Shown: piece by piece, positions 1-64,000 of the stretch
Layout: each line of letters begins with the position of its first letter
Position numbering within the stretch: position 1 is the stretch's first letter
Assembly (NCBI GenBank): GCA_029555025.1
Contig: JAKPTZ010000045.1
Coordinates: forward strand, 124,001 to 188,000
DNA from: Deltaproteobacteria bacterium
Lineage (GTDB): Bacteria; Myxococcota_A; UBA9042; DTJE01
Length of the DNA: 64,000 bases
Direction of reading: 5' to 3'
Program-made: the position numbers and the translations under genes
Notes under the pieces: generated by a model
Seen by the model: only the letters and a program-made list of their open reading frames with translations
Told to the model about the DNA's origin: nothing
Database searches by the model: none

Positions 1-355
1 AGGCGCCCGGGCCGTCCCGGCGATCCAGTTCCTGCTGCATCAGCGTCGTGAAGGCGTCTTCGGTCTGGAGCCCGGAACCGAAAAAAATCGAATCGCCGGA
101 AAACACCACAAGCCTGGCGTCCGGATGCATGTCCGGACAGTCCAGATTCATCCTTTTCAGATCCTGTATCCAGATCGGGACATCCCCGTCCTGAAACATC
201 TCGATCCTGTCGCGCCTTATGACCTGAACCTTTGGAAACGGATTTACCAGCCTAATGATGCCTTCCGCCAGAAGCAATGTGACAATCAGGATGACAAGTG
301 CCACGCCGGCGGTTTCCGCAATGATTCCAATAAGCTTGCGCGGTTGCTCTTTCAT
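1..355 (-). CDS. SGNH/GDSL-hydrolase-like membrane-anchored protein (3' part outside window)
   Basis: Reading leftwards from an ATG at 355, 118 residues are visible before the window ends. An N-terminal hydrophobic stretch (about residues 9-31, rich in I/V/L/A) looks like a membrane anchor. It is followed by a soluble part containing VVFSGDSIFFGSG, which resembles block I of SGNH hydrolases (the GDS serine), with a short downstream segment typical of the helix that follows. This suggests an esterase or acyl-transfer enzyme facing the periplasm; substrate unknown. The ATG overlaps the TGA of the penicillin-binding protein gene upstream (ATGA), so the two are probably translated together, hinting at a cell-envelope role. 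The catalytic Asp-His block lies beyond the window. Confidence 0.6.
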   Translation of the reverse strand, partial: MKEQPRKLIGIIAETAGVALVILIVTLLLAEGIIRLVNPFPKVQVIRRDRIEMFQDGDVPIWIQDLKRMNLDCPDMHPDARLVVFSGDSIFFGSGLQTEDAFTTLMQQELDRRDGPGA

Positions 356-2496
356 CTGCCCTCGCCAAGGATGGCCGCCGCGAACGACCGGAAAAACGGA
401 ACGGCGGTATTGCCGCCCGTTGCCCCCGACATGGCAAGCCTGTCGTCATACGCGACAAGCACCACGGCAACCAGTTCCCTGAACCCGCCGGCAAACCAGG
501 CCTCGCGTGACATGCTGCTGGTGCCGGTCTTGCCCCAGACGCTGCCGGGCAGGTCGGCCAGTGCCTTCGCGGTTCCCCCGACGGCGACCTCCCTCATCAT
601 GACCTTCATGGCCGTGGCAACATCGGCCGGAAGCACCCTGCCAGACCGGCTCTGATGTTCGGCAAGCACCTTGCCCCTGAAGTCGGTGACGCGTCGAACG
701 GTCCAGGCGGCATCATGGAATCCTCCGGAGCCGAATACGGCATAGGCGTTCGCAAGTTCCATCGGACTGGCTTCCACGCTCCCCAGGGCCATGGAAAGAT
801 CACGCGGAATGCTGCCGGAAAAGCCAATGGACTCCATGAGTTCGCCAACGCGATCCACCCCGACATCCTTCAGGATCTTGACGGCAACGACATTGATGGA
901 ATCCTTCAACGCCCCTGTCATGTCGTATGTCCGGCCGTCATAGACCCCGCCGTAGTTGCGCGGCTTCCAGAGCTTGCCGGCATGCCCCCGGAACGCCACG
1001 GGCTCGTTGACCCAGCCCTTGTCCGCTGGAATTCCGGCAGCCAGGGCGGCCGCGAATATGAAAGGCTTGATGGTCGAACCGATTGGCATCCGGGACTGCA
1101 CCGCCCTGTTGAACCGGCGGGTTTCAAAATCCTCGCCCCCGGTCATCGCCCTGACCGCCCGGGTGCGCGAATCAATCACCACCATCGATGCCTGGGGACC
1201 GAGTTCGGCGTTGACGTATTCAAGTTTTCCACGGACGGATTCGACCTCGCCGACCCCCTTCGAAACGGCAATCGGGGCCTTGTTGTCGCACAACGCGTCA
1301 AGTTGCGAATCGACCGTGCCGCCCATCCTCGCCAGAGTCCTGTTTGCGACGACCTTCCGTGAATCTCCGACCTTGACGAACGCCTGCCGATCCCCACGCC
1401 GACAACTTTCAATCCGGGTAGCTATCGCCCTGGGAGGAGGGGGAAGCCTTTCGCCCGTTTCCTCGTTCATTACCATATTGGCCGCGGCTTCGTCGGCCAG
1501 GCGCTGACGCCCGGCTGCGTAAAGACGCGCCAGCCCTTCCGCTATCGACTTATCGACCGCCGCCTGCACTTCAAGGTCAAGCGTGGTCACGACGTCCAGT
1601 CCACCTTTGTCAAGCGCGTCCTTGCCAACCAGGGCGCGCAGGTCGCGCAACACGGCATCGACGAAGTAAGGCGCGGTTCCCAGCATGGGATCGTCCCGGC
1701 CCCACACGAGCAGGGACGTTCCGGCCGCCGCCGTAGCCTGATCCGCCGTAATCATGCCCAGTTCGGCCATCCGGTTCAGCACGTGACGCTGGCGGGCCAC
1801 TGCGCCGTCGGGATTTTTCAGGATGGAATTTCCCTCGGGGGACGAAATAAGGCCTGCAAGCATGGCGGCCTCGTGAACCGCCAGTTCGGACGCCTTCCTG
1901 CCGAAATAGAAACGGGCGGCTTCCTCAAATCCGTATCGCCCGTGCCCCAGGTAGATTGTTGACATATACATCGCCAGAATCTGGCGCTTGGTCAGGGCGA
2001 TCTCGAACCGCCGGGTAAGCAGCAGTTCCCGGAACTTCCGCTTGAACGTGCGCTCCGGGGACAGAGAGACCTGCTTGACCACCTGCTGCGTGATGGTCGA
2101 GCCACCCTGGGAGATGCGCCCCCTCCAGAGGTTGTTCAGCATTGCCCTGGCGATTCCGACATACGAAAGGCCCTGGTGATCCATGAACCCGGCGTCCTCG
2201 GCCGCGAGCACGGCATTCACAAGAAGGGGCGGAAGGGATTCGGGATCAAGGACCGTCCGGCGCTCGGAGAAGATCTCGGCGAGGATGGTGCCGTCCGCGG
2301 CGCGAATCCTGGAAACCTTCGGAATTGAAGCTGCGTATTCCTCCCAGGTCGGAACCGGCGGAAGCCCGGCCTCGGTCAGCTTGACGACAGCCGCCGCGGC
2401 AAGAAGGAATATAACGGCGCCGACTGCAAATAGTCCCGCAAAAATCCCGGGTGCTGCCGACTTCCTTGAACTTCGCCTGCCCGACTTGCGTGGCAT
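352..2496 (-). CDS. Class A penicillin-binding protein (PBP1A-type, glycosyltransferase plus transpeptidase)
   Basis: Bifunctional murein synthase of 714 residues, acting in the periplasm from an N-terminal membrane anchor (about residues 17-40, after a basic Arg/Lys-Ser cytoplasmic tip). The GT51 domain shows EDAGFMDHQG (about 100-109) with the catalytic Glu, and GGSTITQQ (about 131-138). The transpeptidase domain shows the SxxK box STIK (Ser about 474), SIN (about 533) and KTGT (about 656-659), so all active-site motifs are present. I chose the ATG at 2496 because GAGGA precedes it and the sequence then starts with a normal basic tip; an upstream in-frame start would add 21 residues without a good ribosome site. 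Its stop overlaps the next gene's start. Confidence 0.93.
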   Translation of the reverse strand: MPRKSGRRSSRKSAAPGIFAGLFAVGAVIFLLAAAAVVKLTEAGLPPVPTWEEYAASIPKVSRIRAADGTILAEIFSERRTVLDPESLPPLLVNAVLAAEDAGFMDHQGLSYVGIARAMLNNLWRGRISQGGSTITQQVVKQVSLSPERTFKRKFRELLLTRRFEIALTKRQILAMYMSTIYLGHGRYGFEEAARFYFGRKASELAVHEAAMLAGLISSPEGNSILKNPDGAVARQRHVLNRMAELGMITADQATAAAGTSLLVWGRDDPMLGTAPYFVDAVLRDLRALVGKDALDKGGLDVVTTLDLEVQAAVDKSIAEGLARLYAAGRQRLADEAAANMVMNEETGERLPPPPRAIATRIESCRRGDRQAFVKVGDSRKVVANRTLARMGGTVDSQLDALCDNKAPIAVSKGVGEVESVRGKLEYVNAELGPQASMVVIDSRTRAVRAMTGGEDFETRRFNRAVQSRMPIGSTIKPFIFAAALAAGIPADKGWVNEPVAFRGHAGKLWKPRNYGGVYDGRTYDMTGALKDSINVVAVKILKDVGVDRVGELMESIGFSGSIPRDLSMALGSVEASPMELANAYAVFGSGGFHDAAWTVRRVTDFRGKVLAEHQSRSGRVLPADVATAMKVMMREVAVGGTAKALADLPGSVWGKTGTSSMSREAWFAGGFRELVAVVLVAYDDRLAMSGATGGNTAVPFFRSFAAAILGEGR

Positions 2497-2598
2497 TGAT
2501 TCCTCGGGATGGTTCAGAACCGGGACGATTTTAGCATCCACGGTAGCAACCGGCCACAATTCGCCGTTACGCTTGAAAATGACCGCGGGGCTGGACGG

Positions 2599-3480
2599 CT
2601 AGAGGCCGGAAGGGAAATCGATGCCGCGACGCAGGCATGCGGCAATCACGGTATTCCGCATCAGATAGGCGATTGTCATGGGACCGACACCGCCGGGAAC
2701 CGGGGTGATCCATGAAGCCCTGGAGGAAGCTGCCTCGAAATCGACGTCGCCGACCAGTTTGCCGTCCGCCAGGCGGTTGACGCCGACATCGATTACGACG
2801 GCGCCCTCGCGAATCCAGTCGCCCTTGACCATCTGGGGCCTTCCGACGGCGGCCACGACAACTTCGGCCGTCCAGACGACGTCGGCAAGGTTCCTTGTCC
2901 TGGAATGACAGACGGTCACCGTGGCGTGACGCCGCAGAAGAAGCATCGCCATCGGCTTGCCCACAATCAGGCTGCGGCCGATCACCACCGCGTTCCTGCC
3001 CTTCAGGTCGATGCCCGTTTCATCGATCAGGCGGATGCAGCCGGCCGGGGTACACGGTTCCATTCCCGGCCTGTCGGACATCAGCATTCCGAGGCTGAAC
3101 GGATGGAATCCATCGACATCCCTTGCCGGATCCAGGGCGTCCGTGACCTTATCGGGATCTATGTGATCCGGCACGGGCAACTGAACGAGGATTCCGTCAA
3201 CCTCGGGGTCGGCGTTCAATGTCTTAAGAAGGGCCAGGAGTTCGTCCTCCGTCGTGGAGACCGGCAGGCGATGCGTGACGCCGCGGATGCCGACCTCGTC
3301 ACAAGCCTTGCCCTTCATCCTCACATAAACCTGGGAAGCCGGATCCTCACCCACCAGAACGACATTCAGGCATGGAACGACACCCTTTTCACGCAGTTCG
3401 GCGACGGCCCGCGCCACATCGGCGCGAACGCGCGCCGCCACGGCCTTTCCGTCGATCACCTTTGCAATGGATTCTGGCAT
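2599..3480 (-). CDS. folD: Bifunctional methylenetetrahydrofolate dehydrogenase / methenyltetrahydrofolate cyclohydrolase
   Basis: 293 residues, the usual FolD length. It interconverts 5,10-methylene-THF and 10-formyl-THF in the cytoplasm with NAD(P). Family signatures are clear: [14 protein letters not shown] with the catalytic Lys near residue 55, [22 protein letters not shown], the nucleotide-binding [32 protein letters not shown], and the C-terminal [13 protein letters not shown]. It diverges from the glycine cleavage genes, whose product is 5,10-methylene-THF, so the neighbourhood joins production and use of the same one-carbon carrier. The 226-base divergent region holds the likely promoters. 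Confidence 0.97.
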
Positions 3481-3649
3481 GGCTGCCCCCGCAAGAAGAG
3501 AGGCCGGATTCTATACAGCGGGCAACGCCGCGTCAATCGCGCGCGGAGGCGCTTGTGCGCGCAAAAAAATCCTGTACAAAATCGCGTCCGCCACCCCCCG
3601 GCGGATGAAGATGATGGGTACGACAATTCGACATCCCGCTGAATTTTGC

Positions 3650-3676
3650 TTGACCAATGTGCTGTGTTGCTATATT
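3650..3676 (+). promoter_or_regulatory. Candidate sigma-70-type promoter of gcvT
   Basis: TTGACC at 3650-3655 and TATATT at 3671-3676, spaced by 15 bases. The -10 is preceded by TG at -15/-14 (TGC before TATATT), an extended -10 element that tolerates a short spacer. A start near 3683 would leave a leader of about 24 bases before the GTG, too short for a glycine riboswitch. Confidence 0.45.
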
Positions 3677-3706
3677 CGGTGCCCGGTCAACCCCGGAGGT
3701 TTTCAC

Positions 3707-4813
3707 GTGAGCGACCATCCCGAAGCGCGCCGCACGGCGCTTTATGAAGAACACGTCAAGGCCGGTGGCAAGCTGGTGCCGTTTGCCGGTTTCATGCTTC
3801 CCATCCAGTACGAAGGCATCGCGGCCGAGCACCACAGGTGCCGGACGGCTGTCGGCCTTTTCGACGTAAGCCACATGGGTGAAATCGTATTCCGTGGCCC
3901 GGAGGCGGCGAAGGTCGTCAACAGGCTGGTAACGAACAACGTCGTCTCGGTCAAGCCTGGCCGGGCGGTCTACACGCCCTGCTGCAGGCCGGACGGCGGC
4001 ATCGTTGACGACATGATCTTCTACAAGAAGTCCGACACCGAGTGGTTCGTCTGCGTCAACGCATCCAACAAGGACAAGGATTACGCATGGTTCGTCGAGC
4101 AGACCAGGGGCGAATGCGAAGTCGTTGATCTTTCGGAACAGTATTCCCAGATCGCGGTTCAGGGGCCGAACGCGCCGGAACTGCTTGCCAGGGTTCTGGG
4201 AGCGGAAGTCGCCACGATGAAGCCGTTCTGGTTCATCACGAAGGATTACCGGGGCCAGGAAATCATCTTCGCGACGACCGGCTACACCGGCGAGCCCGGC
4301 GGCGAAATCTACGTTCCCAGCGCGGTCGCGGCCGATCTCTGGCGCGAACTGATGGACAAGGGATCCGACCTGGGGGTCGGCCCGATTGGACTCGGCGCCC
4401 GCGACAGCTTGCGCATGGAAATGAAGTACTGCCTTTACGGCAACGACATCGACGACACGACGACGCCGATCGAGGCCGGGTTGCAGTGGACGGTCAAGTT
4501 CGACAAGGGCGACTTCAACGGCCGCGACGTGCACCTGAAGCAGCACGAGGATGGCCCCGCACGCCACCTGGTGCAGTTCGTGGTTGAAGGCAAGGGGGTT
4601 CCCCGCCACAACTACGCGGTGTATTCCGGCGATCGGAAGATCGGACACGTGACAAGCGGCACGATGTCGCCGAGCCTGAAGATTCCAATTGGAATCGCAT
4701 ACGTCGAGCCGCCATTCCAGACGGTCGGCCAGACGTTTGAAATCGATCTGATGGGCCTTCGCCGCGTCCAGGCCCGCGTCGTCGAGGCGCCGGTTTATCG
4801 GAAGGCGAAGTGA
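3707..4813 (+). CDS. gcvT: Glycine cleavage system T protein (aminomethyltransferase)
   Basis: 368 residues. It takes the aminomethyl group from the lipoyl arm of GcvH and passes the carbon to tetrahydrofolate, releasing ammonia. Recognisable segments: LVPFAGFMLPIQYEGI near the N-terminus, GLFDVSHMGEI, FATTGYTGEPGGEIY, GLGARDSLRMEM with the substrate-orienting Arg/Asp region, and the C-terminal barrel with GHVTSGTMSPSL. The start is the GTG at 3707, preceded by CGGAGG at 3694-3699; in-frame ATGs farther upstream would add residues foreign to the family. First gene of gcvT-gcvH-gcvPA. Confidence 0.96.
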   Translation: MSDHPEARRTALYEEHVKAGGKLVPFAGFMLPIQYEGIAAEHHRCRTAVGLFDVSHMGEIVFRGPEAAKVVNRLVTNNVVSVKPGRAVYTPCCRPDGGIVDDMIFYKKSDTEWFVCVNASNKDKDYAWFVEQTRGECEVVDLSEQYSQIAVQGPNAPELLARVLGAEVATMKPFWFITKDYRGQEIIFATTGYTGEPGGEIYVPSAVAADLWRELMDKGSDLGVGPIGLGARDSLRMEMKYCLYGNDIDDTTTPIEAGLQWTVKFDKGDFNGRDVHLKQHEDGPARHLVQFVVEGKGVPRHNYAVYSGDRKIGHVTSGTMSPSLKIPIGIAYVEPPFQTVGQTFEIDLMGLRRVQARVVEAPVYRKAK

Positions 4814-4896
4814 AATTGGAACTGTCCGGCTTCGGACCCGACACTCAGTGGGAGTGATGGCCAGGCCGGTTGATGAAGGATTCAAGGAGGTTACTG

Positions 4897-5292
4897 ATGT
4901 CGATCCCCAAGGAGTACAGGTTCACCGACACGCACGAGTGGGTGAAGGTCGAAGAGGACAACATCGTTTCAATAGGCATCACCGATTACGCGCAGGATCA
5001 CCTGGGCGATATCGTAAGCGTTGAAGCCCCCAGGGTTGGCGACGAAATCGAAAAGGGCGAACCGATCGGCATGATCGATTCCCAGAAGGCATCGACCGAA
5101 GTCTTCGCCCCGCTCACCGGCCTTGTGCTGGAGTCGAACGACCTGCTCGAGGACGATCCCAGCGTGATGAACAGCGATCCTTACGAGGAAGGCTGGCTTG
5201 TCCGCGTGGAAGTCGCCGACATGGAACAGCTCGACGAGCTTATGACGGCCGAGGACTACGAGGAATACCTGGGACGCCTCGAAGAGGAATAG
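4897..5292 (+). CDS. gcvH: Glycine cleavage system H protein (lipoyl carrier)
   Basis: 131 residues, normal for GcvH. The lipoylated Lys sits in IGMIDSQKASTEVFAP, and YRFTDTHEWVK is the family's typical N-terminus. It shuttles the methylamine group between the P, T and L proteins on the lipoyl arm. The ATG at 4897 is preceded by AAGGAGG (4884-4890), a near-perfect ribosome site; an earlier in-frame ATG at 4870 lacks one. It lies 83 bases after gcvT and 67 before gcvPA, so one transcript is likely. The C-terminal tail is acidic. Confidence 0.96.
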   Translation: MSIPKEYRFTDTHEWVKVEEDNIVSIGITDYAQDHLGDIVSVEAPRVGDEIEKGEPIGMIDSQKASTEVFAPLTGLVLESNDLLEDDPSVMNSDPYEEGWLVRVEVADMEQLDELMTAEDYEEYLGRLEEE

Positions 5293-5310
5293 CCCCGGGC
5301 TCCACAGATG

Positions 5311-5331
5311 CCGCCGGAACCGTTGCGGCGG
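5311..5331. other. Small inverted repeat between gcvH and gcvPA
   Basis: CCGCCG at 5311-5316 pairs with CGGCGG at 5326-5331 around a 9-base loop. No T-tract follows, so it is not an intrinsic terminator. It could be an mRNA processing or stability element inside the operon, or chance in GC-rich DNA. Confidence 0.25.
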
Positions 5332-5359
5332 ATACCAATCTTCAGCAGGAGTTTGAGGG

Positions 5360-6685
5360 ATGGACTTCACTCCCCACACGGAAGCTGAAATCGCCGAAAT
5401 GCTTCGAGTGATTGGCGTATCGTCAATCGAGGAGCTTTTCGCCGTGATTCCTTCCGAGTTCAAGGTTAAGGGTTGCATGAACCTTCCGGAGTCTATGTCG
5501 GAAGCCGACGTCCTTGCCCGAATGAAGGAACTGGCGGCCCTGAACATGACGGCGGATCAGTGCCCTTCCTTTCTGGGCGGCGGCGCTTACAACCATTATG
5601 TTCCGGCGGCGATTCATCACCTTGTCGGGCGCGGCGAGTTCCTTACCAGCTACACGCCGTACCAGCCGGAACTGTCCCAGGGCACCCTCCAGGCGCAGTT
5701 CGAATACCAGTCGATGGTCGCCCAGATACTGGGAATGGATGTTTCAAACGCCAGCATGTACGAAGGCGCCACAGCCATGACCGAGGCCTGCCTGATGGCC
5801 CAGAAGCACACCAGGCGAGACATTCTGGCGGTGTCGTCGCTGGTTCATCCGCAGTACATCGACGTGCTCCGGACTTACACTGGCGCCGGCGAAATCGTGA
5901 TGATCCCGGCGGCGCCCGACGGCACCACTGATATGGATGCCGCCAGGCGACTGGTCGGTGACAATGTCGCCGCCGTGGTCGTCCAGACGCCGAATTTCCT
6001 GGGCGTCATCGAGGATGTCCGCGGATTTTCCGACATGATTCACGATGCCGGCGGCCTTAGCATCGTTACGTTCACCGAAGCCCTCGCTTTCGGCCTTATC
6101 GATGCCCCCGGAAACCGCGGCGCGGATATCTGTGCCGGGGAAGGGCAATCCCTGGGAATCCCCCTGTCTTTCGGCGGCCCGTACATCGGCATGATGGGCG
6201 TCAAGCAGGAATTCGTGAAATCGATGCCAGGAAGGCTCATCGGCAAGACGAAGGATCACGAGGGCCGCGACTGCTTCGTCCTTACGCTCGCAGCACGTGA
6301 ACAGCACATACGGCGCGAAAGGGCCAGTTCGAACATCTGCAGCAACGAGGCACTCTGCGCGGTGGCCCTGACGATCTACATGTCGATGCTGGGCAGAAAC
6401 GGATACCCGCGCCTGGCGATGCTGAACCATCTCAAGGCAGAAAGACTGAAGGGAATGCTTCGCGAAGCCGGCTTTGAGCTTCCGTTTGCCGGTCCCACCT
6501 TCAATGAATTCGTCGTCCGGATTGGCGGCGACGCGACCCGTAAGATCCGGGAGCTTGCCGAGCAGGGAATGATGGCCGGCATCGCGCTTGGCTCTTACTT
6601 CCCGCACCTGTCCGACTGCATCCTTGTCGCGGTCACCGAAAAGACCCGTGACGCCGACATGGACGCACTGATTGCCGCCCTTTGA
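5360..6685 (+). CDS. gcvPA: Glycine dehydrogenase (decarboxylating) subunit 1
   Basis: 441 residues, matching the N-terminal half of the P protein in organisms where it is split in two. Hallmarks: FTPHTEAEIAEMLRVIG at the start, FLGGGAYNHYVPAAIHHL, YTPYQPELSQGTLQ, MYEGATAMTEA, and NICSNEALCAVAL. With subunit 2 (GcvPB, which carries the PLP lysine) it decarboxylates glycine and loads the aminomethyl group on GcvH. GcvPB is not downstream: the next gene is an unrelated lipoprotein behind its own promoter, so the partner must be encoded elsewhere. GAGGG lies just before the ATG. Confidence 0.95.
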   Translation: MDFTPHTEAEIAEMLRVIGVSSIEELFAVIPSEFKVKGCMNLPESMSEADVLARMKELAALNMTADQCPSFLGGGAYNHYVPAAIHHLVGRGEFLTSYTPYQPELSQGTLQAQFEYQSMVAQILGMDVSNASMYEGATAMTEACLMAQKHTRRDILAVSSLVHPQYIDVLRTYTGAGEIVMIPAAPDGTTDMDAARRLVGDNVAAVVVQTPNFLGVIEDVRGFSDMIHDAGGLSIVTFTEALAFGLIDAPGNRGADICAGEGQSLGIPLSFGGPYIGMMGVKQEFVKSMPGRLIGKTKDHEGRDCFVLTLAAREQHIRRERASSNICSNEALCAVALTIYMSMLGRNGYPRLAMLNHLKAERLKGMLREAGFELPFAGPTFNEFVVRIGGDATRKIRELAEQGMMAGIALGSYFPHLSDCILVAVTEKTRDADMDALIAAL

Positions 6686-6697
6686 TGGCGTTTGGTA

Positions 6698-6725
6698 TTG
6701 ACTGGCGGTCGGCCTGCTATACAAT
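6698..6725 (+). promoter_or_regulatory. Strong sigma-70-type promoter of the lipoprotein at 6755
   Basis: TTGACT at 6698-6703, a 16-base spacer, and TACAAT at 6720-6725, each 5 of 6 to consensus. It starts 12 bases after the gcvPA stop, so the lipoprotein genes downstream are probably a separate transcription unit with a leader of about 23 bases. Confidence 0.6.
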
Positions 6726-6754
6726 CTATCGGGTGCATTCCATCGGAGGATCCC

Positions 6755-7240
6755 GTGTTGAATCGAACTCTGGTTCCCGTCACTGTTATTGTGGCCGGTC
6801 TTCTGGCTGGCGCGTGCCAGGAGATGGAAGACTTCGGCGAATGCCTTATGACCCAGCAGATGCTGTCTGACTGCAACGCCGGACTTCCCGGGACAACCGA
6901 CCAGTGCTCGACCGAGGACGCGTTCTGCGGCCCGACCTGCATCGTGGCCAATCACCCGGAATGCACATCGGGGCCGTGCCTGACCATCAGGTACAAGGAC
7001 ATCCTGGCCGACAAGACCTGGGTAAGCACCCCGTTCTGCGGCAGCTCGTGCCTGACTGATACCGACTGCCCCGGCGAGCCCGGCCAGGCGGCCTGCAAGC
7101 CGATGCCCGGCCTGAAGATTGAGTGCGAGCTTGACGAAGACTGCCAGGCCCGCGCGGACTGGTCGTTCTGCGGGACGGACAAGTTCTGCTCGTGGCACGT
7201 CTGTGTCCCGATCAATTTTGCCAAAGCGAACCAAGAATAA
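6755..7240 (+). CDS. Small cysteine-rich lipoprotein, function unknown
   Basis: About 161 residues. A short hydrophobic signal segment ends in LLAGAC, a plausible lipobox, so the mature protein is probably lipidated and exported. The rest has many Cys in short motifs (CSTEDAFCGPTC, CGSSCLTDTDC, CELDEDC), suggesting a disulfide-knotted extracytoplasmic domain; similar spacing is seen in the lipoprotein at 58977. Start is GTG 6755 (or TTG 6758) after GGAGG at 6745-6749. I do not recognise a named family. The next small lipoprotein follows 48 bases later. Confidence 0.7.
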   Translation: MLNRTLVPVTVIVAGLLAGACQEMEDFGECLMTQQMLSDCNAGLPGTTDQCSTEDAFCGPTCIVANHPECTSGPCLTIRYKDILADKTWVSTPFCGSSCLTDTDCPGEPGQAACKPMPGLKIECELDEDCQARADWSFCGTDKFCSWHVCVPINFAKANQE

Positions 7241-7288
7241 TTTTCACGCTGGCCACGTTATCCGACCAGGTATCCCGGAGGACTCCCG

Positions 7289-7768
7289 ATGCGAACCGCA
7301 CGCCTGTTCATGATTATTGCCGCCCTTCCACTTGTCGCATGTGCCGCCAGGCAGATCCCCGGAACGGCCGTCGATGACACTCCGGCCAACCGCGACATCG
7401 TCGAGGTCATCGAAAAATACCGCAAGGCCTGCGAGAAGAAGGACATCGACGGCATCCTCGAAGTGGTGTCGAGGAACTACTTCTCGAATTTCGGGACAAC
7501 TTCAAATACCGACGACGATTATGGATACGAGCAGCTCGTCAAGAACATGCTTCCAATCCTTCGTGACGAAATCAAGGCCGTGTCCTATATGGTGTACGTC
7601 AAGAAGATAAGTTTCCCGCGTGAAAATGTTGCATGGGCCGACGTCGAACACTCGTACAAGTTCTACTATGTTGAACAGGGCAAGGATCGCTGGAAGCCGG
7701 GAACCAATTTCAAGCGCTTCGAATTCGCGAAAGAAGACGGCGTGTGGCGGATAACGTCCGGCCTGTAG
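7289..7768 (+). CDS. Small lipoprotein with a probable NTF2/SnoaL-like fold
   Basis: 159 residues. MRTARLFMIIAALPLVACA is a lipoprotein signal (lipobox PLVAC). The mature part begins with NRDIVEVIEKYRKACEKKDI, then an alternating strand-rich C-terminal half ending in FKRFEFAKEDGVWRITSGL. The pattern of one helix pair, an acidic-aromatic segment and four strands ending in a tryptophan resembles NTF2-like or DUF4440-type domains. That is a fold guess; no catalytic residues can be assigned. CGGAGG precedes the ATG. Probably co-transcribed with the gene at 6755. Confidence 0.65.
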   Translation: MRTARLFMIIAALPLVACAARQIPGTAVDDTPANRDIVEVIEKYRKACEKKDIDGILEVVSRNYFSNFGTTSNTDDDYGYEQLVKNMLPILRDEIKAVSYMVYVKKISFPRENVAWADVEHSYKFYYVEQGKDRWKPGTNFKRFEFAKEDGVWRITSGL

Positions 7769-7822
7769 TGATTCCCGCGTCAGGCAGCACGACAAGAATC
7801 CGGACAGGATTGAAATAACAGC

Positions 7823-7850
7823 GGTGGACAAACCGTTGGGTTCGTCCGCC
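7823..7850 (+). other. RNA hairpin just upstream of the sulfur-transfer fusion gene
   Basis: GGTGGAC (7823-7829) pairs with GTCCGCC (7844-7850, one G-U pair), and inside it AACC pairs with GGTT around a GTTG loop; one A/C mismatch separates the two stems. It ends 14 bases before the ATG at 7865 and abuts the GGAGG ribosome site. No T-tract follows. It may modulate translation, or be an end-of-transcript structure for the preceding lipoprotein gene. Confidence 0.4.
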
Positions 7851-7864
7851 ATCATGGAGGCAAA

Positions 7865-10387
7865 ATGAAAAGGGTCGTCGTGGTTGGTGGAGTGGCCGGC
7901 GGGATGAGCGCCGCGGCAAGGGTCAAGAGACTTGATCCGACGGCGGCGGTCACCGTCTTCGAGCAGGATGGCGACATATCCTTCGCCAACTGCGGAATGC
8001 CCTATTACATCGGAGGCGTCATCCAGGACAGGAACCAGTTGCTGGTGCAGACTCCCGAATCGATGAAGGCGAGGTACGGCATCGATGTCCGGATAAGGCA
8101 TCGCGTCACGGCAATCGACAGGATCGCAAAAACCGTGACGGTCCTGGATCGCGACCGCAACGTTGAATTCACCGAACCATACGACGCACTGATCCTTTCG
8201 CCCGGGGCTTTCCCGATCAAGCCCCCGCTTCCCGGCATCGACAGGCCGGACGTATTCATCCTGAAGAACCTTGACGACATGGATCGGATCCGGCAGGCGG
8301 CGGTCAAGGCAAAGCGGGCCGTCGTCGTCGGAGCCGGTTACATCGGAGTCGAGGTGGCTGAAAACCTGCGCCATGCGGGTGTCATCGTGGATATTGTCGA
8401 GAGGCTGGATCAGATGATCGCGCCGCTTGACCCGGAAATGACCAGGCAGCTTTATGACGAGGCGCGCCTTAACCGCGTAAAGGTTCATCTTTCGACCCAG
8501 GTGACATCGTTCGATGACGACGGGGTCCACCTCAGCGACGGTGGGGTGATCCCGGCCGACTTCACCGTCATGTCGGTCGGCGTGAAGCCGGTATCCGGCC
8601 TTGCCGCCCAGGCTGGACTTAAACTGACCGCAACCGGGCACATAATGGTCGATGAACACATGCGGACCAGCGACCCGGCCATATTCGCTGTCGGCGACGC
8701 GGTGGCGGCGTTCTCGCAAAAGACCGGGGGCTACATCGCCAACCCTCTGGCAGGCCCGGCCAACCGGCAGGGAAGGATCGCCGCGGACAACATATGCGGA
8801 CGAGACAGCGTCTATGGCGGAACCCAGGGCACATCCATCGTCAAGATATTCAACCTGGCCGCCGCCGGAACCGGCATGAACGCAAAGGCGCTGAAGGCCG
8901 CCGGCGTGAAGGGGTTCCACACCGCCTGGATTCATCCGAACCAGCACCCAGGGTATTACCCGGGGGCGGCCCCAATCGATATCAAGGTGATATTCGACGA
9001 TGAAGGCCGGATCCTTGGCGCGCAGGCCGTGGGGCGGGAAGGCGTCGATGTCGTCATCAATTCGCTGGCCCAGGCCATGAGGGGCGGCCAGACCGTCTTC
9101 GACCTCGAGGAGGTTGAACTGGCATACTGCCCGGCATGGGGCAATGCGAAGCATCCGATCAACATGGTCGGGTTCGTCGCGGCAAACATACTCCGTGGCG
9201 ACATGGAAGTTATCGAGCCCTGGGAGAAGCCCGACGCATGGCTTGACGTGCGCGAGGCGGACGAGACTGCGGCAGGCATGATTCCCGGCGCGATTCACAT
9301 CCCGATGGGCCAGATCGAATCAAGGCTTGCCGAGATTCCGCGGGACAGCTCCATCGGGGTTTACTGCGCAGTCGGCCTTCGCGGCTATATCGTCTATCGC
9401 CGCCTGAAGAACCTTGGATTCAAGGTTCGAAACCTTAACGGCGGATACAGGACCTGGCGCTGGTTCAACGTTACGGACGAAGTCGCCGACCAGCCTCTCC
9501 TGACCCGGGCACCTGTTGCCGAGGCCGGTGTCGCCCTGCCCGGCCGGGCCGCTTCCGGTCAACCGGGGGCAGCCGCCCGGCAGTCATCCGACCCGGTGAT
9601 GCCGGATCGCACGGTCAAGCTGGACGTGTGCGGACTTCAATGTCCAGGGCCCCTGATGAAGGTCCGGAAGGTCATGGACGACATGAAGGAAGGCGAGGTG
9701 CTCGAGGTGACCGCGTCCGACCCCGGATTCGCGGCCGACATCCCGATGTGGACGCGGCAAACCGGAAACACCCTGCTTGACGTCACCTCGGATGCCGGTT
9801 TGTACAGGGCCGTCGTCATGAAGTCGGGCGGGGCCGCGGCCGCGCCACGCCAGGGTTCCGTCGCGGATTCCGGCGTGTCGGTTTCCGCATCCCCGCACGC
9901 GGCCGGCGGACCGACCGCGAAGGGCAAGACCGTCATCGTGTTTTCCCAGGATCTGGACAAGGTCCTTGCATCGTTCATCATCGCGAACGGGGCGGCCGCG
10001 ATGGGCGCCCCGGTCACCATGTTCTTCACCTTCTGGGGCCTGAACGTGCTGCGAAGGCCCGAAACAGTCCAGGTTAAAAAGACTTTCACCGAACGGGTGT
10101 TCGGTTCGATGATGCCCAGGGGCGCTGGACGATTGAAGATTTCCAACATGAACATGGGCGGGATGGGAACCGCGATGATCAAGCGAATAATGAAGGAAAA
10201 GAATGTCCTTTCGCTTGACGAGTTGATCGGATCGGCCCGCGATTCGGGCATTCGCCTGGTGGCCTGCGCCATGTCTATGGACTTGATGGGAATCAAGGCC
10301 GAGGAACTGATTGACGGCGTGGAGATTGCCGGAGTCGGCAATTACCTTGGAACTGCCGACGAAGGCAACGTCAACCTTTTCATCTAG
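7865..10387 (+). CDS. Four-module sulfur-transfer protein: CoA-disulfide-reductase-like FAD enzyme, rhodanese, TusA, DsrE2
   Basis: 840 residues, cytoplasmic. Residues about 1-445 form a pyridine-nucleotide disulfide oxidoreductase: FAD motif VVVGGVAGGMSAA, single redox Cys43 in FANCGMPYY as in CoA-disulfide reductases and NADH-dependent persulfide reductases, second dinucleotide site VVVGAGYIGVE, and the FAVGDA segment. About 455-550 is a rhodanese with Cys501 in VYCAVGLRGY. About 600-670 is TusA, with Cys593 in CGLQCPGPLMK at its start. About 690-840 is DsrE2-like, with Cys801 in VACAMSMDLMG. Linkers rich in Ala/Gly/Pro separate the last modules. Fusions of this type are known in anaerobes and relatives; the likely role is reduction of, and sulfane-sulfur transfer from, persulfides or polysulfides. 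All four candidate cysteines are present. Confidence 0.93.
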   Translation: MKRVVVVGGVAGGMSAAARVKRLDPTAAVTVFEQDGDISFANCGMPYYIGGVIQDRNQLLVQTPESMKARYGIDVRIRHRVTAIDRIAKTVTVLDRDRNVEFTEPYDALILSPGAFPIKPPLPGIDRPDVFILKNLDDMDRIRQAAVKAKRAVVVGAGYIGVEVAENLRHAGVIVDIVERLDQMIAPLDPEMTRQLYDEARLNRVKVHLSTQVTSFDDDGVHLSDGGVIPADFTVMSVGVKPVSGLAAQAGLKLTATGHIMVDEHMRTSDPAIFAVGDAVAAFSQKTGGYIANPLAGPANRQGRIAADNICGRDSVYGGTQGTSIVKIFNLAAAGTGMNAKALKAAGVKGFHTAWIHPNQHPGYYPGAAPIDIKVIFDDEGRILGAQAVGREGVDVVINSLAQAMRGGQTVFDLEEVELAYCPAWGNAKHPINMVGFVAANILRGDMEVIEPWEKPDAWLDVREADETAAGMIPGAIHIPMGQIESRLAEIPRDSSIGVYCAVGLRGYIVYRRLKNLGFKVRNLNGGYRTWRWFNVTDEVADQPLLTRAPVAEAGVALPGRAASGQPGAAARQSSDPVMPDRTVKLDVCGLQCPGPLMKVRKVMDDMKEGEVLEVTASDPGFAADIPMWTRQTGNTLLDVTSDAGLYRAVVMKSGGAAAAPRQGSVADSGVSVSASPHAAGGPTAKGKTVIVFSQDLDKVLASFIIANGAAAMGAPVTMFFTFWGLNVLRRPETVQVKKTFTERVFGSMMPRGAGRLKISNMNMGGMGTAMIKRIMKEKNVLSLDELIGSARDSGIRLVACAMSMDLMGIKAEELIDGVEIAGVGNYLGTADEGNVNLFI

Positions 10388-10431
10388 GCTGCCGCCCCGC
10401 TCACGCCGGCGGCGCGCAAGTTCCGGCTCGA

Positions 10432-10461
10432 TTGTCTTTTGACCTCCATGCGTAGTAGAAT
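10432..10461 (+). promoter_or_regulatory. Candidate promoter of the lipoprotein at 10517
   Basis: TAGAAT at 10456-10461 (5 of 6) with a weak TTGTCT at 10432-10437, spacer 18. A start near 10468 would give a leader of about 50 bases. Confidence 0.3.
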
Positions 10462-10516
10462 CCCGCGGGTTCATTTGTATTCGGGCCTGGATTCACATAG
10501 TCCTGGAGGTATCGTG

Positions 10517-13114
10517 ATGCGAAGACTGGTTCTGTTGACCACCATTGCCGTTGCCGCCGCCCTGGCCGCGTGCGGGTCGTCCGGTGATCCGATCGAGGAA
10601 GACACCGGAATCAACGAAGTATTCCAGGACTCCGGCAGCGATGTCGGAATCGACACGCAGACCGGAGATGACGCAATCATTGATTCGGGTACCGACAACG
10701 CATGGATGGACGTGCATCTTCCCGACGTGAAGGAAGACATCCCGGAAGGACCTTTTTACGCGAAGGAAGAAGGCGATCTGGTCACCGTGTCCGATGGAAG
10801 GCTGACCGTGGTCCTGAACCTTGCGGACGGCACGTTCAACATCGGCTTCACTCCGGGCCTGGACGGAATCATCAACGGCCATTCCGAAGCCTGGGTTCGC
10901 AGCAGCGAAGGCGTGACCAGGATATCCAGCATGAATCCGGCCCAAAGGGCTGCATGGCAGGCCATGCAGACGACCGACGGCCTTGATGACGGCGTGCTGA
11001 TCGGCATGGAAACCGTTCCAAGCGGCTCGATCGGCGGCATGCGCACCTTCATCGCACTGCACCGCAACCAACCTTCCGTCACGATCAAGGTTCAGCTTGT
11101 CCTGCCGGTTCGGGAAGGCTTCTTCATCGAAAAGCTGGTACCTGTGGTCGCCAGGGGTTCCGAAGGCGCCGGAATGCTTCTGGGCCCGGGAACCGCAACT
11201 GCCAGGATTGTGACCGGCGGCCATGAAATCGCCTATGACGCCAACGCGGAAGCGATTAACGTTACCGAAGCTGTCGAGACATTGAACAAGCCCGGATACC
11301 TTTCCGACAACGCCACGCTCATCTGCACGAAGGCCGGCAAGTGCCTTCTTGCGGGTTTCCTGAATACCGTCCGCGGCTTCGGGGGCGTCGCCGTCGCGAC
11401 CGACCCGGTTTCCGCCTTCGCGGTTGGCGAAGACGCCGCGCTGTCTCTGTTTGAGATGCGCAGCACGATGGTGCAGGGCGCCATGCTCAGTCCGTCACGC
11501 GTCATCACTTCCGAGGTCGCCTACCTCGATTTCACAGGGGAACCGGGGCCGGCGCTTGCCCGCTTCGCCGACGCTATTGCGACTTTCAACACGCTTCCCG
11601 TTCCCAGGGCACTGCCGTTCATGTATTCGGCCAGGGTCGGCCAGGAAGGCCTGACCTCCGATCAGGTCGTTGCGGCCATTCCCGACGATTCTGAAGGCGT
11701 GACCGGATTCCTCGTCGAACAGGGCTGGGAAAATGCGGAGAAAGCTCCCGATGCGGTCAAGTTCCCGAACCATGGTGGAACAGGCGCGATGAAATGGATT
11801 GCCGACCAGGCAAAGGCCGCCGGCCTGGTTCCGGGGATCGCGCTTGGCCCGTTCGTCTTCAAGAATGATTCCGCCTTTGCCGCCACCCATGCGGAATGGC
11901 TGCTCGAACCAGGTGAGCTTGCGGTGGTCAGGCTTGGAATCGGAAACAATTCCAGCATCCTTGACCTTACGTCCGACGACGCAAGGGCATGGGCCGTCGC
12001 GCACGTGACGACTGCCGCGGGGGACTGGGGTTACCGGTATGTCAAGATCCACGGCGCCGATATCGCCTGCATGGCCAAACCGGGATCGACGACGGGAATG
12101 ACCGGCGTCGAAGGGCTGCGCAAGTTCCTCGAGGAAGTTCGCGCCGCCGTCGGGGCCGACGTCTTCATCGAGCTTGCCGATGGCGGAATGATCGGGCTTG
12201 GCCTGGTGGATGCAATCGGAACCGCCGACCCGCAGTACAAATCATGGAATGCCCCGGCGTCGAAGGTTGACAACACGCTGCAGATGGGCGCGATGACCTG
12301 GGCCCGTCGGGCATGGCTTGACGGCACCGTATTCAACGTGGTGCCCGGGCCTGCCTTCGACTTCAGCCAGGACGGCACCCTTACAGCTTCCGGGTGGATT
12401 GGGCCCCGTCTCTGGGCCGTCACCGGCGGAGTTCCGACCATCGCCGAAGCCCAGGGCATCCAGGGGCTGCTTGCCGAACTGGCCGGCAACCCGTTCGGAG
12501 ACGCATGGGCCGGCGACTATGCCGATCTGCGCATTCCCGAAACCTGGCAGGCCGGGTACGAAAGGGACGGCGTCGCATCCTTCCTTGCCGGATTCTTCAG
12601 GTTCGAAGGCAACATGGATCTTTACACACTCGCCCCCGTAAACGGGGCCCGGACACGCACGCTGCAGCTTCCCCAGGCCGAGGGCAACTGGCTTGCGATC
12701 GACCCCGAAACCGCTGAAATGGCGACGGTCGATGGCGCATGCATGAACCCCGCGGGGATGGAACTGGTTCTGGAAAGCGGAAATTCCGCCAGCCGCGTCC
12801 TGGTGCTGCGCAAAATCTCGGCCGGCGGCGCCCCGACCTTCATGGCCATCACGCCATCGATTGCCGGGGGTGACGGTCTGGTAAGCCAGCTCAGCTCGGA
12901 CGCCGGCTCGACCACTGTAACCTATGACGCCTTCTTCAGGGGCGACACGACCGTCGTGTTCGCGGTTCCGGTTGCCAACAGCCCGACCGTATCGGTCGAA
13001 GGCGGCACGATCATCGATCAGGGGGTCTCGGATACGGCTTGCAGCGACATGAAGACAGCCTGGATCAAGTTCACCCCGACCGCCGATTCCGTCACGGTGA
13101 CCGCCTCCAACTGA
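10517..13114 (+). CDS. Lipoprotein with a GH36/alpha-galactosidase-like architecture, probably degenerate
   Basis: 865 residues. The signal ends in ALAAC (lipobox); an acidic Asp/Gly/Thr linker follows to about residue 70. About 75-330 resembles the N-terminal beta-supersandwich of GH36-type enzymes. About 355-620 resembles the barrel: FLVEQGWENA, KFPNHGGTGAMKWI, SILDLTSDDARAWAV, YRYVKIHGADI, then ELADGGMIGLGLVDAIGTAD. In GH36 the nucleophile is the Asp of the K-x-D motif; here that place is His512. A candidate acid/base Asp571 (TADPQ) remains. The C-terminus looks beta-rich. It is therefore a surface glycan-binding or altered glycosidase candidate. ATG 10517 follows TGGAGG. The carboxyltransferase gene begins 36 bases downstream. 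Confidence 0.7.
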   Translation: MRRLVLLTTIAVAAALAACGSSGDPIEEDTGINEVFQDSGSDVGIDTQTGDDAIIDSGTDNAWMDVHLPDVKEDIPEGPFYAKEEGDLVTVSDGRLTVVLNLADGTFNIGFTPGLDGIINGHSEAWVRSSEGVTRISSMNPAQRAAWQAMQTTDGLDDGVLIGMETVPSGSIGGMRTFIALHRNQPSVTIKVQLVLPVREGFFIEKLVPVVARGSEGAGMLLGPGTATARIVTGGHEIAYDANAEAINVTEAVETLNKPGYLSDNATLICTKAGKCLLAGFLNTVRGFGGVAVATDPVSAFAVGEDAALSLFEMRSTMVQGAMLSPSRVITSEVAYLDFTGEPGPALARFADAIATFNTLPVPRALPFMYSARVGQEGLTSDQVVAAIPDDSEGVTGFLVEQGWENAEKAPDAVKFPNHGGTGAMKWIADQAKAAGLVPGIALGPFVFKNDSAFAATHAEWLLEPGELAVVRLGIGNNSSILDLTSDDARAWAVAHVTTAAGDWGYRYVKIHGADIACMAKPGSTTGMTGVEGLRKFLEEVRAAVGADVFIELADGGMIGLGLVDAIGTADPQYKSWNAPASKVDNTLQMGAMTWARRAWLDGTVFNVVPGPAFDFSQDGTLTASGWIGPRLWAVTGGVPTIAEAQGIQGLLAELAGNPFGDAWAGDYADLRIPETWQAGYERDGVASFLAGFFRFEGNMDLYTLAPVNGARTRTLQLPQAEGNWLAIDPETAEMATVDGACMNPAGMELVLESGNSASRVLVLRKISAGGAPTFMAITPSIAGGDGLVSQLSSDAGSTTVTYDAFFRGDTTVVFAVPVANSPTVSVEGGTIIDQGVSDTACSDMKTAWIKFTPTADSVTVTASN

Positions 13115-13150
13115 TTTTTGCCCCGTTTCCCGGGGCGGGACTTGATTGAA

Positions 13151-14803
13151 ATGTCTGCAAAATTGCTCATTCGGGATCTTACCCTTCGCGACGGTCAGCA
13201 GTCCCAGTTTGCCACCCGCATGAACCAGATTCAGGTTGACAGGGTGCTCGGACTGTTCCGGGAGGCCGGCTTTCACGCCATGGAAGTTTGGGGCGGTGCC
13301 GTCCCCGATTCGGTGATGAGATACCTCGGGGAGGATCCCTGGACCCGCCTGGAATCAATAAAGGCCGTCATCGGCGACCGTTCCAGCCTGACCGCCCTGT
13401 CGCGGGGACGCAACCTGTTCGGGTACAATCCTTATCCGGACTCGGTCATCGAGGGCTTCTGCCGCAACGCAGTACAGGCCGGAATCGGGATCATGCGCAT
13501 CTTCGACGCACTGAACGACGTCGATAACATGCGCAGTTCAATCCGCTTCGTGAAGGAAGCCGGAGGGCGTGCCGACTGCGCGGTCTGCTACACGGTCGAT
13601 CCGAAATTCACGCTTGCCGCCAGAATCCGGGCGACGGTTTCCGGCCACCCGCTTCCCCGAAAGGTGTTTGGAGTCGACTACTTCGTTGACAAGGCGGTCG
13701 CCCTCCAGGAAGCCGGCGCCGACATGATTTCCATCAAGGACATGGCCGGGCTGGTCGATCCCGCCACTGCCGGCCTTCTGATTCCGGCACTGAAGAAGCG
13801 CCTGGACATCCCGATCGACATGCACACGCACTGCACGCCCGGATTCGGGGTCGCGACGTGCCTGATGGCGATGGTTAACGGCTGCGACATGATCGATACC
13901 GTCTGTCTGCCGTTTTCGGGCGGACCGGCGGCCCCCGCGTTTGAAATAGTTGAACTTTTCGCGCGCAAGCTTGGCCTGGAGACCGGAGTCGATGCGGCGG
14001 TTGTCACGAAGATCAACCGGGAATTGACCGAGGTCAGAAGGGAACTGGCCGAGTTCGACCAGTTCAAGCTGTTCCCGCGGGAATTCGATCTTTCCAGGGA
14101 CAATCTGCCTGACGATATCGACGCTTTGTTCGATTCGGCTGTCGACGCGGCGCGCGGGTCAAAAATTGACCGGCTTCTGGACTTCTGTCACCGCATCGAG
14201 GCGTGGTTCAATTATCCGCCGCCGGACGAGGTCGTGCGGGTCGCCCAGATACCCGGCGGGATGTACACGAACATGCTGGCGCAGATGAAATCGGCCAACC
14301 TGTCCGTCCACATGAAGGAAGTCATGCAGACGGTGCCATCCGTCAGGCTGGCGGCCGGACTGCCGCCGCTCGTCACTCCGACCAGCCAGATTGTCGGCGT
14401 CCAGGCGGTCATGTGCGTCATCAACCGTCACAAGGGCGTGCCCGTGTGGTCGAATCCTTCGTCGCAGTTCGTCAACCTGGTGAAGGGAAGCTACGGCAGA
14501 ACCCCGGTTCCGGTTGACCCGGACTTCAGACAGATGCTTGCCGGAGTCCGCGAGGAAACACCGTGGGACACGTCAGGATACAAGCCGCAGGAAAATCCGG
14601 AGCTCCCGGAATTCGGGGGCGTCCGACTTGCCGCGAACCCACGGGAGGAATTGCTGCTTGAACTGTTCCCGAATGTGGCCGGCCCCTTCCTCAAGGGCGT
14701 CAGGAAGGCCGAGTTTGAAGCCGAGCGCAGAAGACTTGGGGAAATCGAATCGATGGCCAATGCCGGGCTGTTCACGGCGATAGGCGGCAACTATCTGGCC
14801 TGA
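13151..14803 (+). CDS. Carboxyltransferase-type protein (pyruvate carboxylase B / oxaloacetate decarboxylase alpha-like) without biotin domain
   Basis: 550 residues. N-terminal HMGL-like barrel: LIRDLTLRDGQQS (metal Asp), RIFDALNDV, MISIKDMAGLVDP with the Lys that is carbamylated in this family, and MHTHCTPGFG with the metal-binding His-x-His. The C-terminal half has the conserved PyC_OADA region (YPPPDEV, IPGGMYTNMLAQM, VTPTSQIVGVQAV, GSYGRTPVPVDPDF). It ends without a biotinyl Met-Lys-Met domain, so a separate biotin carrier is needed if it moves CO2 between a keto acid and biotin. Start is ATG 13151 after a GGGGCGGGA stretch that also forms a small hairpin (GCCCCG/CGGGGC). Its last 13 bases overlap the convergent gene's 3' end. 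Confidence 0.88.
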   Translation: MSAKLLIRDLTLRDGQQSQFATRMNQIQVDRVLGLFREAGFHAMEVWGGAVPDSVMRYLGEDPWTRLESIKAVIGDRSSLTALSRGRNLFGYNPYPDSVIEGFCRNAVQAGIGIMRIFDALNDVDNMRSSIRFVKEAGGRADCAVCYTVDPKFTLAARIRATVSGHPLPRKVFGVDYFVDKAVALQEAGADMISIKDMAGLVDPATAGLLIPALKKRLDIPIDMHTHCTPGFGVATCLMAMVNGCDMIDTVCLPFSGGPAAPAFEIVELFARKLGLETGVDAAVVTKINRELTEVRRELAEFDQFKLFPREFDLSRDNLPDDIDALFDSAVDAARGSKIDRLLDFCHRIEAWFNYPPPDEVVRVAQIPGGMYTNMLAQMKSANLSVHMKEVMQTVPSVRLAAGLPPLVTPTSQIVGVQAVMCVINRHKGVPVWSNPSSQFVNLVKGSYGRTPVPVDPDFRQMLAGVREETPWDTSGYKPQENPELPEFGGVRLAANPREELLLELFPNVAGPFLKGVRKAEFEAERRRLGEIESMANAGLFTAIGGNYLA

Positions 14804-16896
14804 CCCGCTCCGGAAAGGCCGCCACCCGAACGCAATCCAAAAACGCCGAGTTCAATCACCGGCCTGTGCTGGCGTCCGAGATACGGACGAATCTGACCGT
14901 AAGGCAAATCGTCGAATGAAAGCGAGTCAAGGGGCTGCATGTCTTCAGTAATGTCGGTGCAATCCGGTCCATCGACGAAATTGCAGTCAAGTCCGCGGTA
15001 AAACAGCTGGCAGTCGAAAAAGCCGACAAGGGGCTCGTCCGTGACAGCGAGTGTCCGGCTGAAATGGACATCCTTGAACTTTCCGTGATCGAGCACGCGC
15101 GTCGCGAACAGACAATCGGGATAACGATCCATCATCCGAAGCAGGTAGTTGACCTCGATCTGCGGGTTGGCGTGACTGCCGGCGTCACCCGGGTGACCCA
15201 TCCGGAAAGGGTATCGACCGGGATTGTCGGAACCCGCGGGCAGGATCAGAACCGACCAGGCCAGCGCCGCGACGGCGAGCGCGCGAAGATGCGGGTGCAC
15301 GCCGGCAGGCACCCACCTGTCACGAATCAGTTTCAGGCCGAAGACGGCAATAATCATGACCGCCGGCATATCAAGAGAAAACAGGCGCATCCAGTGATTG
15401 AACCTGTCATCGGTGCCTTCCACGTGAATGCGCATCAGGAATATTGCCCAGAACGGCAACATCAGGAACCTGAGAGGCTTCAGGATCGAGGCCGCGACGC
15501 CGGCACACGCAAGAAGGATCAGCGACACCGAGTTGAATCTTGCCAGGAAAGCGGGAACCGTTGACCATGCATCGTCAAAAACGTTCAGGGCGCCCGAGAT
15601 CCAGCCAAGCGGTGGCGGTAGCCTGGTGGCCGCCAGTGCAGCCGCAATCGAAACTGCCACCATCAGGCCGATTGGCAGCAGTGCCCGCGCCGGACGCCTC
15701 AACACGCTGGCCCACCAGTCTCTGACCTTGCATCCGGCCGATTCCAGGCGGGCGGGCGACACAAGCATCGAAATGATTGCCGACGCGACTGAAAGAAAGG
15801 CCGCAAGCGCCATTTCCAGGCGAAAGCCGGTCGCGATAATCGAAGCGACTGCAAGGGCCGCCACCGCGACCCAGGCCATCACCCGGCCGGCCTGGTTGCG
15901 TCGCGCAATGACCACGGCGGACGCCACCGACAGCAGGAGGATTGCCGTCACCGGCGCGGCCGGATACTCGGACACGGAAGAAACCCTTGTCGAATAGGCA
16001 AGGAAAAAGGCGGCCCCCAGCGGAGCCGCAAGAACAATCGAATTCAGTACGAACGCGGCGACAAGAAACAGCAGGGCCACGTTGAAGGCCGTCAACCACA
16101 GGTTGAAGCGGGCGACATGACGAAGCGTCACGAGAACCGGATCATCCCGCACAAGACCGGCCAGCGCCTGGGAAAACGGGCTGGAATGCACTCCCTGACC
16201 GTACAGGTGCAACAGATTCTGGTGGGTCGTCCCGTCCTGGAGCGTCGTAAGCCTTGTCGCCAGGTAGTGCGGATCGGAAAGGGTGAAATACCATACACCG
16301 CAGAAAACCACGCATGCGCCGACGACAAAAAGAAGGCCGCGTCGCCACCCGACTCCCGAAACGGAAAAGGCCGAAAATAAGACCGGTATAATCAGGACGC
16401 CCAACGCCACGGCAAGCGAAATCAGCAACGCTTCAGATGTCAGTGTCGCCATGACGGCATTGCGAATCTTCGTGGCCGGCCTGATGGTTGCCTTCGGAAA
16501 TCCTTCGACAGGTTGCCTGGGAAGATATGACACTGCAATAAGAAGAAGCTCGGCAGGGGGCGAATGGCCGGGAACTGGCTGGACGCAGTAAAACTGGGAA
16601 CAGAACCGCGTCGGCGTTCCCGTGCCAGGAATGATTTCAAGCCCTGTCGTGGTGTCCTGACCGACGAGAACCAGCCTGATGAATTCTGGATGGCGCCGGA
16701 CTGATTCGACCGTCCATCCGCCGGGAAAAACAAACCCGGCGTTGAACACGACGTCCGGATTGCGCCCGACAAGCGACTCGCTGGAACCCGCAGGCGCGAG
16801 GGCCGATGGCGGGCGGTTCGACTCCGTGCAGCCGGACATGCCGACGGCAGCAAGAATGACGACCACGGCACTGAACCGTCCGATCAGGCGATTCAT
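14791..16896 (-). CDS. Large polytopic membrane protein with N-terminal lipoprotein signal, function unknown
   Basis: 701 residues. The N-terminus is hydrophobic and ends in GMSGC, a possible lipobox. A soluble domain of about 150 residues follows, then at least nine hydrophobic segments between about 150 and 560 (for example ALLISLAVALGVLIIPVLF and PAVMIIAVFGLKLI), then a soluble C-terminal domain of about 130 residues with several Cys. This layout recalls GT-C-type membrane glycosyltransferases and related proteins, but I see no reliable catalytic motif. The ATG at 16896 shares one base with the TGA of the glutathione peroxidase gene upstream, indicating coupled translation. It converges on the carboxyltransferase gene with a 13-base overlap. 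Confidence 0.65.
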   Translation of the reverse strand: MNRLIGRFSAVVVILAAVGMSGCTESNRPPSALAPAGSSESLVGRNPDVVFNAGFVFPGGWTVESVRRHPEFIRLVLVGQDTTTGLEIIPGTGTPTRFCSQFYCVQPVPGHSPPAELLLIAVSYLPRQPVEGFPKATIRPATKIRNAVMATLTSEALLISLAVALGVLIIPVLFSAFSVSGVGWRRGLLFVVGACVVFCGVWYFTLSDPHYLATRLTTLQDGTTHQNLLHLYGQGVHSSPFSQALAGLVRDDPVLVTLRHVARFNLWLTAFNVALLFLVAAFVLNSIVLAAPLGAAFFLAYSTRVSSVSEYPAAPVTAILLLSVASAVVIARRNQAGRVMAWVAVAALAVASIIATGFRLEMALAAFLSVASAIISMLVSPARLESAGCKVRDWWASVLRRPARALLPIGLMVAVSIAAALAATRLPPPLGWISGALNVFDDAWSTVPAFLARFNSVSLILLACAGVAASILKPLRFLMLPFWAIFLMRIHVEGTDDRFNHWMRLFSLDMPAVMIIAVFGLKLIRDRWVPAGVHPHLRALAVAALAWSVLILPAGSDNPGRYPFRMGHPGDAGSHANPQIEVNYLLRMMDRYPDCLFATRVLDHGKFKDVHFSRTLAVTDEPLVGFFDCQLFYRGLDCNFVDGPDCTDITEDMQPLDSLSFDDLPYGQIRPYLGRQHRPVIELGVFGLRSGGGLSGAGQAR

Positions 16897-17381
16897 CAAC
16901 CACCAAGGGCCTTTTCAAGATCGGCCCGGATTTCGTCCGGCGGGGTCGCCGGCGAGTATCTGGTAATGGTCGAACCGTCACGGCCGACCAGGAATTTCGT
17001 GAAATTCCACTTGATTGCCTTGCCAATGGTACCAGGTGCCCTTTCCTTCAGAAAGTTATAAACGGGGTGGGCTTCCTTTCCATTGACCTTGACCTTGGAC
17101 ATCAACGGAAAGGTGACCCCGAAATTGATCTGGCAGAACTGGGCAATCTCCTCGTCCGAACCTGGTTCCTGGTGCGCGAACTGATCGCATGGAAATCCCA
17201 GAACCACGAACCCTTCGTCCCTGAAATCCCGGAAGAGCTGCTCGAGCGCCTTGTACTGAGGCGTGAAGCCGCACTTGCTCGCCGTATTCACGACAAGGAC
17301 GACCATGCCCTGATACTGCCTGAAATCGACCGTGCGTCCGTTGTTGGCAACCGCCGACAGTTCGAAGAAATTATCCGCCAT
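16896..17381 (-). CDS. Glutathione peroxidase family protein (thiol peroxidase, Cys type)
   Basis: 161 residues, usual for the family. The active Cys37 lies in NTASKCGFTPQY; LGFPCDQF corresponds to the second conserved box (usually FPCNQF, here Asp for Asn), and KWNFTKFLV carries the conserved Trp-Asn-Phe. Bacterial members reduce peroxides, usually with thioredoxin rather than glutathione. No signal peptide, so cytoplasmic. ATG 17381 follows AAGGAGG; an upstream in-frame start adds residues not typical of the family. The stop overlaps the next gene's start by one base. Confidence 0.93.
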   Translation of the reverse strand: MADNFFELSAVANNGRTVDFRQYQGMVVLVVNTASKCGFTPQYKALEQLFRDFRDEGFVVLGFPCDQFAHQEPGSDEEIAQFCQINFGVTFPLMSKVKVNGKEAHPVYNFLKERAPGTIGKAIKWNFTKFLVGRDGSTITRYSPATPPDEIRADLEKALGG

Positions 17382-17524
17382 GCTCACCGCCTCCTTCGGA
17401 ATGCGACAACCGAGGAAATTCCGGGCGATTGATTTGCCCTTCACAGCTTGGGGCCTGGCGCGCGGCCAGTCAACAATCCAATCGCAAAGTTATTGTAAAT
17501 CAAGGAATCGCCCGAACCGAACCG

Positions 17525-18598
17525 TCAGAAGCGTCGGAACCAGTACTGATAGATCATCGGCTTGCCGTTCACCGTGATACCCGAGACCGTGACATCATAC
17601 CGCACACCCTTTTTCGTGGGTCCCGCCTTGAACCAGAGACAGTTCGGGACACCGTATCCCTGGGTGTCGTAACCGATATCGGAAACCGCGATTGAAGCAC
17701 CTCCCTCTTCCTTGACGGTGACGGCGGGCGACGTGAACCGCACGTTTTCATCCCCGTTCTTCCATTTTGAAGACTTGTCGGCGATTACCGAAAACGACAT
17801 GTGTGCCTTGTCGGTATAAAGCGCTTCAGGGTAATCGTGGAAAGGATAGGCGACATAGCCGTCTTCCATGCTGACCGAACCGCTGCCGGAGCCTTTCCAG
17901 ATGACCTTCATCGATGCGGCGGTGTACTTGCCCTGGAAATCATCGACACGCGCGAACGCCGTCTTCTGAAGCCACGGATCCAGGAACCATCGACGATGCC
18001 CGACCGCATCCACATTCTCATCACGGATGAATCCATCGACGATGCCGGCGGTCGGATAACCGACCGGGGCCTTTCCATACTGCAGGTGCAGGTTGCTGCT
18101 GCCGCATCCGTCCGCGGCCAGTTGCGTATAGCAGGGCCAGTTCTCGTCCGGATAGTGGCTGAGCATCCTTTTTGAAACACAGGTAAGGGAACAGGCCGCG
18201 ACCTCGGCATCACCCGAATCGTCATACCAGACCTCGGGCAGGCCGTGCAGGGATCTCACGTAGTTCAGGCGATCAAGGGCAAGTTCCTTCTGGTATTCCG
18301 TGTTCTGGCCAGGCTCGCAGGATGCCAGATCGGGAAACATTCCGTCCTCGTAAAGCCCGGTATTGACTGGCTGACCTTCGTCCGCGCCCGGCTCGCCCGG
18401 ATCCGGCGCGCCATGATCCTGGCCTTCATCCCGCGGGACTGGAACATCAATCTGTTCAAGGACATCGGGTTCCCCGGCTTCCACGCCGCCATCACCGACG
18501 GCCGCGACGTCCGGAAGCCAGGGCTCATCCTGCCCCCCGCAACCCGGAACCACAATCATCATCAAGGCCGCGGTGGCCGTCACTGTCATAACTCGCAT
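17525..18598 (-). CDS. CAP-domain (SCP/PR1-like) lipoprotein
   Basis: 357 residues. The signal ends in VVPGC (lipobox). An acidic Asp/Glu/Gly/Pro linker follows (to about residue 80), then a CAP fold with ELALDRLNYVRSLHGLPEV, MLSHYPDENWPC and the characteristic AVGHRRWFLDPWL. Bacterial CAP proteins are secreted and often bind ligands or other proteins; enzymatic roles are rarely proven. A C-terminal beta-rich region of about 120 residues (from VDDFQGKYTAAS) follows. ATG 18598 is placed by the signal peptide and by the promoter 34 bases upstream. It diverges from the lipoprotein at 18747. Confidence 0.85.
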   Translation of the reverse strand: MRVMTVTATAALMMIVVPGCGGQDEPWLPDVAAVGDGGVEAGEPDVLEQIDVPVPRDEGQDHGAPDPGEPGADEGQPVNTGLYEDGMFPDLASCEPGQNTEYQKELALDRLNYVRSLHGLPEVWYDDSGDAEVAACSLTCVSKRMLSHYPDENWPCYTQLAADGCGSSNLHLQYGKAPVGYPTAGIVDGFIRDENVDAVGHRRWFLDPWLQKTAFARVDDFQGKYTAASMKVIWKGSGSGSVSMEDGYVAYPFHDYPEALYTDKAHMSFSVIADKSSKWKNGDENVRFTSPAVTVKEEGGASIAVSDIGYDTQGYGVPNCLWFKAGPTKKGVRYDVTVSGITVNGKPMIYQYWFRRF

Positions 18599-18631
18599 GC
18601 ATATCCCCGCAGGTCGCAACTGTCGGCCTGC

Positions 18632-18659
18632 ATTATATTCGATGTCAGTCTCACGACAA
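18632..18659 (-). promoter_or_regulatory. Sigma-70-type promoter of the CAP-domain lipoprotein
   Basis: On the minus strand, TATAAT (perfect -10, plus-strand 18632-18637) lies 16 bases from TTGTCG (4 of 6, plus-strand 18654-18659). Transcription would start near 18625, giving a leader of about 27 bases. Confidence 0.6.
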
Positions 18660-18746
18660 CGTTCGACAGTCACTGCCTGTTCAAAAAGGAACCGTTGAAA
18701 ATCCCGGGCATCACTGCAAAAATGTTGCGGACAACGGAGAAATCCC

Positions 18747-20351
18747 ATGCAGAAATTTCCCCGCAGAATTCTCGGAATTCTTGTTACCGGCCTGCTGCTT
18801 GCAGGCGCTGGATGCCCCGGCGAACCCCAGGAAGTTGTGATGCCGGATCTGCCGGAGTGGTTTCCAGACAAGCCACAAAGCCCCGACTTTGCCCTGCAGC
18901 GGAAGGATGGCGGAACTTTCCCGACTCCGGAGGAAGTTGACGGATTCACAGAAACCTACTCGTCCTTCCTCAAGCGGACCGACTTCATCGGCTGGATCGA
19001 CCGTCATGCTCAGGGCCTGGCGCCGGACAATCCCTGGGGGATGTCTGACTACAAGATCTGGTGGGCCCAGGCATTCATGACCAGAAGCGGCGATCTGGTC
19101 ACCCTTGCTTTCAGGGGACCGCCCGACAACACGACACAGAGCGTGGGCCGGGTACTTGGCGCCACGGCCGGTCTGTACATGCAGTCCGAAGACGAGACCG
19201 CGCGGAATCTCTCAATGGGGCTTGTCCGTGGACTGTCCGCCACCTTTGACGGAATGATCTGGGGCGACGAGGATCCGGTCATTGACACGATAATGGCCAG
19301 GACAATCTTCAACCGAAGTCACGAAACCATGCTGCGGGGCAACAGACGCCTGTTCGTGGACTACGAAGGCGTCCGTTTCGAGGAAGTCGAACTCAGGCAC
19401 GACACAATCCACAACCGGGACAATCCCACCTGGGGCGACATATTCGTCCGGAACAAGAGATCAAAGGACGATTTTCCCTTTCTTTATCGAAACATGGCCA
19501 TGCTGGTCGAACTGGCCTTCAGGACGGACGATCCCGAAGTCAGGCGCGACATTGTCAGGCTGGTCGGACAGGTCCGCGGCATGACGGCCGACATCGTCGA
19601 ACACGACTACTGCATCCGGACAAAGGGCTTCGATTCGAAGCCCTACATCCCGTTGATGCAGGATGGAACGGTCGAGGACTTTGCCACCTACCGGGCTTAC
19701 GAATCGTTCGTGCCCCTGGGCGAGTGCACGGGAAAACTTTCGACCGCATACCTGGCATCCGGCGAGGCATTGGGAAACGTCTGTGAAAACGCCGACACCG
19801 CCTTTTACGGCGACGGATACCTGTATGAGGAACTCGCGATTGCGGCGCATTTCTGCGCGACCGACCTGATCTGGAACTACCATGTGGCGGCGCTTGCGAT
19901 GGCGCTGCTTTTTGACGACATCGAAACCGCCAGGAAACTCGTCGAAGGACTTGCGGCCAGGATTGACGGCCTGTGGATCGACGAAAGGGCGGCCGATTAC
20001 CCGGAATGGTGGCCCGAGGTGGCCCAGCTCCTGGTGCTCTCGGCCGCCTACGGAATGCCCCTGACCGGGGACGAAGCAAGGCTGATTCAGTCCGTATGGC
20101 GCGACTCGGCCGTATTCTATCAGGACTCGGTATGCTGGGATCCCTGGGATCCATCCGTTCCAGACGGCACCGTCTGCGAGGTGATGCCATCACGCTATGA
20201 AACGGACGACCAGGGCCAGACGACGCGCGCGCACACCAGGATCGAGGAGTTCCTGAGCCCGTTCGAGTATTGCGCGTCGCCATACCGGGCGACCACCGGC
20301 GCGATGTTCGTGAACTGTGAAAGGCTTGTTGCGGCCATGATGGATCGCTGA
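18747..20351 (+). CDS. Lipoprotein of unknown family, paralogue of the protein at 23903
   Basis: 534 residues. MQKFPRRILGILVTGLLLAGAGC is a lipoprotein signal. The mature protein has many short amphipathic helices and paired motifs shared with the lipoprotein at 23903: NPTWGDIFVRNKRSKDD (near 19420-19475), a Leu/Ala-rich helical region around LVEGLAARIDGLW, YGMPLTGDEARL, and a C-terminal CASPYRATTGAMFVNCERL. The helical character suggests an alpha/alpha barrel or repeat scaffold, as in some carbohydrate-active enzymes, but that is a guess. ATG 18747 follows GGAG. The GAF and MBL-fold genes follow closely on the same strand. Confidence 0.75.
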   Translation: MQKFPRRILGILVTGLLLAGAGCPGEPQEVVMPDLPEWFPDKPQSPDFALQRKDGGTFPTPEEVDGFTETYSSFLKRTDFIGWIDRHAQGLAPDNPWGMSDYKIWWAQAFMTRSGDLVTLAFRGPPDNTTQSVGRVLGATAGLYMQSEDETARNLSMGLVRGLSATFDGMIWGDEDPVIDTIMARTIFNRSHETMLRGNRRLFVDYEGVRFEEVELRHDTIHNRDNPTWGDIFVRNKRSKDDFPFLYRNMAMLVELAFRTDDPEVRRDIVRLVGQVRGMTADIVEHDYCIRTKGFDSKPYIPLMQDGTVEDFATYRAYESFVPLGECTGKLSTAYLASGEALGNVCENADTAFYGDGYLYEELAIAAHFCATDLIWNYHVAALAMALLFDDIETARKLVEGLAARIDGLWIDERAADYPEWWPEVAQLLVLSAAYGMPLTGDEARLIQSVWRDSAVFYQDSVCWDPWDPSVPDGTVCEVMPSRYETDDQGQTTRAHTRIEEFLSPFEYCASPYRATTGAMFVNCERLVAAMMDR

Positions 20352-20393
20352 TTATGCCGGTTACTTCCAAAACGGATCGGCGGGGGTGATTAA

Positions 20394-20885
20394 ATGGACC
20401 GCGATAGCAAACGCACTGAGGTTACCGAGCGAATCCTGGCGGACACCCGCAGTGGCCGCGAACCCCAGGCAATCGTTCAGGCGGCCATGCGCCGCATCAA
20501 GGACTCATTTCCGGAATTTTACTGGGTTGGCGTGTATCTGCTGTTCGGCGACGAACTGCGCCTTGGCCCCTTCTGCGGCCCGGTGACGGAACACGTCCGG
20601 ATCCCGGTCGGACGCGGCGTCTGCGGGACCGCGGTGGCAGAAAACCGGAACCAGGTCATCGGGGACGTGCGGGCGGTGTCGAATTACCTGGCCTGCAACC
20701 TTTTCACGAGATCGGAAATCGTGGTGCTTATCCGGGATCCGGATGACAAATCGGTGGTCGGCCAGATCGACATCGACTGTACCGTTCCGGATCGGTTTGG
20801 ATCGGATGACGAGGCATTCCTGGACGAAATCGGCCGGCTCCTCGCGCCGGCAATTGTCGCAATGCGTCGGCATGACCGGGGGTGA
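20394..20885 (+). CDS. GAF-domain protein, free methionine-(R)-sulfoxide reductase-like
   Basis: 163 residues, the size of fRMsr (YebR/MsrC-type) enzymes, which reduce free methionine-R-sulfoxide. Features: FYWVGVYLLFGDELRLGPF, IPVGRGVCGTAVAE with Cys77, and SNYLACNLFTRSEIVV with Cys101, the position of the family's catalytic Cys. The third Cys usually found just before the IPxGxGVCG motif is replaced (EHV), though another Cys is present at 61. It may keep activity with a different resolving Cys, or be a sensor. GGGGGTGA stands before the ATG; its stop is four bases before the next gene's GTG. Confidence 0.85.
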   Translation: MDRDSKRTEVTERILADTRSGREPQAIVQAAMRRIKDSFPEFYWVGVYLLFGDELRLGPFCGPVTEHVRIPVGRGVCGTAVAENRNQVIGDVRAVSNYLACNLFTRSEIVVLIRDPDDKSVVGQIDIDCTVPDRFGSDDEAFLDEIGRLLAPAIVAMRRHDRG

Positions 20886-20889
20886 TCAA

Positions 20890-21879
20890 GTGGGGCTTCC
20901 CGAACACGTCTCTTCCGTGGCGCCCGGGGTCTGGCGCATCAGGGTTCCGCTGCCCGGCAGCCCGCTCAGGAACCTGAATTCGTGGGTCGTGACGTCGGAC
21001 GGCCAGGCGCTTGTGATCGATACCGGATTCAACATGCCGGAGTGTCTGGAGGCGATGAAGTCCGGCCTGGCCGCCATCGGGGCGAATCCTTCCCGTACCA
21101 GTTTCATGCTTACCCACATGCATTCGGATCATACCGGCCTGGTCGGCCGCCTGGCGGCACCGGGGACTGACATCTTCATGGGTCGTCTGGATGCCCCTTT
21201 CATGGATCCCGGAATGAACTGGTGGAATCCCATGGTCGATTACGCCGTTCAAAACGGCTTCGGAAGGCAGCAGATTTCCGACGCGCTTGCCAGCCATCCC
21301 GGAATCAAGTTCCACCCGGGCGCGATCGGGCCGATGAAACTTCTGGAAGACGGCGATTCCATCACCGTTGGCGACAGGGAACTCGCGTGCGTGCTGACAC
21401 CCGGACATACGCCCGGCCACATCTGCCTTTACGACCGGCAGGCCCGGCTGCTGTTTTCCGGAGATCACGTTCTTGGGGATATCACTCCGCACATAGAGTC
21501 CTGGGCGTACCGCTTCAACGCCCTGAAGTGCTTCATGTCCAGTCTTGAAAAGATCCGCGGCCTCGACGTGGTGCAGGCCCTTCCCGGACATCGAGGAACA
21601 ATCGCGGAACTCGGGCCCAGAATCGACCAGCTCGTCGCCCATCATGCAGCCAGGGCGGACGAAACGGTTCAAGTGCTGGCCGGGGGCTGCATGACTGCTT
21701 ACGAAATCGCTTCACGCATGACATGGGACGTCAGGGCCCCTTCCTGGGAACAATTCCCGATCACCCAGAAATGGTTCGCGGTTGGCGAGACGATTGCACA
21801 CCTGCGCTGGCTTGAGGATTCTGGAAGAGTCCGCCGCCAAATCGAGGATGGGATCGCAAGATTCTGCGTGGGAGAGTGA
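20890..21879 (+). CDS. Metallo-beta-lactamase-fold hydrolase
   Basis: 329 residues. The zinc signature THMHSDHTG (HxHxDH), TPGHTPGHICLY, FSGDHVLGDI and a later PGHRG give the full metal-binding set. The C-terminal winged-helix-like tail (ITQKWFAVGETIAHLRWL) is like that of LACTB2-type hydrolases. Substrate is unknown. Start is GTG 20890, four bases after the GAF protein's stop and behind GGGGGTGA that overlaps that stop, so translation is coupled. It ends three bases before the convergent histidine kinase gene. Confidence 0.9.
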   Translation: MGLPEHVSSVAPGVWRIRVPLPGSPLRNLNSWVVTSDGQALVIDTGFNMPECLEAMKSGLAAIGANPSRTSFMLTHMHSDHTGLVGRLAAPGTDIFMGRLDAPFMDPGMNWWNPMVDYAVQNGFGRQQISDALASHPGIKFHPGAIGPMKLLEDGDSITVGDRELACVLTPGHTPGHICLYDRQARLLFSGDHVLGDITPHIESWAYRFNALKCFMSSLEKIRGLDVVQALPGHRGTIAELGPRIDQLVAHHAARADETVQVLAGGCMTAYEIASRMTWDVRAPSWEQFPITQKWFAVGETIAHLRWLEDSGRVRRQIEDGIARFCVGE

Positions 21880-21882
21880 AGG

Positions 21883-23775
21883 TCACTCGACCGGTTCCGC
21901 GCCGTGTTCAGGTTCAAGGGCAGCGTCAGGCCAGGTTACGACGAAAGTGGTTCCCGCGCCCGGGTTGCTGGATACCCGAATCGAGGCACCATAGCGGTCA
22001 ACGATCCTCTTGACCAGCGCAAGACCAAGGCCAGTGCCTTCATGCGACTTTCTAACATTGTCCGCGCGATAGAACTCCTCGAACACGTGCGGCAGCGAAT
22101 CGGCTGATATTCCCACGCCGGAATCCGCCACGCTCAGGACGAGGCCTGCCCTGCCGGCGGCAAGACCGACTTCCACCCGACCACCTTCGGGGGTGTATTT
22201 GATCGCGTTGCCTACAAGATTCTCGACAAGGCGCTCAATGTGGTTCTCCCTGGCCCGAAGCGATCGCCGGGCCGAAACCACGACTTTCAGCGATATCCGC
22301 TTGTTGTCGGCATCCAGGCGCAGCATGTCGCAGACCCGTTCGACCACCAGACCGATATCAACAGGCTTCAGGTCTTCTTCAGCGACCGCGCCGAGGGAAC
22401 CCATGTCCATCAGGTCGGCAAGCAACGCGCGCAGGCCGGCCAGGCGCCTATGGGATCTTTCGATGATTTGCATCTGGTTTGACGGAAGTTCGCCAAGGTA
22501 ACCTTCCATCAGCAGATCCAGCGAGGACTGAACCGCCGCGGCCGGGGACTTGAGTTCATGCGCCGCGACATAAAAGAATCTGGTCTTGGCCTTGTCGAGA
22601 TTCTCCAGACGTCTATAGGCCCTTGCGTTCTCGACGGCCGTAACGACCTGACCAGCCAGTGCGACAATGAAATCGACCTCCTCACGGGAAAATGTCCTTT
22701 CATCGCATGTGTAAAGGCTCAACAGGCCGACCGACTCGCCACCCTGTCGCAGCGGAACCGCCATCATCGAAACCAGTCCGGCACGACGCATCGTTTCGCT
22801 CATCATGCAGCCACGACTGTTCCTTATGTCGGAAACGACCACCGGCTCGCCGGACAGCAGGCGGCAATTGCACGGACCATCCACAGCGCACGTGTTGTCG
22901 TGGTGCTCTTCCATGAAATCGGCCGGCAGGCCGGAAACCGCCCCGGTCATCCACTGGCCGGTATCCGGATCCCGCAGCCTGATCGAACCGGCACACACGC
23001 CGGTGACCCGGATCACCGAAGAAATGATTCCGTCCAGAACTTCCTGCACGTCCAATGAGGATGAAACCTTCCTGGAGATCTCGTTCAGCGTGCGCGTTCG
23101 CTCAAGCGCCGTCTGAAGGCTGGAGGTGGCGGATATCAGTTCCCTTGTCCGTCGCCAGAGGGGACGCGCCACGGAACCGGTCAGGAAAACGGCCACGAAA
23201 ATCGTGGCGGCAAAAAAGCCGAGCATGCCAGTCGCGACCATCGGCTCGCGGGCCGGTATGGCGAAAAAACCTGCCACCGGCATCTGATCGACCGCGCCCA
23301 GGTACTCAAGGGCAAACAGCCCCCCGACAAGCAGGACGCCACCTGCCGCATGGAACCAGGCGGCACGGGGCGGCAGCAGAATGCTTGCGAGGATGGCGTG
23401 GAAAACAAAGAAGAAAAGAATCGGGCTTCCGACTCCCCCGGTAAGATGCACGAGGATGGTAAGCGCAATCCAGTCGGTGATGAATTGCGCGCTGGCCAGC
23501 ATGGAAAACCAGCGCGCCCCGACCTTCGGCTGCTTTGCCAGGCGCCGCGCAAGCAGCATGAAGACCGTGTTGTAGGCAAGGATGGCGGTGCCGCACGCCG
23601 AAAGTGCCAGCCAGGGCAACCTGATTCCCGGAATTAAGTAAGCGGAACCGGTTCCGGCAAGAACCATCGCCGCCGCAATCCAGCGCAGGCGTACCAGCCA
23701 TTCGACCCGGGAACGAAGTTCGTCCTCGAGAAGCCCCGGTGAGCCTTCAGGGGGATGCCTCAAACCTTCCTTCAA
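21883..23775 (-). CDS. Membrane sensor histidine kinase with GAF domain
   Basis: About 630 residues. Five or six hydrophobic segments in the first 200 residues (for example WIAAAMVLAGTGSAYLI) form a membrane sensor region. A GAF domain follows, with several Cys (CAVDGPCNC, SRGCMM), which could bind a cofactor or sense redox. Then come the H-box FFYVAAHELKSPAAAVQSS, N-box NLVGNAIKYTPEGG, G1 VADSGVGIS and G2 GTGLGLALV. No response regulator lies nearby, so it is an orphan kinase. The start is uncertain: I prefer TTG 23775, eight bases after GGAG; the open frame continues to 23832. Confidence 0.88.
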   Translation of the reverse strand: MKEGLRHPPEGSPGLLEDELRSRVEWLVRLRWIAAAMVLAGTGSAYLIPGIRLPWLALSACGTAILAYNTVFMLLARRLAKQPKVGARWFSMLASAQFITDWIALTILVHLTGGVGSPILFFFVFHAILASILLPPRAAWFHAAGGVLLVGGLFALEYLGAVDQMPVAGFFAIPAREPMVATGMLGFFAATIFVAVFLTGSVARPLWRRTRELISATSSLQTALERTRTLNEISRKVSSSLDVQEVLDGIISSVIRVTGVCAGSIRLRDPDTGQWMTGAVSGLPADFMEEHHDNTCAVDGPCNCRLLSGEPVVVSDIRNSRGCMMSETMRRAGLVSMMAVPLRQGGESVGLLSLYTCDERTFSREEVDFIVALAGQVVTAVENARAYRRLENLDKAKTRFFYVAAHELKSPAAAVQSSLDLLMEGYLGELPSNQMQIIERSHRRLAGLRALLADLMDMGSLGAVAEEDLKPVDIGLVVERVCDMLRLDADNKRISLKVVVSARRSLRARENHIERLVENLVGNAIKYTPEGGRVEVGLAAGRAGLVLSVADSGVGISADSLPHVFEEFYRADNVRKSHEGTGLGLALVKRIVDRYGASIRVSSNPGAGTTFVVTWPDAALEPEHGAEPVE

Positions 23776-23844
23776 ACTCCGTTCTCCATGGCCCGACCGG
23801 ACAATGATGTATCGAAAGACCTGTAACCGCAACCGGCCGGTTGT

Positions 23845-23853
23845 TGATATGAT
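23845..23853 (+). promoter_or_regulatory. Candidate extended -10 promoter of the lipoprotein at 23903
   Basis: TGA followed by TATGAT (23848-23853) fits an extended -10 element; no good -35 is seen. A start near 23860 would give a leader of about 43 bases. Confidence 0.3.
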
Positions 23854-23902
23854 TCAAGCGTCCGACCCATGCAGGGCCGGCATGATGGAGGTACAGCCCG
23901 CA

Positions 23903-25606
23903 ATGCGTGCAATGACATGTGTTCTTCTGGCTCTTGCCGTCTCACTGGGCTGCGGGACCGGTCCCGAAGGTACGGATGCTTTCGACCACGGCAGTCCGGG
24001 CGATGATCTGCCGGACGTTCAGCAGGAAATCCCGGGCGACACCACCGAGGATGCCAATCCGGACACCACCCTTGATTCGGCCATTGATGGCAACTGGACG
24101 GACTCGGCCGACGACGACGGCGGAATATTGAATGACACCGCGGCCGACGACGGCGACGACAACGGGGATATCGGCGACACCGGGCCAACCGATTTCGTCA
24201 GGCCGCCCCGGGGCGAACCGGTCGATTCGGTCGAGATCGGACGAATCACCGATCTGTACCTGGAAATCCTTGAAAAGACACGCTATTTCGACGTAATGAA
24301 CGAACGTGTCCACGGATGGCCAAGGGACGATGCCGGTGGCCGTTACTGGTATGGAACCTGGTGGTCCGGAATTACGATGACGAAGACCGACGGCATGGTG
24401 ACGTTCCTTCATTCGCCCGACGGTGCCGACAACAACGGCATGCGGGGCGCACCGATGCTCGTTGGGACATGTTTCGCGTCAAGGCTGTGGGGCAAGGCGG
24501 AACACGTCGCCCTGGCGCGCAAGCTGGTACGGGGATTCAACTCATGGGCGTACGTCTTCCGCAGCCCGACCCATCCGGACTGGGAGGCAAAGCAGGTACT
24601 GTCGCGGGCGGCCTATCCCGAGTCGGTCGAAACACACGACGACGGATTGCACCGCTTCATCGACTATTCAAAGAACAGGCCGGGCGAGGACAACGGGGCC
24701 TGCGAGTATGTCGAGGTAACCGACAACCCTTACTGGGGCCACATATTCGCGAAGAACAAGCGATCCAAGGACGACATCGGGCACATGTTCATTGCACTCG
24801 CCCTCATGAACCAGTGCATTGTCGGACAGGACGAGACGGATCCCGAGGTAATGGGCCTGATGGACGATATCGAGGAATCGATGGAAATCTATCGCAACTG
24901 GGCAGCCCAGGTCGATGAGGACGGCTGGAAGATCGCCACAGTTGACAAGGCCGGAACCATCTACTACCCGGACGAGGATCTGGCATACCTGTGGCTTGAA
25001 GGCGCTAACATCGAATGCGAAGCCGCGGTAACACTGCGCCTTTTCGGGGGCGGCAACCCCGACGATCTGGCCTGCGGCAACGGAATCAACCCATACTTCG
25101 GCGAGGAAGACGCGCTGAAGAATGACTTCCACCAGATCCAGCGAAGCTTCCACGAGGCCGCCATCATGCATTCCTGGGTTGCCGGACGCGGCGATGTCGC
25201 CACCGAACTGCTCGACGGTCTCGCATGGCGCCTGGACACAAGGCTGGACGAACTGGAAAGCCTGGAACCGCCGGAGGATCCCCACCTTGGCGATCTGGGG
25301 GAACTGGTGCTGATGGCCGGTAACAGTGGTCTTCCGCTTACCTGGCGCGAGGTCCGTTTCCTGCACGCCCGCATCGAGGAGTCGTACAACGCCCTGGTCG
25401 GCACGCAGGATCAGGCTGCCCTGAAGGCACGCTTCGACGTGTTCTCGCCGGACGTCGCCGACGGCACCTATCCATTCGATCCGGGTGATGCCGGCATGGC
25501 ATGGAGGTACCTTGGCGCAATCCTTGGCGTCTGCGCGTCCCCGTTCTGGAGCAGCGGCTCGATGCAGGTGCTTGACTGCGAAAAGATCCGCCAGGCGACG
25601 ATGTGA
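23903..25606 (+). CDS. Lipoprotein of unknown family, paralogue of the protein at 18747
   Basis: 567 residues. The signal MRAMTCVLLALAVSLGC ends in a lipobox-like SLGC. A long acidic Asp/Gly/Thr linker covers about residues 20-95. The folded part has NPYWGHIFAKNKRSKDD (near 24723-24775), SGLPLTWREVRFL and CASPFWSSGSMQVLDCEKI, each matching the lipoprotein at 18747 in the same order. The linker is much longer than in that paralogue. Family and function unknown to me. ATG 23903 follows GGAGG at 23887-23891 at a rather long spacing. Confidence 0.75.
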   Translation: MRAMTCVLLALAVSLGCGTGPEGTDAFDHGSPGDDLPDVQQEIPGDTTEDANPDTTLDSAIDGNWTDSADDDGGILNDTAADDGDDNGDIGDTGPTDFVRPPRGEPVDSVEIGRITDLYLEILEKTRYFDVMNERVHGWPRDDAGGRYWYGTWWSGITMTKTDGMVTFLHSPDGADNNGMRGAPMLVGTCFASRLWGKAEHVALARKLVRGFNSWAYVFRSPTHPDWEAKQVLSRAAYPESVETHDDGLHRFIDYSKNRPGEDNGACEYVEVTDNPYWGHIFAKNKRSKDDIGHMFIALALMNQCIVGQDETDPEVMGLMDDIEESMEIYRNWAAQVDEDGWKIATVDKAGTIYYPDEDLAYLWLEGANIECEAAVTLRLFGGGNPDDLACGNGINPYFGEEDALKNDFHQIQRSFHEAAIMHSWVAGRGDVATELLDGLAWRLDTRLDELESLEPPEDPHLGDLGELVLMAGNSGLPLTWREVRFLHARIEESYNALVGTQDQAALKARFDVFSPDVADGTYPFDPGDAGMAWRYLGAILGVCASPFWSSGSMQVLDCEKIRQATM

Positions 25607-25648
25607 TCAGCGCACCACTTTCCGGCCGCCCCACGAATGAAGGCGATG

Positions 25649-27409
25649 TCAGTGCTTGATGGCGATGTGGAGATCGCGAAGCTGGGCTTCGTCAACGTCG
25701 GACGGCGAGTCGGTCATCAGATCGGACGCGCTTGTCGTCTTCGGGAATGCAATCACGTCGCGAATCGAAGGCGCGCCGCACATCAGCATTATCATTCGAT
25801 CCAGCCCGAGGGCGATGCCGCCGTGGGGTGGCGGACCGAATTCAAACGCATCCAGCAGGAAGCCGAACTTGACACGCGCCGACTCGTCCGAAATCCTCAT
25901 CGCCGAAAACACGCGCTTCTGGACTTCGCTGCTGTGAATACGGATTGAACCGCCGCCAAGCTCGGTTCCGTTAAGAATGACGTCATAGGCGCGTGCCCGA
26001 ACATTAAGCGGGTCGCTTTCAAGAATCGGAAGGTCTTCCATGACCGGCGAAGTGAACGGGTGATGCGTCGCCGTCGGGCGCTGGCCTTCCTCGTCCCATT
26101 CGAACATCGGGAACTCGGTGACCCACAGGAAAGCCATCTTCTTCGGATCGCGCAGGCCGAGCCTGTCGCCGACCTTCAGTCTGACCGCCCCCATGGCCTG
26201 GCGGGCCTTGTTCGGGCGATCCGCGACGACCAGGAGCAGGTCGCCAGGGCCTGCCTGCATCTTCGTGGCGATCGCGCTCTTGTCGCCATCGGAAAGGAAC
26301 TTGGCTGCCGATCCCGACCATTCGCTTTCACCGATCTTGAACCACGCAAGACCCTTTGCGCCATTGTCCGTGGCCGTCTGGGTCAGTGCATCGATATCCT
26401 TCCTGGACCATTTCTCCGCGTCCGGCACCTTGATTGCCGTGACAACGCCGCCGGCGGCCGCGGTGTCGGAAAACACCTTGAACCCGCTGCCCGCGACTTC
26501 ATCGGTTATCGTGACCATTTCCATACCGAAGCGCATGTCCGGTTTGTCGCAACCGTACTTCTCCATCGCCTCGGAGTACGGCATGCGCAGGAACGGGGTC
26601 TGGATGTCGATTCCCAGCGCGTGCTTCCAGACATGCTTCAGCATGCCTTCGACAATTTCATATATCAGCTCTGGAACCGCGAATGACATTTCAATGTCGA
26701 TCTGGGTAAATTCAGGCTGGCGATCCGCGCGCAGGTCCTCGTCGCGGAAGCAGCGCGCAATCTGGAAGTACCGGTCGAACCCGGAAACCATCAGGAGTTG
26801 CTTGAAGGTCTGGGGCGACTGCGGAAGCGCGTAAAACTGGCCGGGATGAACCCTTGATGGCACGAGGAAATCACGCGCCCCTTCAGGCGTGCTCTTCATC
26901 AGGATGGGTGTCTCGATTTCAAGGAAGTCCCTGGTTTCCAGATAGTCGCGAACCATCTTGCAGACCTTTGACCGCATCACGATGTTGGAATTCAACTGAT
27001 TGCGGCGAAGATCAAGATACCTGTACTTCAGGCGCGTCACTTCCTGCGCATCGACATCGTCCGCAATCTGGAACGGCAGCGGCTTCGCGGAGCTCAGGAT
27101 CTCGATTGACCCGGCCTCGACCTCAATCCCGCCGGTCGGAATCTTAAGGTTGGCATTGGCGCCCCTGCCGACAACCGTGCCCGTGACCTGGATAACGAAC
27201 TCCGATCTGACGCCCACGGCCTTGTCAAACGCCGCCGGATTAAGGGCCTGGTCGAACTTGATCTGCGTCGTGCCGAAGCGATCCCGCAGGTTTATGAAGG
27301 CGCAGCCCCCGTGGTCGCGAACGCTGGCGGCCCACCCCTGCAGCATGACCTGGGCGCCGATGTCGGATTCCCTCAATTCCCCGCAATTATGTGTACGTAC
27401 GCCGTCCAT
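25649..27409 (-). CDS. aspS: Aspartyl-tRNA synthetase (bacterial type)
   Basis: 586 residues, with the bacterial layout: N-terminal OB-fold anticodon-binding domain, class II core, and inserted GAD domain (about residues 290-410). Motif 2 region [29 protein letters not shown], and motif 3 [16 protein letters not shown] are clear. The anticodon domain has RDHGG (His33), a residue associated with non-discriminating enzymes that also charge tRNA-Asn. ATG 27409 follows GGAGG; a further upstream in-frame start adds eight residues. Confidence 0.96.
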
Positions 27410-27441
27410 CTGAAACGACCTCCAAAACCGCAATAGCGCTG

Positions 27442-28242
27442 TTATTCTGCCCCAAGCGGAGCACAGACGATCTGTATCGAGTCCAGGAACTTCCCGGCCC
27501 CTCCCCTGACTCCAACCATGACGTATCCCTTCGGACAGACCTCGTTGTACTCGATGTCGCCGCCGGGACCGCCAACCCTGTCACCATAGCGCCTTGTCCG
27601 GCCAATCGTCACGCTTCCGCCGGACGACCCGCCGCCACCTTCCTCAACAACCTTCCGCACCAGGTCATCGACGGTCAGATTCTGGATGCGATCCGCGTTC
27701 TTCGCATGATCCGACGACACCGCGTATCCCGCGGAGTCCGCGTACTTGACCGAGCCGGTATTCGATGCCGGGGAGCCGGCGCGGGCGGAATCGACCGAAA
27801 GCTTCGTATCGGAAACCTCGGCGGCCTTCTTCTCCATGTCCTGCTGAACCTTCCTGGCGGTGTCCTTGTCCATGAAGACCTGCCTCGAAAGTTCGACGCC
27901 GGAAATCTCGACGCCAAGCATCAGCTTCGTGAAATCCTGGCCGCGGGGAAGCAGTTTCTGGGAACCGATCCCGACCGTGTAGGCGCCATCCACGACGGCG
28001 ACCCACATCCGATCGCTGAAAACCGGCTTCTTCGATCCCGGGGAGTACAGTTTGAATTCAATTGGATAAATCCCCGAAACGGGACGCCCGGCTTCATCGA
28101 CCATCTTTCCCGAATAGTCAACAATCGTCGGTCTCGCGGGCATGGCCGAATCCTTCGGTGCCGCCGACGCAACCGCGCCGGAAAACGTCAAGGTCGCTAA
28201 GACCGAAAAAACCAGCAGATTGAAACGACGAAAGGAAATCAC
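27442..28242 (-). CDS. Secreted or surface protein with a beta-rich N-terminal domain and C-terminal Cys-containing domain, function unknown
   Basis: 266 residues. Signal peptide MISFRRFNLLVFSVLATLTF with likely cleavage after AVASA. Residues about 40-110 (IVDYSGKMVDEAGRPVSGIY, then FKLYSPG, and VDGAYTVGIGSQKLL) fit a widespread secreted beta domain often seen in cell-surface proteins. A Lys/Glu/Asp/Ser-rich middle section follows, then a Gly-rich hinge (EEGGGGSSGGS) and a C-terminal domain with two Cys (EVCPKGYVMVGVRGGAG, IQIVCAPL). Start is GTG 28242, behind GGGAGG, overlapping the RDD gene's TGA (GTGA), so translation is coupled. Confidence 0.7.
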   Translation of the reverse strand: MISFRRFNLLVFSVLATLTFSGAVASAAPKDSAMPARPTIVDYSGKMVDEAGRPVSGIYPIEFKLYSPGSKKPVFSDRMWVAVVDGAYTVGIGSQKLLPRGQDFTKLMLGVEISGVELSRQVFMDKDTARKVQQDMEKKAAEVSDTKLSVDSARAGSPASNTGSVKYADSAGYAVSSDHAKNADRIQNLTVDDLVRKVVEEGGGGSSGGSVTIGRTRRYGDRVGGPGGDIEYNEVCPKGYVMVGVRGGAGKFLDSIQIVCAPLGAE

Positions 28243-28877
28243 CAGTTACCTCCCTCTGCGTGCCAGGGGGCGCTGCCTCCGGCAGACCTGCCATTCACAT
28301 CGCCCTTCACCTCTTCTGGTGCCGGGAAAATGTCGTCAACAGGCGCCTCGTCAGGATCGGCAGTTACCATGGTGACCACCGGCCTGCCGAATACGACCAC
28401 GACGCCGGCAAGTATATCATGCAGCATGCGCCTTTTCGGATCGACGATTGTCCACAGCGGCCCGACAAACGCCACAACACCCAGCAGCAGCCCGCAAACG
28501 GTCCAGAAAAATGAGCGGATCGGACCGATGCCCCGACCTCGCCTGTCGGTCACCCTTATGCCGACCAGCCTGGAAAACGGCGTGTTTCCAATGGTCGAAA
28601 CGAAGACAACCGTTCCAAGGACATACAGGGCAACAAAATAGAGCGCGGGAACAATGAAAACCGATGGCTGGCTGTTGAACACGTCAACGGTGTAATCAAG
28701 ATAATTCCAGTATCTGGGGGGAAGACGGGACAGATCGGGAGTCTCGGAAAGAAAGCAGGCAAGCACTGTCAGGCCGGCCGGCACGGCAAGATCTATCAGG
28801 CCGGCCAGGACGCGAAGCGTGGATGCCGCGACGCGAACCACGAACTCGTCATGACCACCCGGCTCACTCTTGCTCAT
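28239..28877 (-). CDS. RDD-family membrane protein
   Basis: 212 residues. RDD signature elements: RVLAGLIDLAVPA (Arg, Asp), three hydrophobic segments (around 20-40, 70-95, 125-145), PFSRLVGIRVTDRRGRGIG, and RRMLHDILAG (Arg, Asp). A soluble acidic/Gly-rich C-terminal tail of about 50 residues ends the protein. RDD proteins are inner-membrane proteins of mostly unproven function. ATGA overlap with rsmE upstream, and GTGA overlap with the secreted protein downstream. Confidence 0.88.
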   Translation of the reverse strand: MSKSEPGGHDEFVVRVAASTLRVLAGLIDLAVPAGLTVLACFLSETPDLSRLPPRYWNYLDYTVDVFNSQPSVFIVPALYFVALYVLGTVVFVSTIGNTPFSRLVGIRVTDRRGRGIGPIRSFFWTVCGLLLGVVAFVGPLWTIVDPKRRMLHDILAGVVVVFGRPVVTMVTADPDEAPVDDIFPAPEEVKGDVNGRSAGGSAPWHAEGGNW

Positions 28878-29614
28878 CCGATATCCCCGCCGGCAACCTG
28901 CACGGCCATTACAGCCGCGATAACCGCAGTCTCCGCCTTCAGAACCCTTGGCCCCAGGCCGGCCGGAACGAAACCGGCCTGAAGAAGCATACCGCGTTCC
29001 GCCTCCGTAAACGAGCCTTCGGGACCGATGGCGACTACTGCCGGACGCGTTCCGGTCGCAATTCTGGCAAGCGGCTCGGGGGTTCCGATTTCGGACAGCA
29101 GGTACCGGTCGGCATAGATATCCAGTTCACCTGTCGCGCACCCGAGATCGTCATAGATCCCGACCAGAGGAACCGAGGCCCTGTCACATTGACGGCACGC
29201 CTCCTCGGCAACCTTCATCCAGCGGGCGAGCTTGGCGCTTTCACGCGCGGACGGGCGCGGAATCGACCTGTCGGCGAAATAGATTCTCAACTCGGTCACG
29301 CCAAGTTCGGTGGCCTTCTGGATCGCGAACTCGTGCCGATCGCCTTTCAGCGCGGGAACAAGCGCACAGATCCGCCGACCGTCCGGGACGACACGCACGC
29401 CTTCGGCCGGCCCCGAAATCGCGATTCCAAGACCGTCATCGCTTCCCGCAAGCGTCCCGAGCCAGGCAACCGGCCCGCCATCAAGCACCAGGACGCCATC
29501 GCCGGGCTTCAGGCGAAGCACGCGCCGCAGATAATGCATTACATCGATTTCGGGGGTGAATGAAGAACCGGGGCGGAGTTCCCGCCCCGATTCAAACAGT
29601 CGTGGAATCGTCAC
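28874..29614 (-). CDS. rsmE: 16S rRNA (uracil-1498-N3)-methyltransferase
   Basis: 246 residues, the normal length. N-terminal PUA-like part (RLFESGRE, HYLRRVLRLKPGD), then the SPOUT core with KGDRHEFAIQKATELGV, the Arg-rich RWMKVAEEACRQCDRASVP, and the knot loop AIGPEGSFTEAE, closing with LGPRVLKAETAVIAAV. It methylates N3 of U1498 in 16S rRNA using S-adenosylmethionine. Start is GTG 29614, overlapping the rplI stop (GTGA). Confidence 0.95.
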   Translation of the reverse strand: MTIPRLFESGRELRPGSSFTPEIDVMHYLRRVLRLKPGDGVLVLDGGPVAWLGTLAGSDDGLGIAISGPAEGVRVVPDGRRICALVPALKGDRHEFAIQKATELGVTELRIYFADRSIPRPSARESAKLARWMKVAEEACRQCDRASVPLVGIYDDLGCATGELDIYADRYLLSEIGTPEPLARIATGTRPAVVAIGPEGSFTEAERGMLLQAGFVPAGLGPRVLKAETAVIAAVMAVQVAGGDIG

Positions 29615-30054
29615 TTCGCAACAACCCGGACCTTGACCTCGGCTCTGACTTCCGTGGTCAGCTTGACTTCGACCTTGAAGGATCCAAGCGTCTTAATCGG
29701 GTTTTCAAGCAGAATGACCCTGTGATCGACAACGATGCCTTCGGCGGCCAGGGCCTCGGCGATGTCGCGATTCGTCACGGATCCGAACAGCTTCTCTTCC
29801 TCACCGGCCTCGCGGACGATGTTGACGGAAGTCTTCTCGATGACTGCCTTCATCGCTTCCGCGGTCTTGCGCTCGCGAAGAAGCTGTGCCTGAACCTGGC
29901 GCTTCGCGTGCTCGAGGGTCTTCACCGACCGGGTCGTCGCCAGGACTGCCTTTCCCTGCGGGATCAGGTAATTCCGGGCGTACCCGTCGGCGACATCGAC
30001 GATCTCGCCAGCCTTGCCCAGGTGTTCCATATGCTCGTTAAGAATGACCTTCAT
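29611..30054 (-). CDS. rplI: Ribosomal protein bL9
   Basis: 147 residues. N-terminal MKVILNEHMEHLGKAGEIVD and GYARNYLIPQGKAVLAT are the classic bL9 signature. The long central helix (LEHAKRQVQAQLLRERKTAE) and the C-terminal domain follow. It binds 23S rRNA near the L1 stalk. An 86-base spacer separates it from rpsR; the end overlaps rsmE. Confidence 0.98.
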   Translation of the reverse strand: MKVILNEHMEHLGKAGEIVDVADGYARNYLIPQGKAVLATTRSVKTLEHAKRQVQAQLLRERKTAEAMKAVIEKTSVNIVREAGEEEKLFGSVTNRDIAEALAAEGIVVDHRVILLENPIKTLGSFKVEVKLTTEVRAEVKVRVVAK

Positions 30055-30140
30055 TCCTTAATCTCCATGGCCGGCGCCTTCGACACCGACCTCAACCGGC
30101 CCGGGCCCGACCATTCGGTCACGACCCGTGCCTGCCCGGG

Positions 30141-30410
30141 TCACGGCATCGCCTTGGCGCTGTACGGCATCAGGGCGATGTGCCTGGCGCGCTTGATTGC
30201 CAGCGAGACTTCCCGCTGATGCCTGGCGCAGACGCCGCTGATGCGGCGCGGAACGATCTTGCCCCGCTCCGTGACCAGCCTCTTCAAAGCTGCCGGGTTC
30301 TTGTAGTCAATCTTCGAGCCCTTGTCCTGGCAGAACGGGCAAACCTTGCGCCGCGGCGGTCCACGACGCTTCTTCTTATCACGATTTCCGGAGGTTGCGC
30401 TCTTCATCAT
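30141..30410 (-). CDS. rpsR: Ribosomal protein bS18, zinc-knuckle form
   Basis: 89 residues. The basic N-terminus carries VCPFCQ, the first half of a zinc-binding form; [25 protein letters not shown] is the family core, its Cys and His completing the ligand set. It sits in the small subunit platform next to bS6. The ATG at 30410 overlaps the rpsF stop (ATGATG context), the usual coupled order rpsF-rpsR-rplI, here without ssb or priB between. Confidence 0.97.
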
Positions 30411-30910
30411 CGTTCATCCTCCTCGCCATCGTCCTCGTCGTCGATGTCTTCCTCTTCCTCGTCATCATCGCTCATGTCGGCAGCCATCTCCGCCGCCGCC
30501 TCGGCATCCCAGCCGGTCGTCGAACGGTTGCGGTCGCCGTGTTCATCCTGCTCGGGGAGCTTGTCGATGTGTTCCTCGGCCGCAAAATCGAACGTTGCGG
30601 GATCGATTTCGGTTTCCAGGACAATGGACATGTAGCGCAGGACGTTCGTGTTGATACGAAGGTTCCGGCTCAACTCCTCGACGAAATCCTCGCCGGCCAG
30701 ATAGACGTAGTAAAGGTACACGCCCTTGGTGCACTTCCGGATGGTAAACGCCAGGCGGCGCTTGCCCCACACCTCGAACCTGACCAGCCTGCCATTGTGC
30801 TTCTCGAGCAGCTCAAGGAACTTCTCGTGAAGGCGACGCATGGCATCCTGTCCGATGTCGCTCCTTACGACCAACACGGACTCGTACTTGCGCAGCAGAA
30901 CCGTACTCAT
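30407..30910 (-). CDS. rpsF: Ribosomal protein bS6 with a long acidic C-terminal tail
   Basis: 167 residues. The first 100 are typical bS6 ([56 protein letters not shown]). After that comes an extension ending in a run of Asp and Glu (about the last 25 residues). In E. coli bS6 gets added glutamates after translation; here acidity is encoded and much longer. ATG 30910 shares a base with the pth stop (TGATG) and follows GAGGAGG. Confidence 0.96.
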
Positions 30911-31545
30911 CAAACCTCCTCACGGTCTTTCGGCCCGTCGGACCTTTCCGGCGGGCAAGAAGGCTCACCCCGCTTCGGGTTTCCCCGGCGGTTCACTTTA
31001 TTCTGGGCCTTCGGGACACCCCCGACGACCCATTCCCTGATTGCCACGGAAACGACGTCAATCGCCTCCGACAATTCCTTTTCCTCGTCGGCCGAAAACG
31101 GCTGCAGGACAAAATCGACCACATCCGGTCCACGGCCTGCAGGCCTTCCCACTCCGACGCGAATCCTTGCGAAATCCCCGGACCCGAGCTGCTCGATAAT
31201 CGAGCGGATGCCCTTGTGCCCGCCGTCGCCGCCGCCGAACTTCACCTGAACCCGGCCAATCGGCAGATCGATGTCGTCATGAACGACGATCACGTCATCG
31301 ACCGCGATCCGGAAAAACCCGGCGGCGCGTACAAGCGCGAAGCCTGAAAGGTTCATAAAGGTCAACGGTTCCTGGACCAGGATCTGGACACCCTGGAATT
31401 CAACCCGTGCAATCCGGGATTCCCATTTCTCGAACCAGGAAGGATTCAATTTGTCACAGAACGCCTCGACCGCCATGAAACCGGCGTTATGCCTGGTTCC
31501 GGCATACCTCGCGCCGGGATTGCCCAACCCGCATACAAGCTTCAC
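30910..31545 (-). CDS. pth: Peptidyl-tRNA hydrolase
   Basis: 211 residues. It recycles tRNA from peptidyl-tRNAs that dropped off ribosomes. Signatures: CGLGNPGARYAGTRHNAGF (Asn, catalytic His20), PLTFMNLSG (Asn), VHDDIDLPIG with the catalytic Asp. The GGHNG motif reads GGHKG here, a replacement also seen in other bacteria. A charged C-terminal tail exceeds the usual length by about 20 residues. Couples to rpsF by a one-base overlap. Confidence 0.96.
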   Translation of the reverse strand: MKLVCGLGNPGARYAGTRHNAGFMAVEAFCDKLNPSWFEKWESRIARVEFQGVQILVQEPLTFMNLSGFALVRAAGFFRIAVDDVIVVHDDIDLPIGRVQVKFGGGDGGHKGIRSIIEQLGSGDFARIRVGVGRPAGRGPDVVDFVLQPFSADEEKELSEAIDVVSVAIREWVVGGVPKAQNKVNRRGNPKRGEPSCPPERSDGPKDREEV

Positions 31546-31574
31546 AGACAGCCTCGATGGCGGGCACCTGCCGC

Positions 31575-32198
31575 TTACTGGGCAGCCGGAGCCGCGGCCT
31601 CACCCTCGGCGGGTGCTGCTTCATCGGTCTTCTCGGCCTTCGGGATGGAAACAAGGATGACCTTGTTGTCGCGAAGGAAGACCGGCCTGGCGCCTTCGGG
31701 AAGCGGAAGCTGGCTGATCTTCAGCTCGTCGCCCATGTTGAGCTTCGACGCGTCGATGCCGATTTCTTCCGGAATCCTGACCGCCGGACACCTTATCGTT
31801 ACAAAGCGCATGGTCTGCTTCACGACGCCGCCGAGCTTTTCGGCCTCGCTCTTTCCGAAAATCCTGACCGGAACCTTGACCAGGACCGGCGATTCCTCGG
31901 AAACGCGCAGGAAGTCGCAATGCAGAAGCGTGCGCTTGATGGTCTCAAGCTGGAAATCACGGACGATCGCAAGGGTCTGCTCGGGCTTGTCGCCCTCGAT
32001 TGAAAGGCTGACAATCTTGTTCCGGCCACCTGCCGAACGCAGGATGTCGCCGACGACCTTCGGGTCAACCACCAGACTGCGGCTTTCGCCGTTGCCGCCA
32101 TAAACGACGGCAGGAATGAATCCGAGTTCCCTGACCTTGCGTGCGATTCCGGTTCCGACGATGGCCCTGTCCTTGGCCCTGATAACCGGGTATTCCAT
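31575..32198 (-). CDS. rplY: Ribosomal protein bL25 (Ctc form)
   Basis: 207 residues: an N-terminal 5S-rRNA-binding domain (GTGIARKVRELGFIPAVVYG, HCDFLRV) and the C-terminal Ctc/TL5 domain (PVRIFGKSEAEKLGGVV, KLNMGDELKISQLPLPEGA), with an Ala/Glu-rich tail. ATG 32198 follows GGAGG. Many bacteria carry prs between ispE and this gene; here only 49 bases separate them. Confidence 0.96.
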   Translation of the reverse strand: MEYPVIRAKDRAIVGTGIARKVRELGFIPAVVYGGNGESRSLVVDPKVVGDILRSAGGRNKIVSLSIEGDKPEQTLAIVRDFQLETIKRTLLHCDFLRVSEESPVLVKVPVRIFGKSEAEKLGGVVKQTMRFVTIRCPAVRIPEEIGIDASKLNMGDELKISQLPLPEGARPVFLRDNKVILVSIPKAEKTDEAAPAEGEAAAPAAQ

Positions 32199-32247
32199 GA
32201 TAACCTCCATAAGGTCGCGCCCTGTCGTCGCAGGTAACGCGCAGACC

Positions 32248-33207
32248 TCAGAAATCCGATCCGATCTGAAATGCACGAACAATCTCGCCGGGAAGCAGGT
32301 TCCTGGTCATCGTGCGGACGAAACATTCCGCCGACCCGATGTCGGCGAAAAGCCCGTACACCGCGGAACCCGAACCGGTCACGGAGGCGGCAAAAGAGCC
32401 GGATTCATTAAACAAATCAAGCAACTTCGCCGAACGCGGACAAAGATCGAACACCGCTTCAGACAGATCATTTTCAAAAAACTCTGGTGCCGCCGGCTCG
32501 CCCGACCCGGGCGGTACGCGCACCAAAAGGCAGGGGCTTATATCACCAACGACTCTGTCAGTCAAGCCATCCTTCCCGGAATCACTATGCTTCCGCAGTT
32601 CCTCCCATCGACGGAAAACCGCGCCCGTATTCAGTCTCTGCACCGGAACCGCAATGACGGCCGAAAAACTCCCGGCCAGCGGAACCGGGACGAAATCCTC
32701 GCCCCGACCGACAATCCGCGAAGGAACCGGCCTGATGAAGAACACGCTGTCGGAACCGACCGCCGCCGCTATCGCCCGCATGGTCTCGGGCGAAATGCCC
32801 GGATGCCCGGCGGCCCGGGCCAGACGGTCGATGGCGAGGATGGTTCCCGCGGCGTCGGATGACGCGCCCCCAAGACCGGTTCCCGCTGGAATCGCCTTGA
32901 AAAGGCGCACGAAGAGGCCGCCCCCGAAGGGACGCTCCGCCATCTCATCGCAGTCCAGGCACAGCCTGGCGGTCGCCGAAACGATATTGCCGTCATCCTC
33001 CGGAATGGGCCCGATGCTAACCCCTGGCTGCGTGACGACTTCCAGACGAATCCGGCCGGCCGGAAGCGCGGCATCGATTTCGACATCAAGCCGGTCATGC
33101 CAGGGCACGGGCACCATTATGCCGGAGAGGTCGTGATACCCGTCAGGACGCATTCCAAGAACGGAAAGGCCCAGGTTAATTTTAGCGGGACAGTTCAACG
33201 ATATCAT
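32248..33207 (-). CDS. ispE: 4-diphosphocytidyl-2-C-methyl-D-erythritol kinase
   Basis: 319 residues, GHMP kinase fold. Signatures: CPAKINLGLSVLG with the catalytic Lys, ATP loop IPAGTGLGGASSDAAG, the Asp in VGSDSVFFI (usually a GxDxPFF motif, here S-V for V/I-P), FFENDLSEAV, and TGSGSAVYGLF. It phosphorylates CDP-ME in the non-mevalonate (MEP) isoprenoid pathway. ATG 33207 overlaps the end of the HAD phosphatase gene by 26 bases; a start 9 bases later is possible. Confidence 0.94.
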   Translation of the reverse strand: MISLNCPAKINLGLSVLGMRPDGYHDLSGIMVPVPWHDRLDVEIDAALPAGRIRLEVVTQPGVSIGPIPEDDGNIVSATARLCLDCDEMAERPFGGGLFVRLFKAIPAGTGLGGASSDAAGTILAIDRLARAAGHPGISPETMRAIAAAVGSDSVFFIRPVPSRIVGRGEDFVPVPLAGSFSAVIAVPVQRLNTGAVFRRWEELRKHSDSGKDGLTDRVVGDISPCLLVRVPPGSGEPAAPEFFENDLSEAVFDLCPRSAKLLDLFNESGSFAASVTGSGSAVYGLFADIGSAECFVRTMTRNLLPGEIVRAFQIGSDF

Positions 33208-33832
33208 CGAGGTACCAGTCGGGAACCGCGCCCATGAAGCGGGACATTCCGGTCCTTACGATTGCACACGGCATCCCGGCGTTCCTTGCCGTGAAAACGT
33301 CGGTATCCCAGTCACCAACCATCAGGGTTCTTTCCGGAACCGTCTGGAAAACATCCCTGACGATGAAAAGCAGGCTTTGCGGGTCGGGCTTGGACGGCCA
33401 CCTGTCGTCCTGTCCCCGGACGATCAGGAAACGGTCAAGTATGCCAAGCGCCCGCAGCAGTTCGACACACGGTTCGTGCGGCTTGTTTGAAAGGACTGCA
33501 AGCTTGTGACCCGACAGGGAATCGAGCGTGGAAATCACGTTCGGATACAACCGGCTGCAGTCGTGCAGGTGCTGACGGTAGTATGTCCGAAAAAGGCCGA
33601 CAAGCCGCGCTTCCTCGCCCGCATCAAGGTCGCCTATGGTCTTTCGCACAAGTTGCCGTGCTCCGTTTCCCACGCACAGGGTCACGGTTTCAAGATCCAG
33701 CGGCGGCAACGACAGGTCGCGGCGCACAAGGTTGATTGCAGTCTGGATGTCGACAAACGTATCCACAAGGGTTCCGTCGAGGTCGAAAACGAAACCGTCG
33801 AAACGCTCTTTGAAGCGGCCTGGCCCACGCAT
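33182..33832 (-). CDS. HAD-superfamily phosphatase, phosphoglycolate-phosphatase-like
   Basis: 216 residues. HAD motif I FDLDGTLVDT (catalytic Asp pair), motif II LAVLSNKP, motif III Lys in WPSKPDPQSL, and motif IV VGDWDTDVFTA. The helical cap sits between motifs I and II, as in Gph-like enzymes. Phosphoglycolate is the typical substrate, but related enzymes act on other small phosphates. ATG 33832 shares one base with the rimO stop (TGATG). A GGGGGG stretch precedes it. Its 3' end overlaps ispE by 26 bases. Confidence 0.9.
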   Translation of the reverse strand: MRGPGRFKERFDGFVFDLDGTLVDTFVDIQTAINLVRRDLSLPPLDLETVTLCVGNGARQLVRKTIGDLDAGEEARLVGLFRTYYRQHLHDCSRLYPNVISTLDSLSGHKLAVLSNKPHEPCVELLRALGILDRFLIVRGQDDRWPSKPDPQSLLFIVRDVFQTVPERTLMVGDWDTDVFTARNAGMPCAIVRTGMSRFMGAVPDWYLDDIVELSR

Positions 33833-35166
33833 CAGAGGTTCCCCCCGAAGAAGCCCGGCCCGGCCTGAACCCTGGCGAAAAAGTCCGAATCCCGGAATCC
33901 GGTAACCTGCACAGCCATGACCGTCTCGTCGTCGTCGGAAAGGCCGTCGATATACGTCACCCCATCGACTTCCGGAGCCTGGAACCACATCCGGCCCACG
34001 ACGCGGCCGTCTTCATCGATATGCTCCGCCACCGCCTGGAAGCACCTGCCGACGAGCCCCTCCCTGTTCCGGGCGGCGATCAGCGACAGTTCGTCCTGCA
34101 GTATCCGGCATCTGGTGGCGGAGACATCGGATGGAACCTGGTCGGGAAGGCGGGCCGCCGCGGATCCGGGCTCGGGTGAGAACTGGAACACCCCGACCAT
34201 GTCGAACTCGGCGGCTCTCGCAAGGGCAAGCATGTTGTCAAACGCCTCGGGAGTCTCGCCCGGGAATCCTGTCATCAGGGTTGTGCGAAGCACCGCGCCC
34301 GGAATCCTGTCACGAATCCTGCGCACCAGATTCAGTATCCGGCCGGCATCGCCGCCCCGGTTCATCCTGGCCAGCACGCCCGAGTCCCCATGCTGAATCG
34401 GTATGTCGAAATACGGCAGGCAGTTGACCGATTCCGCGACAGCGTCGATCAGGCCGTCCGTGACGTCGTCGGGATACAGGTACATCAGCCGTACCCATTC
34501 CAGGCCATCGACATGCTGGAGGGCGTTGATCAGCTTCACGATATCGTCGTCGCCGTCAAGGTCCGAGCCGTATCGGGCGAGATCCTGCGCAATCAGAACG
34601 ATCTCACGCGCGCCGCCCCTGACGAGAGCGCCAGCCTCCACCACCAGATCCCGTATCGGCCTGCTGCGCTGGCCGCCCTTGATGGACGGTATGATGCAGA
34701 ACGAACAACGCCTGTCGCAGCCGTCCGCAACCTTCAGGTACGCGTATGAACCGGTTGTCACAAGGCGGGGATCCGCCGAGGTCGGAAACGCTCCAGGCGG
34801 CGGAGGCAACCCTTCAAGCCGCTTCGAAATCGCATTGAAATCAAGCGTATCGACCATCAGTGATACCGACGGAACGGCCGCTTCAATCAGATCCCCGAAA
34901 CGCCCGATCATGCACCCGGCGGCGACAAGCCTTGCCCCGGGCCGCATCTCGTTCGAGACATCCTTAAGGGCCTGCAGGGATTCCTCCCGCGCCGCATGCA
35001 GGAATCCGCACGTATTGACGATGACCACATCGGCTTCGCCCGGCGAATCCACCAGCGCGTAGTTGGATGAAAGCATGTCGCCGAGCATCACCTCGGTATC
35101 GACCCTGTTCTTCGGACAACCGAGGGTCACTGCGAATACGGTTCGCTGGTCAATTCGAGATTTCAT
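33832..35166 (-). CDS. rimO: Ribosomal protein uS12 methylthiotransferase
   Basis: 444 residues. The N-terminal UPF0004 domain starts with VTLGCPKNRVDTE, characteristic of RimO rather than MiaB, with Cys at NTCGFL and AGCMIG for the auxiliary cluster. Radical SAM cluster CxxxCxxC is DGCDRRCSFCIIPSIKG. A C-terminal TRAM domain follows. It adds a methylthio group to an Asp of ribosomal protein uS12. Coupled to the HAD gene by a one-base overlap. Confidence 0.95.
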   Translation of the reverse strand: MKSRIDQRTVFAVTLGCPKNRVDTEVMLGDMLSSNYALVDSPGEADVVIVNTCGFLHAAREESLQALKDVSNEMRPGARLVAAGCMIGRFGDLIEAAVPSVSLMVDTLDFNAISKRLEGLPPPPGAFPTSADPRLVTTGSYAYLKVADGCDRRCSFCIIPSIKGGQRSRPIRDLVVEAGALVRGGAREIVLIAQDLARYGSDLDGDDDIVKLINALQHVDGLEWVRLMYLYPDDVTDGLIDAVAESVNCLPYFDIPIQHGDSGVLARMNRGGDAGRILNLVRRIRDRIPGAVLRTTLMTGFPGETPEAFDNMLALARAAEFDMVGVFQFSPEPGSAAARLPDQVPSDVSATRCRILQDELSLIAARNREGLVGRCFQAVAEHIDEDGRVVGRMWFQAPEVDGVTYIDGLSDDDETVMAVQVTGFRDSDFFARVQAGPGFFGGNL

Positions 35167-35190
35167 CAGTCACACCAACGGAAAAGAGGT

Positions 35191-35979
35191 TCACCTGCGG
35201 GTGGGGGCGCCGGACGCCGGGGCCGGCTTCGTCAAGTCCTGCACGCTGACGCCGGACGGCACCTTGAACTCGAATGCCGATGCGGGAACCGGCGCGTAGG
35301 TCATCGCCTGGAACCTGATCCTGGACTTGTTGCCCATCGGATCCGTGATTTCGGTTTCAACGACCTCCCCGGTCGCGCGGTTGACCTTCAGTACAAGCGA
35401 CTGGTAGTTTCCGGCGTCCGAACCGTCCACCGGAACCAGGCTGACTGACGCGAAACCTTCCACATCCGAGGCCCCGACCCGGGCAAGAAAACTGTCCGCG
35501 AGCCTGCTTGTTCCAGACAGGAAGCCGAGGGACGAGTACAGATCGGAGTCCTTCACGTTCATCTTGACCGCGGATCGATCTTCCGAGTCATAGGCCCACA
35601 GGATCGTGCCGTCGCTTACGTAATAGACGGCCTCCGGAACCTTGTAGTCCCACCGCATCAACCCCGGCCTCTTGAAGAAGACCGTGCCCGAGCGCTTGAA
35701 CGTGCGCTTCGGCGATTTGGTGTTCACCACCTGCCGGAAATCGGCCTTGAAGTCGGTCGTCTTCTCGTAAAACGAATTCAGTTGGACAAGAACCGGATCC
35801 GACTGCCAGGAAGCCTGGACGGAAGGTGACGGCACCGCGGCCGGCTGTCGCGATGACGGCTGGGGCTGAGCGTCGCCACCCATACCCGGTGCCGCCGGCT
35901 GCCCGGAGGCGGCGCCGGAAAAGGCCAGGAACGCAATGGCAAGCAACAGGAATGAACGAATTTTTGACAACGTATTCAT
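35191..35979 (-). CDS. lolA: Outer-membrane lipoprotein carrier protein
   Basis: 262 residues. Signal peptide FLLLAIAFLAFSGAASG, a Pro/Gln/Ser-rich spacer of about 40 residues, and a LolA domain: FYEKTTDFKADFRQVV, FKRPGLMRWDYKVPE, YVSDGTILWAYDSEDRSA. LolA carries lipoproteins across the periplasm to the outer membrane, which fits a window full of lipoprotein genes. ATG 35979 begins the signal peptide. It is followed by rimO after a 24-base gap. Confidence 0.92.
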   Translation of the reverse strand: MNTLSKIRSFLLLAIAFLAFSGAASGQPAAPGMGGDAQPQPSSRQPAAVPSPSVQASWQSDPVLVQLNSFYEKTTDFKADFRQVVNTKSPKRTFKRSGTVFFKRPGLMRWDYKVPEAVYYVSDGTILWAYDSEDRSAVKMNVKDSDLYSSLGFLSGTSRLADSFLARVGASDVEGFASVSLVPVDGSDAGNYQSLVLKVNRATGEVVETEITDPMGNKSRIRFQAMTYAPVPASAFEFKVPSGVSVQDLTKPAPASGAPTRR

Positions 35980-36042
35980 GGCCCGGATTTTACGTGTTCC
36001 GTCGGCCTTTGGCCACACAAAAATCCGGAACCGAAGCCGCCG

Positions 36043-36513
36043 TCATTCGCCGGCAACCTTGACCTCGATCCTCCGTGGCTGGGTTTCCTGGCGCCTGGGG
36101 AGTTTCAGGGTAAGCACGCCGGATCTGTACTCGGCCGCGACGTTCGCCGCATCGACATACCTTGGAACGACGAATGAACGCGTGAACTTGCCATAGAAAC
36201 GCTCGATTCGCAGGAACTCGGCCTCCTGCTGCTCCTGCCCGGATTCGGCGGGAACGTGACCTTCCATCTTCTTCTCGCCGCTGATCGTCAGAATTCCGTC
36301 CTCGACCTTGACCTCGACATCCTTCGGATCAATCCCGGGAATTTCGGCCTTGATGATTACCTCGGCCTTCGTCTCGACGATATCGACCGGCACGACGCAC
36401 GAAGAAGTCGCGACGGCGTTGCCCCTGGCAGGCCACCGGGACTGGAAAATCTTCTCCATCTCGTTCTGCAGCCTGTCAATCTCGAAGAAAGGATCCCACT
36501 TCTGAACCGCCAT
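36043..36513 (-). CDS. Small heat-shock protein (Hsp20 / alpha-crystallin family)
   Basis: 156 residues. The alpha-crystallin domain spans about 40-140: VPVDIVETKAEVIIKAEIPG, DVEVKVEDGILTISGEKK, FYGKFTRSFVVP and the conserved YRSGVLTLKLPR. The N-terminus MAVQKWDPFFEIDRLQNEM is typical of the bacterial class. It holds unfolding proteins in oligomers. ATG 36513 follows GGGAGG. A candidate promoter lies upstream. Confidence 0.95.
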   Translation of the reverse strand: MAVQKWDPFFEIDRLQNEMEKIFQSRWPARGNAVATSSCVVPVDIVETKAEVIIKAEIPGIDPKDVEVKVEDGILTISGEKKMEGHVPAESGQEQQEAEFLRIERFYGKFTRSFVVPRYVDAANVAAEYRSGVLTLKLPRRQETQPRRIEVKVAGE

Positions 36514-36653
36514 GATCCACCTCCCGCCCCGAAGGGCACACCGGCGGCGTTCCCGCAAACGGTACACGCCACCGGACAGAATTGATTTGTTATGCGACGT
36601 GGCGTTAAGCCTTTATCAACAAGGGCTTACGCGCAACGCCCGAAACCGGTAAA

Positions 36654-36682
36654 ACAATTTGTCGGACTCAAAGCCTTGTCAA
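36654..36682 (-). promoter_or_regulatory. Candidate promoter of the small heat-shock gene
   Basis: On the minus strand: TTGACA (perfect, plus-strand 36677-36682), 17-base spacer, AATTGT (3 of 6, plus-strand 36654-36659). I see no CIRCE inverted repeat. Confidence 0.35.
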
Positions 36683-36735
36683 GGGGGGTCGCGCCCGGGC
36701 GAAGCCAGACACAGGCAAGATCTTGAAATCACTTA

Positions 36736-38154
36736 CTAAAGCGACCCAGCCAAAGCTCGTTGCAGGTTTGCGTAAGAGATGTAGTAGTTGTTAACCGCCA
36801 CGGCAAGGTTCGCCCTGGCCATGTTCAGGGACGTGTGCGCGTCAAGCATTTCGACCGAAGTGGCGCTGGCCGCCTCGTACTTCTTCGTGACCACCCGCAG
36901 GTTTTCCTCGGCGGACTCAACGGCCTTCCTGTAAGAGGCTATCAGCGAACGTCCGGTCTTCAAATCAATGAATGCCTTGCGCACGTCGAGCGTGATCAGA
37001 TCGCGGGCCATGTCCATGCCGGCCCGGGCCATCTGAAGATCCTTGTCGGCGGCCTTCATCTCGAACCAGCGCTGGCCCATGTTCCAGAAGTCCCACTGAA
37101 GGACGGCGCCGATGAATGCCGAGTTTTCCCGCTGAAACTCGCTGCCGTGGAACCAGGTGTAACGGAACACGGCCGCGATGACCGGAACGAGCTGTCCGAC
37201 CCTGGCCGCCTTTCCTGCCTCGGCCATCCTTACCTGGGCCTGCAGTTTCGACTGCTCGGGCCTGGCCGCCAGAGCCCTCTCGACCGCATCTTCCTCGGTA
37301 ATGGTAAGCTCCGGGGGCTCATCCGGGAAATCCCCGGCGGGAACGGTTTCCTCGTCCGGCGGGATTCCCATCATCACGTTCAGGGCCGCCCTTGCAAGCT
37401 CGACCCCGTGACGCCCCTGATCGTACTGGGCGCTTATCTGCGCAAGCGCCGTTTCGGCCCGGAGCACGTCGTCCCGACCGACCATGTCCGCCTTCTGGAA
37501 GGACTGGGCCATTTTCAGATGTGCCTGAACCAGTTCGACGCCCTGCCTTGCGACCTCGGTCATCCTTATCGCGGACATCAACTGGAAGAAGACCTGGGAG
37601 ACCTCATAAGTGATGTTGTTGCGCTCGGCCACGGCCTCCAGACGCGCCGCGTCCTCGGCGGCACCGTACGCGCGCCAGGCCGCGGCAAGCGATATCAGCG
37701 GCGTCAGGGGCTGAACCGCCTGAATCGTCACGGAAGCGGTGAGCTGGTCGGCCACCTGATAGTTCCGCATCTTGCTCAGGCCGTTCATGAGCTTTCCGAA
37801 CGTAGCCTTCGACTCTTCCGGGATCAGCGCGGCAAAAGGCTCCACCGCGGCCGCCAGTTCATCGTCGGAGGGCATGTCACCCCCCAGGAAATCCATGACC
37901 GTCGCGTCGTCCCAGTATTGAAGTCCGGCATCAATCGTCACGTTCGGAAACATCGGCCCCAGCGAACCGTTCCGGATGTCGCGCGCCTTCTCCACGGCGA
38001 GTTGCGACATCCTTGATTTGGGTGAGTGTTCAAGCGCGGCCTTCACCGCCTCCTCGAGCGTGACCGGCCTTTCCAGCGCGGACGACGCCGAAGGAACGGC
38101 CACGGCGAACAGACAGGCTGCGACGATGATCCCGGCCCGATTAGGAAAACGCAT
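36736..38154 (-). CDS. TolC-family outer-membrane efflux protein
   Basis: 472 residues. Signal peptide ([18 protein letters not shown]) then two OEP repeats: [20 protein letters not shown] and [20 protein letters not shown], each with the long helical hairpins of TolC channels, and a periplasmic-facing [18 protein letters not shown] segment near the end. It would serve as the outer-membrane duct of a tripartite pump or type I system, but no partner genes lie nearby. A 222-base gap separates it from hsp20. Confidence 0.93.
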
Positions 38155-38220
38155 TAAAACCCCGCAAATCCATTAAGGCGGCCGGAACCGGCAAGCGGCA
38201 CGGCCACGCCACGGCGCGTC

Positions 38221-38226
38221 ATTATA
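38221..38226 (-). promoter_or_regulatory. Candidate -10 element of the TolC-family gene
   Basis: A perfect TATAAT on the minus strand; no consensus -35 stands at the usual distance. A start near 38214 would leave a 60-base leader. Confidence 0.35.
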
Positions 38227-38321
38227 ATACCGGGCGGCCGATATTTGACCAGCAAGTTTGTCCTGACTGGCCGGACGCCGCGCAATCCCGCACTTTTTTT
38301 TTCGGGATCCGCGATTCGGGA

Positions 38322-38351
38322 TTGACACGACGCCATCAAATGCCCTTTATT
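38322..38351 (+). promoter_or_regulatory. Candidate promoter overlapping the dnaJ start region
   Basis: TTGACA at 38322-38327 (perfect), 18-base spacer, TTTATT at 38346-38351 (4 of 6). If used, transcription would start about 3 bases before the chosen dnaJ ATG at 38361. Just upstream are a run of nine T (38294-38302) and CGGGAT repeats flanking it. Confidence 0.3.
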
Positions 38352-38360
38352 ACGCACGCC

Positions 38361-39422
38361 ATGGGTGACAGGGATTACTACAACATACTTGGTGTCGAAA
38401 GGGGCGCCGACGCTTCCGAAATCAAGAAGGCTTACCGGAAGCTGGCGATCCAGTACCACCCCGACAGAAACCCGGACAACCCCGAGGCCGAGGAGAAGTT
38501 CAAACAGCTCGCCGAAGCCTACGACGTGCTGTCGGATCCGGAAAAGCGCCGGGTCTATGACCAGTACGGCGCGGACGGCCTCAAGGGTCGCGGCTTCGAC
38601 TTCCGGCCGGACGACATTTTCTCTTCCTTCATGAGCATGTTCGGTGGCGGTTTCGAGGATATCTTCGGAAGGGGCGGACGCCAGGGACCGTCACGGGGAC
38701 GCGATCACCAGACGACTCAGTCGGTGACACTCGAGGAAGCCGCCCGCGGCGTCGACAAGGAACTTAAGCTTCGGCGCGAGGAAGTCTGCTCGACCTGCTC
38801 CGGCAGCGGGGCCCGGCCCGGAACCACCCCGGAAACCTGTCGAACCTGCAACGGACGTGGCCGGGTCGCGCACAGCCAGGGGCCTTTCTCGATCACGACG
38901 ACATGCGGAACCTGTGCCGGAACCGGACGCGTCATACGGGAAAAATGCGACCAGTGCCGCGGAAGCGGACGCGTGACCGCGGACAGAACCTTCAAGATCA
39001 AAATTCCGGCCGGGATCGACACAGGCAACTCCATCCGGGTCGCGGGCGCCGGCGGGGTCGGTTCCCCGGGGGCCGACCCGGGCGACCTCTACGTGGTCAT
39101 TTCCGTCCTGGAGCAGGAAAAGTTCAGGCGCGAGGGTGACGACCTTATAACCGAACTGGAAATCGGGGTTCCCCACGCGGCCCTCGGTGCCCGCATGACC
39201 GTCACGGACATCCTGGACGAGGAAGTTCCCCTGAACATCCCCGCGGGCGCGCAGCCGGACGAACTTCTTCAGATTTCCGGACACGGAATGCCCAGGCTTC
39301 AGTATCATGGCCGCGGGGATCTCTGGGTTCAACTCAAGATAAAGGTTCCGATGAAGCTGTCCCGCAAGGAAAGGAAGCTTTACGAGGAATTGCGGGAACT
39401 GTCCGGAACCGGCGGGGATTGA
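38361..39422 (+). CDS. dnaJ: Chaperone DnaJ (type I)
   Basis: 353 residues. J domain with [19 protein letters not shown] and the HPD motif in [18 protein letters not shown]; a Gly/Phe-rich linker ([14 protein letters not shown]); four zinc repeats [32 protein letters not shown]; then the substrate-binding C-terminal domains. It drives ATP hydrolysis by DnaK. The start is ATG 38361 by homology; no good ribosome site precedes it, and an in-frame ATG at 38340 is an alternative. DnaK and GrpE are not in this window. Its stop overlaps the kinase-like gene by one base. Confidence 0.96.
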
Positions 39423-40249
39423 TGATTCCACCGGTCAAATTCATCCGTCCGCTCAGTTTTGGTTTCGGCGTCGAGTCGTGGCTTGCATTGCTCGGCGGCC
39501 AGAAGGTTGTCCTTCGACGCTTCTTCGGCCCTGCCCTGGATCCCGGCTACAGACTTCTTCCCGACGAATTCACGCTGTTCCGCATTTCCCACCCTGGAAT
39601 CCAGAGGCTTCTCCTGAGTGGCAACGACGACGATGGCGCAATCGTATATATATACGAATTCATTGAAGGAAGATCCCTGTACGACATCATGCGGGACGAT
39701 GCCCGGACTGCAATCGACGGATCGCTGCTCGCCACCATGCTCAGGGATGGACTCGAGGCGCTCAGCTGCCTTCACGAAGAGTCCCCCGTCGCGCCGGTGC
39801 TGCACGGCGACGTCTCTCCGGGAAACATGGTCTGGGGTTCGGCCACACCCGGCGGACCGTCCCGACTTACCCTGATCGATGTCAGGGGAATCGACGCGCC
39901 CGGCAATCGGGATCAGGCCGACGATGCCCCGGACGACATCATCGTCGGGACACTGCCGTACATTGCCGACGAAGTCCTTGGGGGAAAGATGCTGACGCCG
40001 GCGGCCGAGACGTGGTCGCTTGCCGCCTCCCTGCTTTCGGCGGCGCTGGGCGGCAGCCCGTGGCGCAAGGCGGCGTCGCCGGCGGAAATGCTTCGGATGC
40101 GTTCCGATGTGCGCCCCGAGGTTCTGCTGAACGATGCCGCCGGAATCGCCGGGCTTGACGACGCGACCCTGCGCACCCTGGCCGCGATGCTTTCAACCGA
40201 CCCTTCGGACCGGCCCTCGGCGTCGGAAGCGATCCGGATGCTATCCTGA
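39422..40249 (+). CDS. Protein-kinase-fold protein, probably degenerate
   Basis: 275 residues. Kinase-like order: hinge YIYEFIEGRSLYDIM, catalytic-loop LHGDVSPGNMVWGS (Asp and Asn kept, His-Gly-Asp for His-Arg-Asp), LIDVRGI where Asp-Phe-Gly is expected, then GTLPYIADEVLGGK for the activation/APE segment, and DPSDRPSASEAI at the end. The usual VAIK Lys is replaced by Arg (VVLRRF), so catalysis is doubtful. Start is ATG 39422, one base into the dnaJ stop (TGATG), implying co-translation and a possible chaperone-linked role. Confidence 0.8.
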   Translation: MIPPVKFIRPLSFGFGVESWLALLGGQKVVLRRFFGPALDPGYRLLPDEFTLFRISHPGIQRLLLSGNDDDGAIVYIYEFIEGRSLYDIMRDDARTAIDGSLLATMLRDGLEALSCLHEESPVAPVLHGDVSPGNMVWGSATPGGPSRLTLIDVRGIDAPGNRDQADDAPDDIIVGTLPYIADEVLGGKMLTPAAETWSLAASLLSAALGGSPWRKAASPAEMLRMRSDVRPEVLLNDAAGIAGLDDATLRTLAAMLSTDPSDRPSASEAIRMLS

Positions 40250-40315
40250 ACCGCAATCAATTATTCGGGAAATGAAGGAACCGGCAGAATCCCGCCCGTG
40301 GCGCCTCGACCTTCC

Positions 40316-41416
40316 TCACCAGCGGGTCTTGCCTTCCCATGTGGCGTCGGATCCCTGGTCGAAGCGGCTGCCGTGCACCAGGCGGCGCACGACTTCCCAG
40401 TGCTGGCGCACCTTGTACATCTCGTGATTGTTGTCGCCCACCTCGTTTCCCTTCCAGGTTGTCTGGTCAAAGATCTGAAACTCAACCTGAATGTAAACAA
40501 GCGTCCCAAGCTCGACAAGCACCGGGTTATCACGGGGAACAAGCTCCCGTATGCGAAGCGGCAGTTCGACGACGAAGTTGATCATCCTGAAGGTGGATCC
40601 GGAAAAGCCGTTCGGGTCATCGCCGGTTCCGTCGGCGTCCTCGTACAGGTACCTTGCGCCCAGGCCCGGATCGTCGGACGCCCACGAAGGGACGGCTTCC
40701 AGCAGGGCCGACGTGTTGATGATCTGGTTGCGGGACTGGCCAGGCACCACGTAGTTGTATGGGAAAAGATTGTCCTTCAGGTAGGACAGCACCGGGACGA
40801 TGTCCGACTCCTCGGCAGTGACCAGCCTGAAACGCAGCCTGTCATAGACCTGGGCGGCGAAGTTGGTCTTCTTCGAAAGCAGTTTGGTAATCAGGGAATC
40901 CCGCGCCTTGCGGTTTGCCTCATAAAGAATGATCGGCGCGCCAAGGGATCTCATCGCGGCGACGGTCTGATCGACCCGCGCCACAGCCATCTGGAAAAGC
41001 TGGTCTTCCGGAACGGCAAGGCGGAATCGAAGCTGCTGCGCATCGACATGATTCACGACGTGCATGACCTTCAGGATTACACAGGCCAGCTTCTGGTACT
41101 CGTCGTCCCGGGAGGCCGTCAGCAGAAGCGCCTCGATTGACGAGGGGCTGCGAAGACCTTCAGGGAAGTGGTAATTGAAATTGGCCTCGAGGTATGCCAC
41201 GGCCTTCTTCAACAGGCTCCGCAGCCTGGCCTGGTCATCCGGCACCGTCACATCGAACCCGTTGACCAGCAGGAAACTCGCGACCTCGTCCGCGTCACGG
41301 AGGTTCAGGCGCGCCCAGTCAACGACCGAGCCGCCCCTGAGGATCAGTCGAACCGCCTCGATATCGTTCAGGTCGAACGAACCTGACGCATCACCCTTCA
41401 GGAGCCATTCAGGCAT
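40316..41416 (-). CDS. RelA/SpoT-fold nucleotidyltransferase-like protein of unknown function
   Basis: 366 residues, no signal or membrane segment. About 165-200 reads NRKARDSLITKL then FAAQVYDRLRFRLV, matching the (p)ppGpp synthetase pattern of a basic strip, SI..K helix, and D-x4-R (Asp192, Arg197). Near 308-315 YIQVEFQI matches the VEVQI strand with its catalytic Glu (Glu312), followed by HEMYKVRQHW like the AHWxYK element. The GYxSLH motif that stacks guanine is not clear, so activity is uncertain. The N-terminal 160 residues are helical and unfamiliar. From memory it may belong to a Deltaproteobacteria-restricted TIGRFAM family (TIGR04552-like), unverified. Start ATG 41416 or GTG 41425 after GGAAGGA. 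Confidence 0.65.
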   Translation of the reverse strand: MPEWLLKGDASGSFDLNDIEAVRLILRGGSVVDWARLNLRDADEVASFLLVNGFDVTVPDDQARLRSLLKKAVAYLEANFNYHFPEGLRSPSSIEALLLTASRDDEYQKLACVILKVMHVVNHVDAQQLRFRLAVPEDQLFQMAVARVDQTVAAMRSLGAPIILYEANRKARDSLITKLLSKKTNFAAQVYDRLRFRLVTAEESDIVPVLSYLKDNLFPYNYVVPGQSRNQIINTSALLEAVPSWASDDPGLGARYLYEDADGTGDDPNGFSGSTFRMINFVVELPLRIRELVPRDNPVLVELGTLVYIQVEFQIFDQTTWKGNEVGDNNHEMYKVRQHWEVVRRLVHGSRFDQGSDATWEGKTRW

Positions 41417-41576
41417 ACGTGACACGCTTCCTTCCGGCGACCGCCGGGTGTGCCCAACCAACGGGCGGATTGTAGTCCGGAGCATTAACCTTTACAACCT
41501 TGCAGACCCCTGCTAGCTTTGATTCGACGGTTCGCGTGATGTGGGCCTTGCCGGCTGCAGTAACGGAAGATAGCCT

Positions 41577-43058
41577 ATGGATATCCGGCAGGAGCTGGGA
41601 ACCAGATTACAACAGAGACTGATCCCGACCCCGCAACTGCAGGTCGCAATCAGGCTGCTGCAGTTGTCACGTCTCGAGCTTGTCGATGAAATCCGCCAGC
41701 AGCTTGACGCCAATCCCGCCCTCGAGGAAGTCGAGGTCAACAGCGAAAGCATCTCCCTTGACGAGCCGTCGAATCAGTCGCCAAACCTGAGTCAGCCGGC
41801 CCCGGACACTTCAAGGCCCCCGGATCCCGACGATCAGGCAGCGGCCTCGGAACGCAGCGAAATGTCCGATCAGGACAGCATCGACTGGGAAAAGTACGTC
41901 GAGGGATACAACACCTTCTCGCATGGACCCGAGATCCGGGTTTCCAACGACGAATACCCGACGGTTGAGGCGACCGTCGGCGCGCGCAGTTCCCTGGCCG
42001 AGCACTTGACCTGGCAGTTGAACCTGTCCGACCTGCCGCCGCTTTCCAGAGAGGTGGGCCGCTTCATAATAGGCAACATCAACGACGACGGATATCTTGA
42101 GGACTGCCTTGACGAGGAGATCGCCCTGGCCACCGACACCACGGTCGAGCATGTGCGGGAAGTCCTGACGGTGATCAGGGCCTTCGACCCCCCGGGCGTC
42201 GCCTCGCGCAGCCTGAAGGAATGCCTTCTTGTCCAGGCCGCACTGAACTGGCCGGACAACATGCTGCTGCGGAAGATGATTGAAAACCACCTCCCCGACC
42301 TTGAAAGGCGCAACTTCCAGGCGGTGGCGCGCGGCCTTCGCGTCGGTCTGGACGACGTGAAGGAACTCATCGGACTGTTACAGACGATGGAACCCAGGCC
42401 GGGCCGCCAGTACTCATCCGACGATATCATCTATGTCCAGCCGGACGTGCATGTAATCAAAGTCGGGGACGAATATGTCGTTGTCGTCAACGACGACGGC
42501 CTTCCACGACTGAAAATCAGCCAGTATTACGAAAAGACGCTTTCACGGCAGACGGCGGGCGAGGCCAGGGAGTTCGTCAAGGACAAGCTCAGGGCCGCAT
42601 CCTGGCTGATTAAGTCGATCAACCAGCGCCAGACGACGATCCGGCGGGTGACGGAAAGCATCATGAAGTTCCAGCACGACTTCCTGGAACACGGGGTCGA
42701 ACACCTGAAACCCCTGGTGCTGCGGGATGTGGCGGACGATGTCGGCATGCACGAATCAACCATCAGCCGGGTCACCACAAACAAGTACGTGCATACGCCG
42801 CAGGGCATCTTCGAACTGAAGTACTTTTTCAACAGCAAGATTTCCGGCGCCTGGGGGGTCGAGGATCACTCATCGATGAGCGTCAAGTCCAGAATCAAGG
42901 CGCTTGTTGACGCGGAAAGACCGGATCGGCCCTTGTCGGATCAGGAAATCGTGAAAATACTGGGAGACGAGGGCGTGATTATTGCAAGGCGCACGGTGGC
43001 GAAGTACCGTGAAGCCCTGGGGATCGCGCCGTCGTCACGCAGGAAGGAACTTGTGTAG
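41577..43058 (+). CDS. rpoN: RNA polymerase sigma-54 factor
   Basis: 493 residues. Region I Gln-rich N-terminus (LQQRLIPTPQLQVAIRLLQL), acidic region II, core-binding region III and the C-terminal RpoN box ARRTVAKYREALGI that reads the -24 element. It directs RNA polymerase to promoters opened by AAA+ activators. hpf and rapZ follow, as in many Proteobacteria. ATG 41577 follows GGAAGA. It diverges from the RelA/SpoT-fold gene. Confidence 0.97.
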   Translation: MDIRQELGTRLQQRLIPTPQLQVAIRLLQLSRLELVDEIRQQLDANPALEEVEVNSESISLDEPSNQSPNLSQPAPDTSRPPDPDDQAAASERSEMSDQDSIDWEKYVEGYNTFSHGPEIRVSNDEYPTVEATVGARSSLAEHLTWQLNLSDLPPLSREVGRFIIGNINDDGYLEDCLDEEIALATDTTVEHVREVLTVIRAFDPPGVASRSLKECLLVQAALNWPDNMLLRKMIENHLPDLERRNFQAVARGLRVGLDDVKELIGLLQTMEPRPGRQYSSDDIIYVQPDVHVIKVGDEYVVVVNDDGLPRLKISQYYEKTLSRQTAGEAREFVKDKLRAASWLIKSINQRQTTIRRVTESIMKFQHDFLEHGVEHLKPLVLRDVADDVGMHESTISRVTTNKYVHTPQGIFELKYFFNSKISGAWGVEDHSSMSVKSRIKALVDAERPDRPLSDQEIVKILGDEGVIIARRTVAKYREALGIAPSSRRKELV

Positions 43059-43201
43059 GCTCCCTGCCCGGCCCATGCAGCCTGGCGGGTGTTTGATATC
43101 GCGCGGCCTGCCAGGTCGCGCAACCCTTTCGGGCGGATATTGCGCCGCCCGAGTTTCGAGCGCAGCCCAGGGAAACGGGGCGGCGCCGGAAAGGAGTCAC
43201 C

Positions 43202-43501
43202 ATGAAGGTTAACTACACCCTTCGCCAGTTCAATGCATCCGATGCGCTTCGCGAACTGATTGAGTCGAAGCTGGAAAAGCACATCGGTCAGTATCTTCCC
43301 GAAGAACACGAGATAAAGGTAACCCTGAGCATGGAAAAATCCTGGGCCACCTTCGACCTGATGGTTCAGTTCAAGGGCGAAACGTTCAAGGCCGCCGAAA
43401 AGGCAACCGACATCTATCCCGTCCTGGACGTCGTGATCGAGAAGGTCGCCAGGCAGGTCGCGAAACACCGCGACATGATTGTTGACAAGCGCAAGCGTTG
43501 A
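43202..43501 (+). CDS. hpf: Ribosome hibernation promoting factor (short form)
   Basis: 99 residues. The family pattern is present: MKVNYTLRQFNASDALRELI, KLEKHIGQYLPEEHEIKVTL, FKAAEKATDIYPVLDVVIEKV. It binds idle 30S subunits and promotes dimerisation together with a partner, or blocks translation alone. AGGAG precedes the ATG. The 143 bases between rpoN and this gene contain no gene I can support. The next gene starts 17 bases later. Confidence 0.94.
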   Translation: MKVNYTLRQFNASDALRELIESKLEKHIGQYLPEEHEIKVTLSMEKSWATFDLMVQFKGETFKAAEKATDIYPVLDVVIEKVARQVAKHRDMIVDKRKR

Positions 43502-43518
43502 CCGGAGGCGTCCCCACC

Positions 43519-44415
43519 TTGACTTCGGAACATATCGTCATTGTGACCGGGCTCTCGGGCTCGGGGAAGACGGCCGTAATCAAGGCCATGGAGGATCTCG
43601 GGTTCTTCTGCGTCGATAACCTCCCGCTGCCGCTGCTGGACAAGATCCTGTTTCTTGCGGAAACCCACCAGGAAATTTCCAGGATCTGCATCGGCATCGA
43701 CGTCAGGGAGGGCCCACTGCTGAAATCCTTCAGGACGGAAGTCGGCAAGATCCGGAATCTTGGGCACAAGCTGGAAATCATTTATCTGGAAGCCGGGCAG
43801 GAGGCCCTCGAACGGAGGTACTCGGAAACCAGGCGAAGACATCCGCTGCAGGAACTTGCCGGTTCGGTGCGCCAGGGAATCGAGCGGGAAAGCGAGCTTC
43901 TTGGCGAGATCCGGACGATGGCCGACTGGGTCATCGACACGACGGATCTGAACGTTCACGACGTGCGAACCCTGATACATCGAGCCTATGACCGTTCCGA
44001 ATCCAGCCGCATGGCCGTTGAGGTCGTCTCTTTCGGGTTCAGGGATGGCGTGCCGCGTGACGCATCCTATGTGTTCGACTGCCGCTTCCTCAGGAATCCC
44101 CATTTCGAAAGCGAACTGCGGCCACTTACCGGCGCCGACCCTGCCATTGTCGAGTTCATGGAAGGGACGCCGGAGTGGGGCGACTTCATCGATCGGGTGT
44201 CGAACATGCTGCGGTTCACGCTGCCCCTTCACGAAAGGGAGCCGCGACCTTTAATCACAATCGCGTTCGGATGCACCGGTGGCCGCCACCGTTCGGTCGC
44301 GGCGGCCGAAAAGGTGGCGCGGATACTTGCGGAATCCGGGTTCAGGGTGAAGGTATCCCATCGCAACAGGGAAACGGCCAGGGACATCGACGGAAAAGGA
44401 ACAACGACGGAATGA
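43519..44415 (+). CDS. rapZ: RNase adapter / nucleotide-binding protein RapZ
   Basis: 298 residues. Walker A GLSGSGKT near residue 11, CVDNLPLPLLD, the Asp/Glu-rich Walker B-like DVREGPLLKSF, and the C-terminal IAFGCTGGRHRSVAAAEKV with the conserved Cys and His. In E. coli RapZ guides RNase E to the sRNA GlmZ; in other bacteria its role is less defined. Start is TTG 43519 behind CGGAGG (43503-43508); an in-frame TTG at 43498 overlaps the hpf stop but has no ribosome site. The usual ptsN gene between hpf and rapZ is absent. Confidence 0.94.
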   Translation: MTSEHIVIVTGLSGSGKTAVIKAMEDLGFFCVDNLPLPLLDKILFLAETHQEISRICIGIDVREGPLLKSFRTEVGKIRNLGHKLEIIYLEAGQEALERRYSETRRRHPLQELAGSVRQGIERESELLGEIRTMADWVIDTTDLNVHDVRTLIHRAYDRSESSRMAVEVVSFGFRDGVPRDASYVFDCRFLRNPHFESELRPLTGADPAIVEFMEGTPEWGDFIDRVSNMLRFTLPLHEREPRPLITIAFGCTGGRHRSVAAAEKVARILAESGFRVKVSHRNRETARDIDGKGTTTE

Positions 44416-44445
44416 CGCTGCATCGTCGCAGCAACAAGGATTTAT

Positions 44446-45183
44446 ATGAAAGATATCGATTCAATTGAGATATCCCAGATCCTGGAAGAGGCCGACGAGG
44501 ACATGTTCGATGCCCGGCGGCTCGGGGGCAGAAGCGCTCCGGCGGCCAGATACGCCGCATCCCAGTCGGCGGAAAAGTATCTGAGGGCGCTTTGCGAGGC
44601 GGTCGGACGCCCAGCCGGAATCATGTGGGACATCCTCAAGATTCACGACACGGTGGGAGATATCGCCGGCCTTGGCGCGATAAGGGATTCTGTCGAGCTT
44701 CTTTCGAAGTTCACGACACCGGCCCGCTCCGGCGACGGCGCGACCGCGCCAATGAAGGACGTCCTGCATTCAGTGGAAACCGTTCGCTGGGCGGTGCGCA
44801 AGGCCTTCGGAATCGATGAGCCGGCCCCGGTGGCCCCCGAGTCCGGGGCGGTTCCGTGCGTCTCCTCGGAAGTCATCGACTCCGCCGTGATTCCGGTTGA
44901 CGACGACCTTATCCCGACCATACTGCCCGGCGACGCTTCCGGCCCGGACGGCGACAACCAGCCCGTCGCTACCGAACCGGTTCGGCCGGCAGCCCCTGAC
45001 ATGCAGGCACGGAACCGCCGGGAACCCGGGGCCGGAAGAAGCCCGGAGGAGCGCAACACGTCCTTCGTAAAGACTTTCCTTGTCTGCGACCGGTGCGGCG
45101 TCAGAATACCGCGCACCAGGCAGACCGCGACCGGCCGGGTACCCTGCGCGATGTGCGGACGTCCAATGAAACTTCAGCGCTGA
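44446..45183 (+). CDS. HEPN-domain protein with C-terminal zinc ribbon
   Basis: 245 residues. Residues about 10-115 form a HEPN-type helical bundle: ARYAASQSAEKYLRALCEAV, WDILKIHDTVGDI, and a Leu/Val-rich last helix. About 120-205 is a Pro/Asp/Gly-rich low-complexity linker. The end is a zinc ribbon: FLVCDRCGVRIPRTR then VPCAMCGRPM (two CxxC). Many HEPN domains are RNases or partners of MNT nucleotidyltransferases, but no MNT gene is adjacent and no R-x4-6-H RNase motif is evident. Follows rapZ by 30 bases. Confidence 0.75.
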   Translation: MKDIDSIEISQILEEADEDMFDARRLGGRSAPAARYAASQSAEKYLRALCEAVGRPAGIMWDILKIHDTVGDIAGLGAIRDSVELLSKFTTPARSGDGATAPMKDVLHSVETVRWAVRKAFGIDEPAPVAPESGAVPCVSSEVIDSAVIPVDDDLIPTILPGDASGPDGDNQPVATEPVRPAAPDMQARNRREPGAGRSPEERNTSFVKTFLVCDRCGVRIPRTRQTATGRVPCAMCGRPMKLQR

Positions 45184-45235
45184 ACCGACCGAACCTGACG
45201 CCCCCGACCGACGCCAATTTGGAAGGGGGCCTTGA

Positions 45236-46315
45236 TTGCAAATAGAATCAGCGTGGAAGTCTGTCCTTCGACCGTCTGGACAATGGAGGTCAGTCATCGA
45301 CTTCTTCTGCGAAAGATGCGGCAGGGTCTTTAAGGCGCCCGACCCGGCCGTCTGCACCGAAGACGGGATTGAACTGCGTCCGCTGGCCGCCAGGCTGCCG
45401 GAACGCGGCGAACTGATCGGCAAGCATTACCGCGTGAACAAAAAGGTCGGTGACGGCGGCATGTGCGCCATATACAGCGCCACCGACCTGACGAACGACA
45501 CCGAAGTGGCGGTTAAGGTGCTGCACCCGGAGCTTGCCACCGAACCGGGACAGAGCGAGTCGATGCTCTACGAGGTCAGCCTTTCCCTGAGCCTGGATGA
45601 TGAGAACCTGGTTCGATGCTACGACGGCGGAATTTCGCGAAACGGCTTTCACTTCATGGTCATGGATCTGCTGGAAGGGCGCACGCTTGCCCAGCTTCTT
45701 GCGATACGCGGTCGGGTCTGCATGGAGGACGCCGCCGAAATCTTCATCGGGGCGGCCCGCGGCCTGCACGCGGTTCACCAGAGCGGCCATGTTCACCGCG
45801 ACGTCAAGCCGGAAAACATATTCATCAACGGCAATGCAACGACCCGCACAATCATGGCGGAAAGGGTCAAGTTGATGGATCTTGGCGTCGCCAGGCCGGC
45901 AAACGCTCCGGTCCGCAGCATGACCGTCTATGGAACGCCGGAGTACATGAGTCCGGAGCAGGTCTCCGGCCAGTCCCTTGACCGGCGGAGCGACCTGTAC
46001 TCGCTCGGGGTCGTGCTTTACGAAATGCTGACCGGAAAACCGTGCTTCGACGGAACAGATGCCAGGGAGGTCATGCTGGCCCATATCCGACGCCAGCCTC
46101 CCGCCCTTCCCGAATCGCTCGAGGTGACGCCGCTGGGAAGGATTCTTTCCGGAATAGTCACGTCGCTGCTTCAGAAAAAACCGGACGACAGGCCATCGTC
46201 CGCGCTTGAAATCTCGCGGTTGATACCGCTTGCCGACATCAGGCGCAACACGACCTCAAGGCTGGATTTCAGCTTTTTTGAAACTTCCGCCCCGCCGGAG
46301 CATCGACTCCCCTGA
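45236..46315 (+). CDS. Soluble Ser/Thr protein kinase with N-terminal zinc knuckle
   Basis: 359 residues. An N-terminal knuckle FFCERCGRVFKAPDPAVC (Cys25, 28, 40) resembles the ribbon at the end of the HEPN protein just upstream. The kinase: Gly loop VGDGGMCAIYSA, VAVKVL (Lys94), HVHRDVKPEN (Asp189), LMDLGVAR (DLG, Asp215), GTPEYMSPEQ, DLYSLGVVLYEML. So a full active kinase set, and no transmembrane segment, unlike many bacterial kinases. Start is TTG 45236 behind GGAAGGGGG. Its 3' end runs 47 bases into the convergent ParA gene. Confidence 0.9.
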   Translation: MQIESAWKSVLRPSGQWRSVIDFFCERCGRVFKAPDPAVCTEDGIELRPLAARLPERGELIGKHYRVNKKVGDGGMCAIYSATDLTNDTEVAVKVLHPELATEPGQSESMLYEVSLSLSLDDENLVRCYDGGISRNGFHFMVMDLLEGRTLAQLLAIRGRVCMEDAAEIFIGAARGLHAVHQSGHVHRDVKPENIFINGNATTRTIMAERVKLMDLGVARPANAPVRSMTVYGTPEYMSPEQVSGQSLDRRSDLYSLGVVLYEMLTGKPCFDGTDAREVMLAHIRRQPPALPESLEVTPLGRILSGIVTSLLQKKPDDRPSSALEISRLIPLADIRRNTTSRLDFSFFETSAPPEHRLP

Positions 46316-47171
46316 AACCCATTCGGCCCAGGACTTCCGCCGCCAGGTTCCTGTAAGCCCTGGCACCCGCCGAACGTGAGTCGAAGTCGAAGACTGAAAC
46401 GCCTGAAACCTGGGCGCGGGCAAGGGAACTGTTGGCCGGAATGCGGCTTGAAAGAAGCCTTTCCCCCCAATTGTCCGACAACTCCTTCAGGATCTGGTCG
46501 GTCAGCTTTCCGTTGCGCCTGTCGACACGGACGGGAAGAACTCCGAGAACCTCGAGATCATGTCCGAGCTGCTCGTTGACGGTATCAATCACGCCGATGA
46601 TATCGCCTACGGCGGCCATCGAAAGGATGCTCATGTCGCAGGGAACAAGGACGTGGGACGACGCCACCATTGCGTTCAACGTAAGGTTGCCGACGTTCGG
46701 GGGGCAGTCGAAGATGATGACGTCGAACCGGGCCGCCGCCTTCCGCATGACGTTTCGCAGCAGGAATTCCCGACCGATCATGCCCGCCATTATTCCCTCG
46801 GTCACGGCAAGGCCCTTGTCCGAAGGCGTGGCCCACAGCCGGGGTTCCGAAGTCTGGACAACGATGTCCATCAGGTCATCGACCCGCCTGACTTCCCTGC
46901 CGGAAGAAAGCATGACGTCCGACAGCGACGCCCCGCCCTGATCCCGAACCACGGCGGAAAGCGCCTCGGCCACGTGTCCCTGGCCATCCATATCGACCAT
47001 CAGGACATCAAGGCCATGATACCTGGCCATCGCGACCGCAAGGTTGACGGTCGTGGTGGTCTTGCCCACTCCACCCTTGCGCGCGGCCACGGCAAGGATC
47101 TTGCCTCGGGGCGTCGGAGCGGCTTCCTGTTCGAACCCGATAATCTTCCGGATCTGTTCGGTCAGCGACAA
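46269..47171 (-). CDS. ParA/MinD-type (Soj family) ATPase
   Basis: 300 residues. Deviant Walker A ARKGGVGKTTTTVNLA, Walker B VIIFDCPPNVG, A' motif VLMVDMDGQGH (the usual family DxDPQ has GQ here). An N-terminal extension of about 22 residues precedes the P loop. Start is TTG 47171 behind AGGAGG. No parB or parS element is next to it; instead a CFI-box protein gene stands 12 bases upstream, so the pair likely forms an operon. Such orphan ParA proteins often position cargo other than chromosomes. The 3' end overlaps the kinase gene by 47 bases. Confidence 0.93.
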   Translation of the reverse strand: MSLTEQIRKIIGFEQEAAPTPRGKILAVAARKGGVGKTTTTVNLAVAMARYHGLDVLMVDMDGQGHVAEALSAVVRDQGGASLSDVMLSSGREVRRVDDLMDIVVQTSEPRLWATPSDKGLAVTEGIMAGMIGREFLLRNVMRKAAARFDVIIFDCPPNVGNLTLNAMVASSHVLVPCDMSILSMAAVGDIIGVIDTVNEQLGHDLEVLGVLPVRVDRRNGKLTDQILKELSDNWGERLLSSRIPANSSLARAQVSGVSVFDFDSRSAGARAYRNLAAEVLGRMGFRGVDAPAGRKFQKS

Positions 47172-47183
47172 GGCAAACCTCCT

Positions 47184-48452
47184 TCAGCGACGGCTACGGC
47201 GCCGATCGCCGGACAATCCGGCCATGGCGGCCAGGGGCAGCACCAGATACCTGCGAACAGCCAGGCGCACCGCCCGGTGGCGCGAAATGTACGACGCCAG
47301 AGGGGGTGAACACCGGTAGTAGATCCGGACGAAAACGCGGCCGGCTGTCGACGCGAAAAGCACACGATCGCGGAACGCCCTCAGCGCCTCGACCTCGGGG
47401 GCATCGACGTCGTCCATCGCCGCCGTCGCTATGAAGCAGCGCTTGTCCTTTCTGGTAAGCGGGGACTCACGGGCGACGTTTTCCATCAGATCGACTGCCG
47501 CCATATGGGTCGGATCGGACTCGTCCGGCACCAGTTCCAGAACCTTTTCAGCCGCCATCCTGGCCTCGCCCACATCGCCCTTGGCGAGTCGAAGCTGGCC
47601 GAAGCGCAGCAGCACCGGCGCGTCCGGCCTGACGGAAAACGCTTCCTGAACGGCCACCAGCGCATCCAGTATATAGTCGCGCTGACCGTCATCGACGACC
47701 CTGGTTCCATCGATCGGATCGCCGACCTTGGCCGCCAGCATAAGGTGCGCGTCAACCTCGCGATACCACGAATCGAACAACAGGTTGGCAACGTCAATCC
47801 TGCGACCACCCGAAGCCAGTTCCGGCACCCCGGCCGGAAGTCCGGTCTCGGTCTCGGCGCTTGCGCCGTACATGATCGCGTCGTCCATCTGGATTCCGAC
47901 AAGCAGGACACGAGCCTCTTCCAGCTTGTCCCGGGCCGCTTCCATCCGTTCCGTGGCCTGGTCGAGACTATCGATGCCAGGTATTTCCTCGATCATCGAC
48001 GTTGCCGTGTTTATCAACGCCGAGGCCGTGACAATGCCGTCCTGCCTGTCTTCGGCGGGGCCATTTCCGGCATCCTTCATGGCCTGGATGATATCCGCGC
48101 GATTAGCCACGACAAATCCGGTCACCAGCCTGGAAAAGGCCAGGCCGAGCGGGCCGGCAAGCTGGCCGGCCTCATTCTGCACCCACTCGACCAGTGCCCT
48201 GGCCGGATCGGGATCGTCCGTTACCGACTGCGGAATCGAAGGCAGTGATCCCGACTCGGGATCGTCGGCAACGACCGCCGCCAGTGCCTCCGGCAGCCCC
48301 CCGGACACATGAACGATCAGTCTCTGCCGCATCGACTGGGCCAGAACGGCCCCGACCCTGCCATCCGGCACGTTGTCAACGATTGCATCGACGGCGGCCT
48401 CAACCGGGCCGACGGCCTCTTCAATTCCGGTATCGAGTTCTTCATCTGTCAT
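47184..48452 (-). CDS. CFI-box C-terminal domain protein, function unknown
   Basis: 422 residues, acidic, no signal peptide. The main part is helical with a TPR-like segment (LLRFGQLRLAKGDVGEARMA, AEKVLELVPDESDPTHMAAV). The C-terminus has the CFIATAAM motif (Cys339) followed by LRAFRDRVL, VRIYYRCSPPLASYI, Arg-rich helices and a hydrophobic LPLAAMAGL: the CFI-box domain found at the ends of many unrelated bacterial proteins. Its role is not established. GGAG precedes the ATG. ParA-type gene follows 12 bases downstream. Confidence 0.8.
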   Translation of the reverse strand: MTDEELDTGIEEAVGPVEAAVDAIVDNVPDGRVGAVLAQSMRQRLIVHVSGGLPEALAAVVADDPESGSLPSIPQSVTDDPDPARALVEWVQNEAGQLAGPLGLAFSRLVTGFVVANRADIIQAMKDAGNGPAEDRQDGIVTASALINTATSMIEEIPGIDSLDQATERMEAARDKLEEARVLLVGIQMDDAIMYGASAETETGLPAGVPELASGGRRIDVANLLFDSWYREVDAHLMLAAKVGDPIDGTRVVDDGQRDYILDALVAVQEAFSVRPDAPVLLRFGQLRLAKGDVGEARMAAEKVLELVPDESDPTHMAAVDLMENVARESPLTRKDKRCFIATAAMDDVDAPEVEALRAFRDRVLFASTAGRVFVRIYYRCSPPLASYISRHRAVRLAVRRYLVLPLAAMAGLSGDRRRSRR

Positions 48453-48599
48453 TCGAATGTTTCTCCGGATGTATGCCAGCTAACTGTGGCGCGCGCGGGC
48501 GCACATGTAGTATTATATGCCGGTCGTTTACTGTTCGACAGATTCGAAGCTTGAATGCTTTTTTTGACCGTGGCCCTGCCCACGACACAGAGGTGACCG

Positions 48600-51500
48600 A
48601 TGAGACTCGATGTCTGGAAGGTTTTCCCCATTGCGGCCATGCTTGCCGTATCCCTTTACGCCTGCGGCGGCGGACCGGCGGCGACCGACGTTACCGATGC
48701 CGTGCAGGACGTCCCGACGGACTCCCTGACCCCGGACTCCGGGAACGATGTCATTCGGCCGGATGCGAACGTGGACACCGGGGACACTGCCGGGGATGAG
48801 GGCCGGGACACTGGCGACACCGGGGAAACCGGGGACGACGGCAATCCGGACATCACGGACAACGGGGACGACGGGAACGATCCGGCAGACACGCCGGACG
48901 CTCCGGATCAGGTGGAGCCCGACGCTGGCGATATCCATGACGACCTGCCGCCGGACTCGACTGACGTCCAGACCTTCCAGTGCATTTCCGACGACGAATG
49001 CATCGGAAAGGTCGTTCCGGGAAAATGCCAGGTTCCGTGGTGCAACGACGACAACGAATGCGACCTTGCGATGGCCGAGGACGACACGCTCTGCACCGAC
49101 GATTCCATCTGCACCGAAGCGGATCGCTGCGTTGACGGCGAGTGCGTCGGAACCCCGGTTGACTGCGCGGACGATGACGAATGCACCATGGATCTGTGCG
49201 ACCAGGCCAACTTCTGTTTCCACAGGCCGTATTACGGGCCTTGCGACGACGGCAACAAATGCACCGATAACGATTCATGCGGAACCGGAATCTGCGTCGG
49301 CACCCAGATAACCTGCAATGACGACAATACTTGCACGACCGATTCGTGCAGCCCGGCCAACGGGTGTGTGTTCACCAAGATTTCAGGCACCAAGTGTGAC
49401 GACCGCGACCCGTGCACGGCTTCCGACGTCTGCGTGGCGGGCGAGTGCAAGGGAACCTTCAGTTGCGACGACGGCAATCCGTGCACGTTCGACGGATGCA
49501 ACGAACTTGGCTGCACGCACGAAGGCGGTCCGCTGGAAGGCCAGATCTGCGACGACGGCCTTGGATGCACCGAGGGCGATTCCTGCCGGGCCGGCGTCTG
49601 CACCGGCGACCCGGTCGTATGCGACGACGGCAACGTGTGCACGAACGATTTCTGCCAGGAAGGCCTGGGGTGCAGAACCACGAACAACTCGGATACCTGT
49701 GACGACGGCAATCCATGCACCAGGCTCGACAGATGCCAGATCGGCGTCTGCAAGGGCGTGACCTACACCTGCACGAAGGGTACCTGCATGGACGCCAACG
49801 TCTGCGACGGAAACGGCGGCTGCATCCCGGACTTCTCGGACTACGGCACGCCTTGCTCAAGCGACGGCAAGCAGTGCACCGACGACATCTGTTCCGGAAA
49901 CGGCACCTGCATCCATCCAAACTCCGGGGTCGGGACGCCATGCAACGACGGCAACCTGTGCACCCAGACCGACACGTGCAGCAACGGTGTCTGCGTCGGG
50001 AACGATCCGGTCGTCTGCCAGGTTGTCGACGCGTGCAAGGACGCCGGCACTTGCGATCCGGCAACCGGAACGTGCACGCTCGGCGCGCTTCCGGAAGGAA
50101 CGGCATGCAATGACGGCAACCGATGCACTTCCGGCGACAAATGTATTTCCAAGACCTGTACCGGCACCCCGGTGGTCTGCCCTGCCATCACGGATTGTCA
50201 CCTGGCAGGCCAGTGCAACCCGGACGACGGAACGTGCAGCGAAGTATTCAAGGACAACGGACAGCCCTGCAACGACAACAATCTGTGCACCCAGGTCGAT
50301 CAGTGCATCGACGGGGTCTGCACCGGCTCGAGCCCGGTTCAGTGCGTCGCGCTCGATCAGTGCCACGAACCGGGAACCTGCCAGTCCGGCACCGGCATGT
50401 GCAGCAACCCGAACTCCCCCAACACCAAGCTGTGCAATGATGGAAACTCATGCACGAAGCAGGACACCTGCACGAACGGCACATGCGTCGGGACGACCTA
50501 TTCCTGCAACGACAACAAGTCGTGCACCGCGGACTCCTGCGACGGCCTTGGCGGATGCAGCTACACGGTCGTTGGAGGATGGTGCCATATCGGCGGTGAA
50601 TGCAGACTTCCCGGCGCGACCATGGACGGCAACATGTGCATGGTGTGCGACCCGGCATCGGACGACGACGGATGGACGGCAACAACCGGCGGACCGTGCA
50701 ACGACGACAACGGATGCACCATCGACGACATCTGCACCGAGGGTGTCTGCGGTGGAACGGCGTATTCGTGCGACGACGGAATCGCCTGCACCACCGATAC
50801 CTGCGACGGAATCGGCGGTTGCATCAACTCCATCAAGCCGGGCTTCTGCCTTATAGACAACGTCTGCTACCAGGACAACCAGCAGAATCCGGAAGACCCG
50901 TGCGAGGTCTGCAATATCCAGTACTCGAAGACGGAATTCATGGCCAGGTTCAACGGCGATCCCTGCGACGATGGCGTCGCATGCACATTCCAGGATCAGT
51001 GCATTTCCGGCATCTGCTCCGGCACGGAATACACATGCAACGACGACATCGCCTGCACCGAGGATACCTGCAAGGGCGATGGAACCTGTCTTTTCGTGGC
51101 AATCGCGGGATACTGCTTCATCGACGAGGAATGCGTCCTTGAAAACACGGTGAAGCCGGGCAACGCCTGCGCCGCCTGTCTGCCCGCGGTAAGTAAGCAG
51201 TTCTGGTCGGCGTACCGCGAAGGTGAAGGATGCGACGACGGCTCCAACTGCACGATAGAGGACGCCTGCGCGTCCGGTGACTGCATCGGAAAATACAAGT
51301 GCGACGACCTGATGGACTGTACCGCGGATTCGTGCAACGAAGCCGGGGAATGCTCGCACGTGGTGGCCGAAAATTACTGCGCCATCAACGGCAACTGCTA
51401 TTTCTACGGGGATCAGCGCGGCCTGAACCAGTGCTCCCGCTGCATTCCGCCGACAAGCAACACATCCTGGACGGCGACCGACGGATTCGGGTGCAGCGAT

Positions 51501-54257
51501 GGCGATCCATGCACCACGAACGACAAGTGCCAGGGCGAATCGTGTGCCGGCACGCCGATCGTCTGCAACGACGGCCTTGAATGCACCACCGACTTCTGCC
51601 AGTACGGTCTGTGCGGAACGGTTCCGGTTTCCGGCTGGTGCGTGATCGGCAGTTCCTGCGTGGCCGAGGGAACCCTGGATCCCGCGAACGAATGCCAGAT
51701 CTGCGACCCGGCATCGAATCCGTACGACTGGTCGCCTTACAACTTCGTGACGTGCGACGACGGCCAGGCCTGCTCGGCGAACGACATCTGCTTCGCCGGA
51801 CTCTGTTACGGCCAGGCTTACGACTGCAACGACGGCGTGCCGTGCACGGTCGATCAGTGCGACGGGCTGGGTGGATGCAGTTATGGAATCAAGGCCGGCG
51901 AGTGCCTGATCGACGGCGGCTGCTATGAAGCCCTCGATCCCAACATCCTGAATCCTTGCCAGGACTGCAACCCGACCGTTTCACAACTTCAGTGGTCTTC
52001 CATCGACGGGCTCGCCTGCAACGACGGCGTTTCCTGCACCAGCAACGACCAGTGCATGGACAGTGAATGCGTCGGGGAAGCCTACGAATGCAACGACGGC
52101 CTGGCGTGCACGTCCGACTCCTGCAACGGAGACGGAACATGTACGTTCAGCAGGCTCGGCGGGTGGTGTCTTATCGATAACACATGCATCCGCGACCAGA
52201 CGCTTGAACCCGGCAACATCTGCCGCGCGTGCCTTTCCGCCCTGGAAGGCTTCGACTGGTCGGACAACAACGACGTCCCGTGCGACGACGGCCTGGCGTG
52301 CACAAAGATCGATACCTGCATGGCCGGTTCGTGCGGCGGTACCGCCTATGCCTGCAGCGACGGACTTGACTGCACGACGGATGCCTGCGACGGCCAGGGT
52401 GGGTGCATCTTCACCCAGCTTGAAACATCGTGCCTGATTGACGGTCGCTGCTTCGCCAACGGATCACCGAACCCGGACAGCATCTGCCAGAAATGTGACG
52501 TTTCGGTTTCAATCCTTTCTTGGGTTCCGAACAACGGCCAGTTCTGCAACGACTTCGATTCGTGCACGGTCAACGACATGTGCTCGGAAGGTGAGTGCGT
52601 CGGCCAGGAATACAACTGTCTTGACTCGGTTGAATGCACCCTCGATCTGTGCGACGGTTCCGGTGGGTGCAGCAACCCGCTGGCGCCGAACGCTTGCCTG
52701 ATCGACGGAACCTGCTACTGGCAGGGTGAACCGAGGCCCGGAATTCCATGCCAGGCCTGCGTGCCGGATCCGCTGAACCCGGACAGCCAGTACGAATGGA
52801 CCGACCTGAACCCGGGCGCGATCGAAATCTGCAACGGGATCGACGACAACTGCGACGGAATTCTTGATCCCGAAAACGCCCCGGGTTGCCTCGACTACTA
52901 CCGCGACGAGGACGGCGACGGCGTCGGCGTGCTCGAGGACGTCAAGTGCCTGTGCGCGCCCCTGGATTTTTATCGAACCCTGGTTCCGGGCGATTGCGAC
53001 GACGACGAACCGATGGTCTATGCCGGCCGCGCCGAGGACTGCGACGGACTGGACAACGACTGCGACGGCGTCACGGATCCCGACAACACGCCGGGATGCA
53101 TCGTCTTCTACTTCGATAACGACGGGGACACATGGGGCGTTGAAGACAATTCACGATGCCTGTGCAATCCACAGGGCAAGTTCTCGACGGCACAGTTCGG
53201 CGACTGCGACGAATCCAGGGCCATGGTCAATCCGGCCGCAGAGGAGGTCTGCAACGGCATCGACGATAACTGCGACGGGCGTACCGACCCGCCCAACCTG
53301 CCAGGCTGCGTGACTTACTACCTGGACACGGACAAGGATACGTTCGGCGACGCAACCACCTTCAAGTGCCTGTGCCAGCCGACAGCCGAGTTCAACGTTA
53401 CCAACAGTTCCGACTGCAACGACTTCAGCGACACCGTTTATCCGGGTGCACCCGAACGCTGCAACATGATCGACGACGACTGCTCGGGACTTCCCGATGA
53501 CGCGGACCTGCTGGAACTCTGTCCGCACGACCCGGAGACGCTGAATAACGCGGTAATGTTCTGTGAAGGCACCTGCAAGATCCGCTGCAACGGCGCCAAC
53601 CTGTCGGCCGGCCAGCCGGCCTGGTACGATCTGGACGGCAGCGCAACAAATGGATGCGAGTGCCAGGGGGATGCTCTGGAACTGACTTACAGCATGTCAC
53701 AGTCCGAACCTGCGCCGCTGGGCAGCCTGGTTGACGACGAGGGGCTTACTTCGTACCAGATCGCAAAGATATCCAGCGTCGGTGCCGAAGACTGGTTCAT
53801 CGTGACGGGCATCGACGCCCCGGACTCGACGATGACCGAAATCGACAGCGACAACTATCACCTGGACATCCGCTTCAACGTGAACCCGTCCAATGAATTC
53901 GTTTTCGATGTCTTCAAGGAAGTTCAGATCGGCGATCAGACCCAGGTACTGCAAATCTGCACTTCCTCGCTGAACTGGAATCACTACACCGATTTCTTCA
54001 CCGGCGGCGTCGGCGAGGGCGTCTGTTCCAGCAACTACGTCGAGGCCTGCACGGCGCCCGAGGATCTTGCACGCTGCCTGGTGGTCGAGGGTGCCAACGC
54101 CCCGAACAGGTGCAACGCATGTCCGGGTTGGGCCTCGCCAGGTGCCAACTTCTGCGCCAACCAGACGGAAACCCTGCTGGTCAAGGTCCGCCGCAAGGCC
54201 GGTGCTTCCCCCACATGCAGCCAGTACAAGCTTGAAGCTTCGAACGGCGTCCGCTGA
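48600..54257 (+). CDS. Giant cysteine-rich lipoprotein with two families of tandem repeats and MopE-type metal-binding repeats
   Basis: 1885 residues. Signal ends in SLYAC (lipobox). About 25-125 is an Asp/Gly/Thr/Pro linker. About 125-635 has irregular short units with CDDGNPCT-like cores and CxxGxCxGT. About 636-1339 consists of eight units averaging exactly 88 residues, each with about 12 Cys. A ninth partial unit follows. About 1409-1618 is three 70-residue units starting CNGIDDNCDG, the MopE-type pattern. The last 210 residues are a non-repeated beta-rich domain. It is presumably anchored to the outer membrane and exposed at the surface; copper or calcium binding is suggested by the MopE units, not shown. 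GAGGTG precedes the ATG. Confidence 0.92.
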   Translation: MRLDVWKVFPIAAMLAVSLYACGGGPAATDVTDAVQDVPTDSLTPDSGNDVIRPDANVDTGDTAGDEGRDTGDTGETGDDGNPDITDNGDDGNDPADTPDAPDQVEPDAGDIHDDLPPDSTDVQTFQCISDDECIGKVVPGKCQVPWCNDDNECDLAMAEDDTLCTDDSICTEADRCVDGECVGTPVDCADDDECTMDLCDQANFCFHRPYYGPCDDGNKCTDNDSCGTGICVGTQITCNDDNTCTTDSCSPANGCVFTKISGTKCDDRDPCTASDVCVAGECKGTFSCDDGNPCTFDGCNELGCTHEGGPLEGQICDDGLGCTEGDSCRAGVCTGDPVVCDDGNVCTNDFCQEGLGCRTTNNSDTCDDGNPCTRLDRCQIGVCKGVTYTCTKGTCMDANVCDGNGGCIPDFSDYGTPCSSDGKQCTDDICSGNGTCIHPNSGVGTPCNDGNLCTQTDTCSNGVCVGNDPVVCQVVDACKDAGTCDPATGTCTLGALPEGTACNDGNRCTSGDKCISKTCTGTPVVCPAITDCHLAGQCNPDDGTCSEVFKDNGQPCNDNNLCTQVDQCIDGVCTGSSPVQCVALDQCHEPGTCQSGTGMCSNPNSPNTKLCNDGNSCTKQDTCTNGTCVGTTYSCNDNKSCTADSCDGLGGCSYTVVGGWCHIGGECRLPGATMDGNMCMVCDPASDDDGWTATTGGPCNDDNGCTIDDICTEGVCGGTAYSCDDGIACTTDTCDGIGGCINSIKPGFCLIDNVCYQDNQQNPEDPCEVCNIQYSKTEFMARFNGDPCDDGVACTFQDQCISGICSGTEYTCNDDIACTEDTCKGDGTCLFVAIAGYCFIDEECVLENTVKPGNACAACLPAVSKQFWSAYREGEGCDDGSNCTIEDACASGDCIGKYKCDDLMDCTADSCNEAGECSHVVAENYCAINGNCYFYGDQRGLNQCSRCIPPTSNTSWTATDGFGCSDGDPCTTNDKCQGESCAGTPIVCNDGLECTTDFCQYGLCGTVPVSGWCVIGSSCVAEGTLDPANECQICDPASNPYDWSPYNFVTCDDGQACSANDICFAGLCYGQAYDCNDGVPCTVDQCDGLGGCSYGIKAGECLIDGGCYEALDPNILNPCQDCNPTVSQLQWSSIDGLACNDGVSCTSNDQCMDSECVGEAYECNDGLACTSDSCNGDGTCTFSRLGGWCLIDNTCIRDQTLEPGNICRACLSALEGFDWSDNNDVPCDDGLACTKIDTCMAGSCGGTAYACSDGLDCTTDACDGQGGCIFTQLETSCLIDGRCFANGSPNPDSICQKCDVSVSILSWVPNNGQFCNDFDSCTVNDMCSEGECVGQEYNCLDSVECTLDLCDGSGGCSNPLAPNACLIDGTCYWQGEPRPGIPCQACVPDPLNPDSQYEWTDLNPGAIEICNGIDDNCDGILDPENAPGCLDYYRDEDGDGVGVLEDVKCLCAPLDFYRTLVPGDCDDDEPMVYAGRAEDCDGLDNDCDGVTDPDNTPGCIVFYFDNDGDTWGVEDNSRCLCNPQGKFSTAQFGDCDESRAMVNPAAEEVCNGIDDNCDGRTDPPNLPGCVTYYLDTDKDTFGDATTFKCLCQPTAEFNVTNSSDCNDFSDTVYPGAPERCNMIDDDCSGLPDDADLLELCPHDPETLNNAVMFCEGTCKIRCNGANLSAGQPAWYDLDGSATNGCECQGDALELTYSMSQSEPAPLGSLVDDEGLTSYQIAKISSVGAEDWFIVTGIDAPDSTMTEIDSDNYHLDIRFNVNPSNEFVFDVFKEVQIGDQTQVLQICTSSLNWNHYTDFFTGGVGEGVCSSNYVEACTAPEDLARCLVVEGANAPNRCNACPGWASPGANFCANQTETLLVKVRRKAGASPTCSQYKLEASNGVR
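49170..50504 (+). repeat. Irregular short Cys-rich repeats in the giant lipoprotein
   Basis: Ten or more copies of a core resembling CDDGNxCTxxDxCxxGxC, with unit lengths varying from about 25 to 60 residues. The spacing is less regular than in the following block, so this part may be older or more diverged. Confidence 0.75.
50505..52616 (+). repeat. Eight tandem 88-residue Cys-rich units
   Basis: From the Cys at 50505 to the base before the Cys at 52617 is 2112 bases, or 704 codons, exactly eight times 88. Each unit begins CxDxxxCTxDxC, then C-(V/L/F)-I-D/G-x2-C, a Cys-x2-Cys before a Trp-containing segment, and closes with CxDGxxCTxxDxCxxGxCxG and an aromatic. Amino acid identity between units is moderate, so the repeat is not a recent DNA-level duplication. 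Confidence 0.85.
52824..53453 (+). repeat. Three tandem 70-residue MopE-type units
   Basis: Exactly 630 bases: each unit begins Glu-x-Cys-(N/D)-G-(I/L)-D-(D/N)-(N/D)-C-D-G, has D-x-D-x-D calcium-like loops (RDEDGDGVG), and a KCLC or RCLC pair before GDCD-type. A fourth, cut-off unit starts at 53454. The pattern resembles the Pfam MopE copper-binding repeat; binding is untested. Confidence 0.85.
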
Positions 54258-54267
54258 GAGGTTCCCG

Positions 54268-54897
54268 ATGCTCACCGAAAAGCTTCTTGAAGTCACGCTG
54301 GTCGGCAGCGAGTGGATTCTTTACATCCTGCTCGGCCTGTCCGTTCTTTCGGTCGCGATCATTGTCGAAAGGGCCCTGTTCTACCTGGCCAACCGCAAGG
54401 CGTGGGCCACGCTGAAGAAGCGTATCGAACCCATGGTTCACGGCCGTCGCTGGGACGAAGTCCGACAGGTCATCGACTCCTGGCCAGGTGCCGAGGTTGA
54501 AGTCCTGCGGGCGGCAATGGACGGATCCGAGATCGGGCCGGAGGCCGCGGACAAGCTGGTGGAATCGGCAATGATCCATGAACAGCAGCGACTGGATCGA
54601 AGGCTGGCCTTTCTTGGAACGCTTGGGAACAATGCGCCGTTCATCGGCCTGTTCGGGACGGTTCTGGGAATCATCCGCGCGTTCCATGACTTGTCCGGAA
54701 ACCTTCAGGGTGGCGCGAACGTGGTCATGGCCGGCATCTCCGAGGCACTGATTGCGACCGCGGTCGGTCTTTTCGTGGCCATCCCCGCGGTCATCGCCTT
54801 CAATTACTTCAACAAGAGCAGTCTTCGAGAAGTCAACAGGGCGCGGGCGGCCGTCAATGAGATCCTCGCATGCAGGCTTGCGGGACGCGACGACTAG
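54268..54897 (+). CDS. MotA/TolQ/ExbB-family proton channel protein
   Basis: 209 residues, three transmembrane segments. N-terminal ILYILLGLSVLSVAIIVERA, a cytoplasmic stretch (KRIEPMVHGRRWDEVRQVI), then LGTLGNNAPFIGLFGTVLGI and the third segment AVGLFVAIPAVIAFNYF. ExbB/TolQ proteins work with ExbD/TolR to couple the proton gradient to outer-membrane processes. No ExbD or TolR gene follows. The gene lies 10 bases behind the giant lipoprotein, so they are likely in one transcript. Its TAG stop shares CTAG with the convergent aminotransferase. Confidence 0.9.
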   Translation: MLTEKLLEVTLVGSEWILYILLGLSVLSVAIIVERALFYLANRKAWATLKKRIEPMVHGRRWDEVRQVIDSWPGAEVEVLRAAMDGSEIGPEAADKLVESAMIHEQQRLDRRLAFLGTLGNNAPFIGLFGTVLGIIRAFHDLSGNLQGGANVVMAGISEALIATAVGLFVAIPAVIAFNYFNKSSLREVNRARAAVNEILACRLAGRDD

Positions 54898-56078
54898 ATC
54901 CGGCCAAACGCCTTTCTGATCCGTTCTGCCGCGCGGCAGCAGTCTTCCACGGACGGAACCAGCGCGAACCTTGCATGGAAGCGACCGGGACTGGTTCCAT
55001 CGGCCAGCGGCTCGCCCAGAGCGGCGCCCGGCGTACACACGATGGCGACATCCCTTGAAAGCAGGCGGGTCGCGAACTCCAGCCCGTCCATTCCTTCCGG
55101 CACCTTCGGCCACAGGTAAAGCGTTGCCTCGGAATCTGGAACCACGCATCCGACGTCCCGAAGCGCCGGTATCAGGATGTCACGCTTTGCCCGATAGACT
55201 TCCCGCATGGCATCCACGTGGGCCTGGTCTGAAAGTGCCGCCACCGCGCCGTCCTGGATGAAGGTGGCCGTCCCGGAATCGATGTTCGTCTTCAATTTCT
55301 TGAAAAGGGATACGAGCCGCGGGTCTCCGCACACCCAGCCGACCCGGTGGCATGTCATGTTCGATCGCTTTGAAAGCGACTGGAACACGATTATTCCATC
55401 CCGGCCGAACTCCAGGATCGACTTCGGCGGACGATTGAACCAGACCTCGGTGTATGCCTCGTCGGAACCGATGATCAACCGGTGACTGTGAGCCCATTCG
55501 ATCAGGGCCGGCCAGAAATCGTCCGGGGCAACGGTTCCGCTTGGTGAATTCGGATAGTTCACCCATATCATCCGGGCACGCGCCAGGACTTCCGCCGGGA
55601 GCGCGTCCAGGTTCGGCAGGAATCCGTTTTCCATTGTCACCGGGTAGTACCACGGCTCCCCGCCGGCAAACAGCGTTCCCCGGTTGTATGGCGGATACCC
55701 GGGACTGGGGCACAGCACGACGTCGCCGGGATCAAGGATCGCGTTCGGAAAATTGAAAACGGCTTCCTTGGATCCGATGGTCGCGCAGACCTCGGTTTCC
55801 GGGTCAAGACGCACGTTGAACCGCTGTTCCATCCATGCCGCCACGGCGGCCCGGAAGCTCCGGTCACCGACATAGCTTGGATAGCCCGCGGATGCCCTGG
55901 CATCGACACCGGCCTGGACAGCCTTGCGGACGATGTCCGGGGTCGGCTCGGTCGGATCGCCGACGCCGAAGTCAATCGGGTCGAACCCGCCAATCCGCAA
56001 TTCACTGGCCATGCGATCGATTTCCGCGAACGGATACCCGCTGAGGGACTGGATTCTTTTTGAAGCCCTGATTTCCAT
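54894..56078 (-). CDS. Class I/II aminotransferase (DapC / LL-DAP-aminotransferase-like)
   Basis: 394 residues, fold type I PLP enzyme. FGVGDPTEPTPDIVRKAV near the start, a substrate-side segment DPGDVVLCPSPGYPPY, VNYPNSPSGTVAP, DEAYTEVWF, and the PLP Lys in SLSKRSNMTCHRVGW. The last reads SKRSNMTGHR in most relatives; here Cys replaces Gly. Such enzymes work in lysine/diaminopimelate or other amino acid pathways; the substrate cannot be told from sequence. The ATG at 56078 is placed by a rather distant AGGAG. Stop codon shared as CTAG with the ExbB-type gene. Confidence 0.9.
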   Translation of the reverse strand: MEIRASKRIQSLSGYPFAEIDRMASELRIGGFDPIDFGVGDPTEPTPDIVRKAVQAGVDARASAGYPSYVGDRSFRAAVAAWMEQRFNVRLDPETEVCATIGSKEAVFNFPNAILDPGDVVLCPSPGYPPYNRGTLFAGGEPWYYPVTMENGFLPNLDALPAEVLARARMIWVNYPNSPSGTVAPDDFWPALIEWAHSHRLIIGSDEAYTEVWFNRPPKSILEFGRDGIIVFQSLSKRSNMTCHRVGWVCGDPRLVSLFKKLKTNIDSGTATFIQDGAVAALSDQAHVDAMREVYRAKRDILIPALRDVGCVVPDSEATLYLWPKVPEGMDGLEFATRLLSRDVAIVCTPGAALGEPLADGTSPGRFHARFALVPSVEDCCRAAERIRKAFGRI

Positions 56079-56257
56079 GGATTGCGCACCAACTCCTGTG
56101 ATTCGTCAAAACGGCCGGGGGACACTCCTGCCGCGCATTGATAAAGCGGCTATCTGGTATCACGGAATGAAGGATTGGGCAATGCCGGCAGGAACGGAGT
56201 CATCCATCATGGGAAAGGAAGTGCGCCCCAGATTGGTGACGGGATGCGGCAAACCTT

Positions 56258-56275
56258 TCCGCGGCTGACCGCGGA
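56258..56275. other. Perfect 7-base-pair hairpin 20 bases after the rho stop
   Basis: TCCGCGG (56258-56264) and CCGCGGA (56269-56275) around the four-base loop CTGA. No T-tract follows on the minus strand, so it is not a standard intrinsic terminator; it may protect the 3' end of the rho transcript. Confidence 0.35.
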
Positions 56276-56294
56276 CAACTGACGGCCGAAAATT

Positions 56295-57542
56295 TCAGCG
56301 ATTCATGGAGTTCAGGAACTCTTCGTTCGAATCGTAGCGGGAAAGCTTGTCCAGAAGGAATTCCATGGCGTCAAGGACGTTGAGCGGGTGCAGGAGCTGA
56401 CGCAGGATCCACACGCGGTTAAGCGTCATCGGGTCCAGCAGCAGTTCTTCCTTTCGCGTGCCGGACTTGTTGATGTCCAGCGTCGGGAAGATGCGCTTTT
56501 CCATCAGCTTGCGATCCAGGTGCAGTTCGCAGTTACCGGTGCCCTTGAATTCTTCGAAGATGACTTCGTCCATCCTGGAGCCGGTATCGATGAGCGCCGT
56601 GCCGATGATGGTCAGCGAACCGCCGTCTTCGATGTTACGGGCGGCACCGAAGAAACGCTTCGGCTTGTGCAGCGCGTTGGAATCGACACCGCCGGACAGG
56701 ATCTTGCCGGACGGCGGGACAACGGTGTTGTACGCGCGGGCCAGCCTGGTGATGGAGTCGATAAGGATAACGACGTCACGCCTGTGCTCGACAAGGCGCT
56801 TGGCCTTCTCGATAACCATTTCGGCGACCTGGACATGGCGGGCAGCCGGCTCGTCGAACGTCGAGGAGATGACTTCGCCCTTGACCGACCTTTCCATGTC
56901 GGTGACTTCTTCCGGGCGTTCGTCGATCAGCAGGACGATCAGATAGACTTCCTTGTGGTTCGTCGCGATGGCGTGGGCAAGGTCCTGCAGGACGACGGTC
57001 TTGCCGGTCCTGGGGGCCGCGACGACCAGCGTGCGCTGGCCCTTTCCAAGCGGGCACAGCAGGTCGATGACGCGGGTCGTGTAGTTCTTGGGATCGTATT
57101 CAAGCTTGAACTTCTGGTCCGGGTACAGCGGGGTCAGGTTGTCGAACAGGGTCTTCAGCTTTGCATTGTCGGGATCTTCATAATTGATGGTCTCGACCTT
57201 AAGCAGGGCGAAGTAACGTTCGCCGTCCTTCGGGGGACGAATCTGACCGGAAACGGTGTCGCCGGTACGCAGGTTGAAGCGACGAATCTGCGACGGGGAG
57301 ACGTAGATGTCGTCAGACCCGGGGAGGTAGCTGGTATCCGGGGCGCGCAGAAAGCCGAAGCCTTCCGGCAGCACCTGGAGCACGCCTTCCCCGTAGATGA
57401 AGCCGTTCTGTTCGGTCTGGGCCTGCAGAATCGCGAAAATCAGCTCCTGCTTGCGCAGTCCGCGTGCGTTTTCCACGTTCAGATCCTTGGCCAGATTCAA
57501 CAGATCCGTAATCTTCATCAGCTTGAGTTCGTTGAGGTTCAC
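56295..57542 (-). CDS. rho: Transcription termination factor Rho
   Basis: 415 residues. N-terminal Rho-N helices ([20 protein letters not shown]), RNA-binding cold-shock domain ([34 protein letters not shown]), and ATPase with P loop [17 protein letters not shown], and the Q/R loops around [13 protein letters not shown] and [16 protein letters not shown]. Start is GTG 57542 behind GGAGGA. The many overlapping convergent gene ends and absence of intrinsic terminators in this window fit heavy use of Rho. Confidence 0.97.
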
Positions 57543-57853
57543 TTATTTCCTCCGCACTTATTTTTTCGGCGCAAAAGTTTTATGAAGGGCGGTACCGCGC
57601 GCCATTTCGGTCCCGCTTCATGGAACCAGGCGAATGCCCCGTCCCGAAACGACAAAGTAAAAAAAGTGGAACTATCGACCAGACAGCCGTGAAATCAAAG
57701 TATTACACGCGCCTGAATCGTGAAAACCGATACCTTGAAGAAAAAGCGGGAACGGGTGGACAGCCCGGCCCAGTGGAACGGTTCAGCCGGAGTTTATGTT
57801 TACGGATATCCGATGTCAAGACTTTCCGACATTTCCGTGTCGAAGGTGACCGG
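57543..57853. other. Gene-poor 311-base spacer upstream of rho
   Basis: It holds the rho ribosome site (near 57547-57552) and presumably the rho promoter and leader. The composition is more A-rich than the flanks around 57640-57760. A GTG-started frame on the plus strand at 57720-57914 lacks a ribosome site and overlaps the hydrolase; I do not call it. Confidence 0.5.
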
Positions 57854-58915
57854 TCAGAAGCCGTTTTTCGATTCGGCGAGCACCAGCCCCGCGGCCACGT
57901 CGTCATCCATTTGATCACCGGCCAGCCAGTCGCGGGCACACGACTCCGCCATCAGCTCATGGCGGAAGAAGGCGGCAAGGTACTTGCGGGTCAGGGCCAG
58001 CGTGACCGCCGGGTCATCCGTTCCGGGACGGCAGAACAGGCTGCAGAACTCGTCGCAGGTGTCCAGGAACGAAACGTGATCGGCGCCGACCATCTCGATC
58101 ATGACGGCCGGCCCGACCGCCGCGTCGTAATAGTCGGAAAAGCGGTTGCCGTATGGGGCACACGAAAGCTGATCCGACAGTTCGCCGTCAACCGTCTGGC
58201 CAAGGGCCACGATTGGAATCTGAATTTCAGGCATCAGTTCCGGCGTCACCGAAGGCCAGTCGGCCGGGTCGTAGTCGTCGATTGGCGGCCCGGCATCCAC
58301 GGGATCCACGCCGAAGACGGCATCGACACGTTCGTCCGACGCCGCCAGCAGGAACGAAAGCTTGCCGCCCATCGAGTGTCCGGACAGACCGACCGATTGC
58401 GCATCAACCTTACCGGCCAGCGGCGCTTCGACGGCATTGCCCTCGCCTGCCGCCCAGTCCATTACCCCGCGCAGGTACTCGGCCATCACGCGATGAGGCA
58501 CCGGACTGAAGGCGCTGCCCGGTATCTTCGGCATAACGACGACCATGCCCCATGACGCAATGTATTCGCCGGTCCCAAGGTATCCGGCCGGTTCCTGCGA
58601 AAACCCGTGGGTAAAAATGACCAGGGGTGCCGGATCCGGAACGTCCGGCAGGAAAAACGTCACGGGCACCGCCCTGGTATCGCCTTCGACCGTCAGCGAC
58701 AGTTCGTGGCTGCCCTGGACGACCGCAAAGGGTCCCCTGTCCGCGGGACTGGCCGCATCCCGGCATGGATCGGGGATATCGGATGCGATTTCCTCAACTT
58801 CTGAAATCGAATCAAGGGCCACGTCAGCCAACGATGCGTCGATATCGGAACCTTCGGTCCCGCCGCAGCCCGCCAGCGTCATCGCAACCATGACAAAAGC
58901 CTGAAAATGCTTCAC
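57854..58915 (-). CDS. Alpha/beta-hydrolase lipoprotein (chlorophyllase/PAF-acetylhydrolase-like)
   Basis: 353 residues. A short hydrophobic signal ends in TLAGC (lipobox). An acidic linker of about 45 residues follows. The hydrolase: oxyanion-side FTHGFSQEPAGYL, nucleophile elbow GLSGHSMGGKLSF, VDPVDAGPP carrying a probable acid, and GADHVSFLD as the catalytic His region, so a full Ser-Asp-His set. Substrate unknown; related enzymes hydrolyse esters. Start is GTG 58915 after CCGGAG. Confidence 0.87.
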   Translation of the reverse strand: MKHFQAFVMVAMTLAGCGGTEGSDIDASLADVALDSISEVEEIASDIPDPCRDAASPADRGPFAVVQGSHELSLTVEGDTRAVPVTFFLPDVPDPAPLVIFTHGFSQEPAGYLGTGEYIASWGMVVVMPKIPGSAFSPVPHRVMAEYLRGVMDWAAGEGNAVEAPLAGKVDAQSVGLSGHSMGGKLSFLLAASDERVDAVFGVDPVDAGPPIDDYDPADWPSVTPELMPEIQIPIVALGQTVDGELSDQLSCAPYGNRFSDYYDAAVGPAVMIEMVGADHVSFLDTCDEFCSLFCRPGTDDPAVTLALTRKYLAAFFRHELMAESCARDWLAGDQMDDDVAAGLVLAESKNGF

Positions 58916-58976
58916 AGTATGTCTCCGGGGACGAAGTTCCATAAAATATCACGAACTTTTCGGGGGGAAGGATTAA

Positions 58977-59579
58977 ATGAACAGATACGGCCTTTGTTGT
59001 CTGGTACTTATCGCTGCGGCTGCGCTGGGCTGCGAGGAAGAAGTGGCGGGCGAACTTGACGCCAGTGAACCCGAGGTGCTTGTTTCCGACGTGCCCTGCG
59101 ATTCGACCGCCTGCACCGACCTGGGAACCGTGACGACAGGAAAGTGCCACATCGCGCTTGAATGTCCGGACAACGAGTACTGCTTCGCCCCGGGACAGCC
59201 GATGTGCGGCATCTGCATGGAACCGGAATCGACCTGCGGGACGGACGCTGACTGTACCGAAGCCGGCCTTGTCTGCGACTGGGTGCGCTCGACGACGTGC
59301 CTGTGCGGTCCGTACAAGTCATGCGGCCCACGCTGCGACGCGGAGGACGGAGTGCCGTGCGACCCGGACACCCAGATCTGCTCTGCTGACGGCCACTGCG
59401 TTCCAAGAACCTGCGAATACGACGACGACTGCAACCCGGCCTTCGCCTGCGCGGACGCGGAGGGCGCAAAGGTCTGCACCCGAAAAACTTGTGATTCGGT
59501 CGATGACTGCGACTGCGGATGGTGCGTGAACGGCTCGTGCTACCTGGAACCGGGCACGTGCAGCCTTCCGGTGCCGTGA
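58977..59579 (+). CDS. Cysteine-rich lipoprotein, function unknown
   Basis: 200 residues. Signal MNRYGLCCLVLIAAAALGC has a clear lipobox. The mature protein has over twenty Cys in repeated short motifs (CGTDADCTEAGLVC, CGPYKSCGPRC, CEYDDDCNPAFAC, CDSVDDCDCGWC). The CxxDxDC spacing parallels the lipoproteins at 6755 and 48600, suggesting a shared disulfide-rich module. GGGGGG-AAGGA stands before the ATG. The GH5-like lipoprotein follows after 36 bases, so one operon. Confidence 0.75.
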   Translation: MNRYGLCCLVLIAAAALGCEEEVAGELDASEPEVLVSDVPCDSTACTDLGTVTTGKCHIALECPDNEYCFAPGQPMCGICMEPESTCGTDADCTEAGLVCDWVRSTTCLCGPYKSCGPRCDAEDGVPCDPDTQICSADGHCVPRTCEYDDDCNPAFACADAEGAKVCTRKTCDSVDDCDCGWCVNGSCYLEPGTCSLPVP

Positions 59580-59615
59580 CGGTCGTAAATCAATAACATC
59601 TTCAGGGGGTTCTTG

Positions 59616-61610
59616 ATGAACAACGCCATCCGGAGCATCAGCAGGCTTCTTGGGTTCGCCGTCCTGCTTGCCGCAATTGCCGGCCCGGGGTGTGGTGGGG
59701 ACAATTCACCCTCGGATGCATGGGACTCAACGATGGACGATGCCGATCCCGAGGTGTCCGACTCGGGAATCGGCGATCAATCGACCGGGGATGCGCACGA
59801 CGATTCGGTTGTCACCGGGGATTCCGGGCCGGACGACGTCGGACCGGCTGATGCCGCCGAAACATACGACGCGGTTGACCCGGACTTCTTCAGGTACAAC
59901 GACGTGCCGACGTTCTGCGTGGCCGGCCTGGAGTGCGTGTTCGCGTTCAGCATCAATGCAACCCCCGACAACCCGTTCGATCCTGATGAAATCGACATCA
60001 AGGCGACCATAACGACTTCGACGGGGGCGACTTACGTCAGACCGGCCTACTACCGGATCCCGTTTCAGGATTACGGCGGCAGGCCGGGGCCGGCCATGGA
60101 GCCCGCTTCATGGGCCGTCAGCTTCCTGCCGGACGGTGGCGGTGAATGGTCAATTGAAGTTGTGGCGCATTACCAGGGACGTCCGCATATCCTGCCCCCC
60201 CTCTATTTCCCGATAGAGGGCGAAAGCGATCGACAGGGCGTGATCAGGCCGAGTCCACGTGACCCCCGCTTCCTGGAATTCGAAGACGGCACGCCGTATT
60301 TCCCGATCGGCGAGAACATGTGCTGGTACGACAACGACGTCACGGACTATACGGGAAAGGGCGACAACCCAGGATGGATGAAGAAGCTTTTCGACAGCGG
60401 CGGCAACTTCATGCGCCTGTGGATGGCGACTTGGGGATTCGCCCTGGAATGGACTTACCCGGAAGGTTCGGTGCTTGGCGACTACACGCCCAGGATGGAC
60501 CGCGCCTGGGCACTTGACCGGGTGTTCTGGAAGGCCGAGGCGCTTGGACTCAAAGTGATGTTGTGCATGTACAGCCACGGACAGTTTTCGACGTCGTCGA
60601 ACAGCGAGTGGTTAAACAACCCGTACAACGTCGTCAATGGCGGTCCGCTGCCTGACGCCGCGGCTTTCTTCACGGACGAAACAGCCCGGAAGCTGACCAG
60701 GAACCGGATCCGGTACATCGTGGCTCGCTGGGGCGCCAGCCCTGCCCTGATGGCATGGGAACTGTTCAACGAAGTGGATCTGACAGACCAGCACGACGCG
60801 GCGACGGTCGCTGCGTGGCACCAGGAAATGGCCGCCCTTATCAAGTCCCTGGATCCGTACGGACGCATGGTGACCAGCAGCATCTCTTCCTTCGGGACGT
60901 TCTGGCTGATGGATCAGGCGCTTTTCGGTGATGTCCCGGAAATCGACCTGACGCAGGTGCACCACTACGGAAGCGACCTGACGAAATTCGACGTGGCCGC
61001 CGAGGTTCCCGGCATGGCCGAAAGCTATTCCCGATTCGGCAAACCGGTGTTCTTCGGTGAACTGGGCGTGCATTCGGCCGGGCCAGCCGAGTCCCTGGCC
61101 ATCGATCCTTCGTTTATCGGACTTCACGACCTGATCTGGGCCCCGGTCTTCGCGGCCTCGGCCGGATCCGGAATGACCTGGTGGTGGGACAACCTGATTG
61201 ACCCGAACGACCAATACTTCCAGTTCAAGGCGATTGCCGGTTTCGTTTCCGGAATCGACTGGCCCGGCGAAGGCTTCGAACAGGCCGTCCTGCCGACGTC
61301 GGATCAGCAGAACCTGAAGGCATTTGCCATGATCGGCACGGACACCGCACTTGTCTGGGTGAAAAACGTGGCGGAAAAATACTGGCAGCTTGGCGAGACC
61401 GCCGACCCGGCGTTCATCGAGGGCGCGACCCTCGACTTGTCCGGACTGCCCGAAGGCGACTGGATCGTCTGGTGGCACGACACTTTCGGGACAACCAGCT
61501 ATCCGGCCGAAATCGAGGTCGTCGATAACACCGAAACCGCCCTTCCCGTCCCGGGCTTTTCACACGACATCGCCCTGCGCCTGACAAGACAGAAACCTGC
61601 ACAACGCTAG
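59616..61610 (+). CDS. GH5-like glycoside hydrolase lipoprotein with an N-terminal DUF5060-like domain
   Basis: 664 residues. Signal ending in AIAGPGC, an acidic Asp/Gly/Ser linker to about residue 95, then an N-terminal beta-sandwich (PAYYRIPFQDYGGRPGPA, ASWAVSFLPDGGGEWSIEV) like domains before GH5-type cellulases. The barrel begins PYFPIGENMCWYD; the acid/base Glu386 lies in WELFNEVDL and the nucleophile Glu482 in FFGELGV, both in place. A C-terminal beta domain with DWIVWWHDTF follows. It is an outer-membrane-bound glycanase; substrate unknown. ATG 59616 follows AGGGGG. Confidence 0.83.
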   Translation: MNNAIRSISRLLGFAVLLAAIAGPGCGGDNSPSDAWDSTMDDADPEVSDSGIGDQSTGDAHDDSVVTGDSGPDDVGPADAAETYDAVDPDFFRYNDVPTFCVAGLECVFAFSINATPDNPFDPDEIDIKATITTSTGATYVRPAYYRIPFQDYGGRPGPAMEPASWAVSFLPDGGGEWSIEVVAHYQGRPHILPPLYFPIEGESDRQGVIRPSPRDPRFLEFEDGTPYFPIGENMCWYDNDVTDYTGKGDNPGWMKKLFDSGGNFMRLWMATWGFALEWTYPEGSVLGDYTPRMDRAWALDRVFWKAEALGLKVMLCMYSHGQFSTSSNSEWLNNPYNVVNGGPLPDAAAFFTDETARKLTRNRIRYIVARWGASPALMAWELFNEVDLTDQHDAATVAAWHQEMAALIKSLDPYGRMVTSSISSFGTFWLMDQALFGDVPEIDLTQVHHYGSDLTKFDVAAEVPGMAESYSRFGKPVFFGELGVHSAGPAESLAIDPSFIGLHDLIWAPVFAASAGSGMTWWWDNLIDPNDQYFQFKAIAGFVSGIDWPGEGFEQAVLPTSDQQNLKAFAMIGTDTALVWVKNVAEKYWQLGETADPAFIEGATLDLSGLPEGDWIVWWHDTFGTTSYPAEIEVVDNTETALPVPGFSHDIALRLTRQKPAQR

Positions 61611-61659
61611 ACTCAGGGAGCCATCAGGCCGGAGAAACTCGCGCAGTTGCCTTCCGCAG

Positions 61660-63318
61660 TTATTCTTTCGTGGCGATGTTGGGCAGTTCCAGGCCGTAGC
61701 CGTGCTTCTTGTCGGTGGCCTTCAGGACAAACCCGAGAATCAGGGCGGCAACGCCGAGCAGGGCCAGCATCAGAAGCGGATAGGTGTAGTTGTACGAAAC
61801 GGCGGCGACCTGCGGAGTGATCTTTCCGGCGGCCAGGTCAGTCGCGACGTCGGGGTTGGTGGCCGTCAGGATCTTGCCGATAAGCAGCGGGAACAGCCAC
61901 AGGCCGATGTTCTGGACCCAGAAAATCAGGGCGTACGCCGAGCCGATGACCTTTGCGTCAACCAGCTTGGGAACGCTCGGCCACAGGGACGCGGGCACCA
62001 GCGAGAACGAGGAACCAAGCACAAGGATCGTGCCGAACGCCAGAACCATGCCACCGATATTGTTGCCCTTGAACATCGGCAGCACGAAGGCGAAGGTCAG
62101 GTGGCAAACGATCAGCAGCAGGGAACCGATCATCAACATTGATGCGGCCTTGCCCTTCGTATCGACGTACTTGCCGATGATCGGCGTGATGCCGACGGCC
62201 AGCAGCGGGAACACCGCGAAAATCGATTCGGCGGACTGGCGCATGTAAGACATGAAGCAGAACACGACCAGCAGGGCGACGGCGGTAACCAGCAGGGCGA
62301 CTCTTGGCGCCTTCCTCTTCTGGAAATTGCTCATGAACGCGCTGATGGCGACGATCAGCATGACGCCGTACTGGACAAGCATGATCTTCGTCGAGGCCCA
62401 GATCGATTCCTTCGGGACCTCGGTAAAAGTCAGGTTGCACTGAAGCATGTTGACGGCGTACTTCTGGAACGGAAAGATCGCCGAGTAATAAAGAACGCAA
62501 AGCAGGGCGACCAGCCAGAAGCCCTTGCTGGAAAGTATTGCGCCGATGTCGCGCACCACGAAAGGTTCCTTTTCCTCGGTGTCGCCGATCTGGGTTTCCA
62601 GCTTCTTGTCCATGAAGAAATAGACGACGAACATGATGAACGCGATCATCAACAGGATGACGCCGAACGCGACGGAACGCGACACATCGACGCGGCCGAA
62701 CATCTTGGCGACGGCGGGCGAGAAGATCATGCAGGTGGCAACGCCCAGGCGCGCCAGGGCCATCTCGGAACCCATGGCCAGGGCCATTTCGCGCCCCTTG
62801 AACCACTTCACGATACCGCGCGAAACCGTGATGCCCGCCATTTCGACGCCGCAGCCGAACACCATGAAGCCGACGGCGGCGAACTTGGCTGAAGCCGGCA
62901 TCCCCTTGTAGAACGGGGAAACGCCAAGCTCGTCGAAGATCGGGATGTAATTCAGGTTTTCCGTGAACCAGGTCTGCAGGGCCGAGGTCTGGAACGCTTC
63001 GGTGACGGCATACCAGTTGATTAGCGCGCCTGCCAGCATGACCGCGCCGGAAAGCAGCGCGGTAAAGCGCACGCCCATCCGGTCAAGGATGATCCCGGCA
63101 AAAATCAGGAAGAAAATGAAGACGTTCAGGAAGGTCTCGGAGCCCTGATAGGTTCCGAAGGCGGCCGAGTCCCAGCCCCTGGTCGTTTCCATCAGATCCT
63201 TGATGGGCGACAGGATGTCCATGAAGATGTACGAGGAAAACATCGCCAGCGAAAGCAGAAGCAGCACGGTCCATCTTGCGGCCGCGCTCTCCCTCAGGTC
63301 TGCCAATTGTCTGGTCAC
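61660..63318 (-). CDS. Major facilitator superfamily transporter
   Basis: 552 residues, about twelve hydrophobic segments. N-terminal half has IILDRMGVRFTALLSGAVML, the motif-A-like loop. A large loop around residues 110-150 (NLNYIPIFDELGVSPFYKG) and a second soluble loop (MDKKLETQIGDTEEKEPFV) between the halves. Resembles MFSD1-like and oxalate/formate-type transporters, but substrate is unclear. Start is GTG 63318 behind AGGAGT; a further upstream start at 63366 would add 16 polar residues. Confidence 0.88.
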   Translation of the reverse strand: MTRQLADLRESAAARWTVLLLLSLAMFSSYIFMDILSPIKDLMETTRGWDSAAFGTYQGSETFLNVFIFFLIFAGIILDRMGVRFTALLSGAVMLAGALINWYAVTEAFQTSALQTWFTENLNYIPIFDELGVSPFYKGMPASAKFAAVGFMVFGCGVEMAGITVSRGIVKWFKGREMALAMGSEMALARLGVATCMIFSPAVAKMFGRVDVSRSVAFGVILLMIAFIMFVVYFFMDKKLETQIGDTEEKEPFVVRDIGAILSSKGFWLVALLCVLYYSAIFPFQKYAVNMLQCNLTFTEVPKESIWASTKIMLVQYGVMLIVAISAFMSNFQKRKAPRVALLVTAVALLVVFCFMSYMRQSAESIFAVFPLLAVGITPIIGKYVDTKGKAASMLMIGSLLLIVCHLTFAFVLPMFKGNNIGGMVLAFGTILVLGSSFSLVPASLWPSVPKLVDAKVIGSAYALIFWVQNIGLWLFPLLIGKILTATNPDVATDLAAGKITPQVAAVSYNYTYPLLMLALLGVAALILGFVLKATDKKHGYGLELPNIATKE

Positions 63319-63438
63319 GGTGAAGACTCCTGTAAAAGCCGGGTCAATTTGCTGAGAAACGCCCATGGTGAACTAAAGGCAGAGGGTACACCAAAAACCG
63401 GTCGCGGCAACCACAAAAAAGAGCCCGCCTGGGAGGCG

Positions 63439-64000
63439 TCAAACCGTCGCCAGGGCAGCGATCCGACGGACCTGGCGAATCTCGGAGTCGTAGTCGCGGA
63501 TGTCGTCAACCGGCGTTTCAAGACACAGGGGAAGGGCGCGGATGAAGGGGTTCGAAAGCAACGCCAGCAGGCCGGATTCCCCGATTACGCCGCGCCCGAT
63601 AAGCTCGTGGCGATCCTTGTGGGAATCCTTATGGGTCTTTGAATCGTTCAGGTGCATGCAGCCGACCCGGGAAAGTCCGACGGCCGCGTCGAAGGCGGCA
63701 AGCATCGTGTCGATGCCGGCCGGCGTCGTGACGTCCCAGCCCGCGGCCAGCAGGTGGCACGAATCGAAGCAGGTTCCAAGCCATTCGTGTCCGCCGGCCG
63801 CCTGGATCAAGCCCGCGATGTCGGAAACGGTCGAACCAAGGACGGAGCCGCCGCCGGCCATGACCTCGAAAAGGACCCTGGCCCCGCCCCGGTATCCGGC
63901 AAGGGCGTTGTCGAACAGGCGCCCCACCCTTTCGATGCCGGCGGCCGGACCGTCACCCATGTGGGCCCCGGGGTGCAGCACCACGAAGTCCGCCCCCATC
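63439..64000 (-). CDS. nfo: Endonuclease IV (5' part outside window)
   Basis: About the last 187 residues of an AP endonuclease of the xylose-isomerase-like fold. Metal ligands and boxes: VLHPGAHMGDG (His), FEVMAGGGSVLGST (Glu), FDSCHLLAAGWD, MHLNDSK, DRHELIGRGVIG, and CLETP near the end. The second box reads VMAGGG where most have NTAGQG, a mild deviation. It cleaves DNA at abasic sites. The N-terminus lies past position 64000. Confidence 0.92.
   Translation of the reverse strand, partial: MGADFVVLHPGAHMGDGPAAGIERVGRLFDNALAGYRGGARVLFEVMAGGGSVLGSTVSDIAGLIQAAGGHEWLGTCFDSCHLLAAGWDVTTPAGIDTMLAAFDAAVGLSRVGCMHLNDSKTHKDSHKDRHELIGRGVIGESGLLALLSNPFIRALPLCLETPVDDIRDYDSEIRQVRRIAALATV

Follow-up and report, generated by a model that had tools for sequence, protein, structure and literature searches.

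A GH36-like lipoprotein of Myxococcota with a degenerate active site, a likely pseudoenzyme

Background

The closest described systems are the GH36 alpha-galactosidases, represented by TmGalA (1zy9/5m0x) and 6lcj. In TmGalA, according to the accessible parts of PMC6089974 and PMC5132143, Asp327 is the nucleophile and Asp387 the acid/base, and the ligand is contacted by Asp220, Asp221, Trp257, Lys325, Arg383 and Tyr191. An active retaining GH36 enzyme is taken here to carry the nucleophile Asp at the end of beta4 within a K-x-D motif, an acid/base Asp with an Arg four residues before it, and an Asp-Asp pair together with a Trp contacting galactose O4/O6.

In GH97, a related family, the base has moved off the nucleophile position, as far as the accessible text of PMC2670981 describes it; the beta5 motif is HE in inverting and HG in retaining members. 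The same text reports six GH97 "outliers" which appear to be without the usual catalytic groups, five of them having HD at the beta5 motif. Inactive members of GH18 and GH13 are mentioned there as known pseudo-glycosidases (PMC2670981, accessible parts). By titles and abstract openings in the open-access literature, no account of a GH36 lineage without activity came up, and one may still exist. The known examples of pseudo-glycosidases are mostly eukaryotic.

The gene and its GH36 homology

The gene studied here is located in a stretch of 64,000 nucleotides (the window) from a genome of the phylum Myxococcota. Its open reading frame (10517-13114, + strand) extends from ATG at 10517 to TGA at 13112-13114, with a product of 865 aa. 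The layout is as follows, the three domain limits having been drawn by us from the alignment.

10517..10573, + strand: lipoprotein signal peptide, residues 1-19, with lipobox LAAC and lipid-bearing Cys19 (from sequence)
10574..10753, + strand: Asp-rich linker, residues 20-79 (from sequence)
10754..11602, + strand: N-terminal domain, residues 80-362, the best-conserved part (67% identity to the sister species)
11603..12556, + strand: GH36-type (beta/alpha)8 barrel, residues 363-680, with degenerate active site
12557..13111, + strand: C-terminal domain, residues 681-865

A preliminary description of this DNA had called the product a GH36-like lipoprotein, and both parts of the name hold. The lipobox-like LAAC ends in Cys19, which is present in all 22 aligned homologues with a letter at that column, and the sequence is significantly similar to GH36 enzymes: phmmer matches GH36 chains of the PDB at E 4e-8 to 1e-7, the nearest solved relatives being the alpha-galactosidases 6lcj, 6gta, 1zy9 and 5m0x over residues 397-571, and hhalign aligns the catalytic relatives over the full length (E 1.2e-80). 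The Pfam Melibiase family scores 13.1 bits for the window protein, below its cut-off of 27 bits, and 32.8 bits, above the cut-off, for the sister-species protein; NCBIfam returned no GH family. By its position, the N-terminal domain would be the beta-supersandwich of GH36.

The relatives were aligned with MAFFT as a set of 42 rows, which are the window protein, its sister and 40 others, taken from the loci read after removing duplicates and matches above E 1e-10. Matches occur in 112 of the 377 genomes of the phylum, and only part of these loci were read into the 42-row set; further degenerate members may exist. A scan of genome contigs for relatives recovered the sister species alone, two scans of viral contigs for additional relatives returned none, and a plasmid search gave only distant GH36 enzymes.

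On the whole, the window protein resembles the GH36 alpha-galactosidases in barrel sequence, in the strand with K-x-[D] and in the N-barrel-C order, while it differs in being a lipoprotein with an Asp-rich linker and in having the nucleophile, the acid/base, the Asp-Asp pair, Trp257 and Arg383 replaced. Five lipoproteins of the same family in Myxococcota (L003-L007) are alike in signal type, length, domains and overlapping neighbourhood, with about 30-33% identity; unlike the window protein, they keep all catalytic and galactose-binding motifs and have longer pocket loops. The GH97 outliers also have a related barrel without the Asp of (K/M)(I/V)DF, and the acid of their HD motif (5/6) is a further likeness; however, they belong to another family and have Gly rather than His or Tyr in the nucleophile column, in KXG(Y/F) (PMC2670981, accessible parts). 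The inactive GH18 and GH13 members and Klotho, from what the accessible accounts give, are likewise glycosidase folds with another function instead of the usual catalysis, but in other families.

Loss of the catalytic and galactose-binding residues

The positions below correspond to functional residues of TmGalA.

12050..12052, + strand: His512 (codon CAC), catalytic nucleophile position, TmGalA Asp327 by alignment
12230..12232, + strand: Pro572, acid/base position, TmGalA Asp387 by column (MAFFT and hhalign), directly preceded by Asp571
11717..11722, + strand: Glu401-Gln402, replacing the Asp-Asp galactose-binding pair (alignment columns)
11840..11842, + strand: Ala442, replacing TmGalA Trp257, also Ala in the sister
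12218..12220, + strand: Gly568, replacing TmGalA Arg383, Ala in the sister
12044..12046, + strand: Lys510, equivalent to TmGalA Lys325, sole survivor of the seven TmGalA residues mapped

The segment YVKIHGADI had been read as carrying His512 at the nucleophile position, which the comparison confirms, as His512 aligns with TmGalA Asp327 and no nucleophile Asp ends the K-x-D strand. In the phmmer alignment the pairs are Lys325-Lys510, Asp327-His512, Trp257-Ala442 and Arg383-Gly568, with the TmGalA numbering shifted by a 12-residue tag whose length was deduced from the chain length. The alignments place His512, not Asp515, in the nucleophile column, and the stretch from Lys to His is gap-free. 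A check of the homologues for the same His found it in none: the sister has Tyr and all 40 others have Asp. Both His (CAC) and Tyr (TAC) are one base away from GAC. Since the His is not conserved, with Tyr in the sister, His-based chemistry is unlikely.

The acid/base candidate Asp571, thought at first to be kept, turns out to lie one residue off: the acid/base column holds Pro572, with Pro in the sister as well and Asp in 39/39 others with a letter, the remaining row being truncated. Profile-profile alignment independently reproduces the pairing of Pro572 with the acid/base Asp of the relatives. Column 571 itself is Asp here, Met in the sister and Leu in 22 of the other rows. At the column four residues before the acid/base, where 39/39 others with a letter have Arg, Gly568 stands here and Ala in the sister.

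The galactose pocket is altered too, a point that the preliminary description had missed. Column 401 is D in 40/40 others and column 402 is D in 38 and N in 2, while the pair is Glu-Gln here and Asp-Gln in the sister; the Trp is also absent. The Asp-Asp motif was equated with Asp220-Asp221, and column 572 with Asp387, by motif and column. The likely columns of Trp190 and Tyr191 (373 and 374, assigned without alignment mapping) read Arg-Val here and Thr-Val in the sister, with Trp at 373 in 39/39 others with a letter. The sister species repeats every loss at these columns except at 401, where Asp remains, which speaks for more than chance; several lost columns have an identical replacement in both species (Gln402, Ala442, Gly513, Pro572 and Gly611). 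The pocket loops are shortened against the intact relatives, for example by 7 residues after 378 and by 7 after 644. Sequencing error as the cause of the losses was rejected, because identical losses are found in the sister genome. Loss of the retaining GH36 mechanism is well supported. The earlier choice between a binding protein and changed chemistry still stands as a pair of options, but its premise of a single swapped nucleophile beside a kept acid/base does not, as both carboxylates are gone together with almost all of the galactose pocket.

New acids and predicted structure

Four barrel columns (515, 552, 555 and 662) are acidic in both members of the pair but in no more than 10% of the 40 relatives. 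Of these, 515, 552 and 555 fall in the beta4 and beta5 motifs, where the active site used to be (hypergeometric 6e-4, with the segments chosen post hoc).

12059..12061, + strand: Asp515, new acid common to the sister only (alignment)
12170..12172, + strand: Glu552 on beta5, new acid common to the sister only (alignment)
12179..12181, + strand: Asp555 (Glu in the sister), new acid at the end of beta5 (alignment)

Column 555 directly follows the column with Cys in TmGalA-like relatives. An inverting GH97 enzyme would have a Glu base in HHET, a Glu acid and a calcium site; here the acid position is Pro572, and by eye the protein has no HHET.

Structure prediction gave poor models. AlphaFold2 reached a mean pLDDT of 34 with the full protein and one relative, and of 46 with the barrel only (residues 360-682). 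In this poor barrel model beta4 spans 508-512, with His512 last, and beta5 spans 550-554; the ten-residue blocks with these two strands score 45-70. With the same poor model, the best 8 rows of Foldseek are all GH36 alpha-galactosidase or galactosaminidase chains, while VIA-align returns general TIM barrels only, the GH36-type 9ayu (Z 8.0) and the putative melibiase 4ogz (Z 7.9) both being tied with unrelated rows.

Selection and descent

The reading frame is open without stops in both species, which share 51% identity. Over residues 25-865 the pair has a dN/dS of about 0.31 (dN 0.47, dS 1.49), and by domain the NG86 values are about 0.17 for the N-terminal domain, 0.36 for the barrel and 0.55 for the C-terminal domain; synonymous sites are near saturation and these absolute values are rough. 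The ratio of dN in the barrel to dN in the N-terminal domain is 1.95 for the pair, against 0.33-1.15 with a median of 0.59 in 434 non-independent intact pairs, and the identities of the N-terminal domain, barrel and C-terminal domain are 67/46/38%, against for example 38/52/33% for L027-L009. Therefore constraint on the barrel has weakened or changed, and the N-terminal domain is strongly held. Catalytic residues lost in a gene that is maintained would mark a pseudoenzyme, and the present sequences combine the two.

In the maximum-likelihood tree the window protein and its sister are joined at 100/100, and the pair groups at 100/100 with L003-L007, the five intact members of its family. The stem of the pair measures 1.28 changes per column, with tips of 0.50 and 0.43, and the letter make-up of the pair is flagged as unusual in the tree analysis. 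The genus is sampled by two genomes, the window's own (G000) and that of the sister (G001), and both have the degenerate form. In the window a SnoaL-like gene (7289-7765) is followed by a reductase-rhodanese-TusA-DsrE fusion and then by the pseudoenzyme gene, and the flanks match in the sister species, with the fusion gene upstream and a PYC_OADA-type gene downstream. The SnoaL-like gene adjoins the intact gene in all five relatives, and a 25.6-32 kb block of the window is near the intact gene in all five as well; the glycine-cleavage genes are seen in three of them (L063-L065). Intact tree neighbours of the same family, together with shared neighbouring genes, therefore point to an orthologue that lost catalysis. 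This fits better than an origin as a spare duplicate, which was rejected in its simple form because the clade has no second member in either genus genome. Both genomes of the genus do contain a different GH36, from another clade, with K-x-D-F and DDGY, and therefore the genus did not just lose GH36 altogether. Besides, the window's genome has L027, a related lipoprotein from another clade in which every motif is kept.

Possible functions of the degenerate protein

We consider it likely that the protein is a pseudoenzyme which has taken on a binding or scaffold role in the envelope. Its ancestor would have been a secreted GH36 alpha-galactosidase-like enzyme, passed on vertically, and on the stem of the genus it would have lost its nucleophile, its acid/base and almost every contact to galactose. 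The three-domain scaffold would have been retained under selection, in a protein that is now presumably an envelope-anchored lipoprotein, with alpha-galactoside hydrolysis probably gone. A binding or scaffold role on the cell envelope, with a probable surface location, would rely on the conserved N-terminal domain and on a barrel pocket that is reshaped and lined with acids, whose putative ligand may be something other than galactose, or a cation. Several points count against a pseudoenzyme: the trait is carried by two sequences only, synonymous sites are near saturation, the structure models are not trustworthy, and the dN/dS of the barrel and the C-terminal domain is above that of the N-terminal domain, which is also compatible with slow decay. 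A gene in decay, its activity lost, barrel selection relaxed and the gene heading for loss, would account for the shortened pocket loops and for a barrel and C-terminal domain that are faster relative to the N-terminal domain than in intact relatives; but all 865 codons remain open in the two species, whose proteins are 51% identical, dN/dS is well under 1 in all three domains, and several lost columns have the same replacements while the gained acids are common to both species, so that we hold decay to be improbable.

The new acids raise the question of relocated chemistry. That the genus remodelled the active site, giving up the two catalytic carboxylates along with the galactose binders and gaining three acids at the beta4 and beta5 tips, is a doubtful proposal; if true, the site would be a metal- or cation-binding pocket, or the protein would be an enzyme of glycosidase fold whose carboxylates are arranged in a way unseen in GH36. 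An enzyme with another substrate or mechanism whose pocket is rebuilt with Asp515, Glu552 and Asp/Glu555, comparable to the move of the base in GH97, seems to us quite unlikely. It agrees with the position of three of the four pair-specific barrel acids at the ends of beta4 and beta5 and with the retention of Lys510, and column 555 may be the counterpart of GH97 Glu508, a match from motifs rather than from overlay (PMC2670981, accessible parts). However, the acid/base column is without an acid, with Pro in both species, while GH97 enzymes retain that acid according to the same accessible text, and most of the galactose binders are lost. A further reading would make the protein a normal GH36 enzyme with misaligned catalytic Asp residues, Asp515 being the nucleophile and Asp571 the acid/base. 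Asp515 is conserved in the pair three residues on from His512, and Asp571 is one residue off the acid/base column; yet the nucleophile motif is aligned alike by MAFFT, phmmer and hhalign, and the acid/base motif by MAFFT and hhalign. In addition, the sister has Met where Asp571 stands, and the counterparts of Asp221, Trp257 and Arg383 are lost too, which leaves this reading very improbable.

As a likely pseudoenzyme, the protein offers a traceable case in which a bacterial glycosidase has changed while its clade offers no obvious duplicate as a spare. The five intact sister enzymes and the two degenerate members make up a before-and-after set with overlapping neighbourhoods. The case also calls for caution in annotating such Melibiase-like lipoproteins as alpha-galactosidases.

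Neighbouring genes

Some further observations concern the surroundings of the gene. Window 2599-7768 holds folD, gcvT, gcvH and a gcvP half gene, and behind these a pair of small genes, one of them SnoaL-like; the two small genes remain near the GH36-like gene in other genera. The fusion gene at 7865-10387 (+ strand) encodes 840 aa with pyridine nucleotide-disulfide reductase, rhodanese, TusA and DsrE-like domains, and its counterpart adjoining the pseudoenzyme gene in the sister genome is 70% identical. Directly after the pseudoenzyme stop there is a PYC_OADA/HMGL-like carboxyltransferase gene (13118-14803, + strand). Elsewhere in the same genome, locus L066 (G000:C153:17696-20272 holds the gene) encodes a second GH36-like lipoprotein with all catalytic motifs. 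In addition, a CAP-domain (cysteine-rich secretory protein) gene is present at 17525-18949 of the window on the - strand.

Follow-up and report, generated by a model that had tools for sequence, protein, structure and literature searches.

The locus and its product

The window analysed here – a stretch of 64,000 nucleotides from contig JAKPTZ010000045.1 of a Myxococcota_A genome, whose numbering is used throughout – holds at positions 48600–54257 of the forward strand a single open frame for a protein of 1885 residues, with 216 cysteines and a net charge of −252. The protein is built as a series of modules, all encoded on the forward strand. It begins with a signal peptide and lipobox (48600–48665; MRLDVWKVFPIAAMLAVSLYAC followed by GGG) that ends in a putatively lipidated residue, Cys22. 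The lipobox, SLYAC at residues 18–22, carries a tyrosine that is unusual by inspection, and a cysteine likewise follows a signal-like segment in all orthologues and paralogues (AAGC, LAAC, WLAC, LFSC, TLAC and VSC). A signal peptide succeeded by a lipobox cysteine is the pattern by which bacterial lipoproteins are recognised, and the protein would be classed among them. Next comes a cysteine-free, acidic linker (residues 23–127; 48666–48980), with 31 Asp/Glu vs 2 Lys/Arg over residues 25–127 and a length that varies among orthologues (97–117 aa). A short cap (residues 128–164; 48981–49091), with five cysteines in four of four orthologues, leads into a cysteine-rich stem, two repeat arrays and a C-terminal domain, described in turn below. 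At its C-terminus (EASNGVR) the chain has no transmembrane segment.

Searches with the whole protein returned no NCBIfam match at E ≤ 10, only two short motifs in Pfam (PF11617 and PF00526, both above cut-off) and no relative by sequence in the PDB, where four weak matches to nucleoproteins (E 0.6–0.95) were set aside as chance; nor did a literature search find a described Myxococcota protein of such build. The initial annotation had proposed one giant protein with two exact-length arrays, outside any already named family. Both points are borne out, the first by the 1885-residue frame with its 704 codons and exact 70-residue units, the second by these profile searches.

The cysteine-rich stem and array A

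The stem (residues 165–611; 49092–50432), a feature absent from the initial annotation, consists of 17 tandem four-cysteine repeats of the CTDC type and has 68 cysteines in four of four orthologues; the corresponding Pfam family, PF00526 (Dicty_CTDC), scores 35.1 bits (cut-off 27), in 12 stretches across the protein. It is followed by a lead-in CTDC quartet (residues 612–635; 50433–50504), equivalent to the latter half of an A unit, and by array A proper (residues 636–1339; 50505–52616). The eight units of this array, each 87–89 residues long, start at residues 636, 724, 813, 901, 989, 1076, 1164 and 1252, the next start falling at 1340. The spacings of 88, 89, 88, 88, 87, 88, 88 and 88 sum exactly to the 704 codons, averaging 88 residues per unit, that had first been read between 50505 and 52616, and the cysteine content first put at about 12 per unit proves to be exactly 12 in each. 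Repeat alignment adds a partial ninth unit (residues 1340–1410; 52617–52829).

Each A unit is composed of one quartet, a module of about 40 residues with four cysteines (C-x5-C-x11-C-x2-C) and a second quartet, with a Cys-to-Cys spacing, 6-5-6-9-6-12-3-17-6-6-5-7, that hardly varies between units. The repeats are far beyond chance. As the units are 36–42% identical to the first and are not reported by Tandem Repeats Finder, they are old protein repeats rather than a recent tandem duplication of DNA.

A PDB sequence search with the A unit found no relative. The structure prediction for which the initial annotation had called, run with AlphaFold2 on three A units (alignment rows from the window and the named loci only), gave an all-beta model with a pLDDT of 90.1 and a pTM of 0.49, the latter as expected for predicted beads on a flexible or elongated chain. 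Foldseek found no match to this model in the PDB at E < 0.001. The weaker matches are to the Entamoeba Gal/GalNAc lectin heavy chain, NELL2, Pfs25 and TNF receptors, all of them elongated, cysteine-rich surface proteins; among viral proteins, matches to adenovirus fibres (E ≥ 0.05) were not significant. The best matches, at E 2.5e-3 to 8e-3 and so below significance, are to the heavy chain (HgL) of the Entamoeba histolytica lectin, whose cysteine-rich arc consists of beta pseudo-domains of 20–35 residues with four cysteines in series (PMC12948311). In HgL, disulphide bonds of the C2/C3 kind link neighbouring pseudo-domains; we found no sequence relation between it and the window protein.

Paired cysteine losses, surveyed over 278 units and 112 neighbouring pairs, are too few for disulphide pairs to be derived from them. 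In a paralogue of 2742 residues from the window's own genome (G000:C32, locus L152), four A units have 11 rather than 12 cysteines, and the losses fall in turn on the second cysteine of a unit's closing quartet and on cysteine three or four of the opening quartet in the next unit, a pattern that hints at disulphides across unit borders.

Array B and the MopE motif

Array B (residues 1411–1620; 52830–53459) comprises three units of the MopE motif (PF11617), each with six cysteines and a DxDxD loop, and is continued by a partial fourth unit (residues 1621–1640; 53460–53519) recognised by PF11617 and by motif spacing. The four motif starts lie exactly 210 nucleotides apart, in agreement with the three units of exactly 70 residues originally described. 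The pattern CNGIDDNCDG, also part of that description, occurs exactly twice at the DNA level, at 52830 and 53250 (vs no occurrence in 100 shuffles), and PF11617 (Cu-binding_MopE) scores 77.2 bits against a cut-off of 27, in four stretches. The loops at residues 1436/1438/1440, 1506/1508/1510 and 1576/1578/1580 are unchanged in four of four orthologues. In the window's own genome (3.49 Mb in 158 contigs) there are 138 PF11617 motifs, distributed over about two dozen open frames, and many of them sit in long repeat frames.

Asp-rich repeats elsewhere bind calcium, and it is plausible, judging from the residues conserved, that the invariant DxDxD loops of the B units do so too. The CNGxDDNCDG motif and DxDxDG loops are shared with MopE/MopE* of Methylococcus capsulatus and other PF11617 proteins, and calcium stabilises MopE against proteolysis (PMC3423442).

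The C-terminal domain

The last 245 residues (1641–1885; 53520–54257) form a separate domain, which we call the tip and which the initial annotation did not include. Ten members of this domain gave no Pfam match at E ≤ 10, and no PDB match was found by sequence. Among the 237 genomes sampled from the phylum, it is present in 59, in open frames of about 500 to over 6,000 residues, so that the same domain is attached to proteins of widely differing length. Other families of the class also contain open frames longer than 6,000 residues that the tip profile matches (G146:C24, G239:C169 and G167:C770).

Its identity to the three orthologues is 44, 35 and 36%, compared with 49–70%, 39–70% and 36–70% for segments of the rod, so that few folded parts of the protein are less well conserved. 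A single-sequence model of array B and the tip reached a pLDDT of 34 and was set aside. From its position, its unusual sequence and its faster change, the tip is probably the binding part, although faster change fits weaker constraint equally well as it fits a role in recognition.

Orthologues, paralogues and the constancy of the octad

Four full-length orthologues form the set compared here: the window protein (G000) and those of G001, G003 and G009, which are 1872–1884 residues long and, end to end, 58, 45 and 45% identical to it. All 215 cysteines of the window protein other than that of the lipobox are cysteines in all four; within residues 128–1640 the figure is 201 of 201, vs 54% of Asp and 60% of Gly. 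The count per module is identical as well (5 in the cap, 68 in the stem, 108 in array A and 20 in array B). Comparing unit numbers in related genomes, as had been advised at the outset, showed that every orthologue keeps the lipobox cysteine and exactly eight A units; two contig-broken orthologue pieces in G008 are compatible with eight.

The order of the units is kept too. Between sister species (G000–G001 and G003–G009) they match by position in eight of eight cases; between genera the signal is weaker and the order still kept (permutation p = 0.0004 to 0.012), as it is against a paralogue of the window's own genome (p = 0.002), and for the window protein against paralogues of other genera p is 0.05–0.11. 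These paralogues, open frames of 2742, 3453 and 3559 residues, all end in the octad, MopE-type repeats and the tip domain; NCBIfam has no match at E ≤ 1 to the 2742-residue one. The octad therefore looks both old and stable. This constancy of eight units across genera and paralogues, together with that of every cysteine across orthologues, is the most surprising feature of the protein.

The total of non-lipid cysteines is odd in four of four orthologues (215, 217, 219 and 219), the odd one lying in the five-cysteine cap. Placed beside the linker, it could form an intermolecular bond near the membrane, four related sequences being too few for an argument from parity.

The protein is no singleton and belongs to a large unnamed population, since the A unit is found in 77 and the tip in 59 of the 237 genomes of the phylum, and since the window's genome has its 138 PF11617 motifs. 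The view that this is not a described protein thus stands for the whole, which is unnamed, and not for its parts, which are not unique.

Further afield, the Rho protein of the window genome is 93% identical to that of Loclat_bin-06029 (locus L069) and 85% to that of CSSed10_215 (G014, of the same class). L069:1–3201 encodes at least eight A units of 91 residues, followed at the end by a stretch rich in Cys and Gly, a transmembrane-like segment and Arg, which together resemble a MYXO-CTERM tail; by its sequence, this protein appears to be the same stalk on another type of anchor. Long CTDC-type cysteine-rich proteins of the Myxococcota kind are also found in L091 (CAMDBH010000066.1), a metagenome-assembled genome titled Klebsiella pneumoniae, which is probably a mislabelled or contaminated bin.

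Neighbouring genes

Upstream and divergent lies P0002 (47184–48452, reverse strand), a protein of 422 residues whose only known domain is CFI-box-CTERM (NF041770, 83.8 bits); its orthologue adjoins the giant gene in the sister genome G001 and was not found beside it in G009. Downstream, after 10 nucleotides, follows a gene of the MotA/TolQ/ExbB family (54268–54897, forward strand; 209 aa; Pfam MotA_ExbB, E = 2.8e-33); no ExbD/TolR-like gene was seen beside it. P0003, a seemingly conserved frame at 54181–55149 on the reverse strand, was rejected as the antisense of this gene. The ExbB-like gene is kept through the family, near rho in several genomes; it adjoins the giant gene in G001 and not in other genera, and probably stands outside the giant-protein system.

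In genera g2 and g3, the orthologue is followed by a small lipoprotein (L151:2198–2605, L147:6906–7373, L150:2838–3245 and L148:10683–11093) with a C-x5-C pair near its end and no Pfam family above cut-off. Beside the orthologues of other genera there is also a conserved block of multihaem cytochromes of the C7-like and C4xC/C2xCH types (L151:3166–8557, L150:6891–8060 and L148:14365–19000). The window genome and its sister gave no match to either the small lipoprotein or the multihaem proteins, and the block was apparently lost in the window's genus, to judge by these searches. In G012, of genus g5, the small lipoprotein adjoins an open frame whose end resembles the frame that immediately precedes the giant gene in G003 and G009, and no giant gene lies between the two. 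As functional partners, the small lipoprotein and multihaem block were rejected, for they come and go independently of the giant gene, which is gained or lost as one unit. Varying as they do between genera, the neighbours say little about function.

A probable surface stalk and its alternatives

The reading that we consider reasonably probable is that of a lipid-anchored, disulphide-stapled and probably calcium-stiffened surface stalk of fixed length, with a fast-evolving tip. The chain would be exported through Sec by its signal peptide and lipidated at Cys22, the lipobox itself being seen in the window and its relatives. As the residue at position +2 is Gly, sorting to the outer membrane is expected, and display on the surface would follow, although the protein may be periplasmic instead. 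Residues 165–1410 would fold as short beta modules, each with four cysteines in presumed disulphides (the high-confidence model covers array A only), and because each module is held by four cysteines, the stem and array A should together make an elongated rod that resists proteases and is set in length. EGF-like arrays suggest, by analogy, that this rod might measure tens of nanometres, perhaps about 100 nm. Near its far end, the MopE-motif units would most likely be stiffened by calcium through their DxDxD loops, and the tip would bind a neighbouring cell, prey, matrix or a mineral surface. The kept cysteine framework, the fixed eight units, the beta model of array A and its weak Foldseek matches to elongated surface proteins all argue for such a stalk, and they lend support to the lipid-anchored surface rod with an acidic linker originally proposed, in which lipidation, surface display and rod shape are predicted features.

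That proposal had also included a metal-binding fibre, which in the sense of copper is not supported: the Cu(I) site of MopE is made of His132, His203 and a kynurenine derived from Trp130 (PMC3423442), and the B block (residues 1411–1640) has one Trp and no His at all, so the copper reading fails there. A protein for scavenging or storing copper or transition metals in general, as the Pfam name, the four PF11617 stretches, the abundant acidic residues and the 216 cysteines might suggest, is for the same reason very unlikely. The cysteines, evenly spaced and even in number within each unit, are more readily explained by disulphides than by clusters of the metallothionein type, and a motif present 138 times in a 3.5-Mb genome, often in long repeat frames, looks structural; unlike in MopE, it is here a short stretch within a stalk. 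Still more improbable is a role as scaffold in extracellular electron transfer or surface energetics: multihaem genes lie within about 10 kb in G002, G003, G008 and G009, and no terminator separates the giant gene from the ExbB-like gene 10 nucleotides downstream, but the giant gene is present without any multihaem match in the window genome and its sister, and in genus g5 the multihaem block and ExbB occur with no giant gene at the site.

Two further alternatives keep the cysteine-rich architecture and differ in its use. The rods could be cross-linked, for instance through the conserved odd cysteine of the cap, into a sheath or cell–cell matrix. The Dicty_CTDC repeat, above cut-off, comes with a precedent in Dictyostelium, whose listed matrix proteins include CTDC proteins, among them ecmA and ecmB (PMC4931340), and the odd cysteine totals point the same way; against this, the cell-anchored N-terminus favours a stalk over a secreted matrix, four sequences are too few for parity to weigh much, and short repeats may match by convergence, which leaves a matrix role rather unlikely. 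The Dictyostelium proteins (PF00526; ecmA, ecmB and psiF) resemble the window protein in their tandem four-cysteine repeats of about 24 residues and in being extracellular; they differ in being eukaryotic and in having no lipid anchor, 40-residue third module or MopE block, and we know of no such C-terminal domain in them. A receptor for kin or prey built like TraA of Myxococcus xanthus, with a polymorphic recognition domain on a cysteine-rich stalk, is less likely again. TraA, a surface receptor from the same phylum, is itself sorted to the surface and has a variable domain along with cysteine-rich repeats (PMC13184517), and few folded parts of the window protein change faster than the tip; TraA, however, is sorted by a C-terminal MYXO-CTERM signal, of which the window protein has no trace (no NCBIfam match, and an end in EASNGVR), its recognition domain lies at the other end – the window protein being anchored at its N-terminus, with the tip C-terminal – and the two share no profile family, nor did Pfam or NCBIfam place the window protein in a named receptor family.

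The surface stalk, our preferred reading, is of a familiar kind: its modules are common in the phylum, and the protein is consistent with a covalently stabilised stalk. Giant adhesins offer a parallel: in a Mobiluncus adhesin with 51 Ig-like domains (PMC10619420), the repeats of a surface stalk are likewise stabilised covalently, albeit with another fold, anchor and phylum, and with each Ig-like domain carrying its own cross-links (ester, isopeptide, thioester or disulphide). A bolder and more doubtful idea, possible rather than probable, is that the octad acts as a molecular ruler: interlocked by disulphides and fixed in unit number before two paralogous families and several genera split, it would keep a lineage-specific recognition domain a defined distance away from the outer membrane, the tip then representing a new, phylum-wide family of surface-ligand domains.

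Significance

Uncultured Myxococcota encode large sets of giant proteins rich in Cys and Asp that are unnamed or that profile libraries label as copper-binding, and the present case cautions that the Pfam name Cu-binding_MopE should not be taken as a function. What it contributes is a defined unit (88 residues, 12 cysteines), a phylum-wide C-terminal domain that is new, and evidence for a constant number of units. It also provides a concrete protein for asking whether disulphide-stapled stalks set the contact distance at the bacterial surface.
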